From assembly GCA_023511585.1 (NCBI GenBank), contig JAIMBF010000004.1, positions 1 to 64,000 on the forward strand: a stretch of DNA of 64,000 nucleotides. Reading direction: 5' to 3'. Within the stretch, counting starts at the first letter, position 1; each line of letters starts with the position of its first letter. This document shows, one piece after another, positions 1 through 64,000 of this stretch. The notes beneath the pieces are model-generated. The model did no database searches. It saw nothing but the letters and a program-made list of their open reading frames with translations, and was not told the DNA's origin. Origin of the DNA: Terriglobia bacterium (GTDB lineage Bacteria; Pseudomonadota; Alphaproteobacteria; Acetobacterales; Acetobacteraceae). The translations under genes and the position numbers were made by a program.

Positions 1-2332
1 GTGACCTCTGCGATTCCTCCGGTATCGGTGCGGCAAACAAAAAGCCGAAAAAAATGGCAGAAAGTGCGCCGATGCCGACGGTAACCCCGATGCCGCGCAG
101 CAGCGGCACGCGAGAGAACGCTAAAAGCCCGAAGGTTGCCAAAGTCATGGCATTGCAAAGCCCAAGAGTTCGGAGCGTACGAAGGCGTTCTTCCGCATCA
201 AGCTGACGACGGGCGAAGAAAATTGCGTAATCGAGCCCAATCCCCGCGACAAGCTGCAAAGCCACCAAATGAAACACGCTGAACTTAACACCGAGAAACG
301 TCAGCAAGCCAAGTGTGACGACAATCGCGGCACCGACAGCGGCCAAGACGCCCAGAATGCGCCGCGCATCCCATAGCCCCGCGACCAACGCGGCAAGCGC
401 GGCAAACCCGCCGAACAAAAGCCAGCGTTCGGCCTGGCGGGTATAGGCTTGCACCAAGCCGTCGGTGGTTTTCTTGACGTCCAAAAACCGAAGACCGGGA
501 ACGGCCTTGATCGCATCCGCCAATGCTTGGGGTTGGCTCAAGCCGATCGGAGCAATGATCCCGAACCAAGAGCCTGCCGCTTGCAAAAGCAAAGGCTCCA
601 CTCTCGCGGCAAGAAGCGGGCTCGGCAGCGCATCCGGGCGAAGCGGGGCGAGCTCGCGGCTTTCCGCCACATCCGCGAGAAACGGCTGGAAGGCTTCGCT
701 GCGAAAGGGAGTTCCGACAAGGGCTTCGTCCAAGCGCGCCGCCAAGGTCTTGGAATCGGGCAAGGCTTTTTGCCGCGCCTGCTGAAGAGCGAGGCTCGGC
801 AGATAATCGGCGGCCATTTCTTTGCCGCTGAGGATTCCCCGCGCTTGCAGCTCCCGGAAAAGCGGGATCAGGCTTTCTTCTTTTTCGAGCACGGCTTCGA
901 TGCTCTCTCCCTCAACCAAAACGAGCTGCCCCACCTCGGGCGCGCCGACCTCCGCGCGCAAGGTTTCATCCAGCTTTTGATCGGCCAGCGGCACGGGGCT
1001 CAGATGCGCCAAGTCGGTTTCCAACGGCACCCCGCCGGCCGCACCGAGAACGGCGATGGCCGCCGCAACCGGCAAGGCTGCCCAGAGGCGATAGCGGCGC
1101 AGCGCTTCCCACGCGGGCAAACGCTCGGGGTGGCCCGCCGATACCGGCGAAAGCCCTGCGGCGACAATGAGAGGGGGTAAAAGGAAACGGGTCACCCCGG
1201 CTGCCACCAGTACTCCGACAAGAGCAAACAAACCGAGTTGCGAAAGCCCGGGAAACGGCGAGAACATCATGGCGGTCAGCCCCAGGGCGACGCATGTCAC
1301 CGAGAGGGCGAATGCCTTGCCGATCCGCGAGAGCGTTCCGGATACCGGTTCATTCTGCTTGCGATGGCCGAGAAACAGCACCGGATAATCGAGGGTAACG
1401 CCAAGCATGGTGATCCCGAAACCAAGCGTGGCCGTGTGAACAAATCCGAATGCGGCTTGCACCACCGCGGCGGCGGCGGCAATTCCAAGCAAGGCCGGCA
1501 CCGCAATGGCCGCAAGCACCCCAATCGCGCGAAACTGCAAAAGCAACAATACGACAATGAGGAGCGAGGACAGAACCGAAATCCAATGAACGTCCGCGCG
1601 AATGCGTGCCGCCGCGTCGCGGGCAAAAACCGGCGCTCCGGCGGCCAAAAGGCGTGCCTGACCGGGACGGGCGCCGGCAAAGGCGGCCTCGATCGCGCCG
1701 ACCGCGCGATCCTGCCCCGCAATGTCGGTTCCCAGAGCGCGCGTACGCGCAACAATCAGAGCTCGGTCTCGCTCAGGGGCAAACCATACGCCCTCTTGCA
1801 TGCGCAGTTTGCTCGGCCCGGCAAAACGTTGCAGAATGGCAAGAAACGTGCCGGGAGGATCCGCTAGCCCATAGCGTTTGACCAAAGCGGCCGCGGACCC
1901 GGAAAGCTCTTTCAGCAAAAGCAAGAGACCGTTGTGCAAAGAATTGACGCTAAAATCGGCCGGCCCGAGAAGATAGCGATATCGGAAGAGAATAGCCAAA
2001 TCCTTCTCGGCAAGAGCTGCATCGCCGTTCGCCACAAACTGGAAATCGTCCGATCGGAGAAGACGCTCAGTGACTTCGCGGCTTAATCGCGCAAGCTCTT
2101 CTTCCGGCGCCCCTTCGATGCCGATCAGGATCAAGGTTGCCGCCCCCTCGTGCAATGCGCTGATCAACAACCGTTCGGCGAAACTGTCTCCGTTCGGCAG
2201 CAACGCTGCCATATCGCTCTGCACATTTACGCGCGCCAAAACCAACGCGACGGTCGCGACCGCTGCGCAGAAGACGGCAAACAACGCGAATAAGCGGCGG
2301 ACGTAAAGAAAAGCGCGCAAGCCGGCAGTCAC
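1..2332 (-). CDS. MMPL/RND-type lipid exporter, 3' end cut by window edge
   Basis: Predicted inner-membrane exporter of the MMPL/RND superfamily (COG4258 type), expected to move the lipid product of this cluster across the inner membrane. I read it by hand from a GTG at 2332; the frame stays open to the window edge, so about 777 residues are seen and probably only a short tail is missing. A membrane helix at residues about 8-35 is followed by a periplasmic region beginning with the family-like SDMAALLP. Two MMPL signatures are visible: GVTLDYPVLFLGH near residue 312 and GIGLDYAIFFARR near residue 702. The start overlaps the upstream LolA-like stop as GTGA, indicating translational coupling. 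The family is clear; the substrate is inferred from the neighbours. Confidence 0.85.
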   Translation of the reverse strand, partial: MTAGLRAFLYVRRLFALFAVFCAAVATVALVLARVNVQSDMAALLPNGDSFAERLLISALHEGAATLILIGIEGAPEEELARLSREVTERLLRSDDFQFVANGDAALAEKDLAILFRYRYLLGPADFSVNSLHNGLLLLLKELSGSAAALVKRYGLADPPGTFLAILQRFAGPSKLRMQEGVWFAPERDRALIVARTRALGTDIAGQDRAVGAIEAAFAGARPGQARLLAAGAPVFARDAAARIRADVHWISVLSSLLIVVLLLLQFRAIGVLAAIAVPALLGIAAAAAVVQAAFGFVHTATLGFGITMLGVTLDYPVLFLGHRKQNEPVSGTLSRIGKAFALSVTCVALGLTAMMFSPFPGLSQLGLFALVGVLVAAGVTRFLLPPLIVAAGLSPVSAGHPERLPAWEALRRYRLWAALPVAAAIAVLGAAGGVPLETDLAHLSPVPLADQKLDETLRAEVGAPEVGQLVLVEGESIEAVLEKEESLIPLFRELQARGILSGKEMAADYLPSLALQQARQKALPDSKTLAARLDEALVGTPFRSEAFQPFLADVAESRELAPLRPDALPSPLLAARVEPLLLQAAGSWFGIIAPIGLSQPQALADAIKAVPGLRFLDVKKTTDGLVQAYTRQAERWLLFGGFAALAALVAGLWDARRILGVLAAVGAAIVVTLGLLTFLGVKFSVFHLVALQLVAGIGLDYAIFFARRQLDAEERLRTLRTLGLCNAMTLATFGLLAFSRVPLLRGIGVTVGIGALSAIFFGFLFAAPIPEESQRS

Positions 2333-2934
2333 TGTGAAATCGGGGTGATCGTCATACGCGAAGTATCCCCGTCGGCTTCGATCGTTTCGATGCGCCTGGG
2401 CTCCGCGTCCTGCCCTTCCACCGTTATTTCCCGAATGTATTTTGCGACCCTCTCCCCTTTCGGCTTCAGCGTTAAGCGCCAATCTTCAAGCGAGCCCGTG
2501 AGATCGATGGAGTAAAATTTCTCAAGCGCGGCAAGATTGCCGCCGAGCGTGCCGCGGATGGCGTCGATAAGCGCGCGAAGCTCGGGATGTTCCGGCAAAA
2601 ATACCATTTCGGTGCGGTTCTCGGTTTGCAGCCACGCTCTATCCCCATCCGCGACCAGCCTTTCCAGAGACGGCGATTCCGTTACTTTTTCCAAATGACC
2701 GGGGCGCGCATAAATCAGCCGCCCCTGCGCCTCAAGCGGCTTTGCCAGCGCGGCCATCCGCTTTTCCTCAACGAAACGTGCCTGGCGTGTGGGGACGGAG
2801 CCGAGGCGGCGCATCAGCTCATCGAGAGACAAGCTCGCCTGAGCCCAGTTCCCGATCGGCCAAAGCAGCACCAGGACGGCCGCGAGTGCGCCGATCGGGA
2901 TGCACGGGCGCTTTTGGGGCGCTTGGCCCGTCAT
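2329..2934 (-). CDS. LolA-like outer-membrane lipoprotein carrier domain protein
   Basis: A 201-residue periplasmic LolA-fold protein. Aryl-polyene-type clusters carry a dedicated LolA homologue next to the MMPL exporter, thought to ferry the lipid across the periplasm. The N-terminus is a signal peptide (basic MTGQAPQKRP, hydrophobic ALAAVLVLLW, cleavage after NWAQA). The mature part has the LolA pattern: ELMRRLGSVPTRQARFVEEK early, then beta-rich GRLIYARPGHLEK and a late SIDLTG-DWRLTLKPK segment. The ATG at 2934 is chosen because it gives a proper signal peptide; it lies 116 bp inside the upstream acyltransferase frame. No strong ribosome-binding site is visible, consistent with coupled translation. 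Confidence 0.8.
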   Translation of the reverse strand: MTGQAPQKRPCIPIGALAAVLVLLWPIGNWAQASLSLDELMRRLGSVPTRQARFVEEKRMAALAKPLEAQGRLIYARPGHLEKVTESPSLERLVADGDRAWLQTENRTEMVFLPEHPELRALIDAIRGTLGGNLAALEKFYSIDLTGSLEDWRLTLKPKGERVAKYIREITVEGQDAEPRRIETIEADGDTSRMTITPISQ

Positions 2935-3820
2935 CCCAAATATCGTGAAAATTGAACCAGTTGAACGGATACGTCCGACAGACGGCTTCCAGACATTGCG
3001 CAAAATAGGCGACCCTCTCTTCGAGATCGGTTGCTCGGCTCGCAGGACGTAAAAAGAGCCGATCGGCGAAAGGTTCAAACCGTACTTCGTAGCGTCCCGG
3101 CTCGGTACGGATGGCAAAGCACAGTAATACCGGTGCATCAAGTATGGCCGCAAGCTTCATGGGGCCTATCGGAAAGGAGGCGAAGCCGCCGAGAAACGGG
3201 ACCCTCAGCATTCTGCGCTCGTCCGGGCTGCGATCGGCAAGCATGGCCACAAACTCGCCGCGAGCGATAGCCTCGCGCGCGGCAAGCATGCTCTCGGGGG
3301 TGCCGATCGCAATCACGTTGCGCAGAAACTGCGAGTTGCGTTGCCTGAGCGCCGCGCTGAACGGGCCGAGCTCGACGGGAAACATCAGCATGCGCACCGG
3401 CACCGGGCATTCGCGCTCGGCGATCAGGCGTAGGACGTCGAAATTGCCGAAATGCGCGCCCAGCAACAGCGCGCCGCGCTTGGCTGCGACCAGAGCACGC
3501 AGGTAGCCGACCCCTTTCAGAGAGATTTCGAATTCGTCTTCGCGCCCGCAGGCGATCAGCCAGCGCTCGTAGAGAACCGAGGCAAAGCTCAAGAAATGGC
3601 GGAAAACATCGCGCGTGCCGGGGCGAGAGGAAAGCACGCGCGCCAGGTAGCGCCGCGAGGCGCGCCGGGCCCTTCGGCAGGTGAGCAGGAAATACAGCGT
3701 GATGGGATAGAGCAAAGCCCGTCCCAGCGGCGAGCCGAAGGCCTCGGTGAGCCATATCATCAGCCGTATGGCAAAACGGCTTCCTCGCTCGCGTCCGACC
3801 GTCCAGTTCTGCGACGTCAC
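2819..3820 (-). CDS. LpxL/HtrB-like lipid acyltransferase
   Basis: A 333-residue membrane-associated acyltransferase of the LpxL/HtrB (lysophospholipid acyltransferase-like) family. A hydrophobic N-terminal anchor (residues about 20-48) precedes the catalytic H-x4-D motif in GAHFGNFD. Later family features are FVAMLADRSPDERR, VPFLGG and FPIGPMKLA, and the core ends at FNWFNFHDIWD. About 38 residues follow this usual end point, and they are read from the same DNA as the LolA-like start in another frame. The GTG start at 3820 overlaps the dehydratase stop as GTGA. In aryl-polyene-type clusters an acyltransferase of this kind completes the membrane-bound lipid; that role is inferred here. Confidence 0.85.
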   Translation of the reverse strand: MTSQNWTVGRERGSRFAIRLMIWLTEAFGSPLGRALLYPITLYFLLTCRRARRASRRYLARVLSSRPGTRDVFRHFLSFASVLYERWLIACGREDEFEISLKGVGYLRALVAAKRGALLLGAHFGNFDVLRLIAERECPVPVRMLMFPVELGPFSAALRQRNSQFLRNVIAIGTPESMLAAREAIARGEFVAMLADRSPDERRMLRVPFLGGFASFPIGPMKLAAILDAPVLLCFAIRTEPGRYEVRFEPFADRLFLRPASRATDLEERVAYFAQCLEAVCRTYPFNWFNFHDIWDDGPSAPKAPVHPDRRTRGRPGAALADRELGSGELVSR

Positions 3821-4149
3821 GGTTGGGGCACTTCCAGCAGCGCAACTCCGCTTATCAACACAGCATCGCCGACATAACCGGCAAAATTGACCCGATCGGG
3901 CGCCGGCAAAACATAACGCACGGCGACGTTCTCCTCCGGGCCAAGGGGACGGCGGAACTTGACGTCGCGAAGCGCCACGACCGGGCCTTTGCCAAGGGCG
4001 GCCTCAATGAGAGAGACGCACTCGGCAAGAATAACGACGCCCGGCACCACGGGCTGGCCGGGAAAATGGCCATCGAGCGAAGGATCTTCACGAGAAATCG
4101 CAAATCTGCCGATTTCGATCACCGCGCTTTGTCCGTTATGGGTCGCCAA
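3817..4149 (-). CDS. Hot-dog fold 3-hydroxyacyl-ACP dehydratase (ApeI/FabZ-like)
   Basis: A small (about 110 residues) hot-dog dehydratase expected to remove water from 3-hydroxyacyl-ACP intermediates during polyene chain building. The FabZ/ApeI signature is visible: DPSLDGHFPGQPVVPGV contains the catalytic His and the conserved PGxPVVPGV turn, followed by VALRDVKFRRPL. Two starts are possible: a TTG at 4149, overlapping the AMP-ligase stop by 14 bp, or a GTG at 4122 giving about 101 residues. I give the longer form. The stop overlaps the acyltransferase GTG. It is about the length of ApeI proteins and shorter than housekeeping FabZ, which supports a cluster-specific role. Confidence 0.8.
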   Translation of the reverse strand: MATHNGQSAVIEIGRFAISREDPSLDGHFPGQPVVPGVVILAECVSLIEAALGKGPVVALRDVKFRRPLGPEENVAVRYVLPAPDRVNFAGYVGDAVLISGVALLEVPQP

Positions 4150-5503
4150 AGCGGGCGGAAAGCGCCCTAAGCGCTTGCCGGGGCAGCTTCCCCGTTGCGT
4201 TGCGCGGCAGCCGCTCGAGCTTGATAATGCGTCGGGGCAGAAAGGCGGGCTCGATCTTTTGGCTGAGTGCGGCGCGGATCTCGGCCACGGAACGGGTAGG
4301 GGCCACGACGTAAGCGGTGAGCCGTGCTGTCGGTTCGGAATCAAGATTTTCGGGGGCGACGAAGATCCCGTCCTCCACCCCTTCGATTTCCATCAATGCC
4401 TGCGTCAGCCCCGCAAGCGAGGCGCGCTTGCCGGCCCGCTTGATGAGATCCTCCCTGCGGCCCAGAAGGCGGAAACGGGTGCTATCCACGAGCGCGATGG
4501 CATCGGCGAGGCGCCCCGGCGGAGTACCTTCGGCAAACACGCGCACGCCGCCTTCCTCGGCTGCCAGCGTGATGCCGGAATAGGTTTGCCATTCCTCTTC
4601 CGCCGTGGTGCGCCGGGTGGCGATGGCGCCGACCTCGGTGGCACCGAAAATTTCGAAAACCTTCGTCTGCCAGCGGCGCTCGGCGGCTTCGGCTTGATCG
4701 GCGGAAAGCGGCGCGGTGGCGGAGATGATACCGGCCAGCGGTGGAAGGCTTACCTCGCTCGCAAGCAGCGCGCGAAGCTGAAACGGCGTGGTGACCAGCC
4801 AACGCGGTTCCTGCATTGTCTGCAGGGCCGCAAGAATATCGCTCGGGTAAAAGGCGTCACCGCAAAAGCTTGCCGCCGGGGCATGCCAGGGAAGCAGGAG
4901 CGTGCTTTCCAGCCCATACATGTGTTGGGAGGGCACGGTTCCCACAATGCCTGCGGGAGCATCCGATTCGAATTGAAACCGCTCGGCCGCCGTGAGCGTA
5001 CGCGCAACCAACGAACCCCAGTGTTTGGCATGCGGGACCGGCTCACCGGTCGAGCCCGAGGTCAATACCAAGGCTGCCAATTGGTCTGCGGCCAAGAGCG
5101 GCGGCGCGTCATCGCCTTGTCCGCGCTCAGGCTCGAAACCGACGATATGAACGGGCAGCGCCACCCTCAGATCGGGCGCCTCGGCCAGCACATAGGCCTG
5201 TGGATAGCGGCGCGCCAAAGCCTTCAGCCATTGCTCCGTTGGATCGCCGGCGAGGATACTGACCTGGCCTCGCAAAAGAGCCGCGGCAAACCCAACCGCG
5301 ACATAAAGGCGGTTGTGACAAAGGTTCACCACGTAAGGCGCCGGCGGGAGCCTGGCTGCCAAGGCGCGGGCGGCAGCGAGAAATTGGCCGGCGGTAATGC
5401 GCACGCTCAGCGTGCGATAGAGTTCGTCCTCCGGCGCTCGGCCGAGAAGGGGAAGCCGATCAGGGGGCGAAAACGGTGAAGACGAGCCGCAAGCAGCGCT
5501 CAT
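4136..5503 (-). CDS. AMP-ligase (ANL-family acyl-activating enzyme)
   Basis: A 455-residue adenylate-forming enzyme predicted to activate an aryl or acyl carboxylate with ATP and load it on the neighbouring acyl carrier protein. ANL motifs run in order: the phosphate-binding loop LTSGSTGEPVPHAK, the A5-like segment FEIFGATEVGAIATR, the hinge FRLLGRREDLIKRAGKR, and the C-terminal catalytic lysine region RNATGKLPRQAL. The protein is shorter than typical acyl-CoA synthetases, as is usual for aryl-polyene AMP-ligases. The ATG at 5503 lies 8 bp after the ACP stop, and the 3' end overlaps the dehydratase start. The exact substrate cannot be read from the sequence. Confidence 0.85.
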   Translation of the reverse strand: MSAACGSSSPFSPPDRLPLLGRAPEDELYRTLSVRITAGQFLAAARALAARLPPAPYVVNLCHNRLYVAVGFAAALLRGQVSILAGDPTEQWLKALARRYPQAYVLAEAPDLRVALPVHIVGFEPERGQGDDAPPLLAADQLAALVLTSGSTGEPVPHAKHWGSLVARTLTAAERFQFESDAPAGIVGTVPSQHMYGLESTLLLPWHAPAASFCGDAFYPSDILAALQTMQEPRWLVTTPFQLRALLASEVSLPPLAGIISATAPLSADQAEAAERRWQTKVFEIFGATEVGAIATRRTTAEEEWQTYSGITLAAEEGGVRVFAEGTPPGRLADAIALVDSTRFRLLGRREDLIKRAGKRASLAGLTQALMEIEGVEDGIFVAPENLDSEPTARLTAYVVAPTRSVAEIRAALSQKIEPAFLPRRIIKLERLPRNATGKLPRQALRALSARFGDP

Positions 5504-5511
5504 GCCACCTC

Positions 5512-5790
5512 TTAGCGGGTTCGGTGCTCGGCGATATAGCCGGCAAGACTGCGCAGGGAGGCAAAAATCTCTTTGTTGCGGGCGTCGTCAGACTTGATTT
5601 CCACTCCGTAGGCCCGCGAAATGGCCAAAGCGAGCTCCAGCGCATCGATCGAATCCAGGCCAAGCTCGTCACCGAAAAGGGGCATGACCGGATCAATACT
5701 CTCCGGAGGAATGTCCAAATGCAAGGTTTCCACGAGCAGGCGGGCAAGCTCCGCTTCTTCCGCCGTTTGATGATCTATGGCCGTCGGCAC
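5512..5790 (-). CDS. Acyl carrier protein
   Basis: A 92-residue acyl carrier protein, first gene of the lipid operon. The phosphopantetheine attachment motif is LGLDSIDALEL, with the modified serine after the aspartate, in a four-helix ACP context (LLVETLHLDIPPESIDPVMPLFGDE before it, RAYGVEIKSDD after it). The GTG at 5790 is chosen because an AGAGGAGAGA ribosome-binding site lies just upstream, although the frame is open further. It probably carries the growing chain for the ligase and dehydratase encoded next. Aryl-polyene clusters often have two ACPs; only one is seen here. The gene is divergent from the polysaccharide deacetylase, so the operon promoter should lie within the 102 bp between the two start codons. 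Confidence 0.85.
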   Translation of the reverse strand: MPTAIDHQTAEEAELARLLVETLHLDIPPESIDPVMPLFGDELGLDSIDALELALAISRAYGVEIKSDDARNKEIFASLRSLAGYIAEHRTR

Positions 5791-5892
5791 GTGTGCACTC
5801 TCTCCTCTCTCATCCCTTGACCGCGAAATTTGGCCAGACAAGGGCAAATCCTTGTAGAAACGCAACGCCCGGCACACAAGAGCACCGCGCGC

Positions 5893-6750
5893 ATGAACAA
5901 ATCGCGAAAGTATACCAAAGTGCAGGATCGGCCTCAAAGCAGCTCCCGTGTGACTTTTAGCGTTGATGTCGAGAACCACCGCGCCGGGCTGGCCGAGCCG
6001 CATCGGTATCGGGCGATGACGCGCCTACTGATGGATTTCCTGGAGCAACACGGCATTCGCGGCACGTTTTTTGTGGTCGCGGAACTTGCTTTGGAAAGCC
6101 CGGAGCTGATCGCCGAAATCGCCGCGCGCGGACATGAGCCGGCCTGCCACGGCAACCGGCATACGCCGCTTTCTCGGCTCACACCCGGGGAATTTGCCCG
6201 CTCGCTCTCCGAGGCCAAGCGAAGGCTGGAAGCCTCCGCGGGCAGCCCTGTGATCGGCTTCCGCGCGCCGCTCTTTTCGCTCACCCCGGCCACGCGCTGG
6301 GCAGTGCCTATTTTGGCCGAGACCGGATTTCGCTACTCCTCCAGCGTGCTGCCGGGGTGGGGTTTTGCCTATGGCTACCCCGGGGCACCGCGCCGACCGT
6401 TTTTATGGCCGGAGGGAGTCTTGGAAATCCCCTGCCCGGTTTTTCGGTTCGGACCGCTCGCGTTGCCGATCCTCGGCGGGATGTATATGCGCTGGCTGCC
6501 GCCTTGGGACTGGGCATGGATGCGGCGTAGGCTCGGCCGTCAGCTTCTCTGGACCTACTGCCACCCCTATGACATCGACACGGCCGAGCCTTTTTGCCGC
6601 TTGCCGGGGCTTGGATGGGCCAGCAGCTTCATGCTCTGGGCCCGGCGGGGGGTGACGCTTCGGCGTTGGAACAAGCTTGCCAAGTACGCCGCCCCCCCGT
6701 TTCGGGAGAGGTTGGCGGAAATCGCCTCAATGGCGCGTGCCGGCCCGTGA
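5893..6750 (+). CDS. Polysaccharide deacetylase (NodB domain)
   Basis: A 285-residue carbohydrate esterase 4 (NodB homology) protein that would remove N- or O-acetyl groups from a polysaccharide. The motifs run in order: FSVDVEN (metal/catalytic Asp motif), GTFFVVAELA, the metal-binding ACHGNRHTP, GFRAPLFSLTP, and TYCHPYDID near the end. The spacing and the FSVDVEN/GFRAPLFS pattern resemble deacetylases associated with exopolysaccharide loci. No signal peptide is seen with the ATG at 5893, so it may act in the cytoplasm or at the membrane. The frame is open 21 codons further upstream. It is divergent from the ACP operon and its stop is 9 bp from the convergent GST stop. Confidence 0.85.
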   Translation: MNKSRKYTKVQDRPQSSSRVTFSVDVENHRAGLAEPHRYRAMTRLLMDFLEQHGIRGTFFVVAELALESPELIAEIAARGHEPACHGNRHTPLSRLTPGEFARSLSEAKRRLEASAGSPVIGFRAPLFSLTPATRWAVPILAETGFRYSSSVLPGWGFAYGYPGAPRRPFLWPEGVLEIPCPVFRFGPLALPILGGMYMRWLPPWDWAWMRRRLGRQLLWTYCHPYDIDTAEPFCRLPGLGWASSFMLWARRGVTLRRWNKLAKYAAPPFRERLAEIASMARAGP

Positions 6751-6759
6751 AGAAAGGCT

Positions 6760-7455
6760 TTAACGCGGGGCGAATTGCGTGGTGCCGAATAAAATGCTGC
6801 GCTGTTCCTCGGTCAGCGGCGCCTGCGAGGCCCGATCCGCCAACACTTGCAAGCCCCGCACCACGGCAGGCCGGGCGGCTATTGCATCGAGCCAGCGCTT
6901 CACCGCCGGATATTCCTCAATCTCGACCCCCCGCCGCTGCGGGTTCCGGGCCCAAGGGAAGGTGGCGATATCGGCGATGGAATACTCCGAACCCGCGAGG
7001 TATTCGGCTTCCGAAAGGCGCTTGTTGAGCACGCGGTAAAGGCGCTTCACCTCGTTGCTGTAACGCTCGATGGCATAGGGGATTTTTTCCGGCGCGTAGT
7101 TGGCGAAGTGGTTGTATTGGCCAAACATGGGCCCCACGCCGCCCATTTGGAACATCAGCCACTGCAGGCAGGTATAACGTGCAACCGGGTCGGTAGGAAT
7201 GAATTTCCCCGTTTTCTCGGCGAGATAAATCAGAATTGCCCCCGATTCGAAGAGCTTGAACGGCCGGCCGTCGGGTCCTTCCGTATCCACGATTGCCGGG
7301 ATGCGATGATTGGGGGTAATGGCCAAAAACTCGGGGCGGAATTGATCGCCCGCGCGAATATCCACCGGGATTACTTTATAGGGGAGCCCGGTCTCCTCGA
7401 GCATGATATGCAGCTTATGGCCGTTCGGCGTCGGCCACGTCCAAGCTTCGATCAT
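6760..7455 (-). CDS. Glutathione S-transferase family protein (Yfc-type)
   Basis: A 231-residue cytosolic glutathione S-transferase of the YfcG/YghU-like group, which often shows disulfide-bond reductase activity. The N-terminal thioredoxin-like domain has WTWPTPNGHKLHIMLEE, the cis-proline region NHRIPAIVD and the glutathione-binding FESGAILIYLAEK. The C-terminal helical domain contains QWLMFQMGGVGPMFGQYNHF and the N-capping IADIATFPW. The ATG at 7455 follows GAGGGAGGCATCG, a good ribosome-binding site; the frame is open further upstream but unsupported. It is transcribed toward the deacetylase and stands alone. Confidence 0.88.
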   Translation of the reverse strand: MIEAWTWPTPNGHKLHIMLEETGLPYKVIPVDIRAGDQFRPEFLAITPNHRIPAIVDTEGPDGRPFKLFESGAILIYLAEKTGKFIPTDPVARYTCLQWLMFQMGGVGPMFGQYNHFANYAPEKIPYAIERYSNEVKRLYRVLNKRLSEAEYLAGSEYSIADIATFPWARNPQRRGVEIEEYPAVKRWLDAIAARPAVVRGLQVLADRASQAPLTEEQRSILFGTTQFAPR

Positions 7456-7553
7456 CGATGCCTCCCTCTCGGTTGCGAACGGCGGAGCATAGAGCCTGTT
7501 CCGCCGCGCCGAAACCCCGCGGCGCGCAGGGCATCGTCGCCGGCATGATTGCC

Positions 7554-8309
7554 TTAGCCCATACGGGCGGATGCGGCCCGCAGCCCTTCGTAATCCAGAC
7601 CGTTCCAGGCGTAACCGCTGCTCCGCAAGAGCGAGCGCCAAAGAATTACGTGCGCCTCTTTGCTCCGCTGAGCAACCCAACGCCAGGTCGCCGGCTGCAG
7701 CCTGCCCCAAGTGGCCAGATGCACCACGTCATCCGGAGCACTGCCCGTATAATCCCAAAGCACCAAGGCGTGCAGCCCCCAGGAGCCGGGAGCAGGATCT
7801 CCCGCTTCGGCCGCTGCATTGGTATCCCAGACGGCCGTGTTCTGATCGCTGATCGAGAGCGCAACACCGAGTTGCACGGCCCCGAACAACACCAAAGCAG
7901 AACGTAAGAAGCCGAGATCCTGCGCCTCCAGCGTGGCCCATGGTCCGCTCAAGACCTCACGCCCCACGTTCCAGCCCGCCCGGCTTTGGTATTCCAGGAC
8001 ATCCGCAAGCACGGCGCCGCGATCGGTCTCCGGCCGGCCCGGAACGTAACCCGAGGTTGCGGAATAAAGCGCGAGCACGGCCTCTTGTGAAATAACCGGA
8101 ACGAATTGCTCCAGCGCGCCGATCGCAAGCGCCGTATTGGCAAGCGCCGCAGCGGTGCAATCGCCTATTGTATCATTGGCCCAGATTTGCGGGCGATAAG
8201 CGCCTCGGTCGAGCCGTGCGGGGGCTTGCGGAGGCATGCGCAGATACGCGGAAAGCCGCGGCGCCACACGGAGTTGTTCCGGACGATGCGGCAAGAGGCC
8301 GAGCTTCAT
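7554..8309 (-). CDS. Papain-like cysteine-peptidase-fold protein, function unknown
   Basis: A 251-residue protein with no assigned function. It has the layout of a papain-like fold: ANDTIGDCTAAALAN with candidate nucleophile Cys51, GSWGLHALVLWDY with candidate His180, and HLATWG about 20 residues later. The third position carries no obvious Asn (TWG at 200-202), so catalysis is uncertain. No signal peptide is evident. Proteins with an ND-x-x-GDC motif occur in phage-like and plasmid contexts of alphaproteobacteria (from memory, not checked). The ATG overlaps the stop of a 32-codon tryptophan-rich ORF as ATGA, and a lipoprotein gene lies upstream on the same strand, suggesting a three-gene unit. 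Confidence 0.6.
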   Translation of the reverse strand: MKLGLLPHRPEQLRVAPRLSAYLRMPPQAPARLDRGAYRPQIWANDTIGDCTAAALANTALAIGALEQFVPVISQEAVLALYSATSGYVPGRPETDRGAVLADVLEYQSRAGWNVGREVLSGPWATLEAQDLGFLRSALVLFGAVQLGVALSISDQNTAVWDTNAAAEAGDPAPGSWGLHALVLWDYTGSAPDDVVHLATWGRLQPATWRWVAQRSKEAHVILWRSLLRSSGYAWNGLDYEGLRAASARMG

Positions 8310-8404
8310 GATTGGCCTCCGAGAATGAGGCGAAACTGCCGTCGCCGCGCTTCCGTTTCATTTCCCAAACAAAAGGCAAGCCACCACCACCATAACCAAA
8401 ACAT
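8306..8404 (-). CDS. Tryptophan-rich micro-ORF (32 aa), possible membrane peptide
   Basis: A short ORF encoding 32 residues. The N-terminus MFWLWWWWLAFCLG is an extreme tryptophan-rich hydrophobic segment, followed by a charged tail (NETEARRRQFRL). The stop TGA overlaps the start of the papain-like gene as ATGA, the same coupling used in real operons of this window. A weak purine stretch (AGAGAGA) lies upstream of its ATG. It could be a single-pass membrane peptide or simply a leader that couples translation. No homologue is recognised. Confidence 0.4.
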   Translation of the reverse strand: MFWLWWWWLAFCLGNETEARRRQFRLILGGQS

Positions 8405-8465
8405 GGCCGATCTCTCTGTTGTTTGATTTTCTCACTCAATGCCTTAGGGCCGCGCGCGAATTTTT

Positions 8466-8939
8466 TCAGCGGGCGCTCTCAAACGCCAAAATTGTTCGCG
8501 CCATTGCCGGGCTCATCGCCGGTTTTTCGACGGCCTTCGCCGCCGAGAGGCCGAGATCGGCTTCCAGCACGGGCAAGAGCGTGTTTGCCGCCTGCAAGCC
8601 CAAAGCGACATCCGGGGGAAGGTCAGGAACGGTGGCGGCGGTGGCGGCCAGATCGTTCACGGCAACGACAATTTGCTGAACAAGCGGCCGGCTTTGCCCG
8701 CCGGATTTGATTGCCGCCGCGGCTTGTTCCACCTCGGCAAGATAGGTCTCGATTTGCTTTGCCTCTGTTTGCGAGATTTTTCCGCTCTTTTCGATTTCGG
8801 AAACGACGCCGCTCAGCCCGTTCGCAAGCGCTTGCGTATCGACGGCAAGCTGTGAAAGGTTGGGTTGCCCCGTTTGGCATGCGGCTAGACCGAATGCCGT
8901 GCCGATAGCCGCAAGGGCGGCAAAGGATACGGAATGCAT
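8466..8939 (-). CDS. Small putative lipoprotein, function unknown
   Basis: A 157-residue exported protein of unknown function. The N-terminus is a signal peptide (SFAALAAIGTAFGLAAC) ending in a lipobox-like LAAC, so it is probably a lipoprotein. The mature part is helical and rich in Ala, Gln and Glu (ISQTEAKQIETYLAEVEQAAAAI), with coiled-coil character, then VPDLPPDVALGLQAANTLLPVLEADLG. The ATG at 8939 has a good ribosome-binding site (CAGGAG, 8 bp upstream). Together with the micro-ORF and papain-like gene downstream it may form a small envelope-related or prophage-derived cassette. Its upstream region contains two palindromes. Confidence 0.65.
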   Translation of the reverse strand: MHSVSFAALAAIGTAFGLAACQTGQPNLSQLAVDTQALANGLSGVVSEIEKSGKISQTEAKQIETYLAEVEQAAAAIKSGGQSRPLVQQIVVAVNDLAATAATVPDLPPDVALGLQAANTLLPVLEADLGLSAAKAVEKPAMSPAMARTILAFESAR

Positions 8940-9021
8940 GAATAATCTCCTGTGCGATCTTGAGGGAAGTTGATGAACCCCTTGATGAAAAAAGAATAAC
9001 GCCATTGTTATGTCACACTCG

Positions 9022-9046
9022 CTGGTGTTATTTATCATAACACCAG
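9022..9046. promoter_or_regulatory. 10-bp inverted repeat, candidate operator
   Basis: Perfect inverted repeat CTGGTGTTAT / ATAACACCAG separated by 5 bp (TTATC). It lies 83 bp upstream of the lipoprotein start in the divergent region before the DUF4337 gene. The AT-rich centre and the symmetric arms fit a dimeric repressor site better than a terminator, since no T-run follows. The binding protein is unknown. Confidence 0.5.
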
Positions 9047-9086
9047 TGCGGGCAAAAGGGGTTTGTTAGATATAGTGTCAACGGGT

Positions 9087-9102
9087 GTGTCGGATCCGAC
9101 AC
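9087..9102. promoter_or_regulatory. Perfect 16-bp palindrome, candidate operator
   Basis: GTGTCGGATCCGACAC reads identically on both strands. It lies 163 bp before the DUF4337 start and 41 bp from the inverted repeat at 9022-9046. Apart from the two palindromes I see no gene in the 325-bp divergent region 8940-9264, which appears to be a control region. Confidence 0.5.
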
Positions 9103-9264
9103 GGTCTGCCCGATCCGCCCGTGATTGCGGCGAAACTCCCCCGTCTTACGGGGCAGGCCGCTTGCGTGTTCGGAAATTGCAACCCGGAAGCCTGGTTGTT
9201 AGGGTGTCAGGAGCCGGCCGGCAGGAGGTGCGTCGCGCCGCATCGCAACGGGAGAGAACGGGAG

Positions 9265-9834
9265 ATGATCGCGTTTATGAGCCATGCGCCGGAGGCCTCT
9301 TCGGCGGCGGAAACGCAGGGAACCAACCGCATAAACCGGTTTGTCGCCATCATGACGGTGGCCATGGCTGCCGCCCTTGCCAGCTTTGAGCTTGGCTTGC
9401 GGAGCTCCACCACAACCTATCTCACCCGCCAGCTCGAGGTGACCGACGCTCAGGCGATTCTGCAGGATGTGCAGCTCAGCCGAAGCTTGCGAAGGGCCAC
9501 CGAGCGCATCCTCTCCTCGCTTCCCAACGCCGCAAGCCCCGCGGTGCAGGCGGCCATCGCCGCGGAACGCGCGGAGGAGGACGGGTTTCAGGATGGGGCA
9601 CAAAAAGACGGAATGCGCCGGATGCTGGACGAGATGGAAAAAGCCCGTCTGATCCGTGATCGGGCGGCCCATCGGGCGCATGGGCTGGAAGCAACCGTGG
9701 GTGGGCTGCAGCTGGCCATCGTGCTGGTTTCGGCCGCCACGCTAAGCCAAAGACGGTTGCTGGTTGTGGTCGGGACGGCGCTCGCGGCGATCTCCGCGCT
9801 TTACGGAGTCCTCATCTGGGCCGGCATCGCCTAA
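9265..9834 (+). CDS. DUF4337-like membrane protein
   Basis: A 189-residue predicted inner-membrane protein resembling DUF4337. A transmembrane helix at residues about 27-46 (VAIMTVAMAAALASFELG) precedes a charged helical region (residues about 50-140). Two hydrophobic segments follow near the C-terminus (GLQLAIVLVSAATLS and LLVVVGTALAAISALYGVLIWAG). The ATG at 9265 directly follows GGGAG; a second ATG at 9280 has a more normal spacing from the same GGGAG, so the true start may be five codons later. The molecular role of the family is not established. It marks the last intact gene before the relic mobile region. Confidence 0.65.
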   Translation: MIAFMSHAPEASSAAETQGTNRINRFVAIMTVAMAAALASFELGLRSSTTTYLTRQLEVTDAQAILQDVQLSRSLRRATERILSSLPNAASPAVQAAIAAERAEEDGFQDGAQKDGMRRMLDEMEKARLIRDRAAHRAHGLEATVGGLQLAIVLVSAATLSQRRLLVVVGTALAAISALYGVLIWAGIA

Positions 9835-9990
9835 CACGGCGCCGGCCGGGCCGGGTTGGCCACTTTTTTAGGACGTCCGAATTTTATCTTCCGCCCTCAC
9901 GCAGCCAAAGACACATCGAGATTCGTCAGAAGTCGTGCGTGAGAATTTCGATGCCGCGCCGGCAGATCCTGCTTCGCCGAGAAGGCACAC

Positions 9991-10269
9991 ATGAACCACA
10001 AAAAGCTGCGAGGGCCATTGCTGTGCGTTTCCGACAACGGCACTGCACTCACCGGCACGGCGATCCTGCGCCGGCGCCGGGAGAGCGGCATCGAACGGCA
10101 CGACATCGTCCCCGGCAAGCCGACGCAGAACGCCTGCATCGAAAGCTTCAATGGGCGACTGCGCGATAAATTGCCGAACGAAACCCTGTTCGTCTCGCCG
10201 GCGCATGCACGCGTCGTGCTCGCGGCATGGATGATCGACTGCAACACTATCAGACCGCACCGCGGCTGA
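9991..10269 (+). pseudogene. IS3-family transposase (OrfB integrase core) fragment
   Basis: A 92-residue remnant of the DDE integrase core of an IS3-type OrfB. The second catalytic aspartate is in [10 protein letters not shown] and the catalytic glutamate in [14 protein letters not shown], preceded by the family-typical IVPGKPTQN; it ends with CNTIRPHRG. The first catalytic Asp, the helix-turn-helix OrfA and the N-terminal half of OrfB are absent, so it cannot be functional. No intact terminal inverted repeats were recognised. It is the left part of a decayed accessory region. Confidence 0.75.
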
Positions 10270-10334
10270 CTAAGTTGTGGCTGCTCGGACAAGCCCTAAT
10301 GTCGATCCGGAGCTCCCGTAGGGAACCACTAGGT

Positions 10335-10571
10335 CGTACGCGCGCGGTGCCGTTCCGGATGCCTGCGCCCGGCGAGGCGATTCGCGGCACCTACCGCGAG
10401 GCGATCCAGCTCGCCTCCGGCCGCTACGCCCTGGTCGAGAACGCCCAGGAATTCACCCTGGTCCCCTGGCGACCGGTGATCGAGCGCAGCGTTGGCCGCG
10501 AGGTCGTCGGGCTCGTCGCCAAAGGCGGGATTTCGTGGCAGATGGGCCGGGATCGCGGGATCGGCATCTGA
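10335..10571 (+). pseudogene. C-terminal remnant of a DUF3363-type relaxase
   Basis: The reading frame encodes a conserved C-terminal tail known from DUF3363-containing (VirD2-like) relaxases of conjugative elements: a REAIQLASGRYALVE segment, FTLVPWRPVIERSVGREV, and the terminal GISWQMGRDRGIGI before the stop at 10571. Only about 75 residues of homology are visible, and the catalytic N-terminal relaxase domain is absent. This is evidence of a former plasmid or integrative conjugative element. The family call rests on memory of the conserved tail; a profile search would confirm it. Confidence 0.55.
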
Positions 10572-10891
10572 TGCCCAGCCGAGGCGCAGAGCTTCCAGGT
10601 CGGGTCGGACGACTCCGGTGGTGAAAATCTGACGCTCCGTACCGGGTTTGGACTAACGCAACGGGTGGGAAGCGGACGAAACGGGATTGTGTTTATCCCG
10701 GAGCACTTGCGCAGAAATCAAGAATTTCGTGCCAACCCCATTCCGCTGAAAGCAGAGAGCATTTCTGGTGCAGATCTCGGGTTCAGATCGTTTCCAATTC
10801 TTCAACGGTCCACGGGCAAGCGTGCGGCGCGGCTCAATTGTCGCGGAGTGTCGGAGCGCTAGGGCCATGCGACATTGGCCCTGCTGCCCCG
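10572..10891. other. Non-coding or decayed stretch inside the relic element
   Basis: About 320 bp between the relaxase remnant and the WYL regulator stop. Short ORFs on both strands show no recognisable similarity or ribosome-binding sites. It is likely leftover mobile-element DNA. Confidence 0.5.
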
Positions 10892-11605
10892 TCATCGTGT
10901 GGTGAGGACGCCGTCGGGCGTGACATCGCTTGAGAAGCGTCTCAACCAATCCGCGGTCAGCACACGACCGGGCACTGGAAATCCTTCATCCAGCACAGCA
11001 AGGGATTGGACGCGGTCGGCACGAAAATGGCGAAAATCGTCCCGTAGCTCGCACCAAGCGCTCACCAGGGTCGCCCCGACATAATAGGCCAAGGCGAAAG
11101 GCCAGATCGTGCGTGACGTGCGCCGCCCTTGTTCGTCACTATAGTCGATGCGTAGCTTGCGTTCCGCGCGGATCGCGGCGCGGATCACTGACAGACCACC
11201 TGCCGCCGGCGCGCCATGCGCCGAGACGAAGGCGATCGGCGAGGCGAAATGGTCGCGCAACATGTCCGGAAGCACGACTTCTACCTTGGAGAGAACGCGC
11301 GCCGCCGCCGCCTGTAGCCCGACATCGCCAGTGCGGCGCAGTAGCCGGACACCCACCAGGATCGCCTCGATTTCCTCGCTCGTGAACATGAGAGGCGGCA
11401 ATTCGAAACCGCGCCGCAACATATAGCCAAGGCCAGGCGCGCCCTCGATCGGAACCCGGCGCGCCTGCAAGGTTGCGACATCGCGGTAGATGGTGCGCGG
11501 GGTCACCTCCAGCTTCGTCGCCAGGACGGCCGCCGTGACCGGGCGGCTTGCCGTACGCAGAAGCTGAATGATGTCGAACAAGCGATCGGCCCGTCGGAGC
11601 GGCAT
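10892..11605 (-). CDS. YafY-type HTH/WYL-domain transcriptional regulator
   Basis: A 237-residue regulator. The N-terminal HTH_11 domain (MPLRRADRLFDIIQLLRTA, then LEVTPRTIYRDVATLQ) is followed by a WYL ligand-sensing domain, seen as IRAERKLRIDYSDEQGRRTSRTI, PFALAYYVGATLVSAWCELRDDFRHFRADRV. The ATG at 11605 follows GGGAGGGAGG; the longer frame is not supported. It is divergent from an MFS exporter, and an inverted repeat sits between them. This is a common arrangement in which the regulator controls the exporter and itself. The pair is flanked by mobile-element remnants, suggesting horizontally acquired cargo. Confidence 0.85.
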   Translation of the reverse strand: MPLRRADRLFDIIQLLRTASRPVTAAVLATKLEVTPRTIYRDVATLQARRVPIEGAPGLGYMLRRGFELPPLMFTSEEIEAILVGVRLLRRTGDVGLQAAAARVLSKVEVVLPDMLRDHFASPIAFVSAHGAPAAGGLSVIRAAIRAERKLRIDYSDEQGRRTSRTIWPFALAYYVGATLVSAWCELRDDFRHFRADRVQSLAVLDEGFPVPGRVLTADWLRRFSSDVTPDGVLTTR

Positions 11606-11635
11606 CGGCGCCTCCCTCCCAACGATCCTACACTC

Positions 11636-11653
11636 CTGACAAATAGCTGTCAG
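11636..11653. promoter_or_regulatory. Inverted repeat CTGACA-N6-TGTCAG, candidate WYL-regulator operator
   Basis: Perfect 6-bp arms with a 6-bp spacer, located between the divergent WYL regulator (start 11605) and MFS exporter (start about 11698). Position and symmetry suggest that the dimeric regulator binds here; this is inference. Confidence 0.5.
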
Positions 11654-11697
11654 CAGCCCTCCGCTAGCCTGCCTTCGAAACAAGGGAGATGGATGTG

Positions 11698-13077
11698 ATG
11701 AATCGCTATGGTGAGGGTGCTCTCGGCCATCCAGGCTGCAGGCGGCGCGTGGCTACCCGGCTTCTCGTGCTTGTTGGCGTGTGTCTTGCCGTGTTGATCG
11801 CGCAGATCGATACCTCGGTCGTCAATCTCGCGACCCATGCCATTGGAGACTCATTCCGGGCCGGTGTTGCGCCGTTGCAATGGGTGCTCGATGCCTACAA
11901 CCTCGTCTATGCCGTGCTGTTGCTTAGTGGTGGCCTGGTCGCCGATCTTTACGGACGGCGCCGGGCCTTCGCGGCCGGCACGATCGTCATGGCGGCGGGA
12001 TCCCTGATCTGCGCCTTCGCGCCCGGTGTCGGCGTTTTGATCGGTGGCCGTGCCATCACGGGTATCGCCGCGGCCCTGCTGCTGCCGTCCTCGCTTGCGA
12101 TCATTCGAGTGGTCTGGCCGGAGCCGGCGGCGCGCGGGCGCGTGCTGGGCGTCTGGGCAAGCTGCAACGGGCTCGCCTTCGCGATAGGCCCCACGCTCGG
12201 CGGCATCCTGATCGAACATTTCGGATGGCGGAGCGTATTCTTGCTCGCGGTTCCGCTGGCGTCTGCCGCCTTCGTGCTGGCGGAGATGGCGGTGCCGGAG
12301 TCCGCCGAGCCGAACGGCCGGCATTTCGACCTGCCGGGCCAGGTCTTCGGCGCGCTCACGCTCGGGGGCGTCGCGCTCGCCGCGATCGCGGTTCATGACG
12401 GAGGATGGCTTTGGGCGGTGGCCCTCGGTGTCGCCGCCATCGCCCTGCCGCTTTTCCTCTGTATCGAGCGCCGACGCGGACAAGCGGCCCTGGTTCCTCT
12501 CGACATGTTTCGGATCCCGGCGTTCAGCGGCGGCGTCATCACCACCACGGCCATGACGTTCGGCATCTACGGCATGATTTTTCTGACCCCGCTGCTCTGG
12601 CAATCCGAAGATCATTTGACGCCGCGCGACGCCGGCGTCGCGCTGCTCTCGGTCTCTCTCGCGTTCTTTCTCGTCTCCACACAATCCGGCCGGCTGGCGG
12701 AACGCATTGGGGCGAGGCTGATGATCGCCATCGGCACCGGACTGATCGGCTGCGGATCGCTCGTGCTTGCGATAACCGATGCTGGCATGCCGATGGTGCT
12801 GGCCCAGATAGGACTGACGATGGCTGGCGTCGGGATGGGTCTCAATACTGGTCCACTTTATGGAATCGCGGTTGGCAGCGTCGGTCCAGAGCGGGCGGGC
12901 ACGGCGTCGGCACTGATCAACGTCGCCCGGATGGTCGGAGCAACCTTGGGTGTCGCTCTGTTGGGCAGCGTGTTCGCGCTGCTCCACGGCGGCCCCGTGG
13001 GTTTTCGCGCGGCGATGCTGGTCGCGGGCGCTGTGCAGCTTGGCGGCGCGCTCGTGGCATTCGCGACGGTGAAATGA
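11698..13077 (+). CDS. DHA2-like MFS drug/metabolite exporter
   Basis: A major facilitator of about 460 residues, probably with 14 membrane helices (DHA2/EmrB-QacA group), expected to export drugs or organic solutes by proton antiport. It has the helix-1 motif D1-like AVLIAQIDTSVVNLA, motif A GGLVADLYGRRRAFAAG after helix 2, and motif C in helix 5 (GLAFAIGPTLGGILIEHFGWR). A frame-consistent ATG at 11689 touches the GGGAG ribosome-binding site, so the ATG at 11698 with 9-bp spacing is preferred. It pairs with the divergent WYL regulator. Its stop is followed directly by a serine-recombinase remnant. Confidence 0.85.
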   Translation: MNRYGEGALGHPGCRRRVATRLLVLVGVCLAVLIAQIDTSVVNLATHAIGDSFRAGVAPLQWVLDAYNLVYAVLLLSGGLVADLYGRRRAFAAGTIVMAAGSLICAFAPGVGVLIGGRAITGIAAALLLPSSLAIIRVVWPEPAARGRVLGVWASCNGLAFAIGPTLGGILIEHFGWRSVFLLAVPLASAAFVLAEMAVPESAEPNGRHFDLPGQVFGALTLGGVALAAIAVHDGGWLWAVALGVAAIALPLFLCIERRRGQAALVPLDMFRIPAFSGGVITTTAMTFGIYGMIFLTPLLWQSEDHLTPRDAGVALLSVSLAFFLVSTQSGRLAERIGARLMIAIGTGLIGCGSLVLAITDAGMPMVLAQIGLTMAGVGMGLNTGPLYGIAVGSVGPERAGTASALINVARMVGATLGVALLGSVFALLHGGPVGFRAAMLVAGAVQLGGALVAFATVK

Positions 13078-13109
13078 TCGCGCGGAGATGGGTCAGGACT
13101 CGCGATCCC

Positions 13110-13490
13110 GTTCGGAGCCTGGTACGCGAAGGTTTCCATGCCGACGCGCGGCTGCTGCGGCGTGGCCTGCTCGATAACGGCTATGCCGAGCTGACCACCA
13201 CCCGGGACCAGGCCCGCGCCGATGCCGAGCGTGCGGAAACCGCCGCCGAGCGGCTCGGCGCGACCGTCACACCGTCCATGCTGACAGCCTTCGCTGCCGA
13301 GGCTCGCAGGCGGATGCGGACCGAGGCCGGTGGATACCGGCGGGATCACCTTCGGGCACTGGCCCAGCGGGTCGAGGTCGGCCAGCGCGAGGTCCGCATC
13401 ATCGGCTCGAAGACCGAGCTGCTGCGCACCCTCACCGCCTCCGCAGGCGGGAAATCGGCGGCGTTCGGCGTTCGCAGTTTTATACCGAAA
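13110..13490 (+). pseudogene. C-terminal remnant of a large serine recombinase
   Basis: In-frame remnant of a serine site-specific recombinase C-terminus. It shows the coiled-coil tail (TTTRDQARADAERAETAAER), then RRDHLRALAQRVEVGQREV and RIIGSKTELLRTL, which is the typical end of resolvase-type integrases in alphaproteobacteria. The catalytic resolvase domain is missing. The frame runs directly into the tRNA-Glu 3' end (FIPKW then the CCA complement at 13491), as expected where an integrated element adjoins its tRNA attachment site. It is not expected to be functional. Confidence 0.6.
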
Positions 13491-13566
13491 TGGCGTCCCG
13501 TAGGGGATTCGAACCCCTGTTGCCGCCGTGAGAGGGCGGTGTCCTGGGCCTCTAGACGAACGGGAC
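13491..13566 (-). tRNA. tRNA-Glu (CTC)
   Basis: A 76-nt cloverleaf on the minus strand with encoded CCA. The acceptor stem GTCCCGT pairs with ACGGGAC, the anticodon loop is CTCTCAC (anticodon CTC) and the T-loop is GGTTCGAATCC. Its 3' end abuts the recombinase remnant, marking a likely integration site. Confidence 0.95.
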
Positions 13567-13636
13567 CTGCCTTCCTCCGATTAGCCAAGAACCGCGCCGC
13601 CCGCAAGACTGGCCGAAGCCGTCCCGCAAGCCGCCC

Positions 13637-14557
13637 TCAACGGGCACGCGGATGGGCATTCCGCCAGACCGCCAGCAAGCGCTCGCTGTCCACCGCCGTG
13701 TAACGCTGTGTGGTGGAAAGGCTGGCATGCCCCAGCAACTCCTGAATGGCGCGCAAATCCGCCCCGCGCGCCAGAAGATGCGTGGCAAAGGAATGCCGCA
13801 ACGCATGCGGGGTGGCATGCTCCGGCAAGCCTACGAGACGCCGAAAATTCCGCACCGCCCGCTGCGCCACGCCGGCCGCCAAGCGCCCGCCGCGCGCTCC
13901 CACAAAGAGCGGTGCATCGGGCTCAGGAGACGGATGCACCGCAAGCCAGGCCGCAAGCGCCGCCTGAACGGCCGGCAGGACCGGAACGATGCGCTCCTTC
14001 CCCCCCTTGCCGCGCACGATGAGGGTGCCGTCGGCAGCAAGCGTCTTCGCCTCGCGAACTGAAATGCCCAATGCTTCCGAAATGCGCAGCCCACACCCGT
14101 AAAGCAGCGTGAACAAAGCTTGATCGCGCGCGGCAAGCCAGGGGCTCTCGGCCAATGCGCCGATCTCACCGCCGATCCGGCGTGCCGCTTCTTCCGGCAA
14201 CGCCCGCGGTAGCGGCCGCTTTGCCCGAGGCGTTGCCAGCAACGAAAGGGCCGGATTTTGCACCCCGCGCCGAAGACGCACATAGCGAAAGAAGTTCTTC
14301 ACCGCAGCAAGCTCGCGCCCGCGCGTTGCCGCCCCTGCGCCCTCTCCCGCGCGCGCGGCAAGCCAAGCGCGAAAATCGGAAAGCGAAATCGCGGCAAGAT
14401 CGGCAAGCGTCGGTTCCTGGCCGAGATGCAGACTGAGAAACCCGAGAAACCCCGCAACCGAGCGGCTATATGTGGCAACCGTCAGCACCCCGGCACGCCG
14501 CTCATCGGCAAGCCAGACCAGCCATTCCCGGCGTGCGGCTTCGGCCGGCATTTTCAT
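13637..14557 (-). CDS. xerC: Tyrosine recombinase XerC
   Basis: A 306-residue tyrosine recombinase that, with XerD, resolves chromosome dimers at dif during division. The N-terminal SAM-like core-binding domain (VATYSRSVAGFLGFL) precedes the catalytic domain. Catalytic residues are visible: Arg in LLYGCGLRISEAL, Lys in VRGKGGKERIVP, the box II HALRHSFATHLL, His in LLGHASLSTTQRYT and the nucleophilic Tyr in that same segment. The ATG at 14557 follows an AAGGTG ribosome-binding site; the longer frame is not supported. It is divergent from priA. Length and the absence of other element genes on this side argue for a housekeeping XerC rather than a phage integrase. Confidence 0.88.
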   Translation of the reverse strand: MKMPAEAARREWLVWLADERRAGVLTVATYSRSVAGFLGFLSLHLGQEPTLADLAAISLSDFRAWLAARAGEGAGAATRGRELAAVKNFFRYVRLRRGVQNPALSLLATPRAKRPLPRALPEEAARRIGGEIGALAESPWLAARDQALFTLLYGCGLRISEALGISVREAKTLAADGTLIVRGKGGKERIVPVLPAVQAALAAWLAVHPSPEPDAPLFVGARGGRLAAGVAQRAVRNFRRLVGLPEHATPHALRHSFATHLLARGADLRAIQELLGHASLSTTQRYTAVDSERLLAVWRNAHPRAR

Positions 14558-14695
14558 TTCACCTTGCTCTCCCGCTTCGGGTAGGCAAGGAGAAGATCGC
14601 TTCGTTCTTTTCGCCCCTCGCGGATGGTCGCTCATGTCTTCTCTGCCCGAGCTTTCGATGCATTTCACCGTTATGCTAGGGAATCGGGGAGCGGG

Positions 14696-16885
14696 ATGAA
14701 AAGCCGTAGGCGGAAAAACATCCCGCGTGTGTCTGTTTTGCTTCCCTATCCGTTTTCCGGCCCGCTGGACTATGCGGTCCCCGACGGGCTTTCCCTAAAG
14801 CCCGGGGATATCGTGCAGGTGCCGCTCTCAAACCGGCGGGTGATAGGGGTCGTGTGGGACGCGCCACCGTTAAACGCCATCCCCGAAGCGCGGCTAAAGC
14901 CGATCGGCAGAATTCTCGAGGTACCGCCGCTGCCCGCTTCCATGCGTCGCTTTGTCGACTGGGTGGCCGCCTATACGCTGGCTGCACCCGGCGAAGTGCT
15001 CGCCATGAGCCTCAAGGCCAACGCGCTGCGGGCAGAGCCGCCGCATTACGGGTGGCAGCCGGCGGAAACCCCGCCGGCCTCTGCCCGGCTCACCCCGGCA
15101 CGGGAGCGCGTGCTCGCCGCGCTTGCGGCACGCGCGCCGCTGACCACCGCCGAGCTCGCCCAAGCGGCCGATGTGAGCCGAAGCGTGCTCGAGGCCATGG
15201 CAGAGGCAGGGCTGCTCGTCTCCGTCAAGCTCTCCCGCGCACCGGCCTATGCTTTGCCCGACCCGAACCACGCGCGGGCCGACTTGTCATCGGAACAGCG
15301 GGACGCCGCGCAGGCGCTTCGGCAAGCCGTGGCAGCGCGGAAGTTTTCCGTCACCCTTTTGGAAGGCGTGCCCGGTTCCGGCAAAACCGAAGTTTATTTC
15401 GAGGCCATCGCCGAATGCATAAGGCTTGGACGGCAGGCGCTGGTGCTCTTGCCCGAAATTGCGCTTTCCGCCCAGTGGCTCGAGCGCTTCGTTGCCCGTT
15501 TCGGCACGGAGCCCGCCGTTTGGCACTCCGAACTCGGGGCCGCCGCGCGGAGGCGCGCGTGGCGGGCAACGGCGGAGGGCACGGCGCGGGTGGTGGTGGG
15601 GGCGCGCTCGGCGCTTTTTCTGCCGTTTCCCGAGCTCGGGCTTGTGGTTGTGGATGAAGAGCACGAGGCCGCTTTCAAACAGGAAGACGGTGTAATTTAC
15701 CATGCCCGCGATATGGCCATTGTTCGGGCCCGTTTTGCCGAGGCTCCGGCAGTGTTGGTCTCGGCAACGCCGAGCTTGGAGAGCGTGACCAACGTGCAGG
15801 CGGGCCGCTATCGCCATTTGGCGTTAAAAGAGCGCCATGCCGGCGCGCGCTTGCCGCAAGTGGCCGCCATCGATCTTCGGGCCGAGCCGCCGCAACGGAG
15901 GCGGTTTCTCTCTCCCAAGCTCATCGCCGCCGTTAGGGAGACGCTTGCCAAGGGGGAGCAGGCCATGCTCTTCCTCAACCGCCGCGGCTATGCGCCGCTG
16001 ACGCTCTGCCGGGCTTGCGGATATCGGTTTGCCTGCCCGAATTGCACGGCATGGCTGGTGGAGCACCGCATGCGGCGCGAGCTTCTCTGCCACCATTGCG
16101 GCCACACCCAGCCGATGCCGCAAGCCTGCCCGAACTGCGGGGCAGAGCACAGCCTGGTTCCCATCGGCCCGGGCGTGGAGCGGATTACCGAGGAAGCCGC
16201 CGAGCATTTCCCCGAGGCCAAGCAATTGGTGATGGCCTCCGACACCATCCCCGGGCCCACCGCGGCGGCCGAGGCGGCGCGCGCGGTGATTGAGGGAAAA
16301 GTCAATCTCATTATCGGCACGCAAATCGTCGCCAAGGGCTGGCATTTTCCCTTATTGACGCTGGTCGGCGTTGTTGATGCCGATCTTGGCCTTTCGGGCG
16401 GGGATCTCCGGGCAGCCGAGCGCACCGTGCAACTTCTTTACCAGGTCGCGGGGCGCGCCGGCCGCGCGCAAGCGCCGGGGCGCGTATTCCTGCAGACTTA
16501 TGCGCCCGAACACCCGGTGATGCAGGCTTTGGTGGCCGGAGATCTCGGTCAATTTCTGGAATGTGAGGCGGCGGCCCGAAAGCCCGGCCATTGGCCGCCC
16601 TTCGGGCGGCTTGCCGCTCTTATTGTGAGTGCGAAAACGGCAACCGAGGCTGATGCGGCGGCGGCGGCGCTCGGGCAGGCAGCGCCGAGGATGGCCGGCG
16701 TTACGGTGCTTGGCCCGGCTCCCGCCCCGCTTGCGGTGTTACGCGGATGGCATCGGCGGCGGCTGCTCTTGAAAACCCCACGCGAAATGATGGTGCAGCC
16801 GTTGCTCCGGCGCTGGCTTTCCGCGGTTGCCGTTCCGCGCGGTGTGCGCATCGCGATCGATGTGGATCCGATTTCGTTTCTCTAA
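14696..16885 (+). CDS. priA: Primosomal protein N' (replication restart helicase PriA)
   Basis: A 729-residue superfamily 2 helicase that reloads the replisome at stalled forks. The N-terminal 3'-DNA-binding domain ([18 protein letters not shown]) is followed by the helicase core: Walker [15 protein letters not shown], the DEEH box ([14 protein letters not shown]), and SATPSLES. The paired zinc-binding cysteine clusters are [13 protein letters not shown] and [17 protein letters not shown]. The C-terminal part contains [14 protein letters not shown] and QVAGRAGR. The ATG at 14696 follows a GGGGAGCGGG purine stretch. The gene is divergent from xerC and complete. Confidence 0.95.
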
Positions 16886-16934
16886 CGAGGGCAAACTGCT
16901 AAGGTGCGCAGTGCGGCTTTCTCGGGTCCCTCCA

Positions 16935-16946
16935 ATATTCGAATAT
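16935..16946. promoter_or_regulatory. Perfect 12-bp palindrome upstream of the cytochrome c gene
   Basis: ATATTCGAATAT lies 32 bp before the cytochrome c start. It could be a regulator site; no known consensus is assigned with confidence. Confidence 0.35.
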
Positions 16947-16977
16947 CGCTGAGCGCGTTCTTGATCGGGAGTATGAA

Positions 16978-17340
16978 ATGAAATCCTTCTCTTTACGGTT
17001 TGAACGAACACTCGGTGCATTCTGCATCTCAACGGCTGTGCTGTTCGCGGCAGGCGCCACCATTCGGCCGGCTTGCGGACAGTCCCCGCCGGGGAATGTG
17101 GAAGCCGGGCACCGGCTGGCGGAAGCGTATTGCAGCCAGTGTCATGTCGTCGTCAAGAACGGGCCGACGGGATGGACCGATGCGCCCTCCTTCTCGGCGA
17201 TCGCAGACCGGCCGACGACAACGGCCGCATGGCTAGAGGAAATTATCCGTAAGCCCCACATGCACATGTTGTTTGTTCCGCGCAGCCGCTCGGACGCCGC
17301 AGATCTCGCCGCCTATATTTTAAGCTTAAAAAGCCATTAA
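16978..17340 (+). CDS. Small class I cytochrome c
   Basis: A 120-residue periplasmic monohaem cytochrome c. The signal peptide covers residues about 1-35 (AFCISTAVLFAAGATIRPACG). The haem-binding motif CSQCH is at residues 52-56, and the distal Met ligand is probably in the HMHMLFVPRS segment near residues 92-98, before the C-terminal helix (DAADLAAYILSLK). The start has a GGGAG ribosome-binding site. It converges on the copper nitrite reductase gene and could be its electron donor, though the pairing is inferred from proximity only. Confidence 0.85.
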   Translation: MKSFSLRFERTLGAFCISTAVLFAAGATIRPACGQSPPGNVEAGHRLAEAYCSQCHVVVKNGPTGWTDAPSFSAIADRPTTTAAWLEEIIRKPHMHMLFVPRSRSDAADLAAYILSLKSH

Positions 17341-17472
17341 GCTGACGCGCGGAGTGTTGCAAGACGGGGATGTTGCGGGGCATAACGCAGTAGGTATTTT
17401 TGCCTCTCCGTTTTCGCTGAACGATCGGAACCACGCTCCCTTCGTTAGAGAAACAGCGCGGGAATGGTGGCT

Positions 17473-18885
17473 TTACTCGCCCCGCGCAGGCCCTTCATGG
17501 AAAATCTCGGGTGCCGGAGGACCGTTCACAATCAGAGCGCCGACCAAGCCCCGCTCCAGCCGCGACAATGCATGATCGACAAGAAGATATTTGCCCGGAA
17601 CGCGGGTGGTAAGCTCGACAATGACGGCATCGCCCGGCGGCACCGAGACCGTCTGAACACCTGTTTGCGGCGGGCTGCTAAGGCTGCCATTCAGATAAAC
17701 GCGGCTGAAAATCTGGCCGATGACATGGAACGAAGAGGTAAAATTCGGCCCGCCTACGCCGAAAAAGATGCGCACAGTCTCGCCGACATTGGCCTTTAGC
17801 GGGTGTTTGTTCGTGAGACTATCAACGGCGCCGTTGAAAACAAAATAGTCGGGCCGTTCGTCCATGAGTTTCTCGTAAGAAAACTGTTGTGCCCCGGTTT
17901 TGCCGAAACCTTCCGTCGTATAAAGTTCGCCCTGCATAACATAATATTCTCGATCGACTTTTGGCAGGCCTCCCGGCGGTTCGACAAGGATCAGCCCATA
18001 CATGCCGTTGGAAATATGGTTGGCAACCATCGGCGTCGCACAGTGATAAACATAGAGGCCCGGCACTAACGCTTTAAAAACAAATGACTTCTCTTCTCCA
18101 GGTGCAACTTGGGTCGCCACCGCACCCCCTCCGGGGCCGTTCACGGCGTGAAGGTCGATAGAGTGAAACATCACATCGTCTTTGGCGTTGCTGAGATGCA
18201 GCACCACCGTATCCCCTTCGCGCACGCGAAGAAACGGACCCGGCACTTTTCCGTTAAAGGTCCAGAACGTATAGGTTGTCTGATCGGCAAGCCGGCCCAC
18301 CCGCTCAACGGCCTCCAAATCATAACGCACAGTTAACGGCTCACGATCGCCAACGGGTGGCGGCAAATCGGCCGGATCACGCGAGATATCGACAGCAGCT
18401 CCCGCTTCCGTCTTCACGGGGGCAAGCTCGACCCGGATGAGACCCTCCATGCCGGCCTCTCGATGACCGGGCACGGTGCAGAAGTAACTATAGGTTCCCG
18501 CGCTTCCAACCTGAAAGACGATGGTACTGCTCGCTCCGGGGCTTGTCACGCGCTCGGAAGTTACATGGAAATCGGGGAAAGAAATATCATGCACTGCCCC
18601 TTCGCCGTTAATGAGTGTTACCTGTACCACATCGTTTTCCCGCACCACCAAAGTGGGATTGACCTTGCCGTCGATAGCACCGCCTTTGCCGATAAATACC
18701 ATCTTGCCGTTGGCGATCCCGGTGCGCAGAACAAATGTAACATTCGGCTGCATTTGAATTTTCGCCGTTGTTGACGGTCCGATCGCGCGGGAAGAAACGG
18801 TAAGGCCGGGGGCGAGGATGAAAACCAGCGCCGTAAAGAACGCAGCGATTCCCCGATTCCGAATAAAATAAAGACGAACCGTCAT
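17473..18885 (-). CDS. nirK: Copper nitrite reductase NirK with N-terminal cupredoxin domain
   Basis: A 470-residue periplasmic copper nitrite reductase reducing nitrite to nitric oxide. After a signal peptide (residues about 1-34) comes an extra cupredoxin domain with a full type-1 copper set (His99, Cys136, His141, Met146 in FCTVPGHREAGM). The catalytic two-domain unit follows: HSIDLHAVNGPGGG carries type-1 His241, catalytic Asp244 and type-2 His246. YVYHCATPMVANHISNGM carries His281, Cys282, His290 and Met295, and SSFHVIG carries type-2 His387. Such cupredoxin-fused enzymes are known, for example in Hyphomicrobium. A perfect FNR/NNR-type box lies about 117 bp upstream. Confidence 0.92.
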   Translation of the reverse strand: MTVRLYFIRNRGIAAFFTALVFILAPGLTVSSRAIGPSTTAKIQMQPNVTFVLRTGIANGKMVFIGKGGAIDGKVNPTLVVRENDVVQVTLINGEGAVHDISFPDFHVTSERVTSPGASSTIVFQVGSAGTYSYFCTVPGHREAGMEGLIRVELAPVKTEAGAAVDISRDPADLPPPVGDREPLTVRYDLEAVERVGRLADQTTYTFWTFNGKVPGPFLRVREGDTVVLHLSNAKDDVMFHSIDLHAVNGPGGGAVATQVAPGEEKSFVFKALVPGLYVYHCATPMVANHISNGMYGLILVEPPGGLPKVDREYYVMQGELYTTEGFGKTGAQQFSYEKLMDERPDYFVFNGAVDSLTNKHPLKANVGETVRIFFGVGGPNFTSSFHVIGQIFSRVYLNGSLSSPPQTGVQTVSVPPGDAVIVELTTRVPGKYLLVDHALSRLERGLVGALIVNGPPAPEIFHEGPARGE

Positions 18886-19001
18886 GTCTCAATGCCCCCG
18901 ATCGATTGCCGACCTCGTCACAACCGGCCTTCCCGTTCTACCTCTGCCTCGCAGAGATGGGCGAGCGTTTCCGGCTCTTACCATCCCGCGCGCCGCGCAT
19001 A

Positions 19002-19015
19002 TTGATGAAGATCAA
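19002..19015 (-). promoter_or_regulatory. FNR/NNR (Crp-Fnr) box upstream of nirK
   Basis: TTGAT-GAAG-ATCAA is a perfect match to the FNR/DNR/NNR consensus TTGAT-N4-ATCAA. It is centred about 123 bp upstream of the nirK ATG and overlaps the last codon and stop of the ndh-like gene (stop at 19012). It suggests induction of nirK under low oxygen or by nitric oxide; the regulator gene is not in this window. Confidence 0.75.
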
Positions 19016-20355
19016 TGCAGTTTCACCGTCGGCCCCATTCCCCGAGAAAAAGCGCGTGCCAAGGAGGACATCACCGCCCGCCAAAGGCCAAAAAGCGCCA
19101 TTTCGTGCATGAAATAAAGGGCACGATACATAAGCCGGGCGAAATATCCTTCGATGAAAAAGCTGCGGCCGACCAACCCGCCCATCAAATTGCCGACGGC
19201 GCTATAAGCGCCTAACGAAATCAACGAGCCGAAATCGCGATAAACAAAGGGCTTCAGCGGCTGGCCGGCAAGTTTGCGCTGCAGCTGCTTGTAAAGATGG
19301 GAAGCCTGCTGGTGTGCCGCCTGCGCCCGCGGCGGCACGGGGTTCGGGTGCCCGGGCCAAGGGCAGGCCGCGCAATCGCCGATGGCGAAAATGTCCGGAT
19401 CGCGCGTGGTTTGCAGCGTCTCCAAGACCACCAGCTGGTTGATCCGGTTCACCTCCAGCCCGTCAAGATTTTGCAGCACTTTCGGAGCCTTGACCCCCGC
19501 CGCCCAAACCACAAGCTCGGAAGGAATAAAGCTACCGTCCGCCAGCCGAACGCCGTCGGCCCGAACCTCGCTCACCCGTGCGTTTGTGCGCACCTCCACG
19601 CCAAGCTCGGTCAGCAGTTTTGCCGTGGCGAGCGAAATCCGAAGCGGCAATGCCGGAAGCACGCGATCGGCCGCTTCCAGCAAAATAATGCGAACATCGC
19701 GCTCGGGATTCACGCGATCCAGCCCGTAGGCCACCACTTCGCGCACGGTGTGATGCAATTCGGCGGCGAGTTCCGAACCGGTCGCGCCCGCGCCGATGAT
19801 CACCACATGCAACTGCCCGGGGCGGAGAGGCGTGGTTTGCACATGCGCGCGAATACAGGCGTTGACCAATCGGCGATGAAACCGCGCCGCCTGTTCGGGC
19901 GTTTCCAGCGGCACGGCGTATTCTGCAACGCCGGGGGTTCCAAAATCATTGGTGATGCTGCCGATTGCGATCACCAAAGTATCGTAGGGCACAGAGCGCG
20001 GCGGCGTAATTTCGCGGCCTTCTTCATCATACGTCGCGCCAAGCAGGACGAGCTTCTTGGCGCGATCAAGGCCGATCATTTCACCGTAACGATACCCAAA
20101 ATGATGCCAGTGCGCCTGCGCGAGATAATTCAGTTCGTGCTCGCTCGGATCCATACTTCCTGCCGCAATCACGTGCAGAAGCGGTTTCCAGAGATGCGTG
20201 CGGGCTCGCTCCACCAAGGCGATTTCTGCCTTCTGATGTCGGCCGAGCTTATCACCAAGGCGCGTGGCTAGTTCCAGGCCGGCTGCCCCGCCGCCGACAA
20301 TGACGATTTTGTGCAGGCCGGCGGGTGCCGCACGATCTCTCTCACTATTCGGCAT
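19012..20355 (-). CDS. ndh: Type II NADH dehydrogenase (NAD(P)/FAD-dependent oxidoreductase)
   Basis: A 447-residue non-proton-pumping NADH:quinone oxidoreductase that feeds electrons to the quinone pool from the cytoplasmic face. The FAD-binding Rossmann motif is KIVIVGGGAAGLELATRLG near the N-terminus. The NADH-binding motif is HVVIIGAGATGSELAAEL in the middle, and the second FAD contact is IFAIGDCAAC. The C-terminal amphipathic and hydrophobic tail (SAVGNLMGGLVGRSFFIEG, then RLMYRALYFMHEMALFG) fits membrane anchoring. The ATG at 20355 gives the normal family length; a longer frame lacks support. It lies directly upstream of nirK, which may form an accessory respiratory segment. Confidence 0.9.
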   Translation of the reverse strand: MPNSERDRAAPAGLHKIVIVGGGAAGLELATRLGDKLGRHQKAEIALVERARTHLWKPLLHVIAAGSMDPSEHELNYLAQAHWHHFGYRYGEMIGLDRAKKLVLLGATYDEEGREITPPRSVPYDTLVIAIGSITNDFGTPGVAEYAVPLETPEQAARFHRRLVNACIRAHVQTTPLRPGQLHVVIIGAGATGSELAAELHHTVREVVAYGLDRVNPERDVRIILLEAADRVLPALPLRISLATAKLLTELGVEVRTNARVSEVRADGVRLADGSFIPSELVVWAAGVKAPKVLQNLDGLEVNRINQLVVLETLQTTRDPDIFAIGDCAACPWPGHPNPVPPRAQAAHQQASHLYKQLQRKLAGQPLKPFVYRDFGSLISLGAYSAVGNLMGGLVGRSFFIEGYFARLMYRALYFMHEMALFGLWRAVMSSLARAFSRGMGPTVKLH

Positions 20356-20486
20356 AAGAGAAGTGTTACCGAAACCGATCGCAAAGGGAAGCGAAAGTTT
20401 CCGCCAGGCTGGGGGTGTTCTGTCCACGCAACCGGCTTGGCAAAAAATCTTGACTATCTCCTCATTCGGTTCCGCTATGGAGAAAG

Positions 20487-20906
20487 ATGCGTTCGGAGCC
20501 ACACCCCATTCGGAATTTCACGACCCCGCCGACCGCGGTAGAGCTTGCCGCTTTGGCCGAGAAAGCGCTGCGGGCGATCCCGGCACATCTCGCGCAACAT
20601 GTGCAAAACGCGGCGATCATGGTCGAAGAAATGCCCGACGATGCCACGCTTGCCGAGCTTGAGATAGAAAGCCCTTGGGATCTCACCGGCCTCTACCGCG
20701 GCATTCCGCTGATCGGCCGCAGCATTCAAGACATCGCCCGGCCACCCGATATCATCGTGCTTTACCGTCAGCCGATCTTGCTGGAATGGATCGAGACGGA
20801 GGAAAATTTGTTTCGATTGGTGCGCAATGTTCTGATCCACGAAATCGCGCACCATTTCGGCTTCAGCGATGAAGAGATAGACCGGCTGGAACGGGATCCC
20901 GGCTAA
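20487..20906 (+). CDS. Zincin-like metallopeptidase family protein (DUF1025-type)
   Basis: A 139-residue small cytosolic zincin of the family typified by PF06262. The zinc motif HEIAHHFGF (HExxH) is near the C-terminus, followed by SDEEIDRLE, which supplies the usual third ligand region. The N-terminal half carries ALRAIPAHLAQHVQNAAIMVEEMPDD, and GLYRGIPL and PPDIIVLYR are typical family blocks. The biological substrate is unknown. Its 3' end overlaps the convergent uracil-DNA glycosylase-like gene by 44 bp. Confidence 0.85.
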   Translation: MRSEPHPIRNFTTPPTAVELAALAEKALRAIPAHLAQHVQNAAIMVEEMPDDATLAELEIESPWDLTGLYRGIPLIGRSIQDIARPPDIIVLYRQPILLEWIETEENLFRLVRNVLIHEIAHHFGFSDEEIDRLERDPG

Positions 20907-21474
20907 TCACGTCCCGGACCATCGCCCGCAAGCTCGGCAAGACCTCCTCGGCAAACCAAGGGTTACGGCGTTCCCAACCCGTGGTACGCCAGGAAGGATG
21001 CGGAAGCGGAAAATATTTCGGCAGAAACCGGCGGAAATTCCGCACCCGTTCCTCCATACGACCCGGCCCCAGAACAAATGCCTGCGCGTAAGTGCCCACC
21101 AGGAGCGTTAGCCGGATTTCGGGCATCCACGGCAGCAGGCGCGGATGCCACAACGCCGCGCAGCCCGGCCTGGGCGGCGCATCGCCCCCGTTCGGCAAAC
21201 GCCCGGGATAACAAAGCCCCACCGGCAAAATGGCGACGCGTTTTGCGTCGTAAAACTCCTCACGCGAAAAGCCTAACCAACTGCGGAGTCGATCGCCCGA
21301 AGCATCGTTAAAGGGAATGCCGGTTTCATGCACCTTTGTGCCCGGAGCTTGGCTGGATATTAAGAGCCGCGCGCTCTGCGAAATTTGGAAAACCGGCCGA
21401 GGGCCGAGCGGCAACTCGGCCGCACACCGTGTGCAAGCTCTGACTTCGGCGAGAACTCCTGCAAACGTCGTCAT
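20863..21474 (-). CDS. Uracil-DNA glycosylase family protein
   Basis: A 203-residue member of the uracil-DNA glycosylase-like superfamily. An N-terminal ACTRCAAELPLGPRP segment resembles the cysteine region of family 4/5 enzymes but has only two cysteines close together. The catalytic-region block LISSQAPGTKVHETGIPFNDASGDRLRSWLG (split here as SSQAPGTKVHETG and FNDASGDRLRSWLG) and the late FPLPHPSWR are characteristic. With only two Cys it may lack the iron-sulfur cluster. A repair role is inferred. The gene is convergent with, and overlaps, the metallopeptidase. Confidence 0.75.
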   Translation of the reverse strand: MTTFAGVLAEVRACTRCAAELPLGPRPVFQISQSARLLISSQAPGTKVHETGIPFNDASGDRLRSWLGFSREEFYDAKRVAILPVGLCYPGRLPNGGDAPPRPGCAALWHPRLLPWMPEIRLTLLVGTYAQAFVLGPGRMEERVRNFRRFLPKYFPLPHPSWRTTGWERRNPWFAEEVLPSLRAMVRDVISRDPVPAGLSLHR

Positions 21475-21538
21475 GATTTTCCGCCGAGCAATCGCGCAAA
21501 GACTGCTTCCGGCTCCGTTCTTGAAAGCGGCGCGCCCG

Positions 21539-22042
21539 TTATTGCATATGCATATGAGAATGATCCTCTTTGCCCGTTCCCCCGTTCATCGGCCGCACAT
21601 CGAAATCAACATCCACCGAGCCGGCGTTTTCGAACCTGAGCGTGCAGGAAATCTTCCCGCCCGGGACGAACTTATCTTTGATATCCATCATCATCAAATG
21701 CTTCCCCCCGGGGGCAAGCTGCACGGTTTTTCCGGGCGGGAGATCCACCGCCGCTATTTCCCGCATTTCCATGACATTGCCGACGCGCTTGGTGTCGTGG
21801 AGCACCGTCATGAGTGCAATCGGGCAATACGCACCCAGCAGCCGGTCGGGGCTCGGACCATTATTGCGGATCGTCATGTAACCGACGCCGGAACCGCCGA
21901 CCGTGGCCGTGGGCCGGGTCCAGAGGTCGGAAATCTCGATCGTGCCAAGCGTGTAGTTGGCGGAAAGCGCAACGGCCGGGCTTAATCCTGAAAACGCCAG
22001 TGTGATCAGAACCCGAAACATCCTTGTTCTAAAGCAGCGCAT
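21539..22042 (-). CDS. Periplasmic copper chaperone PCu(A)C
   Basis: A 167-residue exported copper chaperone that delivers Cu(I), typically to the CuA site of cytochrome oxidase. The signal peptide ends near ALSANYTLG. The copper ligands of the family appear in order: LHDTKRVGNVMEM (His and Met), then GGKHLMMMDI (His-x-Met type), with a Met/His-rich tail (EDHSHMHMQ) that could add copper sites. The ATG at 22042 has a strong GGAGG ribosome-binding site 8 bp upstream and overlaps the thpR stop by 14 bp. Its proximity to copper nitrite reductase is suggestive, but the genes are 2.7 kb apart. Confidence 0.88.
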   Translation of the reverse strand: MRCFRTRMFRVLITLAFSGLSPAVALSANYTLGTIEISDLWTRPTATVGGSGVGYMTIRNNGPSPDRLLGAYCPIALMTVLHDTKRVGNVMEMREIAAVDLPPGKTVQLAPGGKHLMMMDIKDKFVPGGKISCTLRFENAGSVDVDFDVRPMNGGTGKEDHSHMHMQ

Positions 22043-22562
22043 ACTCTACCTCCGGCGTGTAGACGGTTTGCTCTTTCCCCAAACGCGAGCTGAAAAGCGT
22101 GAAATGTTCTACGATGACGGGATCGGCACGAAACAGGTTGTGTGCCTGCACGAATGCCGCAAGTTTTGCTTCCGGCGCGCTGTCAAGCCGTGCGAGCGTT
22201 ACATGCGGGGAAAAACGCCGCCGCTCCGGTTCCAGCCCGATGCGCTGCAACGCCGTCTCCACCTTGGCTTGCAAATGATCCAGCGGTTCACTCCGTTCGA
22301 CGCCAACCCAAAGAGTGGTGGGTTTGCCGCCCTTTTGAAAGAGCCCGATTCCCGCTAACGCCAACGGAAAAGCCCGCACTTGCACGCTCTCCAGAGCATG
22401 ATCGATTTCTTCGGCGTAATAAGCCGGCGTTTCGCCGATAAAGCGCAAAGTCAGGTGCAAGTTTTCCGCTGGAACCCAGCGGGCACCCGGGATGCCCGTG
22501 GCAAGCCCGGCTAACCGTTGCTTCAGACTCCAGGGAAAATCCAGCCCCACGAACAATCTCAT
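22029..22562 (-). CDS. thpR: RNA 2',3'-cyclic phosphodiesterase
   Basis: A 177-residue 2H phosphoesterase (LigT/ThpR family) that opens 2',3'-cyclic phosphate ends of RNA. Both catalytic H-x-T-x motifs are visible: HLTLRFIGE near residue 36 and HVTLARLDS near residue 120. The N-terminal RLFVGLDFPWSLK and the C-terminal FTLFSSRLGKEQTVYTPE are typical. It overlaps the esterase gene upstream by 4 bp (ATGA) and the copper chaperone downstream by 14 bp, forming a compact three-gene operon. Confidence 0.9.
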   Translation of the reverse strand: MRLFVGLDFPWSLKQRLAGLATGIPGARWVPAENLHLTLRFIGETPAYYAEEIDHALESVQVRAFPLALAGIGLFQKGGKPTTLWVGVERSEPLDHLQAKVETALQRIGLEPERRRFSPHVTLARLDSAPEAKLAAFVQAHNLFRADPVIVEHFTLFSSRLGKEQTVYTPEVEYALL

Positions 22563-23185
22563 GACGATCGAACCTCAGCCAGCAGGCGCTCGACATAGGG
22601 CAGTATCTGCTTCACAATAAGCCGCACGCCGTCCGGATTGGGGTGGATGCCATCGGCCTGAAGCAGCTCGCGGTGCCCTGCCACACCGGCGAGAAAAAAC
22701 GGATAGTAGAGCACGCCCGGCTGGTGGCCGAGCTTATCAAATACGGCCCGGAATGCCCGACTATACGCCTCGCCCATATTTGGGGGTGCATACATGCCGC
22801 ATAATAAAACAGGAATCTTGCGGGCGGTGAAGGTATGAATGATTGCGGAGAGGGCCTTCTCGGTATCGGAGGGATCCAGGCCGCGGAGGGCATCGTTGCC
22901 GCCGAATTCCAAAATCACGGCTTGCGGCTGGGTTTGGGTCAGCGCCCAATCGAGCCGTTCCTGCCCGTCCGCCGAGGTGTCGCCGGCGGCTCCGCCGTTA
23001 ATAATGCAAACATCGTAACCCTTGCGCCGCAAGGCGTCGGTCAGCTGATCGACAAACCCCTGTCCCATCGGCAAGCCGTAGCCGGAAATCAGAGAATCGC
23101 CAAACGCCAGAACTTTCACGCGGGCCGCACGCGCGCGGGATAACGAGCCGACAACCAACAGCCAGAATAGCGCAAGCAGGGCCAT
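22559..23185 (-). CDS. SGNH-hydrolase arylesterase/lysophospholipase (TesA-like)
   Basis: A 208-residue periplasmic SGNH hydrolase related to TesA. The signal peptide (ALLALFWLLVVGSLSRARA) precedes the block I GDSLISGYGLP (nucleophilic Ser). Block III is LEFGGNDALRGL (Gly-Asn oxyanion residues), and block V is QADGIHPNPDG with the catalytic Asp and His. The ATG at 23185 has GGGAAGG just upstream. It is divergent from the ABC transporter that follows; a tesA-like gene beside a ybbA-ybbP-like transporter is a conserved pairing in many proteobacteria. Confidence 0.9.
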   Translation of the reverse strand: MALLALFWLLVVGSLSRARAARVKVLAFGDSLISGYGLPMGQGFVDQLTDALRRKGYDVCIINGGAAGDTSADGQERLDWALTQTQPQAVILEFGGNDALRGLDPSDTEKALSAIIHTFTARKIPVLLCGMYAPPNMGEAYSRAFRAVFDKLGHQPGVLYYPFFLAGVAGHRELLQADGIHPNPDGVRLIVKQILPYVERLLAEVRSS

Positions 23186-23225
23186 ACCTTCCCGTCTTGC
23201 CACAGCGGTGCCATATCGTTTGGCT

Positions 23226-23963
23226 ATGGACGTCACGGCCGCTCCGAATCGCTCCCCTTTCTCCACTGCCTCTTCACCCCTGCTGGAAATCGAGAATCTT
23301 CATTTCACGGTGCCGTCTCGTGCCGGGCCGGTCAACATACTGCGCGGGGTAACGCTTTCCGTCGAAGCGGGGGAAGCGGTCGGGGTCGTAGGGCCGTCCG
23401 GGTCCGGAAAAACATCGCTGCTGATGGTGATTGCCGGACTGGAGCGGGCGAGCGCGGGAAGCATCCGCCTTGGCGGGACGGAAATCACCACCCTTGATGA
23501 AGCCGGGCTTGCGCGGCTCCGCCGTGAAAAAATCGGCATTGTCTTCCAGGCTTTTCACCTGATCCCAACCATGACGGCGCTGGAAAACGTCGCGGTACCT
23601 CTGGAGCTTGCCGGGTTTGCCGAAGCGCGCACCCGTGCCGCGGAAGTTCTGCAGGCGGTTGGTCTTGGGCACCGGCTTTCGCATCTCCCCAGCCAACTCT
23701 CCGGCGGCGAGCAGCAGCGCGTTGCCCTGGCACGGGCCTTTGCCCCCGAGCCGGCGCTTCTGCTGGCCGATGAACCCACCGGCAATCTCGACCAAGCAAC
23801 CGGAGCCCAAGTCATGGATCTTCTCTTTGCGCTCCGGGCCCGGCAAGGCACAACCCTGATTCTGGTGACGCATGATAGCGATTTGGTACGGCGCTGCGAG
23901 CGCGTGGTCCACCTGCGTGATGGTGAAATCGTGGAAATTTCAATGATAAAGGCAAGGTCGTGA
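23226..23963 (+). CDS. ABC transporter ATP-binding protein (YbbA/LolD-type)
   Basis: A 245-residue ATPase of the MacB/LolD-like group, powering the large permease encoded next. Walker A is GPSGSGKTSLL, the Q-loop is VFQAFHLIPTMTALENV, the signature is LSGGEQQRVALARAF, Walker B is LLLADEPTGNLD, and the switch His is in LVTHDSDL. The ATG at 23226 is preferred over an upstream GTG. The stop overlaps the permease start as GTGA. With the divergent TesA-like esterase this matches the ybbA-ybbP-tesA arrangement, whose substrate is not firmly known. Confidence 0.9.
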   Translation: MDVTAAPNRSPFSTASSPLLEIENLHFTVPSRAGPVNILRGVTLSVEAGEAVGVVGPSGSGKTSLLMVIAGLERASAGSIRLGGTEITTLDEAGLARLRREKIGIVFQAFHLIPTMTALENVAVPLELAGFAEARTRAAEVLQAVGLGHRLSHLPSQLSGGEQQRVALARAFAPEPALLLADEPTGNLDQATGAQVMDLLFALRARQGTTLILVTHDSDLVRRCERVVHLRDGEIVEISMIKARS

Positions 23964-26473
23964 AACTTGCTTTCCGCATGGCTTGGCGTGAGCTCCGCAA
24001 CGGCGCGCCGGGCATGCGCATTGTCTTGCTTTGCATTGCTTTCGGCGTTGCGGCGATCGCCGGGGTGGGCAGCCTTCGCGAAGCCGTGGACCGCGGGCTC
24101 GCGCAGGAAGGCCGGCGCATTCTGGGCGGCAATTTGGAAATCGATACCGGCGTCGAGCCCCCTCCGCCGGCATTGCGCAACCGGCTGCTCCAGCGCGGCT
24201 GGAAAATGAGCGAAATCACGCGCATGCGGTCTTTGCTCGTCGCCGCCTCGCGAGAGCGAATGCTGGTGGATGTCAAAGCCGTCGATGGAAATTGGCCTTT
24301 GGTCGGGGTAGTGCGCCTTCTGCCGCACATCGGGCTTGCCGAGGCGCTGGCCCCGCGCGCGGGCCGCTTCGGCCTGGTGGCGGAGCGCCTGGTTCTGGAC
24401 CGCTTGGGGTTGAAACCGGGGGATATCGTCCGGCTCGGCCGCGCCAGTTTCGAAGTGCGCGCCGTTTTGGCCGAAGAACCCGATCGGGTGGCCACGATCT
24501 CCCTCTTCGGCCCGCGCGTGGTGATTTCGGATGCAGCCCTGCCTGCCACGGGGCTGATCCAATTCGGCTCAATGGTCGAACATCGGCTGCGGGTGCTTCT
24601 TCCTGCCGGCACCGATCGGCTGCAAACCGAGCAGGCTTTGCGCACCGCCTTTGCGGACCAGGGCTTCCGCATTCGCGATGAAACCAATGCGGTCCCGGGC
24701 GCCAAGCGCTTTTTGGATCGGAACGCCCTCTTCCTCACTCTCGTTGCCCTGACCGCGTTGCTGGTCGGCGGCATCGGCGTCAGCAAAGGCGTGGACGCAT
24801 GGCTCACGGCGCGCACGAAAACACTCGCCACCTTGCGCTGCCTGGGGGCCTCTCCGGCCTTGGTCTTTGAGATGTGTTTCGTCCAAGTGATGCTGCTGAG
24901 CACGGTTGCGATCATGGCGGGGGCGCTGGTTGGGGCGATTTTGCCTCGTCTCGGCGCTGTCTTCTTGCGAGAAGCGCTGCCTGTGCCGCTGCGCTTCGGC
25001 CTTTATGGGAAACCCTTGGCGTTGGCCGGAGTTTACGGCTTGCTGACGGCCGGGTGTTTTGCATGGATTCCGCTGCGGCGCGCCGTTGCCATTCCCGCTG
25101 CGGCGCTCTTTCGTGACGCCCTGGCGCCCGTTCGGGCAAGCTCACGGCCCGGGCTGATCGCCGCTCCCGCCGCTTTCGCTGCAAGCCTGATCGGGCTTAC
25201 CATTCTGGCCATTCCGGATCGGGTCTTCGCATTGTGGTTTTGCGGCGCGGTCCTCGGAACCTTTGCCGTATTTGCGCTTGCCGGGCTTCTGCTGCGGCGC
25301 CTGTCCCGGCTTGCCCTTTATTTCCCCTCGCCTTCCGTCCGGCTTGGGCTTGCCAATCTTTACCGGCCCGGCGCCTCTACCCTTTCCATGCTGGTCGCGC
25401 TCGGGCTCGGGCTTTCCACCCTCGCCACCGTCGTGCTCATCGAGGGCAATCTGAAACGCGAAATTCTCGAGGATTTGCCGACAACCGCTCCAAGCTTCTA
25501 TTTCATCGACATTCTGCCCAGCGAGGTCGGCCGTTTCGATGCCATTATCCGGCAAATCCCGGGGGTGCAGAAGTTGGACGAAGTGCCGAGCCTGCGCGCC
25601 CGCGTGGTCGCCGTGGCGGGGGTTCCGGCCAACGAGGTCAAAGCCGCCCCCGGAACCGAATGGGGCTTGCGGGGCGATCGCGGGTTAACCTACGCCGCAG
25701 AGCCGCCGCCCGGCACGCATGTGGTTTCCGGCCGTTTTTGGCCGCCCGATTATCACGGCCCGCCTTTGGTTTCCTTCGATGCTGAGCTTGCCCGCGGATG
25801 GGGGGTGAAAGTGGGGGATACGCTGCGTATCAACGTGCTTGGCCGCGATATCGACCTCAAAGTGGCCAATCTCCGCGAGATCAATTGGCGATCACTCGCT
25901 TTGAACTTCACCTTGCTGGCAAGCCCCGGCATTTTTGAGCATGCGCCCCGGATGTATATCGCGGCGGTAAAAACCGCGCCGGAGCTGGAAGGACGCCTGC
26001 TGCGTGCGGTCACCGACGCATTGCCCAATGTCACCGGTATCCGGGTGACCGACGTGATCCAGGTGGTGGGCGATTTGCTGCGCCAAGTCGCCGCCGCATT
26101 CACCGCCGCAGGTTTGCTTGCACTGGTCTCGGGGGTCTTGGTCCTGGCTGGAGCGCTCGCGGCTTCCCAGCGCCGGCGGACGCAAGAGGCGGTGATCCTC
26201 CGAACGCTGGGGGCGTCGCGGGGCCAGATCCTGCTTGCGTGGCTGGCGGAATTCGGCGCGCTCGGCCTGACCGCCGGAATCATGGCCGCGGCGGTGGGCG
26301 CGGCGGCAAGCTACGGCGTTCTGCATTTCTTCCTGCACGGGGGTTGGATCTTTCTGCCCGGCGCGCTGGCGGCAACCCTGGTCGGGGCAGTAGCGGTGAT
26401 GCTCGTCTTTGGCTATATAAGCATTGCGGTGGCGCTGGCTGCCAAACCAGGACCGCTGTTGCGCAACGAATGA
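23960..26473 (+). CDS. ABC transporter permease, FtsX/YbbP family
   Basis: An 837-residue FtsX-superfamily permease with two FtsX units. The N-terminal helix (MRIVLLCIAFGVAAIAGVG) leads into a large periplasmic domain. Three helices follow (LTLVALTALLVGGIGVSKGV onward), with a central helical pair near residues 400-440, a second periplasmic domain, and three C-terminal helices (LLALVSGVLVLAGALAASQRRR, then AEFGALGLTAGIMAAAVGA). FtsX hallmark segments appear twice: RTKTLATLRCLGAS and RRTQEAVILRTLGASRGQ. It uses a GTG start coupled to the ATPase. Mechanotransmission or lipid/lipoprotein export is likely from the family; the substrate is unknown. Confidence 0.88.
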   Translation: MKLAFRMAWRELRNGAPGMRIVLLCIAFGVAAIAGVGSLREAVDRGLAQEGRRILGGNLEIDTGVEPPPPALRNRLLQRGWKMSEITRMRSLLVAASRERMLVDVKAVDGNWPLVGVVRLLPHIGLAEALAPRAGRFGLVAERLVLDRLGLKPGDIVRLGRASFEVRAVLAEEPDRVATISLFGPRVVISDAALPATGLIQFGSMVEHRLRVLLPAGTDRLQTEQALRTAFADQGFRIRDETNAVPGAKRFLDRNALFLTLVALTALLVGGIGVSKGVDAWLTARTKTLATLRCLGASPALVFEMCFVQVMLLSTVAIMAGALVGAILPRLGAVFLREALPVPLRFGLYGKPLALAGVYGLLTAGCFAWIPLRRAVAIPAAALFRDALAPVRASSRPGLIAAPAAFAASLIGLTILAIPDRVFALWFCGAVLGTFAVFALAGLLLRRLSRLALYFPSPSVRLGLANLYRPGASTLSMLVALGLGLSTLATVVLIEGNLKREILEDLPTTAPSFYFIDILPSEVGRFDAIIRQIPGVQKLDEVPSLRARVVAVAGVPANEVKAAPGTEWGLRGDRGLTYAAEPPPGTHVVSGRFWPPDYHGPPLVSFDAELARGWGVKVGDTLRINVLGRDIDLKVANLREINWRSLALNFTLLASPGIFEHAPRMYIAAVKTAPELEGRLLRAVTDALPNVTGIRVTDVIQVVGDLLRQVAAAFTAAGLLALVSGVLVLAGALAASQRRRTQEAVILRTLGASRGQILLAWLAEFGALGLTAGIMAAAVGAAASYGVLHFFLHGGWIFLPGALAATLVGAVAVMLVFGYISIAVALAAKPGPLLRNE

Positions 26474-26603
26474 AGCCGCCGAGAAACGCGGATAATCCGT
26501 TGTCTGGAAAGCACAAGAGGGCTGCCGATTTTGCTTGCATGGCGACATTCAGCGCACAAAATAATCTGGCGTAGGCAACTTGCCTGAAGGAGACAAACAG
26601 ACC

Positions 26604-27380
26604 ATGGCATACAGTCCCGATTATCGGAGCTTTCCGGGCGCATCCCGAACGGCTGCCTCCGCCGCCGTCTTGGATGCGGGGCTGCGCGCCTATTTGCTTC
26701 GCGTTTACAACTGGATGGCCTCAGGGCTGCTGCTGACCGGAATCGTGGCGTATGGGATTGCCCATACCTCACTCATCGACCTGTTTTACCCGGTTGTCGC
26801 GACACCCTATGGCCTGCATCGGACTGCAAGCGGGCTTGCCTTTTTGGCAATGCTCTCGCCGCTCGCGTTCGTTCTGGTGTTGAGCTTCGGGGTCAACCGG
26901 CTTTCGACAACCGCTGCGCAGACACTCTTTTGGCTGTTCTGCGTTGCGATGGGGGCAAGCCTCACCAACATCTTCCTGATCTATTCCGGTACCTCGATCG
27001 CGCGGGTGTTTTTCATCACCGCTGCCACCTTCGCGGCGATGAGCATTTGGGGCTATACGACCAGGACCGACCTTTCCCGATTCGGCAGTTTCCTGCTGAT
27101 GGGGCTGATCGGCATTATCATCGCGGGGTTGGTGAACATCTGGCTCGGCTCAGCGGGCTTGCAATTTGCGATTAGCGTAATCGGCGTGATCGTCTTTGTG
27201 GGATTGACCGCCTACGACACGCAACGCATCAAGGCGAATTATCTCGAGTTCGCCTATGCCGACGGGCCGGAAATGGCCGCCAAGCGCGCTGTCTATGACG
27301 CTCTTGCCCTGCTGCTGAACTTCATCAACCTCTTTCTGCTGCTCTTGCAGCTTACGGGCAATCGCAATTCCAACGGCTAA
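26604..27380 (+). CDS. Bax inhibitor-1/YccA family membrane protein
   Basis: A 258-residue integral membrane protein of the BI-1/YccA (TMBIM) family with about seven helices. Family blocks are visible: RVYNWMASGLLLTGIVAYGIA, LSPLAFVLVLSFGVNRLS, FFITAATFAAMSIWGYTTRTDLS, and the C-terminal VGLTAYDTQRIK with KRAVYDALALLLNFINLFL. The two C-terminal Asp positions of the pH/calcium-sensing pair are present in YDTQ and YDAL. The ATG at 26604 follows AAGGAG. A perfect hairpin terminator lies about 40 bp after the stop. In YccA proteins the role is linked to membrane protease control; here it is inferred only. Confidence 0.92.
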   Translation: MAYSPDYRSFPGASRTAASAAVLDAGLRAYLLRVYNWMASGLLLTGIVAYGIAHTSLIDLFYPVVATPYGLHRTASGLAFLAMLSPLAFVLVLSFGVNRLSTTAAQTLFWLFCVAMGASLTNIFLIYSGTSIARVFFITAATFAAMSIWGYTTRTDLSRFGSFLLMGLIGIIIAGLVNIWLGSAGLQFAISVIGVIVFVGLTAYDTQRIKANYLEFAYADGPEMAAKRAVYDALALLLNFINLFLLLLQLTGNRNSNG

Positions 27381-27416
27381 ATTCAGCAGCCAAACCGGGC
27401 CATTTTATAACGGCAT

Positions 27417-27447
27417 ATGCCCCCGACATCGGTCGGGGGCATTTTTT
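27417..27447 (+). terminator. Rho-independent terminator after the BI-1 gene
   Basis: Perfect 11-bp stem ATGCCCCCGAC / GTCGGGGGCAT with a 4-nt loop, followed by a run of six T. It ends transcription of the BI-1 gene and separates it from the convergent argB gene. Confidence 0.9.
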
Positions 27448-27473
27448 GTCGAGGCGTCGGGGCTTAGGGGCGC

Positions 27474-28370
27474 TTAATCCGGCCGGATCAGCGTGCCGAT
27501 GCCGCCCTCGGTAAAGAGTTCCAAAAGGCAGGCATGCGGAAGCCGTCCGTCTAGGATCACCGCGCCCTTCACGCCGCCCTCCAAGGCGGCAATGCAGGTT
27601 TCCACTTTCGGGATCATCCCCCCGGTAATGGTGCCGGCTTGAATGGCCGCGCGCACCTCGGAAACCGTCAGTTCCGGTATCAGGCGCTTCTCGGAATCCA
27701 GCACCCCGGGGACATCGGTCAGCAACAAAAGCCGGGTGGCGCTCAACGCCGCGGCGATGGCGCCGGCCGCCGTATCGGCATTGATGTTGTACGTTTCTCC
27801 TGCCGCACCCATCCCAACCGGAGCGATAACCGGGATCAGCCCGGCCCCGGTGAGCGCGTGGATCACCCGGACGTCAATGCCCTCCGGCTCTCCGACAAAG
27901 CCAAGATCAAGGACTTTTTCGATATTGCTTCCGGGGTCATACTTGGTGCGGGTGAGCTTGCGCGCCCGAATCAGCCCGCCGTCTTTACCGCAAATCCCAA
28001 CAGCCAGCGCGCCGGCGCGGGTGATCAGCCCGGCAACGTATTTGTTGACCGTGCCGGCCAACACCATTTCCACCACTTCCACCATCGCGGCATCGGTCAC
28101 GCGGAGACCGTCGACAAATTCGGACTGAATCGCCAGCCGTTTCAGCATGGCGTTGATCTGCGGGCCGCCGCCGTGCACCACCACCGGATTAATGCCGACC
28201 TGCTTGAGCAGCGCGATGTCGCGCCCGAACTGCTCGGCCATAGCCTCTTCGCCGAAGGCATGGCCGCCGTATTTCACCACAATGGTGGCACCCGTGTAGC
28301 GGCGCAGATACGGGAGCGCGTGCGCCAAAATACGGGCCTGCTCTTCGGCGGAAAAAGATCGCTCGCTCAT
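27474..28370 (-). CDS. argB: Acetylglutamate kinase
   Basis: A 298-residue amino acid kinase catalysing the second step of arginine synthesis, phosphorylation of N-acetylglutamate. Family blocks are intact: VVKYGGHAF (Lys near the phosphates), [45 protein letters not shown] and [11 protein letters not shown]. Length is normal. The gene is followed by the BI-1 terminator in the convergent arrangement and lies about 130 bp downstream of the DUF2076 gene on the same strand. The tail of the first helix ([13 protein letters not shown]) resembles arginine-sensitive enzymes; feedback control is inferred. Confidence 0.95.
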
Positions 28371-28497
28371 TGGAAGGGCTCTAACCGCGCCGGCTTTGCT
28401 CGGTCAAGGGGACGAAAAGGAAAACCCGCCGAACGCGCGCATGCGCCCCTCCGATCCTCAGCAGCGCGCTGGAAGCAGGCCCGAGAACGATCGGAAA

Positions 28498-29352
28498 TTA
28501 AATCGTATCGTCCATATCCCCATCAAAAGAGGAGTCGAATCCCGGGTCGGAATTGCTGGCATCATCCCACCCGGCCCCCGGATCCGCCACGGAATCATCG
28601 GTGGGGGTGTCGAGATCCGGGTTGTTTTCCGCAACATCCCACGGGTTGGCGCCGGCGCCGGCCGCAGGACCCCACGGGCTTGCGCCCGCGCCGGGCTCCA
28701 CGATCTGGTTCTCGATAATGGTCTCACCGGGCGCCATGCCCCCGCCAAAACCACCGCCGAACGTGCGATGCGGGGAGAAAAGATCCATCAGCGCGTTGCC
28801 GAGAACCATACCGCCCGCCACGCCTGCCGCGGTGGTGAGCGCGGAGCCCAAGAACCCCGAGCCGGAACGTTGAAACATTCCGGGCTGATAACCCGGCGGA
28901 TATTGGGGCGGCGGCGGAGGCGGGTATTGCGGCTGATAATTCGGCCCAGGGGCATATTGCGGCCGCGGGGGCGGTTGCGGTTGCGGCTGCGCCTGGCCGC
29001 CGCCGAAAAGGCTGCTGAAGAAGCCGCGCCCTTGGCCCTGCCCCGCCTGCGCTTGCTGGGCGGCCTGCAGCGCCTGCACCTGATTGCGTAGCTGCTCGAC
29101 TTCCCACTCCAGCCGCTTGATGCGGTTCTGCGCTTCCGCCAATGCATGCTCCTGCACGAAGGCCGTTTGCGTAAGCCGGTAACGCGCTTCGGGGTAGCGT
29201 GCAAAAAGCTCGGCAATCAACGCATCCGCCTCCGGGTCGATCGGCGGCAATGCCGGGGCCGAGCTCGGCACCGAGCCGGTAAAGCCCGTTGCTTGTCGAC
29301 CGCTGACCCGCTCGATGAAGCGGGTGATAATTTCGCGTTCCTCATTGGTCAT
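28498..29352 (-). CDS. DUF2076 domain-containing protein
   Basis: A 284-residue protein with the DUF2076 layout. The N-terminal helical start is [18 protein letters not shown], and an [19 protein letters not shown] block is followed by a coiled coil ([21 protein letters not shown]). A Gln/Pro-rich linker (residues about 125-165) leads to a glycine-rich hydrophobic hairpin ([26 protein letters not shown]). An acidic Asp/Ser-rich tail ends the protein. No signal peptide is present. It is probably peripheral to the membrane. The gene is divergent from glyQ, with about 150 bp between starts. Confidence 0.8.
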
Positions 29353-29503
29353 GGTTGGTATCTCACTTTTGGGGATTTTTGGCCGACACGATCAGAACGA
29401 CCGCTCCTTTCCAACGGCCTTCTCAGACGGCACCACGCTTGCCCCGCCGGGGCGCGGCCCTTATGGTGCGCTGCGGTCTCATATATCCATACACGCATTT
29501 TCG

Positions 29504-30364
29504 ATGTACGCCAAAACTCTCAGCTTTCAAGACCTGATCCTTCGCCTTTCCGCGTTCTGGGCCGAGCAAGGCTGCGCGATTTTGCAGCCTTACGATATGC
29601 AGGTGGGCGCCGGCACATTCCACCCGGCAACGGCGCTTCGGGCGCTGGGAAAGAAGCCGTGGCGCGCGGCTTACGTTCAACCCACGCGCCGCCCCACGGA
29701 CGGCCGTTACGGCGAAAACCCGAATCGATTGCAACATTATTACCAATATCAGGTAATTCTGAAGCCCACCCCGCCCAATTCGCAAGAACTTCTGATCGAA
29801 AGTTATCGCGCCTTGGGAATCGACCCGATGGCGCACGACATTCGCTTCGTCGAAGACGATTGGGAGAGCCCCACCCTCGGCGCCTGGGGGTTGGGGTGGG
29901 AAGTTTGGTGCGACGGCATGGAAGTCACCCAGTTCACCTATTTCCAGCAAATCGGCGGCATTCCCTGCGCGCTGCCCAGCGTGGAGCTGACCTACGGGCT
30001 CGAGCGCTTGGCGATGTACGTCCAAGGCGTGGAAAACGTCTTTGCGCTCGATTTCAACGGCGCCGGGCTCTCCTATGGCGATGTTTTTCTTCGCGCCGAG
30101 CGGGAATTCAGTGCCTACAATTTCGAGCTGGCCGATACCGAGATGCTGGCGCGCCAGTTTGTCGATGCCGAAACCGAGTGCCGGGCACTGCTCGGCCACG
30201 GGCTCGCCTTGCCGGCCTATGATCAGTGCATCAAGGCAAGCCATCTCTTCAACCTGCTCGATGCGCGCGGGGCATTAAGCGTCGCCGAGCGCGCAGCCTA
30301 TATCGCGCGGGTGCGCGAACTTGCAAAAGGCTGCGCAGAGGCGTGGCTTGCGGACGAGAGCTAG
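29504..30364 (+). CDS. glyQ: Glycyl-tRNA synthetase alpha subunit
   Basis: A 286-residue catalytic alpha subunit of the tetrameric bacterial glycyl-tRNA synthetase. It starts with [21 protein letters not shown] and contains [63 protein letters not shown] and GIPC, the adenylate- and glycine-binding segments of the class II core. The ATG at 29504 gives the standard family length; the longer frame overlaps the divergent DUF2076 gene and is rejected. The stop lies 2 bp before the glyS start, so the two subunits are co-translated. Confidence 0.95.
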
Positions 30365-30366
30365 CC

Positions 30367-32418
30367 ATGCCGGAATTTTTTCTGGAGCTCTTGAGCGAGG
30401 AAATCCCCGCCGGCATGCAAGAGCGGGCGGCGGAGCTTCTCTACAAGGCGGTGGTGACGGAGGCGCTTTCCGCGCTGCAGCCTTCTCCGGTAAACCCCTC
30501 GATGTTTTGGGGACCGCGGCGGATCGCAATCGCCGCGCATGTCAATGCCGAAGTGCCGGCCGGCGAAAAGGTGGAACGCGGCCCGCGCATCGGCGCGCCG
30601 GAGGCTGCCGTGCAGGGATTTCTGCGCAAGCATGGTGCCCGCCCCGAAGATCTGCAAGAAGAGGGCGAATATTTTGTTTTGCGCCGGAGGATTCCCGGAA
30701 AATCCGCAACCGAGCTGATCGCAATCGAGCTTCCCAAAGTGCTCTGGCGCTTTTCCTGGCCGAAATCCATGCGTTGGGGCGAGAGCCAATTCCTTTGGGT
30801 CCGCCCGCTCAGACGCATTGTGTGTTTGCTGGATGGCGCGGTCGTGCCGTTTGCTCTTCGTCAAGGGGAGGATGATGCCCACGGTCTTCGCGCGAGCAAC
30901 GAGACCGAAGGGCACCGTTTTCTGGCCCCCGGCGCGGTTGCCGTGCGGAGCGCGGCGGACTGGCAGGCCCGGCTCTACGAGCGGTTTGTTATCGCCGATG
31001 CCAAGGAGCGTCGCGCCCGAATCGCGCAGGGACTTCAAGAGGCTGCCGCGCGCAGGGGTTTTGCCCTGGCGCCGGACGAAGGCTTGCTGGATGAGGTCAC
31101 CGGCCTTGTCGAATGGCCGGTGGTGCTGATCGGGCGCATCGACCCGGCGTTTATGGATTTGCCGCCGGAAGTCATGCAGGTTTCCATGCGTATGCATCAG
31201 CGCTACTTCGCGCTCACCGATGCCTCCGGCAAACCGGCTCCGGCCTTTGCCTTTGTTGCCAACACCGCAGCGCCCGACGGCGGTGCCGCGATCATCGCCG
31301 GCAACGAACGGGTTTTGCGCGCGCGCTTTGCCGATGCGCGGCATTTGTGGGATCAAGACCGCAAGGTCCGATTGGAGAGCCGGGTCGAGAAGCTGAAATC
31401 GATGGTGTTTCATGCAAAACTCGGCACGCAGTACGATCGGGCGGAGCGGCTAAAGGATCTGGCCGGCCGCATCGCCGGCACTATCGGTGCCGATCAGGCG
31501 CTTGCCGAACGCGCGGGGTGGCTTGCCAAGGCTGATCTGACCACCGGCATGGTCGGCGAATTTCCGGAATTGCAGGGCGTCATGGGCTATTACTATGCCT
31601 TGAACGACGGGGAGAGCCCGCTTGTGGCGAGAGCGATTCGCGACCACTACCTGCCCAAAGGTGCTTCTGATGCGGTACCAACGGAGCCGCTTTCGATCGC
31701 GGTTGCGCTCGCCGATAAGATCGACCAACTCGCCGGTTTTTTCAGCATCGGAGAGGCGCCGACCGGTGCCGGCGACCCTTACGCTTTGCGTCGCGCGGCT
31801 CTCGGCGTCATTCGCATTATTCGCGAAAACCGGCTGCCACTCAACCTCCAACCTATCATTATTGGTTTTGGTTATGGAAATAAAGTTTCTTCCTCGGTGG
31901 TTGTCTTCATCTTGGAACGCCTGTTCATTCAGCTGCGCGAAGAAGGTTTGCCGTATGATGTCGTCCGCGCCGCCATCGCGGCAAGCGAGGAAGCGGATAA
32001 CGTCCTTCGCGTGGTAGAACGCGCCAAGGTTGTTGCCAATTTGCTCGGCTCCGAAACGGGTGCCGATTTGCTGACCGCCTATCGCCGCGCGGTCAACATC
32101 CTGAGGATTGAGGAGGGCAGAGACGGGCGTTTCTACGAAGGAACGCCCGATCCCCGCCTGTTTCAGCTGCCGGAAGAGAAAAATCTCAACGATGCGCTTA
32201 ACGAAGCGCAGGAAGCCATCGCCGAAGCCGCGCATGCAGAACGTTTCCTGGACGAAGTGCGGGCGATGGCCAGCTTGCGTGAGCCGATCGATGCCTTTTT
32301 TGCTAAGGTCACCGTGAATGCTCCGGAACCCGAATTACGCCACAATCGTCTGAAACTTCTCTCGCGCATCCGGGATACCATGAATCGTTTCGCTGATTTC
32401 TCGCGGATTGAAGGTTAG
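30367..32418 (+). CDS. glyS: Glycyl-tRNA synthetase beta subunit
   Basis: A 683-residue beta subunit that recognises tRNA-Gly and completes the alpha2beta2 enzyme. Diagnostic segments are FFLELLSEEIPAGMQ at the N-terminus, FSWPKSMRWGESQFLWVRPLR, EWPVVLIGRIDPAF, MRMHQRYFALTD, KLGTQYDRAERLK, DLTTGMVGEFPELQGVMG, LADKIDQLAGFF and the C-terminal anticodon-binding DALRRAALGVIRI-type region (here DPYALRRAALGVIRI). The gene follows glyQ by 2 bp and precedes ppdK by 12 bp, forming the conserved alphaproteobacterial glyQ-glyS-ppdK operon. Confidence 0.95.
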   Translation: MPEFFLELLSEEIPAGMQERAAELLYKAVVTEALSALQPSPVNPSMFWGPRRIAIAAHVNAEVPAGEKVERGPRIGAPEAAVQGFLRKHGARPEDLQEEGEYFVLRRRIPGKSATELIAIELPKVLWRFSWPKSMRWGESQFLWVRPLRRIVCLLDGAVVPFALRQGEDDAHGLRASNETEGHRFLAPGAVAVRSAADWQARLYERFVIADAKERRARIAQGLQEAAARRGFALAPDEGLLDEVTGLVEWPVVLIGRIDPAFMDLPPEVMQVSMRMHQRYFALTDASGKPAPAFAFVANTAAPDGGAAIIAGNERVLRARFADARHLWDQDRKVRLESRVEKLKSMVFHAKLGTQYDRAERLKDLAGRIAGTIGADQALAERAGWLAKADLTTGMVGEFPELQGVMGYYYALNDGESPLVARAIRDHYLPKGASDAVPTEPLSIAVALADKIDQLAGFFSIGEAPTGAGDPYALRRAALGVIRIIRENRLPLNLQPIIIGFGYGNKVSSSVVVFILERLFIQLREEGLPYDVVRAAIAASEEADNVLRVVERAKVVANLLGSETGADLLTAYRRAVNILRIEEGRDGRFYEGTPDPRLFQLPEEKNLNDALNEAQEAIAEAAHAERFLDEVRAMASLREPIDAFFAKVTVNAPEPELRHNRLKLLSRIRDTMNRFADFSRIEG

Positions 32419-32430
32419 GAGGATCTCCGC

Positions 32431-35100
32431 ATGAGCAAATGGGTTTATTGCTTCGGCGCCGGCCGTAACGAAGGCAAGGCGGAGATGCGAAACTTGTTAG
32501 GGGGAAAAGGGGCCAACCTTGCCGAGATGGCCGCGATCGGCCTGCCTGTTCCCCCCGGCTTCACCATCACCACCGAAGTATGCACGGCATTTTATGCGAA
32601 CGACCGGCGCTACCCCGAGGGTCTTGCCGAACAGGTGCGCGACGGCTTGGCGCATGTCGAGAAAGCAGTGGGGCGCCAATTCGGCGATAAGCACAATCCG
32701 CTGCTGGTCTCGGTCCGTTCGGGCGCGCGCGTTTCCATGCCCGGCATGATGGATACCGTGCTCAACTTGGGCCTCAACGACGTGACGGTGGAAGGGCTTG
32801 CCGCGCAGGCGCGCGATGCCCGCTTCGCCTGGGACAGTTATCGCCGTTTTATCCAGATGTACGGCAACGTTGTGCTCGGCGTGGATCATCACCGTTTTGA
32901 GGAAATCATCGAGCACGTCAAACAAGATGAAGGCGTGTTGGAAGATACCGCACTCTCGGCGCAAGACTGGCACCGCGTGGTGGAAAGCTACAAAGATATG
33001 ATTCGGGCGGAAACCGGCAAACCTTTTCCGCAAGATCCCGAAGAGCAGCTTTGGGGAGCGATCGGAGCCGTCTTCGGCAGTTGGATGAACCCGCGCGCCG
33101 TCACCTATCGCAAGCTGCACGACATTCCGGCCGATTGGGGCACGGCCGTGAACGTGCAAGCGATGGTCTTCGGCAATATGGGCGATGATTGCGCAACCGG
33201 GGTTTGTTTCACGCGCGATCCTTCAACCGGGGAAAACGTTTTTTACGGCGAATATCTTCCGAACGCCCAGGGCGAAGATGTGGTTGCCGGAATCCGCACG
33301 CCGCAGCCGCTGTTGAAAGCGCGCGCCAAACCGGGAGAGGTGAGCCTGGAAGAAGCGATGCCCGAAGCCTTCGCCGAGCTTTGCCGCGTGCGCGAAATTC
33401 TGGAGCGCCACTATCGGGATATGCAGGATATCGAATTCACGATCCAGAAAGGCAAGCTCTATTTGCTGCAGACCCGCAACGGAAAGCGCACGGCGGCGGC
33501 TTCGCTCCGCATTGCCATCGACATGGCCAAAGAGGGGTTGATCGACAAAGCCGAGGCGGTGCGGCGGGTCAATCCCTCTGCGCTCGATCAACTTTTGCAC
33601 CCGACATTGGATCCCAAGGCCGAACGCAAGCTGCTGGCCAAGGGCCTTGCCGCAAGCCCCGGCGCGGCCTCCGGCGCGGTGGTGTTCAACGCCGATGAAG
33701 CAGAAAGTCGGGCGGCGAAAGGCGAGTCGGTTATTCTGGTGCGCATCGAAACCAGCCCGGAAGACATTCACGGCATGCACGCCGCCAAAGGCATTCTGAC
33801 CACGCGCGGCGGCATGACAAGCCACGCCGCCGTGGTGGCCCGCGGCATGGGCCGGCCCTGCGTTGCGGGCGCCGGCAGCATTACCGTCGATTACGCCACC
33901 CAAACGCTCACGGCCGGCGGGCATACGGTGCGCGCCGGGGAAATCATTACACTGGACGGAGCAACCGGAGAAGTCTTCCTCGGCAGCGTGCCGATGGTGG
34001 AACCGGCAATGTCCGGTGAGTTCGCGACATTGATGGAATGGGCGGATTCTTTTCGCAGGCTCAAAGTGCGCGCCAATGCGGAAACGCCGCTTGATGCCGG
34101 CACCGCCCGCAAATTCGGCGCCGAGGGCATCGGTCTTTGTCGCACCGAACATATGTTTTTCGATCCCGTGCGGATCGGCGCGGTGCGCCAGATGATCATG
34201 GCTCCCGACGAGGGCGGACGAAGGACGGCGCTCGCCAAATTGCTGCCGTTTCAACGGCAGGATTTCATCGAGATTTTCCGCATCATGGCGGGCCTGCCGG
34301 TCACCATTCGTCTGCTTGATCCGCCGCTGCATGAATTTCTTCCGCATTCCGACGAAGAACTTGCAGAGGTGGCGGAAGGGCTCGGCCTGGATTTGCAGGC
34401 AATCCGCCGGCGCGCTATGGAGCTTGCCGAAGCGAACCCGATGTTAGGGCATCGCGGTTGCCGGCTGGGTATTACCTTCCCCGAGATCTATGAAATGCAA
34501 GTGCGCGCCATTTTCGAAGGCGCGTTGGCCGTAGAGCAAGAAACCGGTGCGGCACCGTTGCCCGAAATCATGATTCCGCTTGTCGGAATGCGCCGGGAGC
34601 TGGAAATAACGCGCGCGCTTGTGGATCAGGTTGCCAAGAACGTCTTCCAAGAGGCCGGCCGGAGCATCGCCTATTCCGTCGGCACCATGATCGAGCTTCC
34701 GCGTGCCGCGCTCACCGCATCCGAAATTGCCGAAGTTGCCGATTTCTTCAGCTTCGGCACCAACGACCTGACCCAAACCACCTTCGGTCTTTCGCGCGAT
34801 GATGCCGGAAAATTCCTGCCCCGTTACATCGAACTTGGGATTTTGCCGAAAGATCCTTTTGTCTCGATCGATCGCGGCGGCGTCGGTGCTTTGGTGCGCA
34901 TGGCGGCCGAAGCCGGGCGGCGGACGAAGCCGACCTTGAAAATGGGAATTTGCGGAGAGCACGGAGGGGATCCCTCCTCGATCGCCTTTTGCGAAGAAAC
35001 GCGGCTGGATTACGTTTCCTGCAGTCCGTATCGCATCCCGATCGCGCGCTTGGCAGCAGCGCAAGCCGCGCTTGGCGCGGGCGACGACCGCACCGTATAA
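32431..35100 (+). CDS. ppdK: Pyruvate, phosphate dikinase
   Basis: An 889-residue enzyme interconverting pyruvate, ATP and phosphate with PEP, AMP and pyrophosphate. The N-terminal ATP-grasp domain has RNLLGGKGANLAEMAAIGLPVPPGFTITT in two adjoining blocks (GGKGANLAEM and PVPPGFTITT). The central phosphohistidine site is GGMTSHAAVVARGMGRPCV. The C-terminal TIM barrel has GIGLCRTEHMFF, RLLDPPLHEFLP and the active-site SFGTNDLTQTTFG. Its start has an AGGAGG ribosome-binding site and lies 12 bp after glyS. It probably serves gluconeogenesis or pyrophosphate-linked glycolysis. No PPDK regulatory protein is seen in the window. Confidence 0.95.
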   Translation: MSKWVYCFGAGRNEGKAEMRNLLGGKGANLAEMAAIGLPVPPGFTITTEVCTAFYANDRRYPEGLAEQVRDGLAHVEKAVGRQFGDKHNPLLVSVRSGARVSMPGMMDTVLNLGLNDVTVEGLAAQARDARFAWDSYRRFIQMYGNVVLGVDHHRFEEIIEHVKQDEGVLEDTALSAQDWHRVVESYKDMIRAETGKPFPQDPEEQLWGAIGAVFGSWMNPRAVTYRKLHDIPADWGTAVNVQAMVFGNMGDDCATGVCFTRDPSTGENVFYGEYLPNAQGEDVVAGIRTPQPLLKARAKPGEVSLEEAMPEAFAELCRVREILERHYRDMQDIEFTIQKGKLYLLQTRNGKRTAAASLRIAIDMAKEGLIDKAEAVRRVNPSALDQLLHPTLDPKAERKLLAKGLAASPGAASGAVVFNADEAESRAAKGESVILVRIETSPEDIHGMHAAKGILTTRGGMTSHAAVVARGMGRPCVAGAGSITVDYATQTLTAGGHTVRAGEIITLDGATGEVFLGSVPMVEPAMSGEFATLMEWADSFRRLKVRANAETPLDAGTARKFGAEGIGLCRTEHMFFDPVRIGAVRQMIMAPDEGGRRTALAKLLPFQRQDFIEIFRIMAGLPVTIRLLDPPLHEFLPHSDEELAEVAEGLGLDLQAIRRRAMELAEANPMLGHRGCRLGITFPEIYEMQVRAIFEGALAVEQETGAAPLPEIMIPLVGMRRELEITRALVDQVAKNVFQEAGRSIAYSVGTMIELPRAALTASEIAEVADFFSFGTNDLTQTTFGLSRDDAGKFLPRYIELGILPKDPFVSIDRGGVGALVRMAAEAGRRTKPTLKMGICGEHGGDPSSIAFCEETRLDYVSCSPYRIPIARLAAAQAALGAGDDRTV

Positions 35101-35209
35101 GGCAGATGAGCGCCCTCGGCGCGAGAAGACAACCGCTGCCGGGGGAGTTTTTCGAAAATGCCGGCTTGTTCCCAGTAGCGCCGCCGCGGGTTAAGGAAGC
35201 CTCCGCCCG

Positions 35210-36652
35210 ATGCCGCTCAAGAGCATCTTTTCGGTAAGCCAGCCGCGATCGGGCCACCATCTGATGGAAATGATGCTCCGCGCAAGCTTGCGCGAACGCT
35301 TCCGTTACTGCGAGTTTTACACAGAGCCGGGGTGTTGCGGCGCCGTTCCATGCAGGCGAAGGCAAGAATTCGCCTTTCAGAACTATGCGCTTTTCATGCA
35401 GAAAAGCCACGATATGAACGCTGCCGATCCGTTGCCGAAGGATGTTGATTTAATACTCATTCAAACCCGCGAACCAACATTGCGTTCGCTTTCCAACTAC
35501 GAGCTTGATCTTCGTTTTCACAACCTTGCGCATTCGCCGCCGTATTTGCAGTATTTTCTGGCGACGGAAGCCTTTTACGACGTCCGTTTTTACCAGAAAT
35601 GGATAAAACCGGAGCGCGAGAACGCTCTGTTGCTTCGCTACGAGGATTTGCTTCTTGCACCAAGTGATTCTCTCGCGTGTCTTTTGAAGCGCTTGGAAAT
35701 AGAAATAACCGAAGACGATCTCACGGCCGGCGTGAGAGAAGTGCGCTTTTCTTCCGCCGATCGTTCTTCTTTTACACTGCGGAAAATGGAGACAAGCCGG
35801 TTTTTCGAGCAGAGCATTTTCCTGGAGTTTTTAAGCCTCCTCTCCCACGAAGCAAACTACCTCGGCTATCGGCCTTGGCGCGAACCGGCAAAATCGAGTG
35901 GAACGATCGGGGCAATTTATCAAGCGCTGCGGGCTGCACACGAACGCAACTTCCCCGCCGTTCTGGCAGCGGTTGGGCCCATCCTGCATCCAGAAGCCGT
36001 CTGGCCCGGCGTCTGGCAGCTTTATGCCGAGGCATTATTGGGCATCGGCGAGCATAAAATCGGCTATAGGATGCTGGAAAAACTCCTGCGGATTCACCCG
36101 GAATACCTCGACGGTTATCTCGCATTGGCAACTATCGAGCGCAATCTCGGTAATCTGGAAGCGGCGCGTACTCTGGTCCGCACCGGGGTGGAACGAACGG
36201 GCAATGTGATCCGTGCGCGCGAATTTCTCACGTATGACTGGCCGGACGAAGCGCTTCGCGCTTGGGTTCCGAATGTCGCGGAAACAGTCAGCCGTGACGA
36301 TGTGATCGCGGCGTTTCGCTGGATTCTGGGCCGGGAGCCCGAGTCCGAGGACGTGATTACGGCGCATCTGCGCTGTCTTGGTGCACAGGATTTGCGGCTG
36401 ACGCTGCTCCGATCGAACGAATTTCGGAAATTTTTTGCAGGCTTGCGTCAAACGGGGTCGAGCGAGAGGTCTCGAAGCGAGCCTTCGATGCTGCTCTCGG
36501 CAGAGCTTGTTCGGGAAGCGTTTCGCTGGGTTCTCGGCCGAGAGCCGGAATCGGCAACCGTTATCGCTGCGCATCAGAAGGCGCGTTCGCCGGAAGAGCT
36601 TCGATATATTTTGCTGAACTCAGAGGAATTTCGAAGACTCTTTCCCCCCTAA
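35210..36652 (+). CDS. Sulfotransferase-like protein with helical repeats and two C-terminal DUF4214-like repeats
   Basis: A 480-residue multidomain protein. The N-terminal region resembles PAPS-dependent sulfotransferases: the 5'-phosphosulfate loop-like VSQPRSGHHLMEMML at residues 8-22, a later IQTREPTLRSLSNYE, and NALLLRYEDLLLAPSDSL with the typical RYEDL. A helical TPR-like section follows (residues about 230-345; LLRIHPEYLDGYLALATIERNLGNLEAA). The C-terminus carries two similar units, FRWILGREPESEDVI and FRWVLGREPESATVI, each followed by LR-LL-NS/EEF, resembling DUF4214-type repeats of envelope proteins. It may modify a surface glycan. No signal peptide is present. Function beyond the fold is inferred. 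Confidence 0.65.
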   Translation: MPLKSIFSVSQPRSGHHLMEMMLRASLRERFRYCEFYTEPGCCGAVPCRRRQEFAFQNYALFMQKSHDMNAADPLPKDVDLILIQTREPTLRSLSNYELDLRFHNLAHSPPYLQYFLATEAFYDVRFYQKWIKPERENALLLRYEDLLLAPSDSLACLLKRLEIEITEDDLTAGVREVRFSSADRSSFTLRKMETSRFFEQSIFLEFLSLLSHEANYLGYRPWREPAKSSGTIGAIYQALRAAHERNFPAVLAAVGPILHPEAVWPGVWQLYAEALLGIGEHKIGYRMLEKLLRIHPEYLDGYLALATIERNLGNLEAARTLVRTGVERTGNVIRAREFLTYDWPDEALRAWVPNVAETVSRDDVIAAFRWILGREPESEDVITAHLRCLGAQDLRLTLLRSNEFRKFFAGLRQTGSSERSRSEPSMLLSAELVREAFRWVLGREPESATVIAAHQKARSPEELRYILLNSEEFRRLFPP

Positions 36653-36839
36653 CGCGGCAGTGTTTGGCCGGGCAACGCGCTCTCGGGCTCGGCACGGCGT
36701 GATGCGCGCGGTCTTTGTGTTTTTTGTCTGCATCGCCCAATATCGCTTGCGACGGTTCGCAGCCGGCATGCATATGCATCCGCAGCGGCGGGAACGGTGG
36801 CTGTGGTTCAGGTGTAAGCAGGAAAGGGAGCAAACGAAA

Positions 36840-37526
36840 ATGGGCGTAACCCGGTTCAGCGGCATTCGTGCCTGCGTGTTCGATGCCTACGGCACGCTGT
36901 TCGATTATGCCTCGGCCGCCGCACGCTGCCGAGATGTTCTCGGCGATCGGCTGGATCGTCTCAATGCGCTCTGGCGGGACAAGCAGCTTCAGTATACCTG
37001 GCTTCGCACCTTGCAAGGACGGCATGCGGATTTCTGGCAAGTGACCGGCGAGGCGCTGGACTTTGTATTGGAAACACTCGAAATCCGCGATGCCGCGCTG
37101 CGCGACCGGCTGATGAATCTCTATCTCACGCTCGATGCGTTTCCCGAAGTGCCGGCCGTGCTGGAGCACGTCAAGAAGGCCGGGCTGAAGACGGCCATCC
37201 TTTCCAACGGCTCCCCCGCCATGCTTCAGGCGGCGATCAAGCATGCCGGGATCGAGCATCTTTTGGATGAAGTCCTCTCGGTGGAAGACGTGGGCGTCTA
37301 CAAGCCGCATCCCAAGGTCTATCAGCTCGCCGTGGACCGTCTCGGTCTTGCGCCGCAGCAGATTGTCTTTCAATCTTCGAACGCTTGGGACGCTTATGCC
37401 GCTTCCGCCTTCGGCATGCGCGTGGTTTGGTGCAACCGCTACGGCCAGCGTCCGGAACGCTTGCCGGGGAAGCCGGACTGCGAGATCCGCTCACTGACCG
37501 AACTTCCCGCATTGATCGGCGCCTAG
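36840..37526 (+). CDS. Haloacid dehalogenase, type II
   Basis: A 228-residue HAD-superfamily L-2-haloacid dehalogenase. The catalytic nucleophile is in VFDAYGTLFDYAS, the second motif in AILSNGSPAMLQ, the Lys/Pro region in VGVYKPHPKVY, and the acidic motif in FQSSNAWDAYAAS, with the type II-specific Ser-Asn-x-Trp-Asp pattern. It hydrolyses short 2-haloacids or related substrates in the cytoplasm. The ATG at 36840 has an AAAGGGAG ribosome-binding site 9 bp upstream. The 187 bp upstream contain no gene I can recognise. Confidence 0.9.
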   Translation: MGVTRFSGIRACVFDAYGTLFDYASAAARCRDVLGDRLDRLNALWRDKQLQYTWLRTLQGRHADFWQVTGEALDFVLETLEIRDAALRDRLMNLYLTLDAFPEVPAVLEHVKKAGLKTAILSNGSPAMLQAAIKHAGIEHLLDEVLSVEDVGVYKPHPKVYQLAVDRLGLAPQQIVFQSSNAWDAYAASAFGMRVVWCNRYGQRPERLPGKPDCEIRSLTELPALIGA

Positions 37527-37574
37527 CAGGGCTTTGGCCTTGGCGGGAGGCGAAACCGCTCTACACTCGGCGAC

Positions 37575-39377
37575 ATGTTCGATTCGAGCGAAATCCTCAC
37601 CGCGCATAAAACGCCCGTGATGGTTGTGGACGATCCTGTGCTTGTCTTCGGCGGCGTCTACAGCAATCTTGAAGCGCTCGAAGCGCTGCTTGCCGAAGCG
37701 GAACGGCGCGGCATCCCGCCCGCGCGCATGGTCTGCACGGGCGATGTCGTGGCCTACGGCGCCAATCCGGCGGAATGCGTCGCGCTCATCCGGAAGTATG
37801 AGATCGCCACCGTACTCGGTAACTGCGAGGAACAGCTGGCGCTGGAAGCCGAGGATTGCGGCTGCGGATTTGCCCCGGGCTCCGTCTGCGAGCGTCTCTC
37901 CAGTGCCTGGTTCGCTTATGCAAGCGCCCGGATTGATCGGGATGCCCGCCTTTGGATGGCGCGCCTGCCGCGGCGCATCGATTTGATCATCGGCGGCTCT
38001 CGCTTGGCCGTTGTTCACGGCGCGCCAAGCCGGATCAACCGCTTTTTGTTCCGCTCGCATCCCGAGGAATGGTTTGTCCGCGAGCTTGAGCCCTTAAAGG
38101 CGGAGGGCGTGATCGGCGTAATCGGCGGCCACTCCGGCCTTGGGTTCAGCCGTTCCGTGGGCGGGCGGCTTTGGCACAATGCCGGGGCCATTGGTCTGCC
38201 GGCAAACGACGGCACGCCGCGCACCTGGTTCTCCATCCTTTCGCCTTGCCCGGAGCGGGCAAGGGGTCTCATGATCGCGCATCTTCCGCTGGCCTACGAC
38301 TATCGGCGCGCCGCGCAAGCCATGCGAAAGGCCGGCCTGCCCGAGGGCTACGCCGATGCGCTCGAGTCCGGCATTTGGCCGAGTTTTGACGTTCTGCCCC
38401 GCGCCGAGCAGGCGGCAACAGGCGTTCCGCTCTCGGCAAGCGGTTTTCGCTGGCCGGACGATCCCGCTCCGGCTTTGCCCGCACCGCCCGAGCCGGTGGC
38501 ATCGGTCGCGCTCGAATCACTGGAAACGCTTTGGTTCAACACGGGCACGCTTTGCAATATCGCCTGCACCGGCTGCTATATCGAAAGCAGCCCGCGCAAC
38601 GACCGGCTTGCCTATCTCTCGTTCTCCGAGTTCCTCCGCCTGCTTGAGGAAGCCGAAGCCGCACACCCGGAGCTTCTTGAAATCGGCTTTACCGGTGGGG
38701 AGCCTTTTCTCAATCCCCATGCGCTCTCCATGATCGAGCATGCCTTGGCCCGCGGGTATCGCGTGCTGGTTCTCACCAATGCCATGCGGCCAATGCAGCG
38801 CCATCAAAAAACCTTGCGTCGGCTCCGCGGTCTTTACGGGGGGCGGCTCGCGATGCGCGTTTCGCTTGACCATTACACAGCGGAGGGGCACGAGCGGGTT
38901 CGCGGCGCCGGCACCTGGGCCCCGGCGCTCAGGGGTCTGCGCTGGCTTTGCGCGGAAGGGTTTGCGCCTGCCGTGGCCGCGCGCTTCAACCCGGAAATCG
39001 AGGACGAAGCCGCCCTACGTGCCGGGTTTGCGCGTCTTTTTGCGGCGGAAGGCTTCGCAATCGATGCCGCCGATCCGCGCGCCCTTGTGCTCTTTCCGGA
39101 ACTCGCCGAGCCGGCCGAGGTTCAGTCCGTTCCGGCTTCCGCATGGCATGCCATGCATCCGCGCGGGCGCGATACCATGTGCCGGACCTCGCGCATGGTG
39201 GTGCAGCGCAAAGGTTCGGCGCGCGCCTCGGTGGTGGCTTGCACGCTGCTGCCGTATGATTCGCGCTTCGATCTCGGCGAGACCCTGGCGGAAGCCGCGC
39301 GCCCGGTGGCTCTTGCACATCCGCATTGCGCCCGGTTTTGCGTCTTCGGCGGCGCCTCCTGCGCCAGCGTTAGATAA
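37575..39377 (+). CDS. Metallophosphoesterase-radical SAM fusion protein
   Basis: A 600-residue fusion. Residues about 15-290 resemble calcineurin-like phosphoesterases (CTGDVVAYGANPAEC, VLGNCEEQLA, AVVHGAPSRINRFLF, IGGHSGLGFSRS, HNAGAIGLPANDGTPRTWF). The first metal motif DxHGN is replaced by GGVYSN and GHTH by GHSG. Residues about 320-600 form a radical SAM domain with CNIACTGCYIESSP (CxxxCxxC cluster), GFTGGEPFLNP and extra C-terminal cysteines (MCRTS, HCARFCVFGGASC) that could bind an auxiliary cluster. Similar phosphoesterase proteins with a GG-x-YSN motif are recalled next to separate radical SAM genes. Substrate unknown. Confidence 0.75.
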   Translation: MFDSSEILTAHKTPVMVVDDPVLVFGGVYSNLEALEALLAEAERRGIPPARMVCTGDVVAYGANPAECVALIRKYEIATVLGNCEEQLALEAEDCGCGFAPGSVCERLSSAWFAYASARIDRDARLWMARLPRRIDLIIGGSRLAVVHGAPSRINRFLFRSHPEEWFVRELEPLKAEGVIGVIGGHSGLGFSRSVGGRLWHNAGAIGLPANDGTPRTWFSILSPCPERARGLMIAHLPLAYDYRRAAQAMRKAGLPEGYADALESGIWPSFDVLPRAEQAATGVPLSASGFRWPDDPAPALPAPPEPVASVALESLETLWFNTGTLCNIACTGCYIESSPRNDRLAYLSFSEFLRLLEEAEAAHPELLEIGFTGGEPFLNPHALSMIEHALARGYRVLVLTNAMRPMQRHQKTLRRLRGLYGGRLAMRVSLDHYTAEGHERVRGAGTWAPALRGLRWLCAEGFAPAVAARFNPEIEDEAALRAGFARLFAAEGFAIDAADPRALVLFPELAEPAEVQSVPASAWHAMHPRGRDTMCRTSRMVVQRKGSARASVVACTLLPYDSRFDLGETLAEAARPVALAHPHCARFCVFGGASCASVR

Positions 39378-39424
39378 GGCACGCTCGGCCGGGAATTCCG
39401 CTTCGTACCGAGATTCTCACAGTA

Positions 39425-40303
39425 TCAAGGGCTTTGGGGCGGGTAGTGCCAAAAGCCACTCTCGCTGATCTCCCACTCCGCCTTCGCACCGTTGGAAATC
39501 GTCGAGCCCGGAATCCAAAGCGGCTTGTGGTCAAGTTCCGCCAATCCGTCCGTGCCGGTCCGATCCCACCCGGCAAGACATTCCAAGGCGCCAACCATTG
39601 TGTTATCGCTATTATTTCTTAAGGCGTGCGCAAAAACCACGCCGCTGGAGATGCAAGGCGTATTTGCTTCAAGGATTGGTTTCGTACCGAAAACATCAGA
39701 GGCTTCACTCCAATTGACCCGCCGCACGCGACCTAGACCGTAGCGCGTGTCACCACCCAAGAAGAGGAGATCGATCTTCGAGATCTCACGGGCGATCTCC
39801 TCGGAACGGCAAAACACGTAGCCGACGAGACCGACCGGGCTTGGTTGCTCATTCGCCGCAGGCCTCCAGAATGGGCCGATGCATTCCGTCTCCCGGAGTG
39901 ATCCCTCGGCGGCAGCATCGGCGGTCGGATCGATGGCTGTGCCGGGCCGTGTGTCGAGAAGCCAGCTTCGAAAAACGCGATCGGGCATGCACCCTCGCGT
40001 TTCCCGCTGCCATACAAGACCGTTCCCGCGCTTGAAAATCGGCAGCCAAGGCACAAAGCGATCTTCCGAGAGTCCCGCCGGGAACAAATACGTCAAGCGC
40101 GCTTGTTTGCGGAGCTTTTCTCCGAGTTCGGTGTATTTGGGGAAATCGTTGCTGTCGTTGCGTGCCAACTCCGCGGTCATCGCCCCCCAAACCGCGCGTG
40201 CGGGAACATAAAGCCGACAGCGATTGAGCGTTCCGGCCGGTGGCATCCCGATCGAAAGCGGCGCCTCGAGTTGCCAGACCCAACGATAGAGCAACCAGCT
40301 CAC
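39425..40303 (-). CDS. Type III CRISPR RAMP protein, probable Cas5/Cmr3-position subunit
   Basis: A 292-residue RAMP-superfamily protein, last gene of the type III operon. The N-terminal ferredoxin-like strand carries LEAPLSIGMPPAGTLNRCR and YVPARAVWGAMTAEL, the usual start of RAMP folds. Near residue 195 is the glycine-rich loop LGGDTRYGLGRVRRV, a RAMP signature. Cmr1-, Cmr4- and Cmr5-like genes and another RAMP are upstream, so by elimination this may be the Cas5/Cmr3-type subunit that holds the crRNA 5' tag. The GTG start lies 3 bp after the Cmr5-like stop. The exact subfamily is uncertain; it could instead be a Cas7-group protein. Confidence 0.65.
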   Translation of the reverse strand: MSWLLYRWVWQLEAPLSIGMPPAGTLNRCRLYVPARAVWGAMTAELARNDSNDFPKYTELGEKLRKQARLTYLFPAGLSEDRFVPWLPIFKRGNGLVWQRETRGCMPDRVFRSWLLDTRPGTAIDPTADAAAEGSLRETECIGPFWRPAANEQPSPVGLVGYVFCRSEEIAREISKIDLLFLGGDTRYGLGRVRRVNWSEASDVFGTKPILEANTPCISSGVVFAHALRNNSDNTMVGALECLAGWDRTGTDGLAELDHKPLWIPGSTISNGAKAEWEISESGFWHYPPQSP

Positions 40304-40306
40304 GTT

Positions 40307-40669
40307 TTATTTTCCCGCCTCGCTTTGCGCTTTAACGTGATAGCGCGCGTATATCAGCGTTTGGCGAAGAAGATCACGTGCGAAGAGCAGATCGTCTAGG
40401 TGAGTGGCCAGGCTTTTCAGCTCCTCGAAGACGTTATTGTTATTCGTAGATTGGGAAAGCAGCGGTTGCCCATGGGGGGTTTTCTTGAGAAAATCCCAGC
40501 ATTTTTTATAGATCGTATCTTGATTTTTTTCTCGAGCCTTGAGGTAGAGGAAAAACGCGTAAACCCCTTGTTCTTCAAGAACGCCGAGAGCATCCGTGAG
40601 GAGCTTTTCATCAGCCTCACGCGCAAGTTCTCTTCCGAGTGCGGCGCATTCGAAGTCGAGATTTTGCAT
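40307..40669 (-). CDS. Cmr5-like small subunit of type III effector
   Basis: A 120-residue all-helical protein fitting the small (Cas11/Cmr5) subunit that lines the target strand in type III complexes. It contains TDALGVLEEQGVYAFFLYLKAR, resembling the Cmr5 core, then YKKCWDFLKK and a last helix LLRQTLIYARYHVKAQ. Its ATG overlaps the cmr4-like stop by one base (TGATG), and the next RAMP starts 3 bp after its stop. The assignment rests on size, helicity and position more than on a strong motif. The longer frame starting at 40714 is rejected because it ignores the coupled ATG. Confidence 0.65.
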   Translation of the reverse strand: MQNLDFECAALGRELAREADEKLLTDALGVLEEQGVYAFFLYLKAREKNQDTIYKKCWDFLKKTPHGQPLLSQSTNNNNVFEELKSLATHLDDLLFARDLLRQTLIYARYHVKAQSEAGK

Positions 40670-41664
40670 CAGGATCCCCCCTGCGCCTCGCTTGAGAAAG
40701 ATCTCTCGTCGCAATCATTCTTCGTAAGAACTTGGAGCCGTCCCATTCCGCGCGTTCCCATCCCGCCGATACCGAGATGTTCGAGGTAAGGATGAGCGAG
40801 CTTCACCACTGCGAAGACTTTACACGGTGTGTCCATTTTTTGATCCTTGATCGTTGCACACACTTCCTGTCCGCCGACTTTGAAATGTGCCGGGTTTTTG
40901 CAAATAACATTCCAGACCAGCACGGTGGTGCGCGGCAGCGCCTCGTAGGTGAACAGCGCGCCCTCTTCGGCGGCGCCCGTCTTCGGGTTGATGGACACAG
41001 AGGTCCGCACCTCCAAGTTGCTGTTCACGATATGGGAAAAGAGCTTGTCCGAGACCACGGCCAAGCGTTCGCGCACAAAGCTTGGAACACTGCTTGGAAC
41101 ACTGCTTGGAACACTGAGTTTGCTCTTTGGGGCATCGATCTCATCAAGGGGCTTTGTCGGTAACAGCAGCCAGCCGAGATTCAGCGGTTGGCGGGAGCCG
41201 TCGCATCGATAAACGGCATCCTCCGTCACATTCTGAATTTCATGCCCGAGCACACGCGCAGCCATCGGGCAAGTCAGCCAGACCGGCCCCTCACGCGTCG
41301 CCACCGGAAACAGCAGCACGTGCGCGTCGCTGAAGGCCGCAAGCCCGGCAAAACCGCCGCCGTTTCCGCGTGCAAAGCCGAAAACCGTACAAATCGGGCA
41401 ATCCGCTTTTCCGCAATGGCCGCCTTTTCCGGCCTTGCCCGGTTGCCCTTGGCCGGCGCAGTCGGGAAATTTGCCTTCTTCGGCCATTGCCGCATAAGTT
41501 CGTATCACGCCGGCAAGGCTGGAGCCCGGAATCTTCGGCACGCGGGTCACCGGGTCGCGGACGATGGAGAGATCCACCCGCCCGAGCCGCGCACCGCCGG
41601 TGCCCACATGGATGGGGTCGATCGCCATGCCGAGGACCGTCAAGGATTGATAACTCGGTGTCAT
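40669..41664 (-). CDS. cmr4: Cmr4-like type III CRISPR RAMP (backbone, target-RNA nuclease)
   Basis: A 331-residue Cas7-group RAMP that should polymerise along the crRNA. The Cmr4 start pattern is clear: AIDPIHVGTGGARLGRVDLSIVRDP, here seen as DPIHVGTGG and LGRVDLSIVRDP, followed by VPKIPGSSLAGVIRTYAAMAE and a small cysteine cluster (CGKADCPICTVFG). The aspartate in RVDLSI matches the position that cleaves target RNA in studied Cmr4 proteins. The C-terminal glycine loop is GIGGMGTRGMGRLQ. The ATG at 41664 overlaps the csx11 stop as ATGA. A 3x12-bp tandem repeat adds the loop (SVPS)3. Confidence 0.85.
   Translation of the reverse strand: MTPSYQSLTVLGMAIDPIHVGTGGARLGRVDLSIVRDPVTRVPKIPGSSLAGVIRTYAAMAEEGKFPDCAGQGQPGKAGKGGHCGKADCPICTVFGFARGNGGGFAGLAAFSDAHVLLFPVATREGPVWLTCPMAARVLGHEIQNVTEDAVYRCDGSRQPLNLGWLLLPTKPLDEIDAPKSKLSVPSSVPSSVPSFVRERLAVVSDKLFSHIVNSNLEVRTSVSINPKTGAAEEGALFTYEALPRTTVLVWNVICKNPAHFKVGGQEVCATIKDQKMDTPCKVFAVVKLAHPYLEHLGIGGMGTRGMGRLQVLTKNDCDERSFSSEAQGGS
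41081..41116. repeat. Three perfect 12-bp tandem repeats inside the cmr4-like gene
   Basis: CTTGGAACACTG is repeated three times without mismatch. On the coding strand it gives three Ser-Val-Pro-Ser units in a loop of the Cmr4-like protein. The unit is a multiple of three, so copy-number change would not shift the frame. It is not a CRISPR array: there are no spacers. Confidence 0.9.
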
Positions 41665-44600
41665 GTTTGCGCCCCTTCCAAACCCTCCTTCAGCCAGGTC
41701 AAATGCCACGCGAGCGCCCAGGCCAAGGTGCCGTCGGCTGCTGCCTCTACCAGAGCCTCCAGCACGGCGCCCGAGACTGCCAGGCGGTCTTGCAGAATCG
41801 CTCGGGCCAAGTCGCGCCATTCGTCCTCCGCGCCCGGAAGCCAGCGCCCATGCGCATCACGCCAAGTTTGTGCTCGCTCTTCGAGCTCCGACCAGGCCCC
41901 ACGAAGCGCGCTAAGGCTCGGTGCGCGGCGCACCAACAGCTCCCAGACGTTCCGCATCCGTTCGAAACCTCCGAGAGGCCAAACATCCGGCGGCTCGAAC
42001 CGCCGCGCCGTGGTGTCCAAAAAAACGGCCGCAATGCGACTCGGGTGGACAACGATGCCGTCGCCGGGCCGTAGATCCGCCATGTGGCGATAAATCCGGC
42101 CCTCCGGGTGCTGAAAATCCCGGGGCGCGCGCAACTCCCCATTTTGCAGCTCGGCGTACGGGTAAAACACATCGTCGCGGCCGTCGGGAAGCTTGCTGGG
42201 CAAAACGACAAGCTCCCGAGCGCGATCGCATTTAAGAGAAAGGGCCATGACGCCTTCGTGTTCACGACACCCGATCACCCGCCAAGTTTCGGTACCCTGC
42301 TTGTCCAAGGCATCTTCAAGACGGCGTGCCGCCTCGATCACGGCCTGGAAAGGAGTTAGGCGCGGAAACGCCACCACGCCGATCCGCAGCGGCATCCGAT
42401 CCCACACCCGCACGAACTCCTCCCGCCATTTCGCGATCGCTGCCTCAAGGCATGCGGTGGCACGGTCGAGCGGCACCAGCATGCGGAACCGCTGCGGGCT
42501 TAAATCTAATGGGATGACCGGTGCGTAGACGCCGATCTGCTCCGGCGCGGAAACGGACTTTCCGCGCAATCCCCTCTGCGTCCCATCGTCACCCTTCACC
42601 GTGATGGGTTGCGTCCCCTGCTCCAAAGCCTGCATCGTGTCCTCCGGACGGAAGCACCGCGCCAGGTTGGCGATGGTGACGAAGGCTTGCCGGTCCTTCA
42701 AATAGACCACTTCGAACGGTACGCCGCGCCAATGGCCCAAATAGGTCTCGCGATCCTCCCATCCTTGACCGGCGGCGTTGTCATCGGGCTTGAAGCAAAG
42801 GCGACGCGTCCGCCAGCGGTTGTCGTGAGCAGCTGCGATTTCCCGAAAGCGCGTCAGCAAGTCGTCGAAAAATGTTTCGGCTGTGCGCCAGAACCGATAC
42901 ATCCGCCCCGGCGAGGGAAGCTTGCGGAAAAGCTGGTGGACGAGCCAATGAGCTCGTTGGTTGTCATTAAGCTTTGTCCAATCGGGCGCGCCGGATCGAT
43001 CTTCAACAATTTTTTTGAAAAATGGAGCCCAGTCGTTCTCATGCTGATAGCCTTCTTGCAGACCCCTGAGAACCGGATCGTTTTTGTCGAAATTCGACAG
43101 TTTTGGTCGAACGTAATCAACTAATTTTTGGAAAGACGCAGAGGGATCAATCGGATTGGGAGTGTTTTCCGGGTTTTTCAGCACAGGATTGAATCGCCGC
43201 CATTCGGCGATGCTTTGCGCCCGGAGGGAGTCCACGTGCTCGCCCTCCAGCCATGGCTCCAAACCCAAGCTCAAGGTAAGGAGGGCCACCCGATCGTTGC
43301 CGTCCGCCACCTCGGAAATCCAAATCGTGTCTTCATTCCCGGAGAGCCATGCATCCAAACGCCCGCGCCGACGTTCACGACAGACGGAACAAGGAAAGCT
43401 CTTGCGGGCATTATCGGGGGCGGCGCCTGTCGGCGGCGCGTTCAGGCGCACGAGGCAGACGGGGCAGACATGGCGCAATCCTCCGCCGGTGCGGGCGTCG
43501 GCGGCGGGAACGGTCCAGGGCCGATGCACCGGCACGGCCAACTGCTCCCGGGCTTTTCGGAGTTCCGCCACCATGGGGACGAAAGATCGCGTCGAACCGG
43601 AAAGCTGGCAAAGCGGCGGCGTTTCGAGATTTAACGCGTCGGCAAGACAATCGATTTCCTTTTGGATTTCGTCTTTGAGGCTATCGGCGGCGGTGTTCCC
43701 GAGGCCGCCTCCGCCGGCGTGCTGACCGGGGAAGCTGAATGCCAAGGTCTCATGGTCCCGATACACCAGGGAACCGACCGCTAAGTCCACTTCGATCAGA
43801 CATGCGACCTGCTTGAAAAACTTCTCGATATCGCGTCGCGCACCGGTCCAGTCGCCGATTTTCACCGCGCGGGCTTCGTAGTGGCGCGTGCCGAACCCGA
43901 TGGTAAGCACCCGCCACTGTGTGGTTTGTTTCACCTTATCGCAGGGAAACGTGTTTGCGGTGAGGATCGCCCCCGCCAAAGCGCTCTTGAACAACGCAGC
44001 GGTCACGTAGGATTGGTCCCAAAGGGTAACGTCGTTGTTCGGCAGCCTTGTCTCGGCAAGCGTGGAGGAAAACGCCTTGCGCAGAAAGCTCTGCGGTCCG
44101 ATTGCCGCTTCCCGCCAGCCCCACCAGTCTTCGACGCTGGCGGTTCCTGAAGCACCGAATTTCTTTAAATCCCCAAGCATCCGGCGGATCTCGTCGATCA
44201 CCCTCTGCCATCCCCCCGGCGCGAGCAGCTCCGGCGGATCGGCAAGCAGGTTGCGCACAGGATGGCCGAAGGGCGAGGCCAGCCACATATGCGCGATGTC
44301 TTGCTTCAAATACTCCGATGTCGATCTCGACAGGTTCTTTTCGATTCCGGAAGTTATCCCGTGCGCAGCTTGAAGCAAGCCGAGAACGCCTATACCGTCT
44401 CCGCCGTCGTGCTTGGTCACAAACTCCGTAAAAGTCTTGGGCGACCAGATCTGCTTTGAGTCGATTTGGTTGAACTTGTTTGTTACCCAGCACAGTAGAC
44501 TGTCCCAGTCAAATGGCGGATTCTCGCGTTCATGCCAGCCTTTGTAATCATACCTCATATTCTGTCCGCCTTGCTGGCGCAGAAAATCCGGGTGCGCTTT

Positions 44601-44693
44601 GCCGGTCATGTGCAGCCAGCCGATAGCCTCCATCGCGAGCGGAAGCGGCCGGTGATGGCGAAGCGTCGCCAACATCTGGGCGCCGTTGCTCAT
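41661..44693 (-). CDS. csx11: Csx11-type Cas10-like large subunit (subtype III-C signature)
   Basis: A 1010-residue large subunit of a type III effector, resembling Csx11, the divergent Cas10 used to define many subtype III-C loci. Hallmarks are the N-terminal EAIGWLHMTGKAHPDFLRQ, AAHGITSGIEKN at 110-120, a palm-like VDLAVGSLVYRDHETLAFSF near 302-321, a zinc pair CPVC/CSVC (410-413 and 435-438), and WISEVADGNDRVALL near 458. No GGDD-like cyclase motif and no HD nuclease pattern are found, so cyclic oligoadenylate synthesis and DNase activity are unlikely. Starts and stops overlap both neighbours as ATGA. Confidence 0.8.
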   Translation of the reverse strand: MSNGAQMLATLRHHRPLPLAMEAIGWLHMTGKAHPDFLRQQGGQNMRYDYKGWHERENPPFDWDSLLCWVTNKFNQIDSKQIWSPKTFTEFVTKHDGGDGIGVLGLLQAAHGITSGIEKNLSRSTSEYLKQDIAHMWLASPFGHPVRNLLADPPELLAPGGWQRVIDEIRRMLGDLKKFGASGTASVEDWWGWREAAIGPQSFLRKAFSSTLAETRLPNNDVTLWDQSYVTAALFKSALAGAILTANTFPCDKVKQTTQWRVLTIGFGTRHYEARAVKIGDWTGARRDIEKFFKQVACLIEVDLAVGSLVYRDHETLAFSFPGQHAGGGGLGNTAADSLKDEIQKEIDCLADALNLETPPLCQLSGSTRSFVPMVAELRKAREQLAVPVHRPWTVPAADARTGGGLRHVCPVCLVRLNAPPTGAAPDNARKSFPCSVCRERRRGRLDAWLSGNEDTIWISEVADGNDRVALLTLSLGLEPWLEGEHVDSLRAQSIAEWRRFNPVLKNPENTPNPIDPSASFQKLVDYVRPKLSNFDKNDPVLRGLQEGYQHENDWAPFFKKIVEDRSGAPDWTKLNDNQRAHWLVHQLFRKLPSPGRMYRFWRTAETFFDDLLTRFREIAAAHDNRWRTRRLCFKPDDNAAGQGWEDRETYLGHWRGVPFEVVYLKDRQAFVTIANLARCFRPEDTMQALEQGTQPITVKGDDGTQRGLRGKSVSAPEQIGVYAPVIPLDLSPQRFRMLVPLDRATACLEAAIAKWREEFVRVWDRMPLRIGVVAFPRLTPFQAVIEAARRLEDALDKQGTETWRVIGCREHEGVMALSLKCDRARELVVLPSKLPDGRDDVFYPYAELQNGELRAPRDFQHPEGRIYRHMADLRPGDGIVVHPSRIAAVFLDTTARRFEPPDVWPLGGFERMRNVWELLVRRAPSLSALRGAWSELEERAQTWRDAHGRWLPGAEDEWRDLARAILQDRLAVSGAVLEALVEAAADGTLAWALAWHLTWLKEGLEGAQT

Positions 44694-45733
44694 GGCCCAG
44701 CTCCGCGGGCCGGGCTAAGCTTGGCCAAGAGCTCACCGCGGCTATTGCCGACCAAGGGCTCACCGCAGGGCGTGTCGTGCCGCCACGCTTTCCACGTCTT
44801 GATCTTCGCCGTGCCCCAGCCGGCCGTGCGCTTGGCCGAAATGCCGTAGGTTGTGAGCAGCGTCTGCGTTGCATCCACGAGTTTGCCAAGCGCCTTTGAG
44901 GGCTTCACCTTGTCTCTGTCAGCAGCACCGGGCAGCGGAGCGTAGAGAAACTGGAGCTGCCCCGAAGTGCCTGCCGGCACCACCTCATAAAAGATCGGCT
45001 GCTTGCCGGCGCGCGTTTTGCGTTTATGCGGATTGATCACTTCAAAGCCGATTTTTGAAAACCAGGTTGGGCGAAATGCGAGTGCACCCTGGTGGAAGCC
45101 TTTGTCCTCCGTCTTTTCGTTTCCGAAAAGATGGAGAATCCATACAGGATCCTTCCACCCTTCCAGACTGCCGCCATAATCTCTCAGATGCGCATGCAAC
45201 CCCGCGTGCATCCGGCATGCCCAGCGCAGCAGCCCCTTCCAGCTCGCCGCCGACATGAACGGCACGCCGAAGACCCGGTCTTTGCGCACCGGATTGTCCA
45301 GCACGTGGAAAGGCCGGTCGTCTTTGGAGTACCAAGGCGTGAGCAGTTCGAAGTCCGCGGCAAGGGCCAGCCAGTCGGCGTGCAGCCAGGCGGGAGGCCA
45401 GGGATCGAGGTGGAGGTCTTTAGGAAGTTCGAGAGTACGGGAAGCCGCTTGCTCGATATAGCAGTTTCTTGCTTCCTCGCTACGGCTCAAGTTTTGAAAA
45501 ACCCAAACACCTACTCGCTCAGCGGCCCAGCCGATAGAAACTTTGCCAGGCAAGAGATCTTGGCATAACTTAGACTGTCTCTCTTTTATCTGTTGCTGAA
45601 TCTCCCTGCTACGTTGCCTATTGTCACGAAGTTTCTTTTCGAGATTCCTCATGTCTTGATCGAAGGAATCAGCAATTGCCTTGACCTTCGCCGCTTCCAG
45701 AGCAAAGCCGTCTAGCAGGCGCGCATCACTCAT
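44690..45733 (-). CDS. Type III CRISPR RAMP protein (Cmr6-like position) with N-terminal coiled coil
   Basis: A 347-residue RAMP. Residues about 14-55 are strongly charged and helical (DQDMRNLEKKLRDNRQRSRE and QQQIKERQSKL), a likely coiled coil not usual at this position. The RAMP part begins near residue 125 (LAADFELLTPWYSKDDRPFH), followed by FGVPFMSAASWKGLLRWACRM, typical of Cas7-group strands and helix, and ends with the glycine motif ISAKRTAGWGTAKIKTW. It may be the Cmr6-type subunit capping the crRNA 3' side. It overlaps cmr1-like and csx11 by 4 bp on each side. Subfamily is inferred from operon content. Confidence 0.7.
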   Translation of the reverse strand: MSDARLLDGFALEAAKVKAIADSFDQDMRNLEKKLRDNRQRSREIQQQIKERQSKLCQDLLPGKVSIGWAAERVGVWVFQNLSRSEEARNCYIEQAASRTLELPKDLHLDPWPPAWLHADWLALAADFELLTPWYSKDDRPFHVLDNPVRKDRVFGVPFMSAASWKGLLRWACRMHAGLHAHLRDYGGSLEGWKDPVWILHLFGNEKTEDKGFHQGALAFRPTWFSKIGFEVINPHKRKTRAGKQPIFYEVVPAGTSGQLQFLYAPLPGAADRDKVKPSKALGKLVDATQTLLTTYGISAKRTAGWGTAKIKTWKAWRHDTPCGEPLVGNSRGELLAKLSPARGAGP

Positions 45734-46711
45734 GAAGTCCTCCGAGCTGATAGCTCGTTAAGAATCCTGTTGAAGGTCAAGATTTCTTGTTCGCTGAAAT
45801 TCTTCCATTCGTGGCTCAGATATCGGATAAACTTGGGACACAGCGAAGCGAGCTCACTTTCTTGCTCCACAAATCCAAATGTGCGCGGGGGTTTTTTGAA
45901 ACTAAATACCTTTTTGCTCTCGGGGGACTGGGGATTAGGTTGCCCATGTGCTCGGCGGCCGGCAAGCCATGAGTCTCCTTGACTCGACTGGCCTTTGGGC
46001 TCTGGTCGCCCGTTCATTCGGTTGAACGTGCTCGTGTTTTGGTCTTGCCGCGCGAGATACCGTCCCTTCACACACCAGAAATTTTCGAGCGAGGCCCAGG
46101 CGAAATCGCCATGGTCAACTTCCCGCCAACGGCTCAACCGCACGTAATCTTCCAGTGTCTTGCGATCGACGGGCTCAACCGGGGATTTTTCCCCCAGGAT
46201 TTGGATAAGCCCGTAGTCCTTGTGGTGTTCTTTGTCGGCGCGAGAACTTTCATCCGAAGGTTTGAAAACGGTTCGCCCGCCTATGGCGCCATAATCAGCG
46301 ATCAGGCGAAGCGTTACATCCAGGAGCGCCCATTCCTTATCGATAACGGGCCGCAGCGGAGTAAAGCTCAGTTGGAATTTCTGGTCTGCTTCGATCTGGC
46401 ATTTTTGAGGCTTGCCGTCGGCACTCAGCACCTGAAAGCGGAACTTCCGCGCCCAACCGGTGCAGCCGAAGAGCTCGCAGACCACGCAATGGTTCTTATC
46501 CTGACACTCGGTTTCGGTGGGATCACAAGCCTTTCCCCCGAGGCCGCGCACCAGCACCTCGAACCACCAGCGAAGGGAGCCGAGAAGGCCGGTCGAAATA
46601 AGGCGCCCGCCCTTGCGATCGGCATCGCCGGTCCAAATATCGGTCAGCGCCCTGAGATGCCAAATTTTCGCGTCTGTCGTGGTCGGTTTCCACCCGTTTC
46701 GTTGCTGGCAT
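45730..46711 (-). CDS. cmr1: Cmr1-like type III CRISPR RAMP, apparent frameshift near 5' end
   Basis: First gene of the operon. The Cmr1 N-terminal signature is unmistakable when read upstream of the first standard start: ALTDIWTGDADRKGGRL, STGLLGSLRWWFEVLVRGLGG, then a cysteine-rich CDPTETECQDKNHCVVCELFGCTGWARKF (two blocks). In this frame the only standard start is a GTG at 46557, inside the conserved region. The frame is closed by TGA at 46711-46713 with no ATG, GTG or TTG in between. An ATG at 46711 in another frame (MPATKRVET) would join the domain if one base near 46690 were absent. The gene may be frameshifted, use an unusual start, or contain a sequencing error. Confidence 0.7.
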
Positions 46712-46769
46712 CACGCTACGACGCGCAACCGCCCGCCATCAAGACAATTTGCAATGCGGCGAAAACCAC

Positions 46770-47522
46770 CTAGCCGGCGTGCGCGGCAAGAACGCGCAAG
46801 GTCGGGGACTGCAGGGCCTCTTCCCCACTGCCCTCCAGCAGCGCCAGCACCTGCCGCTTGAGCAAAGCCCCTCCGGTATCGGAGACCGGCAGGTCCGCAA
46901 CAATCCGCCCCGGCGGCCCGGCCATCACCAGCAGCCGGTCGCCAAGCGCAATCGCCTCGTCGAGATCGTGGGTGATAAAGACCACGGTCAGGCGCACGCG
47001 GTGCAGAAGAAGGCGAAGCTCTTCCTGCAAATGCCGCCGGGTGAAGGCATCCAGCGCGCTGAAGGGCTCATCGAGAAGCAAAAGATCGGGGGCGCGCGCC
47101 AGCGCCCGGGCAATCGCCACCCGCTGGGCCATGCCGCCCGAAAGTTCGCCGGGCCGCGCATGCGCCCAGCCGCTGAGGCCGACCTGCGCCAAGGCCTTCG
47201 CCACCGCTTCCCGGCGCTCCGCACGCGGGAGGTGGGTAAGGCCAAAGGCCACATTGCCGGCCACGCTGAGCCACGGCAGAAGCCGGGCATCCTGGAAAAC
47301 ATAGCCGATCCGCGGCCGCCCTTGGCCCCTCAGCATCTTCACCTCGCCGCGGCTTGGAGCGAGAAGCCCGGCCAGGCAGCGGAGCAGCGTGGTTTTGCCC
47401 GCGCCGCTCCGCCCCACCAAGGCAGTAATGCTGCCCTCGGCAAGGGTGAAGCTCACCGGGCCGAGCGCCGCCCGCTCGCCGAAGTTCACAACGAGATCCC
47501 GAACCGCAACCGCCTCCGCCAT
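46770..47522 (-). CDS. ssuB: Aliphatic sulfonate/nitrate-type ABC transporter ATP-binding protein (SsuB-like)
   Basis: A 250-residue ATPase of the NitT/TauT family. Walker A is GRSGAGKTTLL, the Q-loop VFQDARLLPWLSV, the signature LSGGMAQRVAIARAL, Walker B LLLLDEPFSALD, and the switch His in FITHDLDEA. Of three clustered ATGs, the one at 47522 has GGAGG at a normal 5-bp distance; the ATG at 47534 precedes that site. It is third in a sulfonate-type operon, 2 bp after the permease stop. The QDARLLPW motif is typical of SsuB and TauB. It lies just upstream of the CRISPR operon on the same strand. Confidence 0.85.
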   Translation of the reverse strand: MAEAVAVRDLVVNFGERAALGPVSFTLAEGSITALVGRSGAGKTTLLRCLAGLLAPSRGEVKMLRGQGRPRIGYVFQDARLLPWLSVAGNVAFGLTHLPRAERREAVAKALAQVGLSGWAHARPGELSGGMAQRVAIARALARAPDLLLLDEPFSALDAFTRRHLQEELRLLLHRVRLTVVFITHDLDEAIALGDRLLVMAGPPGRIVADLPVSDTGGALLKRQVLALLEGSGEEALQSPTLRVLAAHAG

Positions 47523-47524
47523 CA

Positions 47525-48355
47525 TCACCTCCATGCAAGACGGGCCGCGAGGGCGGCAAGCGCACGGTCGCTCGCCCGCCCGCACAGGGCGAAAATGACG
47601 ATCGCCGTAAGCACCGTCTCCGGCCGGCCGGTCTGCTCCCCGTCGGTAAGGAGGAAACCGAGCCCCTGGCTCGCCCCCATCAATTCGGCGGCCGCTACGA
47701 ACATCCAGCCGAGGCCGAGCCCGCTCCGCAGCCCGGTGATATAGGCCGGAAGGCTCGCGGGCAAAGCGATCAGAAAGAAGCGCGCCAGCCGGCCCCGCTC
47801 GCACACCGCGGCGAGTTCGTCCCAGCGCGAATCGGTCCGCGCAAGCGCGCTGGCCAAGTTGAGATAGATGGGGAAGAAAACGCCTACCGCGATCAGCGCG
47901 ATTTTGCTCGCCTCGAAAATGCCGAACCACAGCACGAACAGCGGCACCCAGGCGATCGAGGGCACGCTGCGCAACCCCTGGATGAGAGGATCGAGGCTTG
48001 CATGCACCAGCACGCTCGAGCCGGCAAGCGCCCCGAGCAGGCTTGCCGCCGCAGCGCCGATCAGGAAACCGGCGAGCATGCGCGCGAGTGTCGCCGCGAG
48101 GTGGTGAAAAAGAGCGCCGCTCAAGACGAGCGTTTCGGTGGTGCGCAAGACGTCGCCGGGGCTCGGCAGCAGATCGCGGCCGATCCATCCCTGCCGGGAA
48201 GCGAGTGCCCAGAGCGCAAGGAGACAAAGGGGCAGAAGGCTGCCCAGCAGGGCGCGCCCAAATCGCTCTGCGCGCGGCGGCAATGCGGCCGCATCCGCAG
48301 TAAGGCTTGCGGTGGAGCGTGCGGTGGAGACGGAGGGAAGGGAAGAGAGGCTCAC
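47525..48355 (-). CDS. ssuC: Sulfonate-type ABC transporter permease (SsuC-like)
   Basis: A 276-residue inner-membrane permease of the NitT/TauT family with about six helices. After a helix at residues about 35-55 and LLPSPGDVLRTTE, the characteristic helices follow (ATLARMLAGFLIGAAAASLLG). The EAA-type cytoplasmic loop is AAVCERGRLARFFLIALPASLPAYITGLR. LGWMFVAAAELMGASQGLGFLL is the conserved block near the end. The GTG start overlaps the binding-protein stop as GTGA. It would translocate sulfonates using the adjoining ATPase. Confidence 0.88.
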   Translation of the reverse strand: MSLSSLPSVSTARSTASLTADAAALPPRAERFGRALLGSLLPLCLLALWALASRQGWIGRDLLPSPGDVLRTTETLVLSGALFHHLAATLARMLAGFLIGAAAASLLGALAGSSVLVHASLDPLIQGLRSVPSIAWVPLFVLWFGIFEASKIALIAVGVFFPIYLNLASALARTDSRWDELAAVCERGRLARFFLIALPASLPAYITGLRSGLGLGWMFVAAAELMGASQGLGFLLTDGEQTGRPETVLTAIVIFALCGRASDRALAALAARLAWR

Positions 48356-49326
48356 GGGTTTCGGTTCGGCTCGGAAGCAGCGGGGTTCGGCATGAACTCA
48401 GGGGCGGGGAGAGCAGCGGTGAGGGCTGTCGGGTCGGCGCCTGGCCGCAATGTGCCGCTCGCGGCCAGCACCTCGCCGCAGGCGCGCAAATTGGCGAGGT
48501 CCGCCGCCGTGAGATGCGGTTCCGAAAAATCCGTGCGCGCCAGCTGACGCGCGGCAACCTCCGGGGCAAGGCCGCTGGTTTTCGCCAAAAGGGCGGTGAG
48601 CTCCGCGGGGTGGGCCAGCGCCCAGTGCCGTGCCTCTTCATAGGCAGCCAGAATCAGGCGGAGCCGCTCGGGCTCGGCGGATGCGAAACTCTCGCTGGTG
48701 ACCAGCACGCCCGGGGTGATGAGGCTCGGGTCGCGAAAGACGAGGCGATCATGCCGGCTGAGCTCGGCCTCGGCCATGAACGGGTCAAGGCCCGCCCAGG
48801 CATCGACATTCCCCCGATCCAGTGCCAGCCGCCCCTCCTGATGCTGCAGCGGTACCAGCATGACGGCCGACCGATCCAGGCCGACTCGGGCCAAAGCGCG
48901 AAAGAGAAAAATGGCGGGGTCCGTGCCCGGGGTTGCCGCCACGCGCCGCCCCTTCAGGTCCTCAAGCCGCCGGATGGGGCTTTGCGCCGGCACCACGATC
49001 GCCGTCCATTCCGCCCGCGCGAACACATAAACCACGCGGAGCGGCGTGCCGTTGGCGCGCCCGAGCAGGGCCGCGGAGCCCGCCATCGAGGTGACGGCCA
49101 CGCTGCGGCTGCGGAGGAACTCGAGCGCCTTGTTGCTGCCCGCGCTCAAGACCCAGCGGACGCTGACCTCGGGGCCGAGGCGGCGTTCGAGCCCGTGGGT
49201 CTCTCGGAGCACCAGGCTCAAAGGATTGTAGTAGGCGTAATCGAGAACGAGCTCGGCGGCAGGCGCCGGCACTGGGCGGAAGAGGAGAAAGACCGATGCG
49301 AGGAAGGGAACAAAACGAAGGAGCAT
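48352..49326 (-). CDS. ssuA: Periplasmic sulfonate/nitrate-type substrate-binding protein (SsuA-like)
   Basis: A 324-residue periplasmic binding protein, first gene of the ssu-like operon. A signal peptide (LLRFVPFLASVFLLFRPVPAPAA) precedes YYNPLSLVLRETHGLERRLG. Family blocks are SAGSNKALEFLRSRSVAVTS, VVPAQSPIRRLEDLKGRRVA, and GNVDAWAGLDPFMA. The C-terminal helices follow LTSLLAK-like sequences. The substrate is probably an aliphatic sulfonate, but nitrate, taurine or other anions are possible because the family is broad. A sigma70 promoter lies 27-56 bp upstream. Confidence 0.85.
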   Translation of the reverse strand: MLLRFVPFLASVFLLFRPVPAPAAELVLDYAYYNPLSLVLRETHGLERRLGPEVSVRWVLSAGSNKALEFLRSRSVAVTSMAGSAALLGRANGTPLRVVYVFARAEWTAIVVPAQSPIRRLEDLKGRRVAATPGTDPAIFLFRALARVGLDRSAVMLVPLQHQEGRLALDRGNVDAWAGLDPFMAEAELSRHDRLVFRDPSLITPGVLVTSESFASAEPERLRLILAAYEEARHWALAHPAELTALLAKTSGLAPEVAARQLARTDFSEPHLTAADLANLRACGEVLAASGTLRPGADPTALTAALPAPEFMPNPAASEPNRNP

Positions 49327-49341
49327 GGGGAAACCGCGCTA

Positions 49342-49365
49342 ATTGCCAATTTTTTATAGGGCAAT
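49342..49365. promoter_or_regulatory. Inverted repeat around the ssu -10 box
   Basis: ATTGCC and GGCAAT arms, 12 bp apart, bracket the -10 box of the ssu-like promoter. The position suits a repressor operator. The arms are short and the match could be chance. Confidence 0.35.
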
Positions 49366-49382
49366 AAAGCATATACTGTCAA
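49353..49382 (-). promoter_or_regulatory. Sigma70-type promoter of the ssuABC-like operon
   Basis: On the minus strand TTGACA (49382-49377) and TATAAA (49358-49353) are separated by 18 bp. The -35 is a perfect match and the -10 has one mismatch. Transcription would begin near 49346, about 20 bp before the ssuA ATG. The surrounding region is notably AT-rich. Confidence 0.75.
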
Positions 49383-49652
49383 TAATAGTTGAATTAAAAT
49401 TTTCCGTATAGACTTGCAATTTCCGGCCGCTACGGGCTTATGGTTGCATAAGGCCCGAGGAGCAACGCGAAGTTCGGTCGCGCACTCAAACCATGTGGCG
49501 AGTGGGTTCGCGGCTGCCTTCATGCTGGGAGCTCTCTGCGCGCCTCAATTATCCTGAGCCGGATCTCTGAGAAGCTGCGCGAAACGCGCGGGGGCCCTGG
49601 CGTCATACCGCCGCCGAGGCCTATAAAAACAGCGCCAGACGATTGACCAAGT

Positions 49653-49728
49653 TGGCTCCCGGAGTAGGACTCGAACCTACGACCCAGCGGTTAACAGCCG
49701 CTTGCTCTACCGACTGAGCTATCCGGGA
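49653..49728 (-). tRNA. tRNA-Asn (GTT)
   Basis: A 76-nt cloverleaf on the minus strand with encoded CCA. The acceptor stem TCCCGGA pairs with TCCGGGA, the anticodon loop is CTGTTAA (GTT), and the T-loop is GGTTCGAGTCC. The 270 bp between it and the ssu promoter hold no recognisable gene. Confidence 0.95.
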
Positions 49729-49833
49729 TCGGCGAGATTTGATATAGCGAAGCTCCATTAAGGACGCAAATCGCTCTTGGCAAGGCGCAACCCTCTGGCC
49801 ATCCGGCGCGAGATTTGCCAAAAGAAACGCCGG

Positions 49834-49917
49834 GCGAGAGTGGCGGAACGGTAGACGCAGCCGACTCAAAATCGGCCGACGCAAGTCGTGTGGGTTCGAA
49901 TCCCTCCTCTCGCACCA
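49834..49917 (+). tRNA. tRNA-Leu (CAA)
   Basis: An 84-nt cloverleaf with encoded CCA and the long variable arm of class II tRNAs. The acceptor stem GCGAGAG pairs with CTCTCGC, the anticodon loop is CTCAAAA (CAA), and the T-loop is GGTTCGAATCC. Confidence 0.95.
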
Positions 49918-49925
49918 CCGGCAAA

Positions 49926-50150
49926 ATGGGCATTTCCTTCGGCACGACCATGCTGTTTCAGCGGATTAAGGACCCTCGGCGACGCGTGCTTTTGCAGTGG
50001 CGGACGGGATTCGGCAGCGCGGTGGTGCTGTTGGCGTCGGCTTACGGCCTGATCAGCTTACTTGGCGGGCCCAAACTCTTGCTGAGCATTTGCTTCACCC
50101 TCCTAGCGCTCAACATTTTCGGCTTCATTTACACCTTTGTTGGGCTTTGA
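49926..50150 (+). CDS. Small putative membrane protein (74 aa)
   Basis: A 74-residue ORF between tRNA-Leu and tRNA-Pro. A basic N-terminus (LFQRIKDPRRRVLLQWR) precedes two predicted membrane helices, SAVVLLASAYGLISLL and LLLSICFTLLALNIFGFIY. The hydrophobic pattern and absence of stops favour a real gene, but no clear ribosome-binding site is seen for the ATG at 49926. An alternative ATG lies at 49950. No family is recognised. Confidence 0.4.
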   Translation: MGISFGTTMLFQRIKDPRRRVLLQWRTGFGSAVVLLASAYGLISLLGGPKLLLSICFTLLALNIFGFIYTFVGL

Positions 50151-50276
50151 CGCCTCGTCCGGCCCTGCCGGAGATATTGAGAATCGGGTTGGGAAGCCCC
50201 GCGGAAAAACAGATCGGCGCCGCCCCGGCTTGCCCTTCCATCTCCGGGCGGCTAAGGCTATATGCCCAAGCTCGGT

Positions 50277-50353
50277 CGGAGTGTAGCTCAGCCTGGTAGA
50301 GCACAGTGTTCGGGACGCTGGGGCCGGAGGTTCGAATCCTCTCACTCCGACCA
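50277..50353 (+). tRNA. tRNA-Pro (CGG)
   Basis: A 77-nt cloverleaf with encoded CCA. The acceptor stem CGGAGTG pairs with CACTCCG, the anticodon loop is TTCGGGA (CGG), and the T-loop is GGTTCGAATCC. It lies 61 bp before apt. Confidence 0.95.
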
Positions 50354-50414
50354 CCGTTTTCTTGCGGCCGCACATCGCGGATATCATCAACCCGAGGGAT
50401 CAAGGCACCACGCA

Positions 50415-50930
50415 ATGGATCTCAAAGATCACATCCGGGCGCTCCCGGATTTTCCGAAACCGGGTATTACTTTCTACGATATTTCCACGCTGCTTCGGCA
50501 TCCCGACGCCTGGCAGGTGGCCATGGGGCGGATGGCCCGCGCGGTGCTGACCTACCAGCCCGATTTGCTCGCCGGGGTGGAAAGCCGGGGGTTTCTCATG
50601 GCGGCGCCCTTGGCGCTCAAGCTCGGCTGCGGGTTCATTATGCTGCGCAAGCGCGGCAAACTTCCGGGTGCAACCATCGGGCTCGATTACGCTTTGGAAT
50701 ACGGCACCGATCGCATTGAAATCCAAGCCGATGCCGTCACCCCCGGCCAGCGCGTGATCCCGATTGATGATCTCTTGGCCACCGGGGGCACCATGGCCGC
50801 GGGCATCGCTCTCTTGCGCAAAGTCGGCGCGGTGGTGCCGGCCGCCGCAGCATTGATCGAGCTCACCTTCCTCAACGGGCGCGAACGCATCGACGTGCCC
50901 GTCGAAACCCTGGTCGCTTACGATCAGTAA
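50415..50930 (+). CDS. apt: Adenine phosphoribosyltransferase
   Basis: A 171-residue purine-salvage enzyme making AMP from adenine and PRPP. It begins with the family-typical [21 protein letters not shown], followed by [17 protein letters not shown], the flexible-loop LRKRGKLPG and [17 protein letters not shown]. The PRPP-binding motif is [14 protein letters not shown]. The ATG at 50415 gives the standard length; the longer frame overlaps tRNA-Pro and is rejected. Confidence 0.95.
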
Positions 50931-51002
50931 CGAAGATGCCGCTTGCGCCGCCCCTTCTGTCGCATCCGGGTTTTCCCGATGAAAGAAGGACGAGGGCGGG
51001 AA

Positions 51003-52097
51003 ATGCGCGCGGGTCGCTTTCCTCCTAAGCGCTGCGGCGCTGGCCGCAGTTCCGCCATCGGCCGCAGAGCGGTGCTTTTCGGCTCCTTATGGCCGTTCGC
51101 CGCGCCGGCCTGGGCAAAATCGAACGCGGGGAACCCGCTCGCTGCCGGCGGCACGCTGCTGATCGCAGGTCCCCATGGGGGGATGCTCGAGGGACTCGCG
51201 ACATCGCTTCTGGCGGCCTTGGAAAGACGGTTTCCCAAAGGCACGGTCTTGCACGCGACGGCCGTCGGCGGCTTCGACAGCGTCACCGCGGCAAACCAAT
51301 TCGATGCATGGGTCATGCCCGACGGGCTTACCGCCCTTGTTGTCCCCGGTTCCGCGGTCATTGCATGGCTGGTCGGGGCTCCCCGCGTACAGTTCGATCT
51401 TGGCCGATGGATGCCGGTCACTGCCGCGCTTGCGCCGGCCGTTCTGCTCGGCTCGGAGAGGCTCGCGGAGCTGCGACCCGGCGGCAGGGCGCCCGTGCGG
51501 CTTGCACTCTCCGATTTTGCCGGCCCCGAACTTGCCGGCCTCTTGGGCCTTTCGCTCGGGAGGATGGATGTCACGCCGGTGGTCGGATTGCGCGGAGAAG
51601 CGGCCTTCGCTGCGCTTCATAGAGGCATTGTCGATCTGCTCATGGTCCAGGGCGCGAAGCTCGGGCCGCCCGCCGAGCTTTCGCGGTATGGCTTTAAGCC
51701 TCTGCTTGCGCTGGGCGTGCCGAGTGGAAATGGCGGTTTTGCCCGAGCGCCCGCTTATCCGGAACTTCCCACCCTTTCGGAATGGCACCGCCGTTGGCTC
51801 GGTACTTCCCCCACCGGGGCGCTGGCCCGTGCTTGGGGAAGCCTCGTGGCGGCGGCGCAGCTGATCTATGCCCTGGTTCTTCCCCAACTCACCCCGGCCG
51901 CGATGGTGGCGCTTTGGCGCCAATGTGCCGATGCGGCCGTGCCCGACCTTGCGGCTGCTGCGCCCGGACAGGCTTCGCAACTTCTCGAAAGAAGCTCGGA
52001 AGCAATGACACTCGGCCGGTTCATGGCCGCACCGCCGGAGGCGCGCTTGGCGCTTAAGGAATGGTTGGCCAACCGTTACCAATGGCGGCCAAGCTGA
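51003..52097 (+). CDS. Bug/TctC-like periplasmic solute-binding protein
   Basis: A 364-residue exported protein resembling TctC/Bug-type substrate-binding proteins of tripartite tricarboxylate transporters. The N-terminus has a long basic region and a twin-arginine-like GRRAVLFGSLWPFAAPAWA, so export may be by Tat. The body contains LLIAGPHGGMLEGLA, SVTAANQFDAWVMPDG, VRLALSDFAGPEL, and the late SEWHRRWLGTSPTGA, where Bug proteins have the FEGWFG-like segment. No membrane subunits of such a transporter are adjacent. Starts at 50943 and 50979 are possible; 51003 has the better purine-rich upstream sequence. Ligand unknown. Confidence 0.6.
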   Translation: MRAGRFPPKRCGAGRSSAIGRRAVLFGSLWPFAAPAWAKSNAGNPLAAGGTLLIAGPHGGMLEGLATSLLAALERRFPKGTVLHATAVGGFDSVTAANQFDAWVMPDGLTALVVPGSAVIAWLVGAPRVQFDLGRWMPVTAALAPAVLLGSERLAELRPGGRAPVRLALSDFAGPELAGLLGLSLGRMDVTPVVGLRGEAAFAALHRGIVDLLMVQGAKLGPPAELSRYGFKPLLALGVPSGNGGFARAPAYPELPTLSEWHRRWLGTSPTGALARAWGSLVAAAQLIYALVLPQLTPAAMVALWRQCADAAVPDLAAAAPGQASQLLERSSEAMTLGRFMAAPPEARLALKEWLANRYQWRPS

Positions 52098-52109
52098 AAC
52101 CCGCGAAGC

Positions 52110-53270
52110 TCAGCCCCAACGAATCAAGCGCTCGGCCGCCTCTTGCATATCGGCTTCCGGTCCGGCGTAGCTGAACCGCACAAAGCGACGCCCCCGCGCC
52201 TGGTCGAAATCCACGCCCGGAGTGGCCGCAATGCCGATTTCCGTCAGCATCCGCGTGCAAAATCGGACGCTGTCTTCGTCGCGCGCGCCGATATCGGCGT
52301 AAATATAAAAAGCGCCATCGGGGCTGCTCGGGATACGAAACCCGGCGCGGGGGAGGGCCTCTAGCAGCAAGGCACGCGCCCGTCGGTAGCGAGCGATATG
52401 CAAGGAAAGCTCGCTCTCGCAATCAAAGGCGGCTTCCGCGGCAATCTGGGAAATATGCGGCGCGCTGATGAAAAAGTTTTGCGCCAATTGCTCCACCGGG
52501 CGCACGAGCTCCTCGGGCAACACCATCCAGCCGATCCGCCAGCCCGTCATGCTGAAATATTTCGAGAAACTGTTCACGACGATGGCGTTGGGGCTCGTGG
52601 CCGCGGCAGTTGTAAACGGGGCGCCATAGCTGATGCCGTGGTAAATTTCATCGCTCAGCAATCGCACCTTCTCGGCATCGCACCACGCAACGATCGCGGA
52701 AAATTCCTCGGGCGTGAGCATCGCCCCGGTGGGGTTTGCAGGGCTTGCCAAAATGAGCCCTTCCGGGGGCGGGTCAAGCCGTTTCAGTGCCGAAAGACTC
52801 GGCTGAAAACCTCTTTCCGCTTCGGTTTCCAGAATGACCGGAGTCAAACCGAGAGCAATCAAGATATTCACGTAAGGCGGGTAATACGGAGCAGCCAAGG
52901 CGATCCTGTCGCCGGGGTCGAAGGCAGCCAAGAAAGCGAGGGGAAATGCCCCGGATGCACCGGTGGTTACCGCAATCCGCTCCGGCGAGACTTTCAGCCC
53001 ATACCAATCTAGGTAATGCTGCGCAATGCGCGCGCGCAGCGAAGGCAGGCCGAGCGCTTCCGTATATCCCAGCGGACGGCCGGACGCGAGCGCAGCCTTC
53101 ACGGCCGTAATGGCGCCTGCGGGTGCGCCGGTGGCAGGCTGGCCTACTTCCATACGCAAAACCCGTGTGCGCTCTTGGTGCGATTTGGCCGCCTGCGCGT
53201 TCGCCGCAGCAATGACGTCCATCACCATAAACGGCTGCCCATGGGCCGCCCGGCCGATTTTTAACGTCAT
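52110..53270 (-). CDS. PLP-dependent class I/II aminotransferase
   Basis: A 386-residue fold-type I aminotransferase. It begins with VMDVIAAANAQAA and has VLRMEVGQPATGAP, YTEALGLPSLRARIAQHY, the PLP-phosphate region TTGASGAFPLAFLAAF, ILASPANPTGAMLTPEE, and SDEIYHGISYG (Asp contacting the pyridine N). The Schiff-base lysine is in NSFSKYFSMTGWRIGW. GAFYIYADI and the C-terminal RFVRFSYAGP (carboxylate-binding Arg) complete the set. The amino-acid specificity cannot be read. The stop lies 12 bp from the convergent Bug-like gene, and the gene follows gamma-glutamyltransferase by 6 bp on the same strand, so they probably form an operon. Confidence 0.88.
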   Translation of the reverse strand: MTLKIGRAAHGQPFMVMDVIAAANAQAAKSHQERTRVLRMEVGQPATGAPAGAITAVKAALASGRPLGYTEALGLPSLRARIAQHYLDWYGLKVSPERIAVTTGASGAFPLAFLAAFDPGDRIALAAPYYPPYVNILIALGLTPVILETEAERGFQPSLSALKRLDPPPEGLILASPANPTGAMLTPEEFSAIVAWCDAEKVRLLSDEIYHGISYGAPFTTAAATSPNAIVVNSFSKYFSMTGWRIGWMVLPEELVRPVEQLAQNFFISAPHISQIAAEAAFDCESELSLHIARYRRARALLLEALPRAGFRIPSSPDGAFYIYADIGARDEDSVRFCTRMLTEIGIAATPGVDFDQARGRRFVRFSYAGPEADMQEAAERLIRWG

Positions 53271-53276
53271 GGCCGC

Positions 53277-54743
53277 TTACTTTCCCTTCGATTGAGGATT
53301 CTCTTGTTCCATTTCTTTCGGTGATTTTTCGCCAAGGGCTGCCCCATTTCCGCGCGGATCGGCCACCCATTTGCAGCTCTCCTCATCGCCGGGAAGCCCC
53401 TGCGGACACGAAATAATCGCCAGCCGGCCGGGCTCGGGCGGCAGCGGCTTCGGCATCGGCTCCTCTCCGCGCAACGCTGCAAGCAAGCCGTCCGCCAAAG
53501 CAACGGGCGCGCCGTCTTGGCCGGACGCGGCGGCCGCGACGCGAAATGCGCTTTTCTCGGGCAGCCAGCCGATCGCCGCCGCCAGCAGCGGCAAAGGCGC
53601 CACCCGCGGAGACGCCGCGAGCAAAATTCCCGTGCCGGGGGCGACCCGCCCGGTTCCGAATAAATTATTCATGGTCAAAGCACAGCCGACCGCACTGCCC
53701 GAGCGGTCAAGCACCACAAATCCGCTGGAAGCCGGCAATGGAGGAAGCGAAGCCTTCGGCAAAACGGCTGTCAGAAGGTCATTCGCGTTCCCGCCTGCGG
53801 CCCGCCAGCGCGCGGCCACAGCCATCGCGCGTTCTTTTGCGACGGCAAACGCATCCGGTTTCTGCTCAAGAACGCGAAATGCCGCCGCAGCGGCAAGGCC
53901 GCCATCGGCCGGCGGCGGCAGAAAGCCGATCCGCACCGCCCCCGCGTTCAAGTCAAGTGCGTCGGTCTCTTGCACCGCGGCCTTGGCGAAATCCGATGCG
54001 CTGAGCCCGCCGCCGGCGGCCGCCGCCGCGGCTTGCAAGCGCTGGGCGAGCACGCCGTGATAAAAGTCTGCAAGCCCGGCGATACGAATTTGCGAAAGAC
54101 TCGTCGCCAAATCGCGTTGATAAAGCACTCCGCCTTCATCCAAGACGAGCCCGCCGGGGCCGAAAACCGCCCGCGCTGCCGGATCCGCCAATAACGGCTG
54201 CGCCACCACCTGCAGATCGCGCGCGAGCGCACGCGAAACCGGCACGCCGAAACGCGCCAGTTCCTCCGCCGGCGAAAGCAACCGATCAAGCGGCAAATGG
54301 CCGAAGCGCGCGTGCAATGTTTCCAACCCGATCGGCAGCATCGGCACCGCGGCGGGACGATCCGCGTTGGGAGGAGGGTTCTCGCCCGCCGCCGGCAAAA
54401 ACAGAAGCGCGTGCGGGACTGCCATGCCCGGCTGATAGACAAGGCAAGCGCCGCCGCCGCCGAGTCCCGCCCGGGAGGGCAATGTCACGGCGAGGGCGAA
54501 CCCGAGTGCGGTCGCCGCGTCTGCCGCGTTGCCGCCGGAAGAAAGAACCTCTCGCGCGATCAACGTAGCCCGCGGCTCATCGGCCACAACACCGCCCAGA
54601 AATCCTTCCACGTGGCCGGGCACGCCTTCGGGCGGCGCCCCGACGATAAATCGCACCAGGCTGCTACATCCCATCAGCGGCAAAAACACCAAAAAGAGCT
54701 TTGCCGCTTGTGCCAGTACTCTGGCAACCGCTGCTGGAACCAC
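53277..54743 (-). CDS. Divergent gamma-glutamyltransferase-family lipoprotein
   Basis: A 488-residue Ntn-hydrolase of the gamma-glutamyltransferase family. The GTG at 54743 follows GGAGAAGAGG and gives a lipoprotein signal (KLFLVFLPLMGC). Family blocks include VVADEPRATLIAREVLSSGG, GLGGGGACLVYQPG and LTMNNLFGTGRVAPGTGILL. At the autocleavage site, where the family has Thr-Thr-His-Phe/Tyr, this protein has SSGFVVLD (residues 339-346), so serine would be the nucleophile if it is active. A cysteine-containing tail (IISCPQGLPGDEESCKWV) is unusual. An ATG at 54800 is possible but lacks a ribosome-binding site. Confidence 0.75.
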   Translation of the reverse strand: MVPAAVARVLAQAAKLFLVFLPLMGCSSLVRFIVGAPPEGVPGHVEGFLGGVVADEPRATLIAREVLSSGGNAADAATALGFALAVTLPSRAGLGGGGACLVYQPGMAVPHALLFLPAAGENPPPNADRPAAVPMLPIGLETLHARFGHLPLDRLLSPAEELARFGVPVSRALARDLQVVAQPLLADPAARAVFGPGGLVLDEGGVLYQRDLATSLSQIRIAGLADFYHGVLAQRLQAAAAAAGGGLSASDFAKAAVQETDALDLNAGAVRIGFLPPPADGGLAAAAAFRVLEQKPDAFAVAKERAMAVAARWRAAGGNANDLLTAVLPKASLPPLPASSGFVVLDRSGSAVGCALTMNNLFGTGRVAPGTGILLAASPRVAPLPLLAAAIGWLPEKSAFRVAAAASGQDGAPVALADGLLAALRGEEPMPKPLPPEPGRLAIISCPQGLPGDEESCKWVADPRGNGAALGEKSPKEMEQENPQSKGK

Positions 54744-54911
54744 CCCCCGCCTCTTCTCCGTAAAGCGCGTTCGGACCGCTCTGCCCCGTCGCGCCGGCAT
54801 GACGAAACAATGCCATAGCCTTGAGCCGCCGGCGCGGCAACTCCACCCGCGCAAGATTGACGCTCTTGCAACACACCGGCAGAGTGCCCCCGAAAGCGAG
54901 GTTTCCGCGGC

Positions 54912-55715
54912 ATGATTTTTTATCGATATCGATATCTTCTCTGGGCATTTATCGTCTGGCTCGGCGTCTTGCCGCCCGGCTTGGCGATTGCGCAAACAAA
55001 AACGGAAAACGCACCAGCCGAGACAACCGGGCAATTTACCCCTTCGCAGCGCAAAGAGATCATCGAAATTGTGCGCGAGGCCTTAAAGTCGGACCCCACC
55101 TTGCTACGCGATGCGATTTTGGCTTTGCAGGCCGAGATAGCAAAAGAAAGAGAAGCCGGCAGCCGGACCATCGCCGATGAACAAAAGGCGCTGCTGCACG
55201 ACCCCCTCGATGCGGTGAAAGGCAACCCGGCCGGCGATGTTATGGTGGTGGAATTTTACGATGTGCGCTGCCCGTACTGCCGCAAAATGGAGCCCGTTCT
55301 AGCCGAGCTGCTCCGGCGCGATCCCAAAATCGGCTTGATTTTGAAGGAGTTTCCCATTTTAGGGCCGCCGAGCGTGCTGGCCGCGCGCGCGCTGCTCGCC
55401 GCCGCCCGGCAAAACGGCTACTTCCGCCTGCGCGAAATCTTGATGCAGCAAAGCGTGCCGCCCAGCGAGGAAACGCTTCGCAGCGACGCCGAGCAAGCCG
55501 GGCTGGATTGGAAACGTTTGCGGCAGGATATGGACGACCCTGCGATTCAGCAAAAGATCGACGCAAACCTTGCCCTTGCCCGCGCCATCGGCGTCGACGG
55601 CACGCCTGCCTTCGTCGTGGGCACAAGGTTGATCGGCGGGGCGGTGCCGATTGCCGAATTGCAGGAAGCCGTCGCCGCGGCCCGCAAGGACGCGCAAGAC
55701 AAAACCTCGCCATAG
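54912..55715 (+). CDS. DsbA-family periplasmic thiol-disulfide oxidoreductase
   Basis: A 267-residue exported thioredoxin-fold protein of the DsbA/Com1 type. A signal peptide (residues about 1-28, YLLWAFIVWLGVLPPGLAIA) is followed by a helical N-terminal segment (FTPSQRKEIIEIVREALKSD) common to this subgroup. The thioredoxin domain follows, with VVEFYDVRCPYCRKMEPVL carrying the CPYC active site. The helical insertion is near residues 150-205, and the cis-proline is in VDGTPAFVVGTRL. It probably forms or isomerises disulfides in the periplasm. It stands divergent from the gamma-glutamyltransferase gene. Confidence 0.88.
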   Translation: MIFYRYRYLLWAFIVWLGVLPPGLAIAQTKTENAPAETTGQFTPSQRKEIIEIVREALKSDPTLLRDAILALQAEIAKEREAGSRTIADEQKALLHDPLDAVKGNPAGDVMVVEFYDVRCPYCRKMEPVLAELLRRDPKIGLILKEFPILGPPSVLAARALLAAARQNGYFRLREILMQQSVPPSEETLRSDAEQAGLDWKRLRQDMDDPAIQQKIDANLALARAIGVDGTPAFVVGTRLIGGAVPIAELQEAVAAARKDAQDKTSP

Positions 55716-55822
55716 CCCGGTCCGGTAAAGCATAAGAAGCTGTTCACGTTTTGCCGCTAAAATTTGGGCCTCGCGCAGGCAAACCATGAGGTTCCGCCGC
55801 GCATTGCCGGAAAGGCAGAGGC

Positions 55823-56584
55823 ATGAACGAGCGGGCACATATTTTTATTGCCACACCGTGTTATGGCGGGGTGGTCACCCAAACCTATATGCAGTCGGTC
55901 ATTGCGCTGATGCATCACGCCGCGACTGCAGGGTTTGACCTCAGCCTCGCCATGCTCGGCCATGATGCGTTGATTACCCGCTCGCGCAATACGCTGCTCG
56001 GGCAGTTTATGGATTCCTCTTCCGCATCGCATATCCTTTTCATCGATGCGGATATCGGCTTCGATCCGGCTTCCGTCGAACGGATGCTGGCATTCGGAAA
56101 AGACGTCGTTGCCGGCATCTATCCTCTGAAAACGTTCCATTTCGGCAGCCAGGCGCAAGTGCGCATGCGGGCGGGCGAACCCCTTGCAACCGCCGGCATG
56201 CTGTATGTGGGACGCCTCTGCGAAGGCGATGAGCTGGAGCACGAAGACGGTTTCGCAACCGGAGTTTATGCCGGCACCGGGTTCATGCTGATCCGCCGCA
56301 ACGTCATCACACGCATGATCGAAGCCTATCCGGAAACCCGTTATTCGCAGATCCATGCGTTTCCGTTTCCGGAACGGAAGGAAGGACCGCGCTATGCCTT
56401 GTTCGATTGCATGATCGATCCGGCAAGCGGCGTCTATCTCAGCGAAGATTACGCCTTCTGCAAGCGCTGGCGCGATATCGGCGGCAAGATCTGGCTCGAT
56501 ACGAAAAGCCGGCTTACGCATTCCGGCCCTTTCGATTTCCAAGGCAATCCGGCGCTGCGCTACGGCGCATATGAACCGGCCTAA
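55823..56584 (+). CDS. GT-A-like glycosyltransferase-family protein
   Basis: A 253-residue cytosolic protein with a nucleotide-sugar transferase-like fold. It starts with IFIATPCYGGVVTQTYMQS, then LGHDALITRSRNTLLGQF and the DxD-type SHILFIDADIGFDP. AGIYPLKTFHFGS follows. A GTGFMLIRR block and the late YLSEDYAFCKRWRDIGGKIWLDT, with an ED acid pair, resemble catalytic regions of such enzymes. The acceptor is unknown. The ATG at 55823 is preferred (purine-rich GGAAAGGCAGAGG upstream). The stop overlaps the convergent AidB-like stop by 4 bp. Confidence 0.75.
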   Translation: MNERAHIFIATPCYGGVVTQTYMQSVIALMHHAATAGFDLSLAMLGHDALITRSRNTLLGQFMDSSSASHILFIDADIGFDPASVERMLAFGKDVVAGIYPLKTFHFGSQAQVRMRAGEPLATAGMLYVGRLCEGDELEHEDGFATGVYAGTGFMLIRRNVITRMIEAYPETRYSQIHAFPFPERKEGPRYALFDCMIDPASGVYLSEDYAFCKRWRDIGGKIWLDTKSRLTHSGPFDFQGNPALRYGAYEPA

Positions 56585-58248
56585 CCGGGAAGCTGAGCAA
56601 GCCGCGAAAGAATGGTCTCCGCATCAATCCCCTGGGGCAACGTACCAAAAGCCTGCCCATAATCTCCCGCCAAGCGCGTGCGGCAATAAGCATCGAAGAC
56701 GGCAGGAGGGGCGGCGCGTTGCAAAGTCGCCGCAATAAGAAGCTGCGCCATCATTTCGGTTAGACGCCGTGCGGCGTATTCCGGAACCTCTTCGCGTCGA
56801 AGCAGCTCTTTGAATTTATCGCAAGCGGTATCAAAACCCCGATCGGCGCCGCGCGCGGTTTCTATCTCTGCAAGAAACGCTTCGCGGGCTTCCGGCTCGC
56901 GGCGGAGCGCGCGCATCACGTCAAGGCAGATCACATTGCCGGAACCTTCCCAGAGGCCGTTCAGCGGAGCCTCGCGATAAAGCCGGGCCAGCAAATGATC
57001 TTCGATAAAACCGTTGCCGCCATGGCACTCCAAGGCTTCGGCCACCAAGGCCGGCGCACGTTTGCATGCCCAGAACTTGGCCACCGGCACGCCGATGCGG
57101 GAAAGCAACCGGGCTTGGCGGTCTCTTGTTCCGGCATCCAAAGCCGCTGCCACGCGCAAGCCGAGCCACATCAACGCCTCGCTTTCAAGCGCAAGATCGA
57201 CAAGCACGTTGCGCATCAGGGGCTGATCGATCAGCTTACGTTGAAACGCGATGCGATGTGCGGCATGATGCAGCGCCTGCGCCACCGCTTGGCGCACAAT
57301 CCCGGCGGAGGAAAGCGCGCATTCCAATCGTGTCAGATGCGCCATTTCCAAAATGGTAGCGATTCCGCGCCCTTCTTCTCCGATCATCACTGCATGCAGG
57401 CCGTGATATTCCACCTCGGCAGAAGCGTTGGAGCGATTGCCGCACTTGTCTTTCAGCCGTTGCAGCGCCAGACGATTGCGCGTGCCATCGGCAAGCCAGC
57501 CTTCGGCAAGAAAGCAGGAAACGCCTTTCTCCGTGCGCGCAAGCGTCAGAAAGAGATCACAAATCGGCACCGAGAAAAACCATTTATGGCCATAGAGCCG
57601 ATAGCGTGCGCCGGGGCCTTTCCTTTCCGTTTCCGGCTTCGCTTCGGTCTCGGTCTGCCGCAGATCGGACCCGCCTTGTTTCTCGGTCATCGCCATGCCG
57701 ACGATGACGGAGGTTTTCTCCGCAATAGGCACCGGCCGCGGGTCATAGCTCGTGGCGAGAATCTTTTCGCGATAGTAAGCGAAAAGATCAGGAGCGTGAC
57801 GCAGTGCCGCAACCGAAGCAAAGGTCATACTGGCAGGGCAGCAGACGCCGTTTTCCCCCTGATTCCAAAGGTAGCTGATCACGGCCCGCGCCACGTGCGC
57901 ACCCGGCCGGGGATCCGCCCAGGCCAGGGAATGCAATTCCGAGCCGAAGATCAGGCCCATCAATTCGTGCCAAGCGGGATGAAATTCCACCCAATCTATC
58001 CGGTTTCCGAACCGATCATGGGTGCGAAGCTCGGGCGGATAGCGGTTTGCGGCGCGTGCCAAAAGCTGCATCCGCTTACTGCCGATCAGCGCGCCACAGG
58101 CTTCCAGTTTCGGCCAGGCAAAATCCGCACCGAAAAAGCGCGCAGCCTCCGTTAAGGCGCGATCGTCCGTAAAGGCGTTATAATCGGCAAACTCGCCAGG
58201 TTGATTCTGCGCAAACCGCGTGGCGTCCTCTTCGTTTGCTTCGCGCAT
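56581..58248 (-). CDS. Acyl-CoA dehydrogenase, AidB-like
   Basis: A 555-residue flavoprotein of the AidB branch of acyl-CoA dehydrogenases. Features are FHPAWHELMGL, the FAD-binding MAMTEKQGGSDLRQTET, HKWFFSVPICDLFLTLART, and the conserved LKDKCGNRSNASAEVEYHG. ARTEKGV-type loop residues lie before it. The later domain carries ECHGGNGFIEDHLLARLYREAPLNGLWEGSGNV (seen as two blocks: CHGGNGFIEDH and REAPLNGLWEGSGNV). In E. coli AidB responds to alkylation damage and binds DNA; here the role is inferred by family. The ATG at 58248 has GAGGAACGG upstream at good spacing and is preferred over the one at 58278. Confidence 0.88.
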   Translation of the reverse strand: MREANEEDATRFAQNQPGEFADYNAFTDDRALTEAARFFGADFAWPKLEACGALIGSKRMQLLARAANRYPPELRTHDRFGNRIDWVEFHPAWHELMGLIFGSELHSLAWADPRPGAHVARAVISYLWNQGENGVCCPASMTFASVAALRHAPDLFAYYREKILATSYDPRPVPIAEKTSVIVGMAMTEKQGGSDLRQTETEAKPETERKGPGARYRLYGHKWFFSVPICDLFLTLARTEKGVSCFLAEGWLADGTRNRLALQRLKDKCGNRSNASAEVEYHGLHAVMIGEEGRGIATILEMAHLTRLECALSSAGIVRQAVAQALHHAAHRIAFQRKLIDQPLMRNVLVDLALESEALMWLGLRVAAALDAGTRDRQARLLSRIGVPVAKFWACKRAPALVAEALECHGGNGFIEDHLLARLYREAPLNGLWEGSGNVICLDVMRALRREPEAREAFLAEIETARGADRGFDTACDKFKELLRREEVPEYAARRLTEMMAQLLIAATLQRAAPPAVFDAYCRTRLAGDYGQAFGTLPQGIDAETILSRLAQLPG

Positions 58249-58361
58249 CGTCCGTTCCTCGCTTCGCTTTCTTGCCAAGACACAGCTCTCGGCAGCCGGC
58301 GCAGTTTACTCCGGAGAGAGCCAAAAGAAACGAACAACGGAACGTTTGCGGCGAGCCGAGT

Positions 58362-59354
58362 TCAGGCAGCCACGGAAAGCGGCGAGGGAATTTCGCGCCA
58401 AGCGGAAGGATCTTCGAACAGTGCGCGCAGCAATCGGTTGTTCAAGGCATGGCCGGAGCAATGCCCGACAAAGCGCCCGTTCAACGCTGCGCCGGCCAAA
58501 GCGAGATCACCCACCACGTCGAGCAGCTTGTGGCGGACGAACTCTTTCGGCATGCGCAAGCCCCCGGGGTTGAGCACGCGGTCCTCGTCCACCACCACCG
58601 CATTCTCGAGGCTCCCGCCGAGCGCCCGGCCGTTCGCATGAAGTTGGGCAACTTCGGAGGCAAAGGTGAACGTGCGCGCGCGCGCCAGTTCCCGGCGAAA
58701 ACTTTCCGGATCCAATCGCATCGTCCAGGCCTGGCTGCCGATCGCGGCAGCAGGGAAGGTGATGGAAAGCGATAATTCCAACCCATCCCGGCCGGCGCGG
58801 GGAGGTCGCAGTTCCACCATGCCGCCCCCTTCCGCAACCCGCACGGGACGGAGAATTTCAATGCGGCGGCGCGGTACTTCCTGTTCGATGATGCCGGCGC
58901 AATCGAGAAGAAACAGAAACGGCGCGGCGGAGCCGTCAAGAATCGGCACCTCCGGGCCATCCAGCGTAATCAGCGCGTTGTCCACAAAGCTGCCGGCCAG
59001 AGCAGCCATCAGATGTTCAACCGTCGCCACCCGCACGTCCGGCCGCTCGGCGCTCACAAGTTCGGTGCAGAGAGGGGTTTCCGCAACCCGGTCATACCGC
59101 GCCGGGATATCCACCGGCCCGCCGGGGACATCGGTGCGGCGAAAGACAATGCCCGAACCGGGGGCAGCCGGAGCCAGCTCCATATGGACCCGACGGGCCG
59201 AGTGCAAACCGACACCGACGCAGCCGATCGATTGCTTGAGCGTGCGCTGCCAGAAAAAGCGCGTGCTGGACCCTGCCACGAAACCCGACGAGTCCACTCG
59301 ATGGTCTTGCACCAGCCCGTCCATGCCTCGTTCCATCACTCCCTTGCTCGGCAT
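58362..59354 (-). CDS. lpxC: UDP-3-O-acyl-N-acetylglucosamine deacetylase
   Basis: A 330-residue zinc enzyme catalysing the committed step of lipid A synthesis. Blocks include RTLKQSIGCVGVGLHSARRVHMEL (seen as QRTLKQSIG and GVGLHSARRV), VATVEHLMAALAGSFVDN with the first zinc His, GPEVPILDGSAAPF, and ARTFTFASEVAQL. RHKLLDVVGDLALAG supplies zinc His and Asp, and GRFVGHCSGHALNN carries the catalytic His. The N-terminus is long and the start ambiguous: ATGs at 59354, 59333 and 59324 are all in frame. A strong hairpin covers the ribosome-binding site of the 59354 start. Confidence 0.93.
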   Translation of the reverse strand: MPSKGVMERGMDGLVQDHRVDSSGFVAGSSTRFFWQRTLKQSIGCVGVGLHSARRVHMELAPAAPGSGIVFRRTDVPGGPVDIPARYDRVAETPLCTELVSAERPDVRVATVEHLMAALAGSFVDNALITLDGPEVPILDGSAAPFLFLLDCAGIIEQEVPRRRIEILRPVRVAEGGGMVELRPPRAGRDGLELSLSITFPAAAIGSQAWTMRLDPESFRRELARARTFTFASEVAQLHANGRALGGSLENAVVVDEDRVLNPGGLRMPKEFVRHKLLDVVGDLALAGAALNGRFVGHCSGHALNNRLLRALFEDPSAWREIPSPLSVAA

Positions 59355-59356
59355 CT

Positions 59357-59381
59357 CCTCGCCGGCACGGTCCCGGCGAGG
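59357..59381 (-). promoter_or_regulatory. Hairpin sequestering the lpxC ribosome-binding site
   Basis: In the lpxC transcript CCTCGCCGG pairs perfectly with CCGGCGAGG across a 7-nt loop. The 3' arm includes the GAGG of the GAGGAG ribosome-binding site and ends two bases before the ATG at 59354. No T-run follows, so this is not an intrinsic terminator. It could limit or regulate lpxC translation, or force use of a downstream start. Confidence 0.6.
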
Positions 59382-59505
59382 AATCGCCTACCAAGTTAGG
59401 CCCGCAGGAGCGGACGGGCGAGTCAATCATTATTTCTGAATGTTTCGATCTAACCCCTTGTTTCCAAAGAAAATCTATTCGGCAGACGCGGTGCCTGTGA
59501 AAACC

Positions 59506-61182
59506 TCACGAGGACTGGCGGCGCAGAAAAGCCGGAATGTCCAGGCCGATATCCTCGCTCGCGGCCAGGCGCACCGAAGCCCGCTCCCGCTCCGGCTCCG
59601 GCGCATGCTCGGGAAGCGTTTTCTCCGCACGCGGGACCGATACGGCTTCGGCAGCGCTCGCTTGGCCACCGGGGAGATTGCGGCGAATCGCGCCCGTGAC
59701 AATGCCAAACAGGCTTGGCCGTGCGGTATGAGCCCGCGGGGGAGGAGCCGCGCCGGCAGCCGCAGCGGCAGGGGCGGTGCGACCGGAAGCGGCAAACATC
59801 CCGCGGGGCGGGACGGATTGCGCAGGATCGGGCGCTGTTGTCGATGCAGCACTCCGCATCCCGATGCCTGCCGAAGGCATCGCGTGTGTTCCCGTGCGGG
59901 CAGCGCTCGGCTGGGCGCCCCCCATCGGCTGCGGTGAGGCGGCAAGCCGGGACGCGGGGCGGAGTTCGATCGGTTGGCCCGTGCCTTGGCCCGCGATCGC
60001 TGCGTGTTCCGCAGCGGAAACGAAAACCGGCTCGGGCATCGCAGGTTCGGCAGCGGCCAAGCTTTCCGCCGGAGCCATCGCGGGCTCCGCCACCCCCTGA
60101 GCGGCGGTTGTCATCTGCACGCTCGCCATCTGCCCGGGGGGCGAAGCCTCGGCTGCGCCGGCCATGCCGCCGACCGCCACAAGGCGCGGCCGGGTCGCTT
60201 CCGTGCGCGCAGGGGAATCGATCCCGGTTGCCACGACGGAAACGCGGATGCGGCCCTGCAGCTCCTCGTCAATCGCGGAACCGAAGATGATGTTCGCCTC
60301 TTCGTCCACTTCTTCGCGAATGCGGTTGGCTGCCTGATCCACTTCAAAAAGCGTAAGATCCTCGCCGCCGGTGATGTTGATCAGCAAACCTTTCGCCCCG
60401 GCCATGGAGGTATCCTCCAAAAGCGGATTGCTGATTGCGGCTTCTGCCGCACGAATCGCGCGGTTTTCTCCTTCTGCCTCCCCGGTGCCCATCATCGCCT
60501 TGCCCATTTCGGCCATCACGGTGCGAATATCGGCAAAATCCAGGTTAACCAGCCCCGGCATCACCATCAGATCGGTCACGCCGCGCACCCCCATATACAG
60601 AACCTGATCCGCCATCTTGAAGGCTTCTTTCCAGCCGGTGCGCTCGTTGGCGAGTCGGAATAGATTCTGATTCGGGATCACAATCAACGTATCGACATAT
60701 TGCTGCAGCTCTTCGATGCCGAGCTCGGCCACCCGTGCTCTCCTGCTGCCCTCGAAGGCAAACGGCTTGGTCACCACGCCGACGGTAAGAATGTTCCGCT
60801 CACGGGCCATGCGCGCAATCACGGGCGCTGCGCCTGTGCCGGTGCCGCCGCCCATGCCGGCGGTGATGAACAGCATATGCGTGCCGTCCAAATGGCGATA
60901 GAGTTCATCGGCTGCTTCCTCCGCCGCAGCCCGGCCGATCTCCGGTTTCGCTCCTGCGCCGAGCCCTTGCGTGATATGCGGGCCGAGTTGAATGCGTCGA
61001 TCCGCACGTGAATGCATCAACTGCTGAGCATCCGTATTGGCAACGACAAATTCGACGCCCTGCAAGTTGAGCGCGATCATGTTGTCGACGGCGTTCGTGC
61101 CTCCTCCACCAACGCCGATCACGGTAATCCGCGGCGAGAAATCGGTGTGCACTTGCTGGGGAACGGTAAGGTTCAGGGTCAT
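59506..61182 (-). CDS. ftsZ: Cell division protein FtsZ
   Basis: A 558-residue tubulin-like GTPase that builds the division ring. The core has [25 protein letters not shown], the GTP signature [19 protein letters not shown], and the T7-loop region [15 protein letters not shown] long Ala/Pro/Met-rich disordered linker (residues about 325-535) follows, and the C-terminal peptide [13 protein letters not shown] binds FtsA and other partners. The extended linker is common in alphaproteobacteria. The ATG at 61182 follows AGAAGGAG. It lies after ftsA in the usual division cluster, reading away from it. Confidence 0.96.
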
Positions 61183-61241
61183 CGAGCCATGGCTCCTTCT
61201 TCAGTGCGTTGGTTTGATCAAGCCGTAAGCTGCGCGAGACA

Positions 61242-62537
61242 TCACACCCTCTCGCGCAGGAAGTTGAGAAAACGGCGCAACAGGCCGCCTTTGCGCTCGT
61301 TCTCGAAGTCGATGTCTTGCAAACTGCGCCCATCGCCGGCAGCCCAAATCAAAAGGCCGGCAGCGGTGGCAAATGCCGGTCCCGCTGCGGCATCGGGCAA
61401 GCCGCGCAGGCCCAGGGGTTTGCCGATGCGCACATGGCGGCCCAAGATGCGGGCGGCCAACTCCCGCACGCCGGCAAGCTGCGAGGCGCCGCCGGCAAGC
61501 ACGACGCGCGGGCCGGCAATGCGCGCAAGCCCGGAGCTTTCCAGCTGCTCTTTGACCAGCTCGAAAGTCTCCTCAAGCCGCGGGCGGATAATGTTGACCA
61601 CCATCGAGCGCGGAACTTTGGCGATGTGGTGCTCGTCTTCGCCGATAAGCGGCACCGGAAGCATTTCCCGCTCGTCATCGGGGCTTCCTTGCACATTGCC
61701 GTAAAGCGTCTTCAATCGTTCGGCATGGACAACGGTTGTCGAGAGCAGACGCGCAAGATCGTTGGTCACATGCATTCCGCCCACCGGCAGTTGCATGGTG
61801 TGCAGCAACTGACCTTCGCCGAACACGGCAAGGCTGGTGGTGCCGCCGCCCATGTCGATGACCGTGGCGCCAAGCTCGCGTTCATCGGGAACCAGCACGG
61901 CCAGCGCCGTGGCGAGCGGGGCGACGACGAGTTCGGCAATGTCGAGATCCGCCCGCGCGATGGAAGCGGAAAGATTGCGCAGCGCAGTTTCGGAAGTATC
62001 GATCACGTGCAAGCGGGCGGTGAGTGTTTCGCAATGCAAACCGCGGGGATCCGAAACACCGGTGGTGTCGTCCACAGCAAAGTTCAGCGGCAGGGCATGG
62101 ACCACCTCGCGCCCTTCCACATAGGCGCGGGAACGCCCCTCCAGCACCACGCGTCGGATGTCTTGCTCGCTCACCGCGCGGCCCCCGACCGGCCATTGCA
62201 CGTTAAACAGGCGGCTTTCCGGCTGCCCGCAGGAAAGATTTACGGTCACCGCACGCAGACGGGTGTCCGCCATATCTTCTGCCTGGCCCACGGCGGCGCG
62301 AATGGCGCGCTCGGCCTCTTCCAAGTCGGTAATGCCGCCCGCGCGTACGCCGCGGCCTTTTTGCCAACCAAAGCCCAGAACGCGGAGTGTCCTGTCGGAC
62401 TCGACGCGCCCGATAATGCAGACGATTTTCGTCGTCCCAATATCCAGCACCCCGAACGGCCCGCTGCGCAGACCGTGGCCGCGCGAAGGACCGAGAGGTT
62501 CAGCCGGAGGAAGGAAGCGATGAGAAAGATCGTTCAT
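61242..62537 (-). CDS. ftsA: Cell division protein FtsA
   Basis: A 431-residue actin-like protein that tethers FtsZ to the membrane. Actin-fold motifs include phosphate-1 VLDIGTTKIVCIIG, phosphate-2 ATVIDMGGGTTSLAVF, the 1C subdomain around LRVLGFGWQKGRGVRAGGITDLEEA (seen as GFGWQKGRGVRAG), and the adenosine region RVVLAGGASQLAGVRELA. The C-terminal amphipathic helix (GGLLRRFLNFLRERV) is the membrane-targeting sequence. It starts 12 bp after the ftsQ stop and ends 59 bp before ftsZ. Confidence 0.95.
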   Translation of the reverse strand: MNDLSHRFLPPAEPLGPSRGHGLRSGPFGVLDIGTTKIVCIIGRVESDRTLRVLGFGWQKGRGVRAGGITDLEEAERAIRAAVGQAEDMADTRLRAVTVNLSCGQPESRLFNVQWPVGGRAVSEQDIRRVVLEGRSRAYVEGREVVHALPLNFAVDDTTGVSDPRGLHCETLTARLHVIDTSETALRNLSASIARADLDIAELVVAPLATALAVLVPDERELGATVIDMGGGTTSLAVFGEGQLLHTMQLPVGGMHVTNDLARLLSTTVVHAERLKTLYGNVQGSPDDEREMLPVPLIGEDEHHIAKVPRSMVVNIIRPRLEETFELVKEQLESSGLARIAGPRVVLAGGASQLAGVRELAARILGRHVRIGKPLGLRGLPDAAAGPAFATAAGLLIWAAGDGRSLQDIDFENERKGGLLRRFLNFLRERV

Positions 62538-62549
62538 GGCGCGCTTCCC

Positions 62550-63482
62550 TCAAGTCGGCCGACGCGCCGCCTGCTGGCCCGGCGGCTTGGAGTTCGAAGA
62601 GGGCGGTTGCGGCGGCACCGGTTCGGTCTCGGCGCGGGGCGCGCTGGCAGGGCGAAGCACCAGACGGTCGGGCAGGCGCATGTCCACGATTTGCAGCGGC
62701 CGCTCCAAGAGGCCGTGCTCGCGCTCCAGCTGCTCGAGCCGCTCCAGCGCAGCGGCTTCATGTCCCTCCGGCAGTAAGACGTCGAGCCCCGAGGCAAGAT
62801 GCAAATTCCAGCGGCGTTCTCCGACGCGGATCGCCGCCGTTACCTTTTCCGCAAGCTGCGGATACCGGCCGAGGGCATCCAAAATCTCGGCCGCATGCGC
62901 GGGCGCGCCGGCGCCAACCACCAGCGGCAAATTGCGAAACCGGGCCAAATCTTCGCCTTGCACCACCTGGCCTTGGCGGTCGATCAGGCGGAATTTTCCT
63001 TCATGCTGCCAAATCGCGAACGGTCGGCGCTCGGTCAGAGCCACCACGATGGTAGAGGGCCAACGCCGTTCCACCGAAGCGTTCGCTACCCAGGAAAGGG
63101 TTTCAATCCGGGCTCTGGCCGCGGCGACGGAAAAGCCAAAGATCGGCTCGCCCGGGGCCACGCCGAGGGCAGCCCGAAGCAGCGGCTCGGGGGTATTCGT
63201 TCGGCCTTCGATGAGAACCTCGGAGACGGTAAACCCAAGCGCGGCGGTGGCGCGGGCGAACCAAGCCCGAAGCGGGCCGGTGGTGCCGTTTGGCCCGGCT
63301 TTGCCGTGATCGGCCACCAGGGCATAAAGCAACACGCCCCCGAACAGCACCAGCGCTACGGCCGGAGGTTTCAGCACCCGGCGGGCACGCCGCAGCCAGA
63401 GTTTCCGCAACGAGGGCCGATCGGCCACGGCGCTTGCGCGTGAACGGCTTACTCCCGGCATGTCGCCTGCTCCACCATCCAT
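62550..63482 (-). CDS. ftsQ: Cell division protein FtsQ
   Basis: A 310-residue bitopic membrane protein of the divisome. A basic cytoplasmic N-terminus and a single helix (residues about 37-57, [21 protein letters not shown]) precede the periplasmic POTRA domain ([57 protein letters not shown]). The beta domain follows, with [11 protein letters not shown] and [10 protein letters not shown] Pro/Ser-rich tail ends it. The ATG at 63482 has a GGAG at good spacing and overlaps the ddl stop by 34 bp; an ATG at 63461 is also possible. Confidence 0.93.
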
Positions 63483-64000
63483 GCGCAGAGCTCCGGAAAG
63501 CTGATGCCGAGAAAGGCAGCCTGTTCCGGCAATAACGATGTGCGCGTCAGCCCCGGCTGGGTGTTGACCTCGAGAAGAACGAGCCGCCCCGGTTCGCCGG
63601 CGGTATCGTCGTAGCGAAAATCCGCCCGCGTCGCCCCGCGGCAGCCCAAGGCCCGATGCGCGGCAAGAGCAAATTCCAGCGCCTTTTCCGTAATCGCCGG
63701 GTGGACAAGCGCGGGTAAGACATGACGAGACCCTCCGGGCGCATACTTTGCCGCGTAGTCGTAAAACCCTTCGGCGGGAAGGATTTCCGTCACCGCGAGC
63801 GCCCGCTCGCCCAACACGCCCACTGTCAGCTCGCGGCCCGGGATATATTCTTCCACCAAAGCCACACGACCGAACCGCCAGGTGCGCGCAATTTCCGCAC
63901 GCCGATTATCGCCCTGATGAATAATCACCACACCCACGGAAGAGCCTTCGTTGACAGGCTTGACCACGAAGGGGCGCGGAAGCGGGTCTGCTTCTGCCAA
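63449..64000 (-). CDS. ddl: D-alanine--D-alanine ligase, N-terminal part cut by window edge
   Basis: C-terminal 183 residues of an ATP-grasp ligase making the D-Ala-D-Ala dipeptide of peptidoglycan. The frame continues to the window edge. Visible blocks are [15 protein letters not shown] (ATP-binding lysine and serine loop), [45 protein letters not shown] and the metal-binding [11 protein letters not shown]. The gene overlaps ftsQ, as usual in alphaproteobacterial division clusters. The TTG at the edge is not a real start. Confidence 0.93.

Follow-up and report, generated by a model that had tools for sequence, protein, structure and literature searches.

Introduction

Aryl polyene clusters have been described with one or with two acyl carrier proteins (ACPs). 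The arcuflavin genes of Azoarcus sp. BH72 (arcA-L and arcM-X) are of the former kind and lie in two unlinked halves, the ketosynthase (KS) half apart from arcM-X in the genome (PMC3949708). They encode a single ACP (arcV), an AMP-ligase, a dehydratase, an acyltransferase, a LolA protein, an exporter, a polysaccharide deacetylase, a KS, a chain-length-factor-like (CLF-like) protein and a second dehydratase, all with counterparts in the genome studied here; a ketoreductase (KR), a halogenase, a glycosyltransferase and a PlsC-like protein, whose orthologues we did not find; and additionally chorismatase and methyltransferase genes (PMC3949708). In the available part of that paper no thioesterase is listed and the word does not occur. 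Insertion mutants in arcK and arcT are colourless, and ArcT has low substrate specificity in vitro (PMC3949708).

The xanthomonadin-like cluster of Lysobacter enzymogenes OH11 also has one ACP, and shares with the present locus two dehydratases, a KS with an unusual CLF-like partner and a LolA-like protein, with neither thioesterase nor halogenase in the part of the account available; it differs in having a KR, which is required for pigment, and deletion of its KS, ACP or KR gene gave a white phenotype (PMC3691225). The apeA-R cluster of E. coli CFT073 has a ligase, a dehydratase, a LolA protein, an RND exporter, a KS and a second dehydratase in an order similar to that seen here, but differs by two ACPs, the glycosyltransferase/acyltransferase ApeJ, the thioesterase ApeK and a third KS (PMC8253772). 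Both kinds are known from Ralstonia, with one ACP in a pig-type and two in an ape-type cluster (PMC9542644). Among Acetobacteraceae, 19 of 43 acidophilic genomes and 28 of 96 acetous ones were reported to carry aryl polyene clusters, in which halogenase and transport genes were noted (PMC8776678). What is said here of these papers, absences included, applies to the parts of them that were available.

Here we describe a one-ACP locus at the start of a 64,000-nucleotide stretch of DNA (the window) from an Acetobacteraceae genome. We conclude that it is very probably an ordinary xanthomonadin/arcuflavin-type cluster for an aryl polyene, interrupted by a gap in the assembly.

Results

Six cluster genes run off the end of a contig

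Base 1 of the window is base 1 of contig C135 (73,622 bases), and its left edge is thus a contig end; the assembly comprises 3.14 Mb in 201 contigs and is 96.4% complete. Six genes, each with Pfam support and all on the minus strand, run from position 5790 leftwards to this edge in the order ACP, AMP-ligase, small dehydratase, LpxL-type acyltransferase, LolA and MMPL, in agreement with a first-pass annotation of the sequence. The cluster is cut in two because C135 ends inside the operon.

The ACP (ArcV/XanC-like; 5512..5790, GTG start at 5790; PP-binding, 2.8e-11) scores 114.5 bits against NCBIfam NF006617, a phosphopantetheine-binding protein model with a cut-off of 70, and is 58-65% identical to the ACPs of several relatives. 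It is followed by a predicted AMP-dependent aromatic acid:ACP ligase (ArcT/ApeH-like; 4136..5503; AMP-binding, 3.2e-15), assigned also by its place in a tree and 48-53% identical to its nearest relatives. The small hotdog 3-hydroxyacyl-ACP dehydratase (ArcS/ApeI-like; 3819..4122; FabA-like, 5.2e-06) matches the FabZ chain 5bux (9e-05), and its GHFPG motif aligns with those of the relatives' dehydratases. Next come the LpxL-type lipid acyltransferase (ArcR-like; 2819..3820; Lip_A_acyltrans, 1.1e-11), which carries no glycosyltransferase fusion, and the LolA-like periplasmic carrier (ArcQ/ApeL-like; 2329..2934; LolA_3, 1.7e-20), which also matches the flexirubin LolA model LolA2_flexi with a score under the cut-off. 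The MMPL/RND exporter (ArcP/ApeM-like; 1..2332; MMPL, 2.8e-11) is near-complete, truncated by the contig end, and 50-54% identical to its nearest relatives across nearly the full length.

The motifs of these proteins are intact: the DSI serine of the ACP, the TSGSTG loop and C-terminal NATGK lysine of the ligase, GHFPG in the dehydratase, HFGNFD (H-x4-D) in the acyltransferase and GLDY in the MMPL protein, which we take to be the expected active-site motifs. Coupling of the genes by GTGA overlaps, as first annotated, applies to two of the five junctions, dehydratase/acyltransferase near 3820 and LolA/MMPL near 2331. At the other three, short gaps part the ACP from the ligase and the ligase from the dehydratase, and the acyltransferase and LolA genes overlap by about 116 nt, given a LolA start at ATG 2934. 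A scan for promoters and terminators returned matches at chance level only.

Upstream of the ACP gene and divergent from it lies a polysaccharide deacetylase gene with a DUF3473 domain (5893..6750, plus strand; Polysacc_deac_1, 4.4e-15; DUF3473, 1.7e-20). A 51% homologue holds the equivalent divergent position in locus L027, and many other loci carry a deacetylase of a different subtype; the gene is likely an associated neighbour of the cluster.

Relatives share the one-ACP architecture

Searched with the ligase, 40 genomes (our own among them) yielded 11 strong matches (E < 1e-69, counting the own ligase) and two weaker ones over more than half the length. The locus set consisted of the 10 foreign strong and two weaker matches, 12 loci from named genomes and two of five matching plasmid records; two stretches of the own genome (L037, L038) were excluded from the count. 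Gene content was scored by BLAST at E 1e-4, with the proteins of four loci and of the own genome as references.

Loci of the window's kind numbered 24. One ACP was present in 23 of them, the exception being a 3.4 kb fragment with none (L043), and a thioesterase in none (0/24 at E 1e-4), counts that may miss a strongly divergent thioesterase or additional ACP and in which several loci are contig fragments. The window's gene order runs on in these relatives into a KS (20/24, the remaining four being contig fragments), a CLF-like gene (19/24), a second dehydratase, DH2 (18/24), and mostly a KR, which immediately follows DH2 in all but one (L031) of the 18 loci with DH2. At L031 (13402-17093) a halogenase-like gene comes directly after DH2. 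The order cannot be coincidental, because it recurs in strongly diverged relatives, and an equivalent order is seen in the annotated sequences of Roseomonas haemaphysalidis and Azospirillum ramasamyi. On R. haemaphysalidis p546-1 (NZ_CP061178, L051) the series ACP, ligase, dehydratase, acyltransferase, LolA, MMPL, KS, CLF, dehydratase is the same as here, with one ACP and no thioesterase; it differs in that the ACP and ligase genes flank a gene for a hypothetical protein, and it has in addition a KR, a GT2, a PlsC-type acyltransferase, two methyltransferases, MipA and a halogenase. The KS of another relative, L025, has as its nearest PDB entries 6qsp_A and 7f28_B, which we take to be aryl polyene ketosynthases.

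The single ACP and the lack of a thioesterase gene before LolA, both borne out by the window's gene content, had suggested at first annotation that the product may differ from known types. We rejected this idea, as the same two features are normal for the xanthomonadin/arcuflavin branch, both in the counts above and in the available parts of published accounts (PMC3949708, PMC3691225, PMC9542644).

Three further loci (L035, L036 and L063) are of another kind, each with two ACPs, a GT2 and a thioesterase (3/3, their own proteins having doubled as reference queries). Trees of the ligase (28 rows) and MMPL protein (24 rows) split off these three with 100/100 support, leaving 25 and 21 rows, respectively, on the other side; long branches meet at this split and make its depth uncertain, though the architectures differ too. 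In both trees the window falls among the one-ACP loci, and in the MMPL tree it groups with the family members L025, L026, L028 and L031 (100/99). The Roseomonas locus groups inside family f1 of the relatives. One-ACP and two-ACP types coexist inside one bacterial family, represented by L025-L034 and by L035 and L036, respectively.

These data bear on whether the window holds a canonical E. coli/Vibrio-type apeA-R cluster in which a second ACP and a thioesterase were overlooked. The overall gene order is common to both types and apeA-R-type loci occur in the same family (L035, L036), but no second ACP, thioesterase or GT2-acyltransferase lies between ACP and LolA, the gene upstream of the ACP is the divergent deacetylase, and both trees set the two-ACP loci apart, long branches notwithstanding. 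We rejected this assignment for the sequenced part, where the two-ACP, glycosyltransferase/acyltransferase and thioesterase features do not occur, and consider it barely credible overall.

A probable second half of the operon on contig C38

The own contigs were searched with PF00109 and then with a Roseomonas KS protein and the PF13723 profile. PF00109 returned a FabF-type gene and two weak matches in the own genome and did not find the cluster KS, because the KS half under that model is unassembled. The C-terminal part of the KS is encoded at the very end of contig C38 (30,079 bases), at C38:29627-30073 on the minus strand (66% identical to the Roseomonas KS; PF02801, 2.8e-33), and adjoins a CLF-like protein gene (PF13723, 1.2e-28, 100.6 bits). 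With these two genes on C38, we rejected the notion that the own genome has no KS genes. DH2 (16376-16807 of L062, on C38) had no Pfam match and was recognised as a homologue of annotated DH2 genes, with 53-58% identity to the DH2 of L025 and L028.

Transcription runs out of the left end of C135 and into the right end of C38, so that orientation and synteny together suggest that the two ends are adjacent. Alignment to full-length KS proteins puts the missing piece at about 235-247 residues (about 0.7 kb), the half of the KS with the active-site cysteine. The GC content is 0.61-0.62 in both halves, equal to the remainder. The contig of genome G017 likewise breaks off inside the KS (L026). The proposal that the window holds the proximal half of an aryl-polyene-type operon is supported by most of the missing half at the matching C38 end; of the KS and reductase genes expected beyond the left edge, the KS was found, with CLF-like gene and DH2, and a dedicated reductase was not found in the assembly.

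Ketoreductase, tailoring and starter genes

Sixty-six bases past DH2 lies a convergent SbmA/BacA-like ABC transporter gene. The best match to the cluster KR in the own assembly reached 43%, compared with 63-78% among relatives (15 non-reference loci), and the best match to GT2 35%, compared with 60-78%; for the PlsC-type acyltransferase the best was 30% and partial, and a halogenase search gave weak partial matches only, so that no orthologue of the four was found in an assembly that is incomplete and has its gap inside the cluster, and their absence is not proven. The second-best KR match (42%) lies in a FabG-ACP-FabF cluster on contig C150, which could supply the KR step. A COG4648-like membrane protein was not found in a search that had no positive control.

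The missing KR could reflect FabG acting in trans, a KR gene inside the gap, or decay of the pathway. If decaying, the cluster would have lost its KR and tailoring genes and would make no pigment. The transporter gene in place of a KR after DH2 and the four orthologues not found fit such decay, as does the Lysobacter KR mutant, which made no pigment (PMC3691225, available part). Against it, all sequenced cluster frames are open with motifs intact, L031 of the same family likewise has no KR after DH2, and FabG could work in trans. We regard decay as unlikely. We give somewhat short of an even chance to a reduced cluster of the xanthomonadin type, which has lost the KR, glycosyltransferase, PlsC and halogenase of its own and would make an undecorated aryl polyene with a FabG borrowed from fatty acid synthesis.

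No starter synthase was identified: UbiC-family chorismate lyase was not found in the own genome in a search positive for the E. coli control, and PF21168 (XanB2-type chorismatase) matched no control genome and is silent on the own genome. This result, and the low specificity of ArcT in vitro (PMC3949708, available part), would suit a related type II polyketide lipid, with another starter acid or as a polyene-dialkylresorcinol hybrid like arcuflavin. However, xanthomonadin-like loci have orthologues of the ligase, ACP, KS and CLF, and we consider such a product quite unlikely.

Discussion

The ordinary xanthomonadin/arcuflavin-type cluster that we favour adds to an already known kind, and the missing KR is the only loose end. 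By analogy with the described systems, its ligase would load an aromatic acid, perhaps 3- or 4-hydroxybenzoate, onto the single ACP, and the KS/CLF-like pair encoded on C38 would extend the chain with malonyl units. Reduction by a KR, a role probably filled by FabG from fatty acid synthesis, and dehydration by the two dehydratases would leave a double bond at each unit. The LpxL-type acyltransferase probably passes the finished polyene straight to a membrane lipid or sugar, and such direct transfer would account for the absent thioesterase. LolA and the MMPL protein would then bring the polyene to the outer membrane, where it may guard against oxidation. From the genes alone, the predicted product is an aryl polyene, a yellow, carotenoid-like membrane pigment.

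With this genome, another member of the Acetobacteraceae becomes a likely aryl polyene producer. A cluster without a KR of its own, if confirmed, would test whether one KR can serve both this pathway and fatty acid synthesis.

Further observations

The minus strand of C38 (L062, 12495-14037) holds a 126-aa frame in which the motif WCVACGAGK occurs twice, followed by a gene for a radical SAM/SPASM protein. Neither Pfam nor NCBIfam matched the 126-aa peptide, and its motif was not found in the literature searched; judged by sequence, the pair resembles the precursor of a modified peptide (RiPP) with its maturase. In the window, short plus-strand frames at 9939-10571 look by eye like a transposase fragment, with a resemblance to IS3-type integrases.
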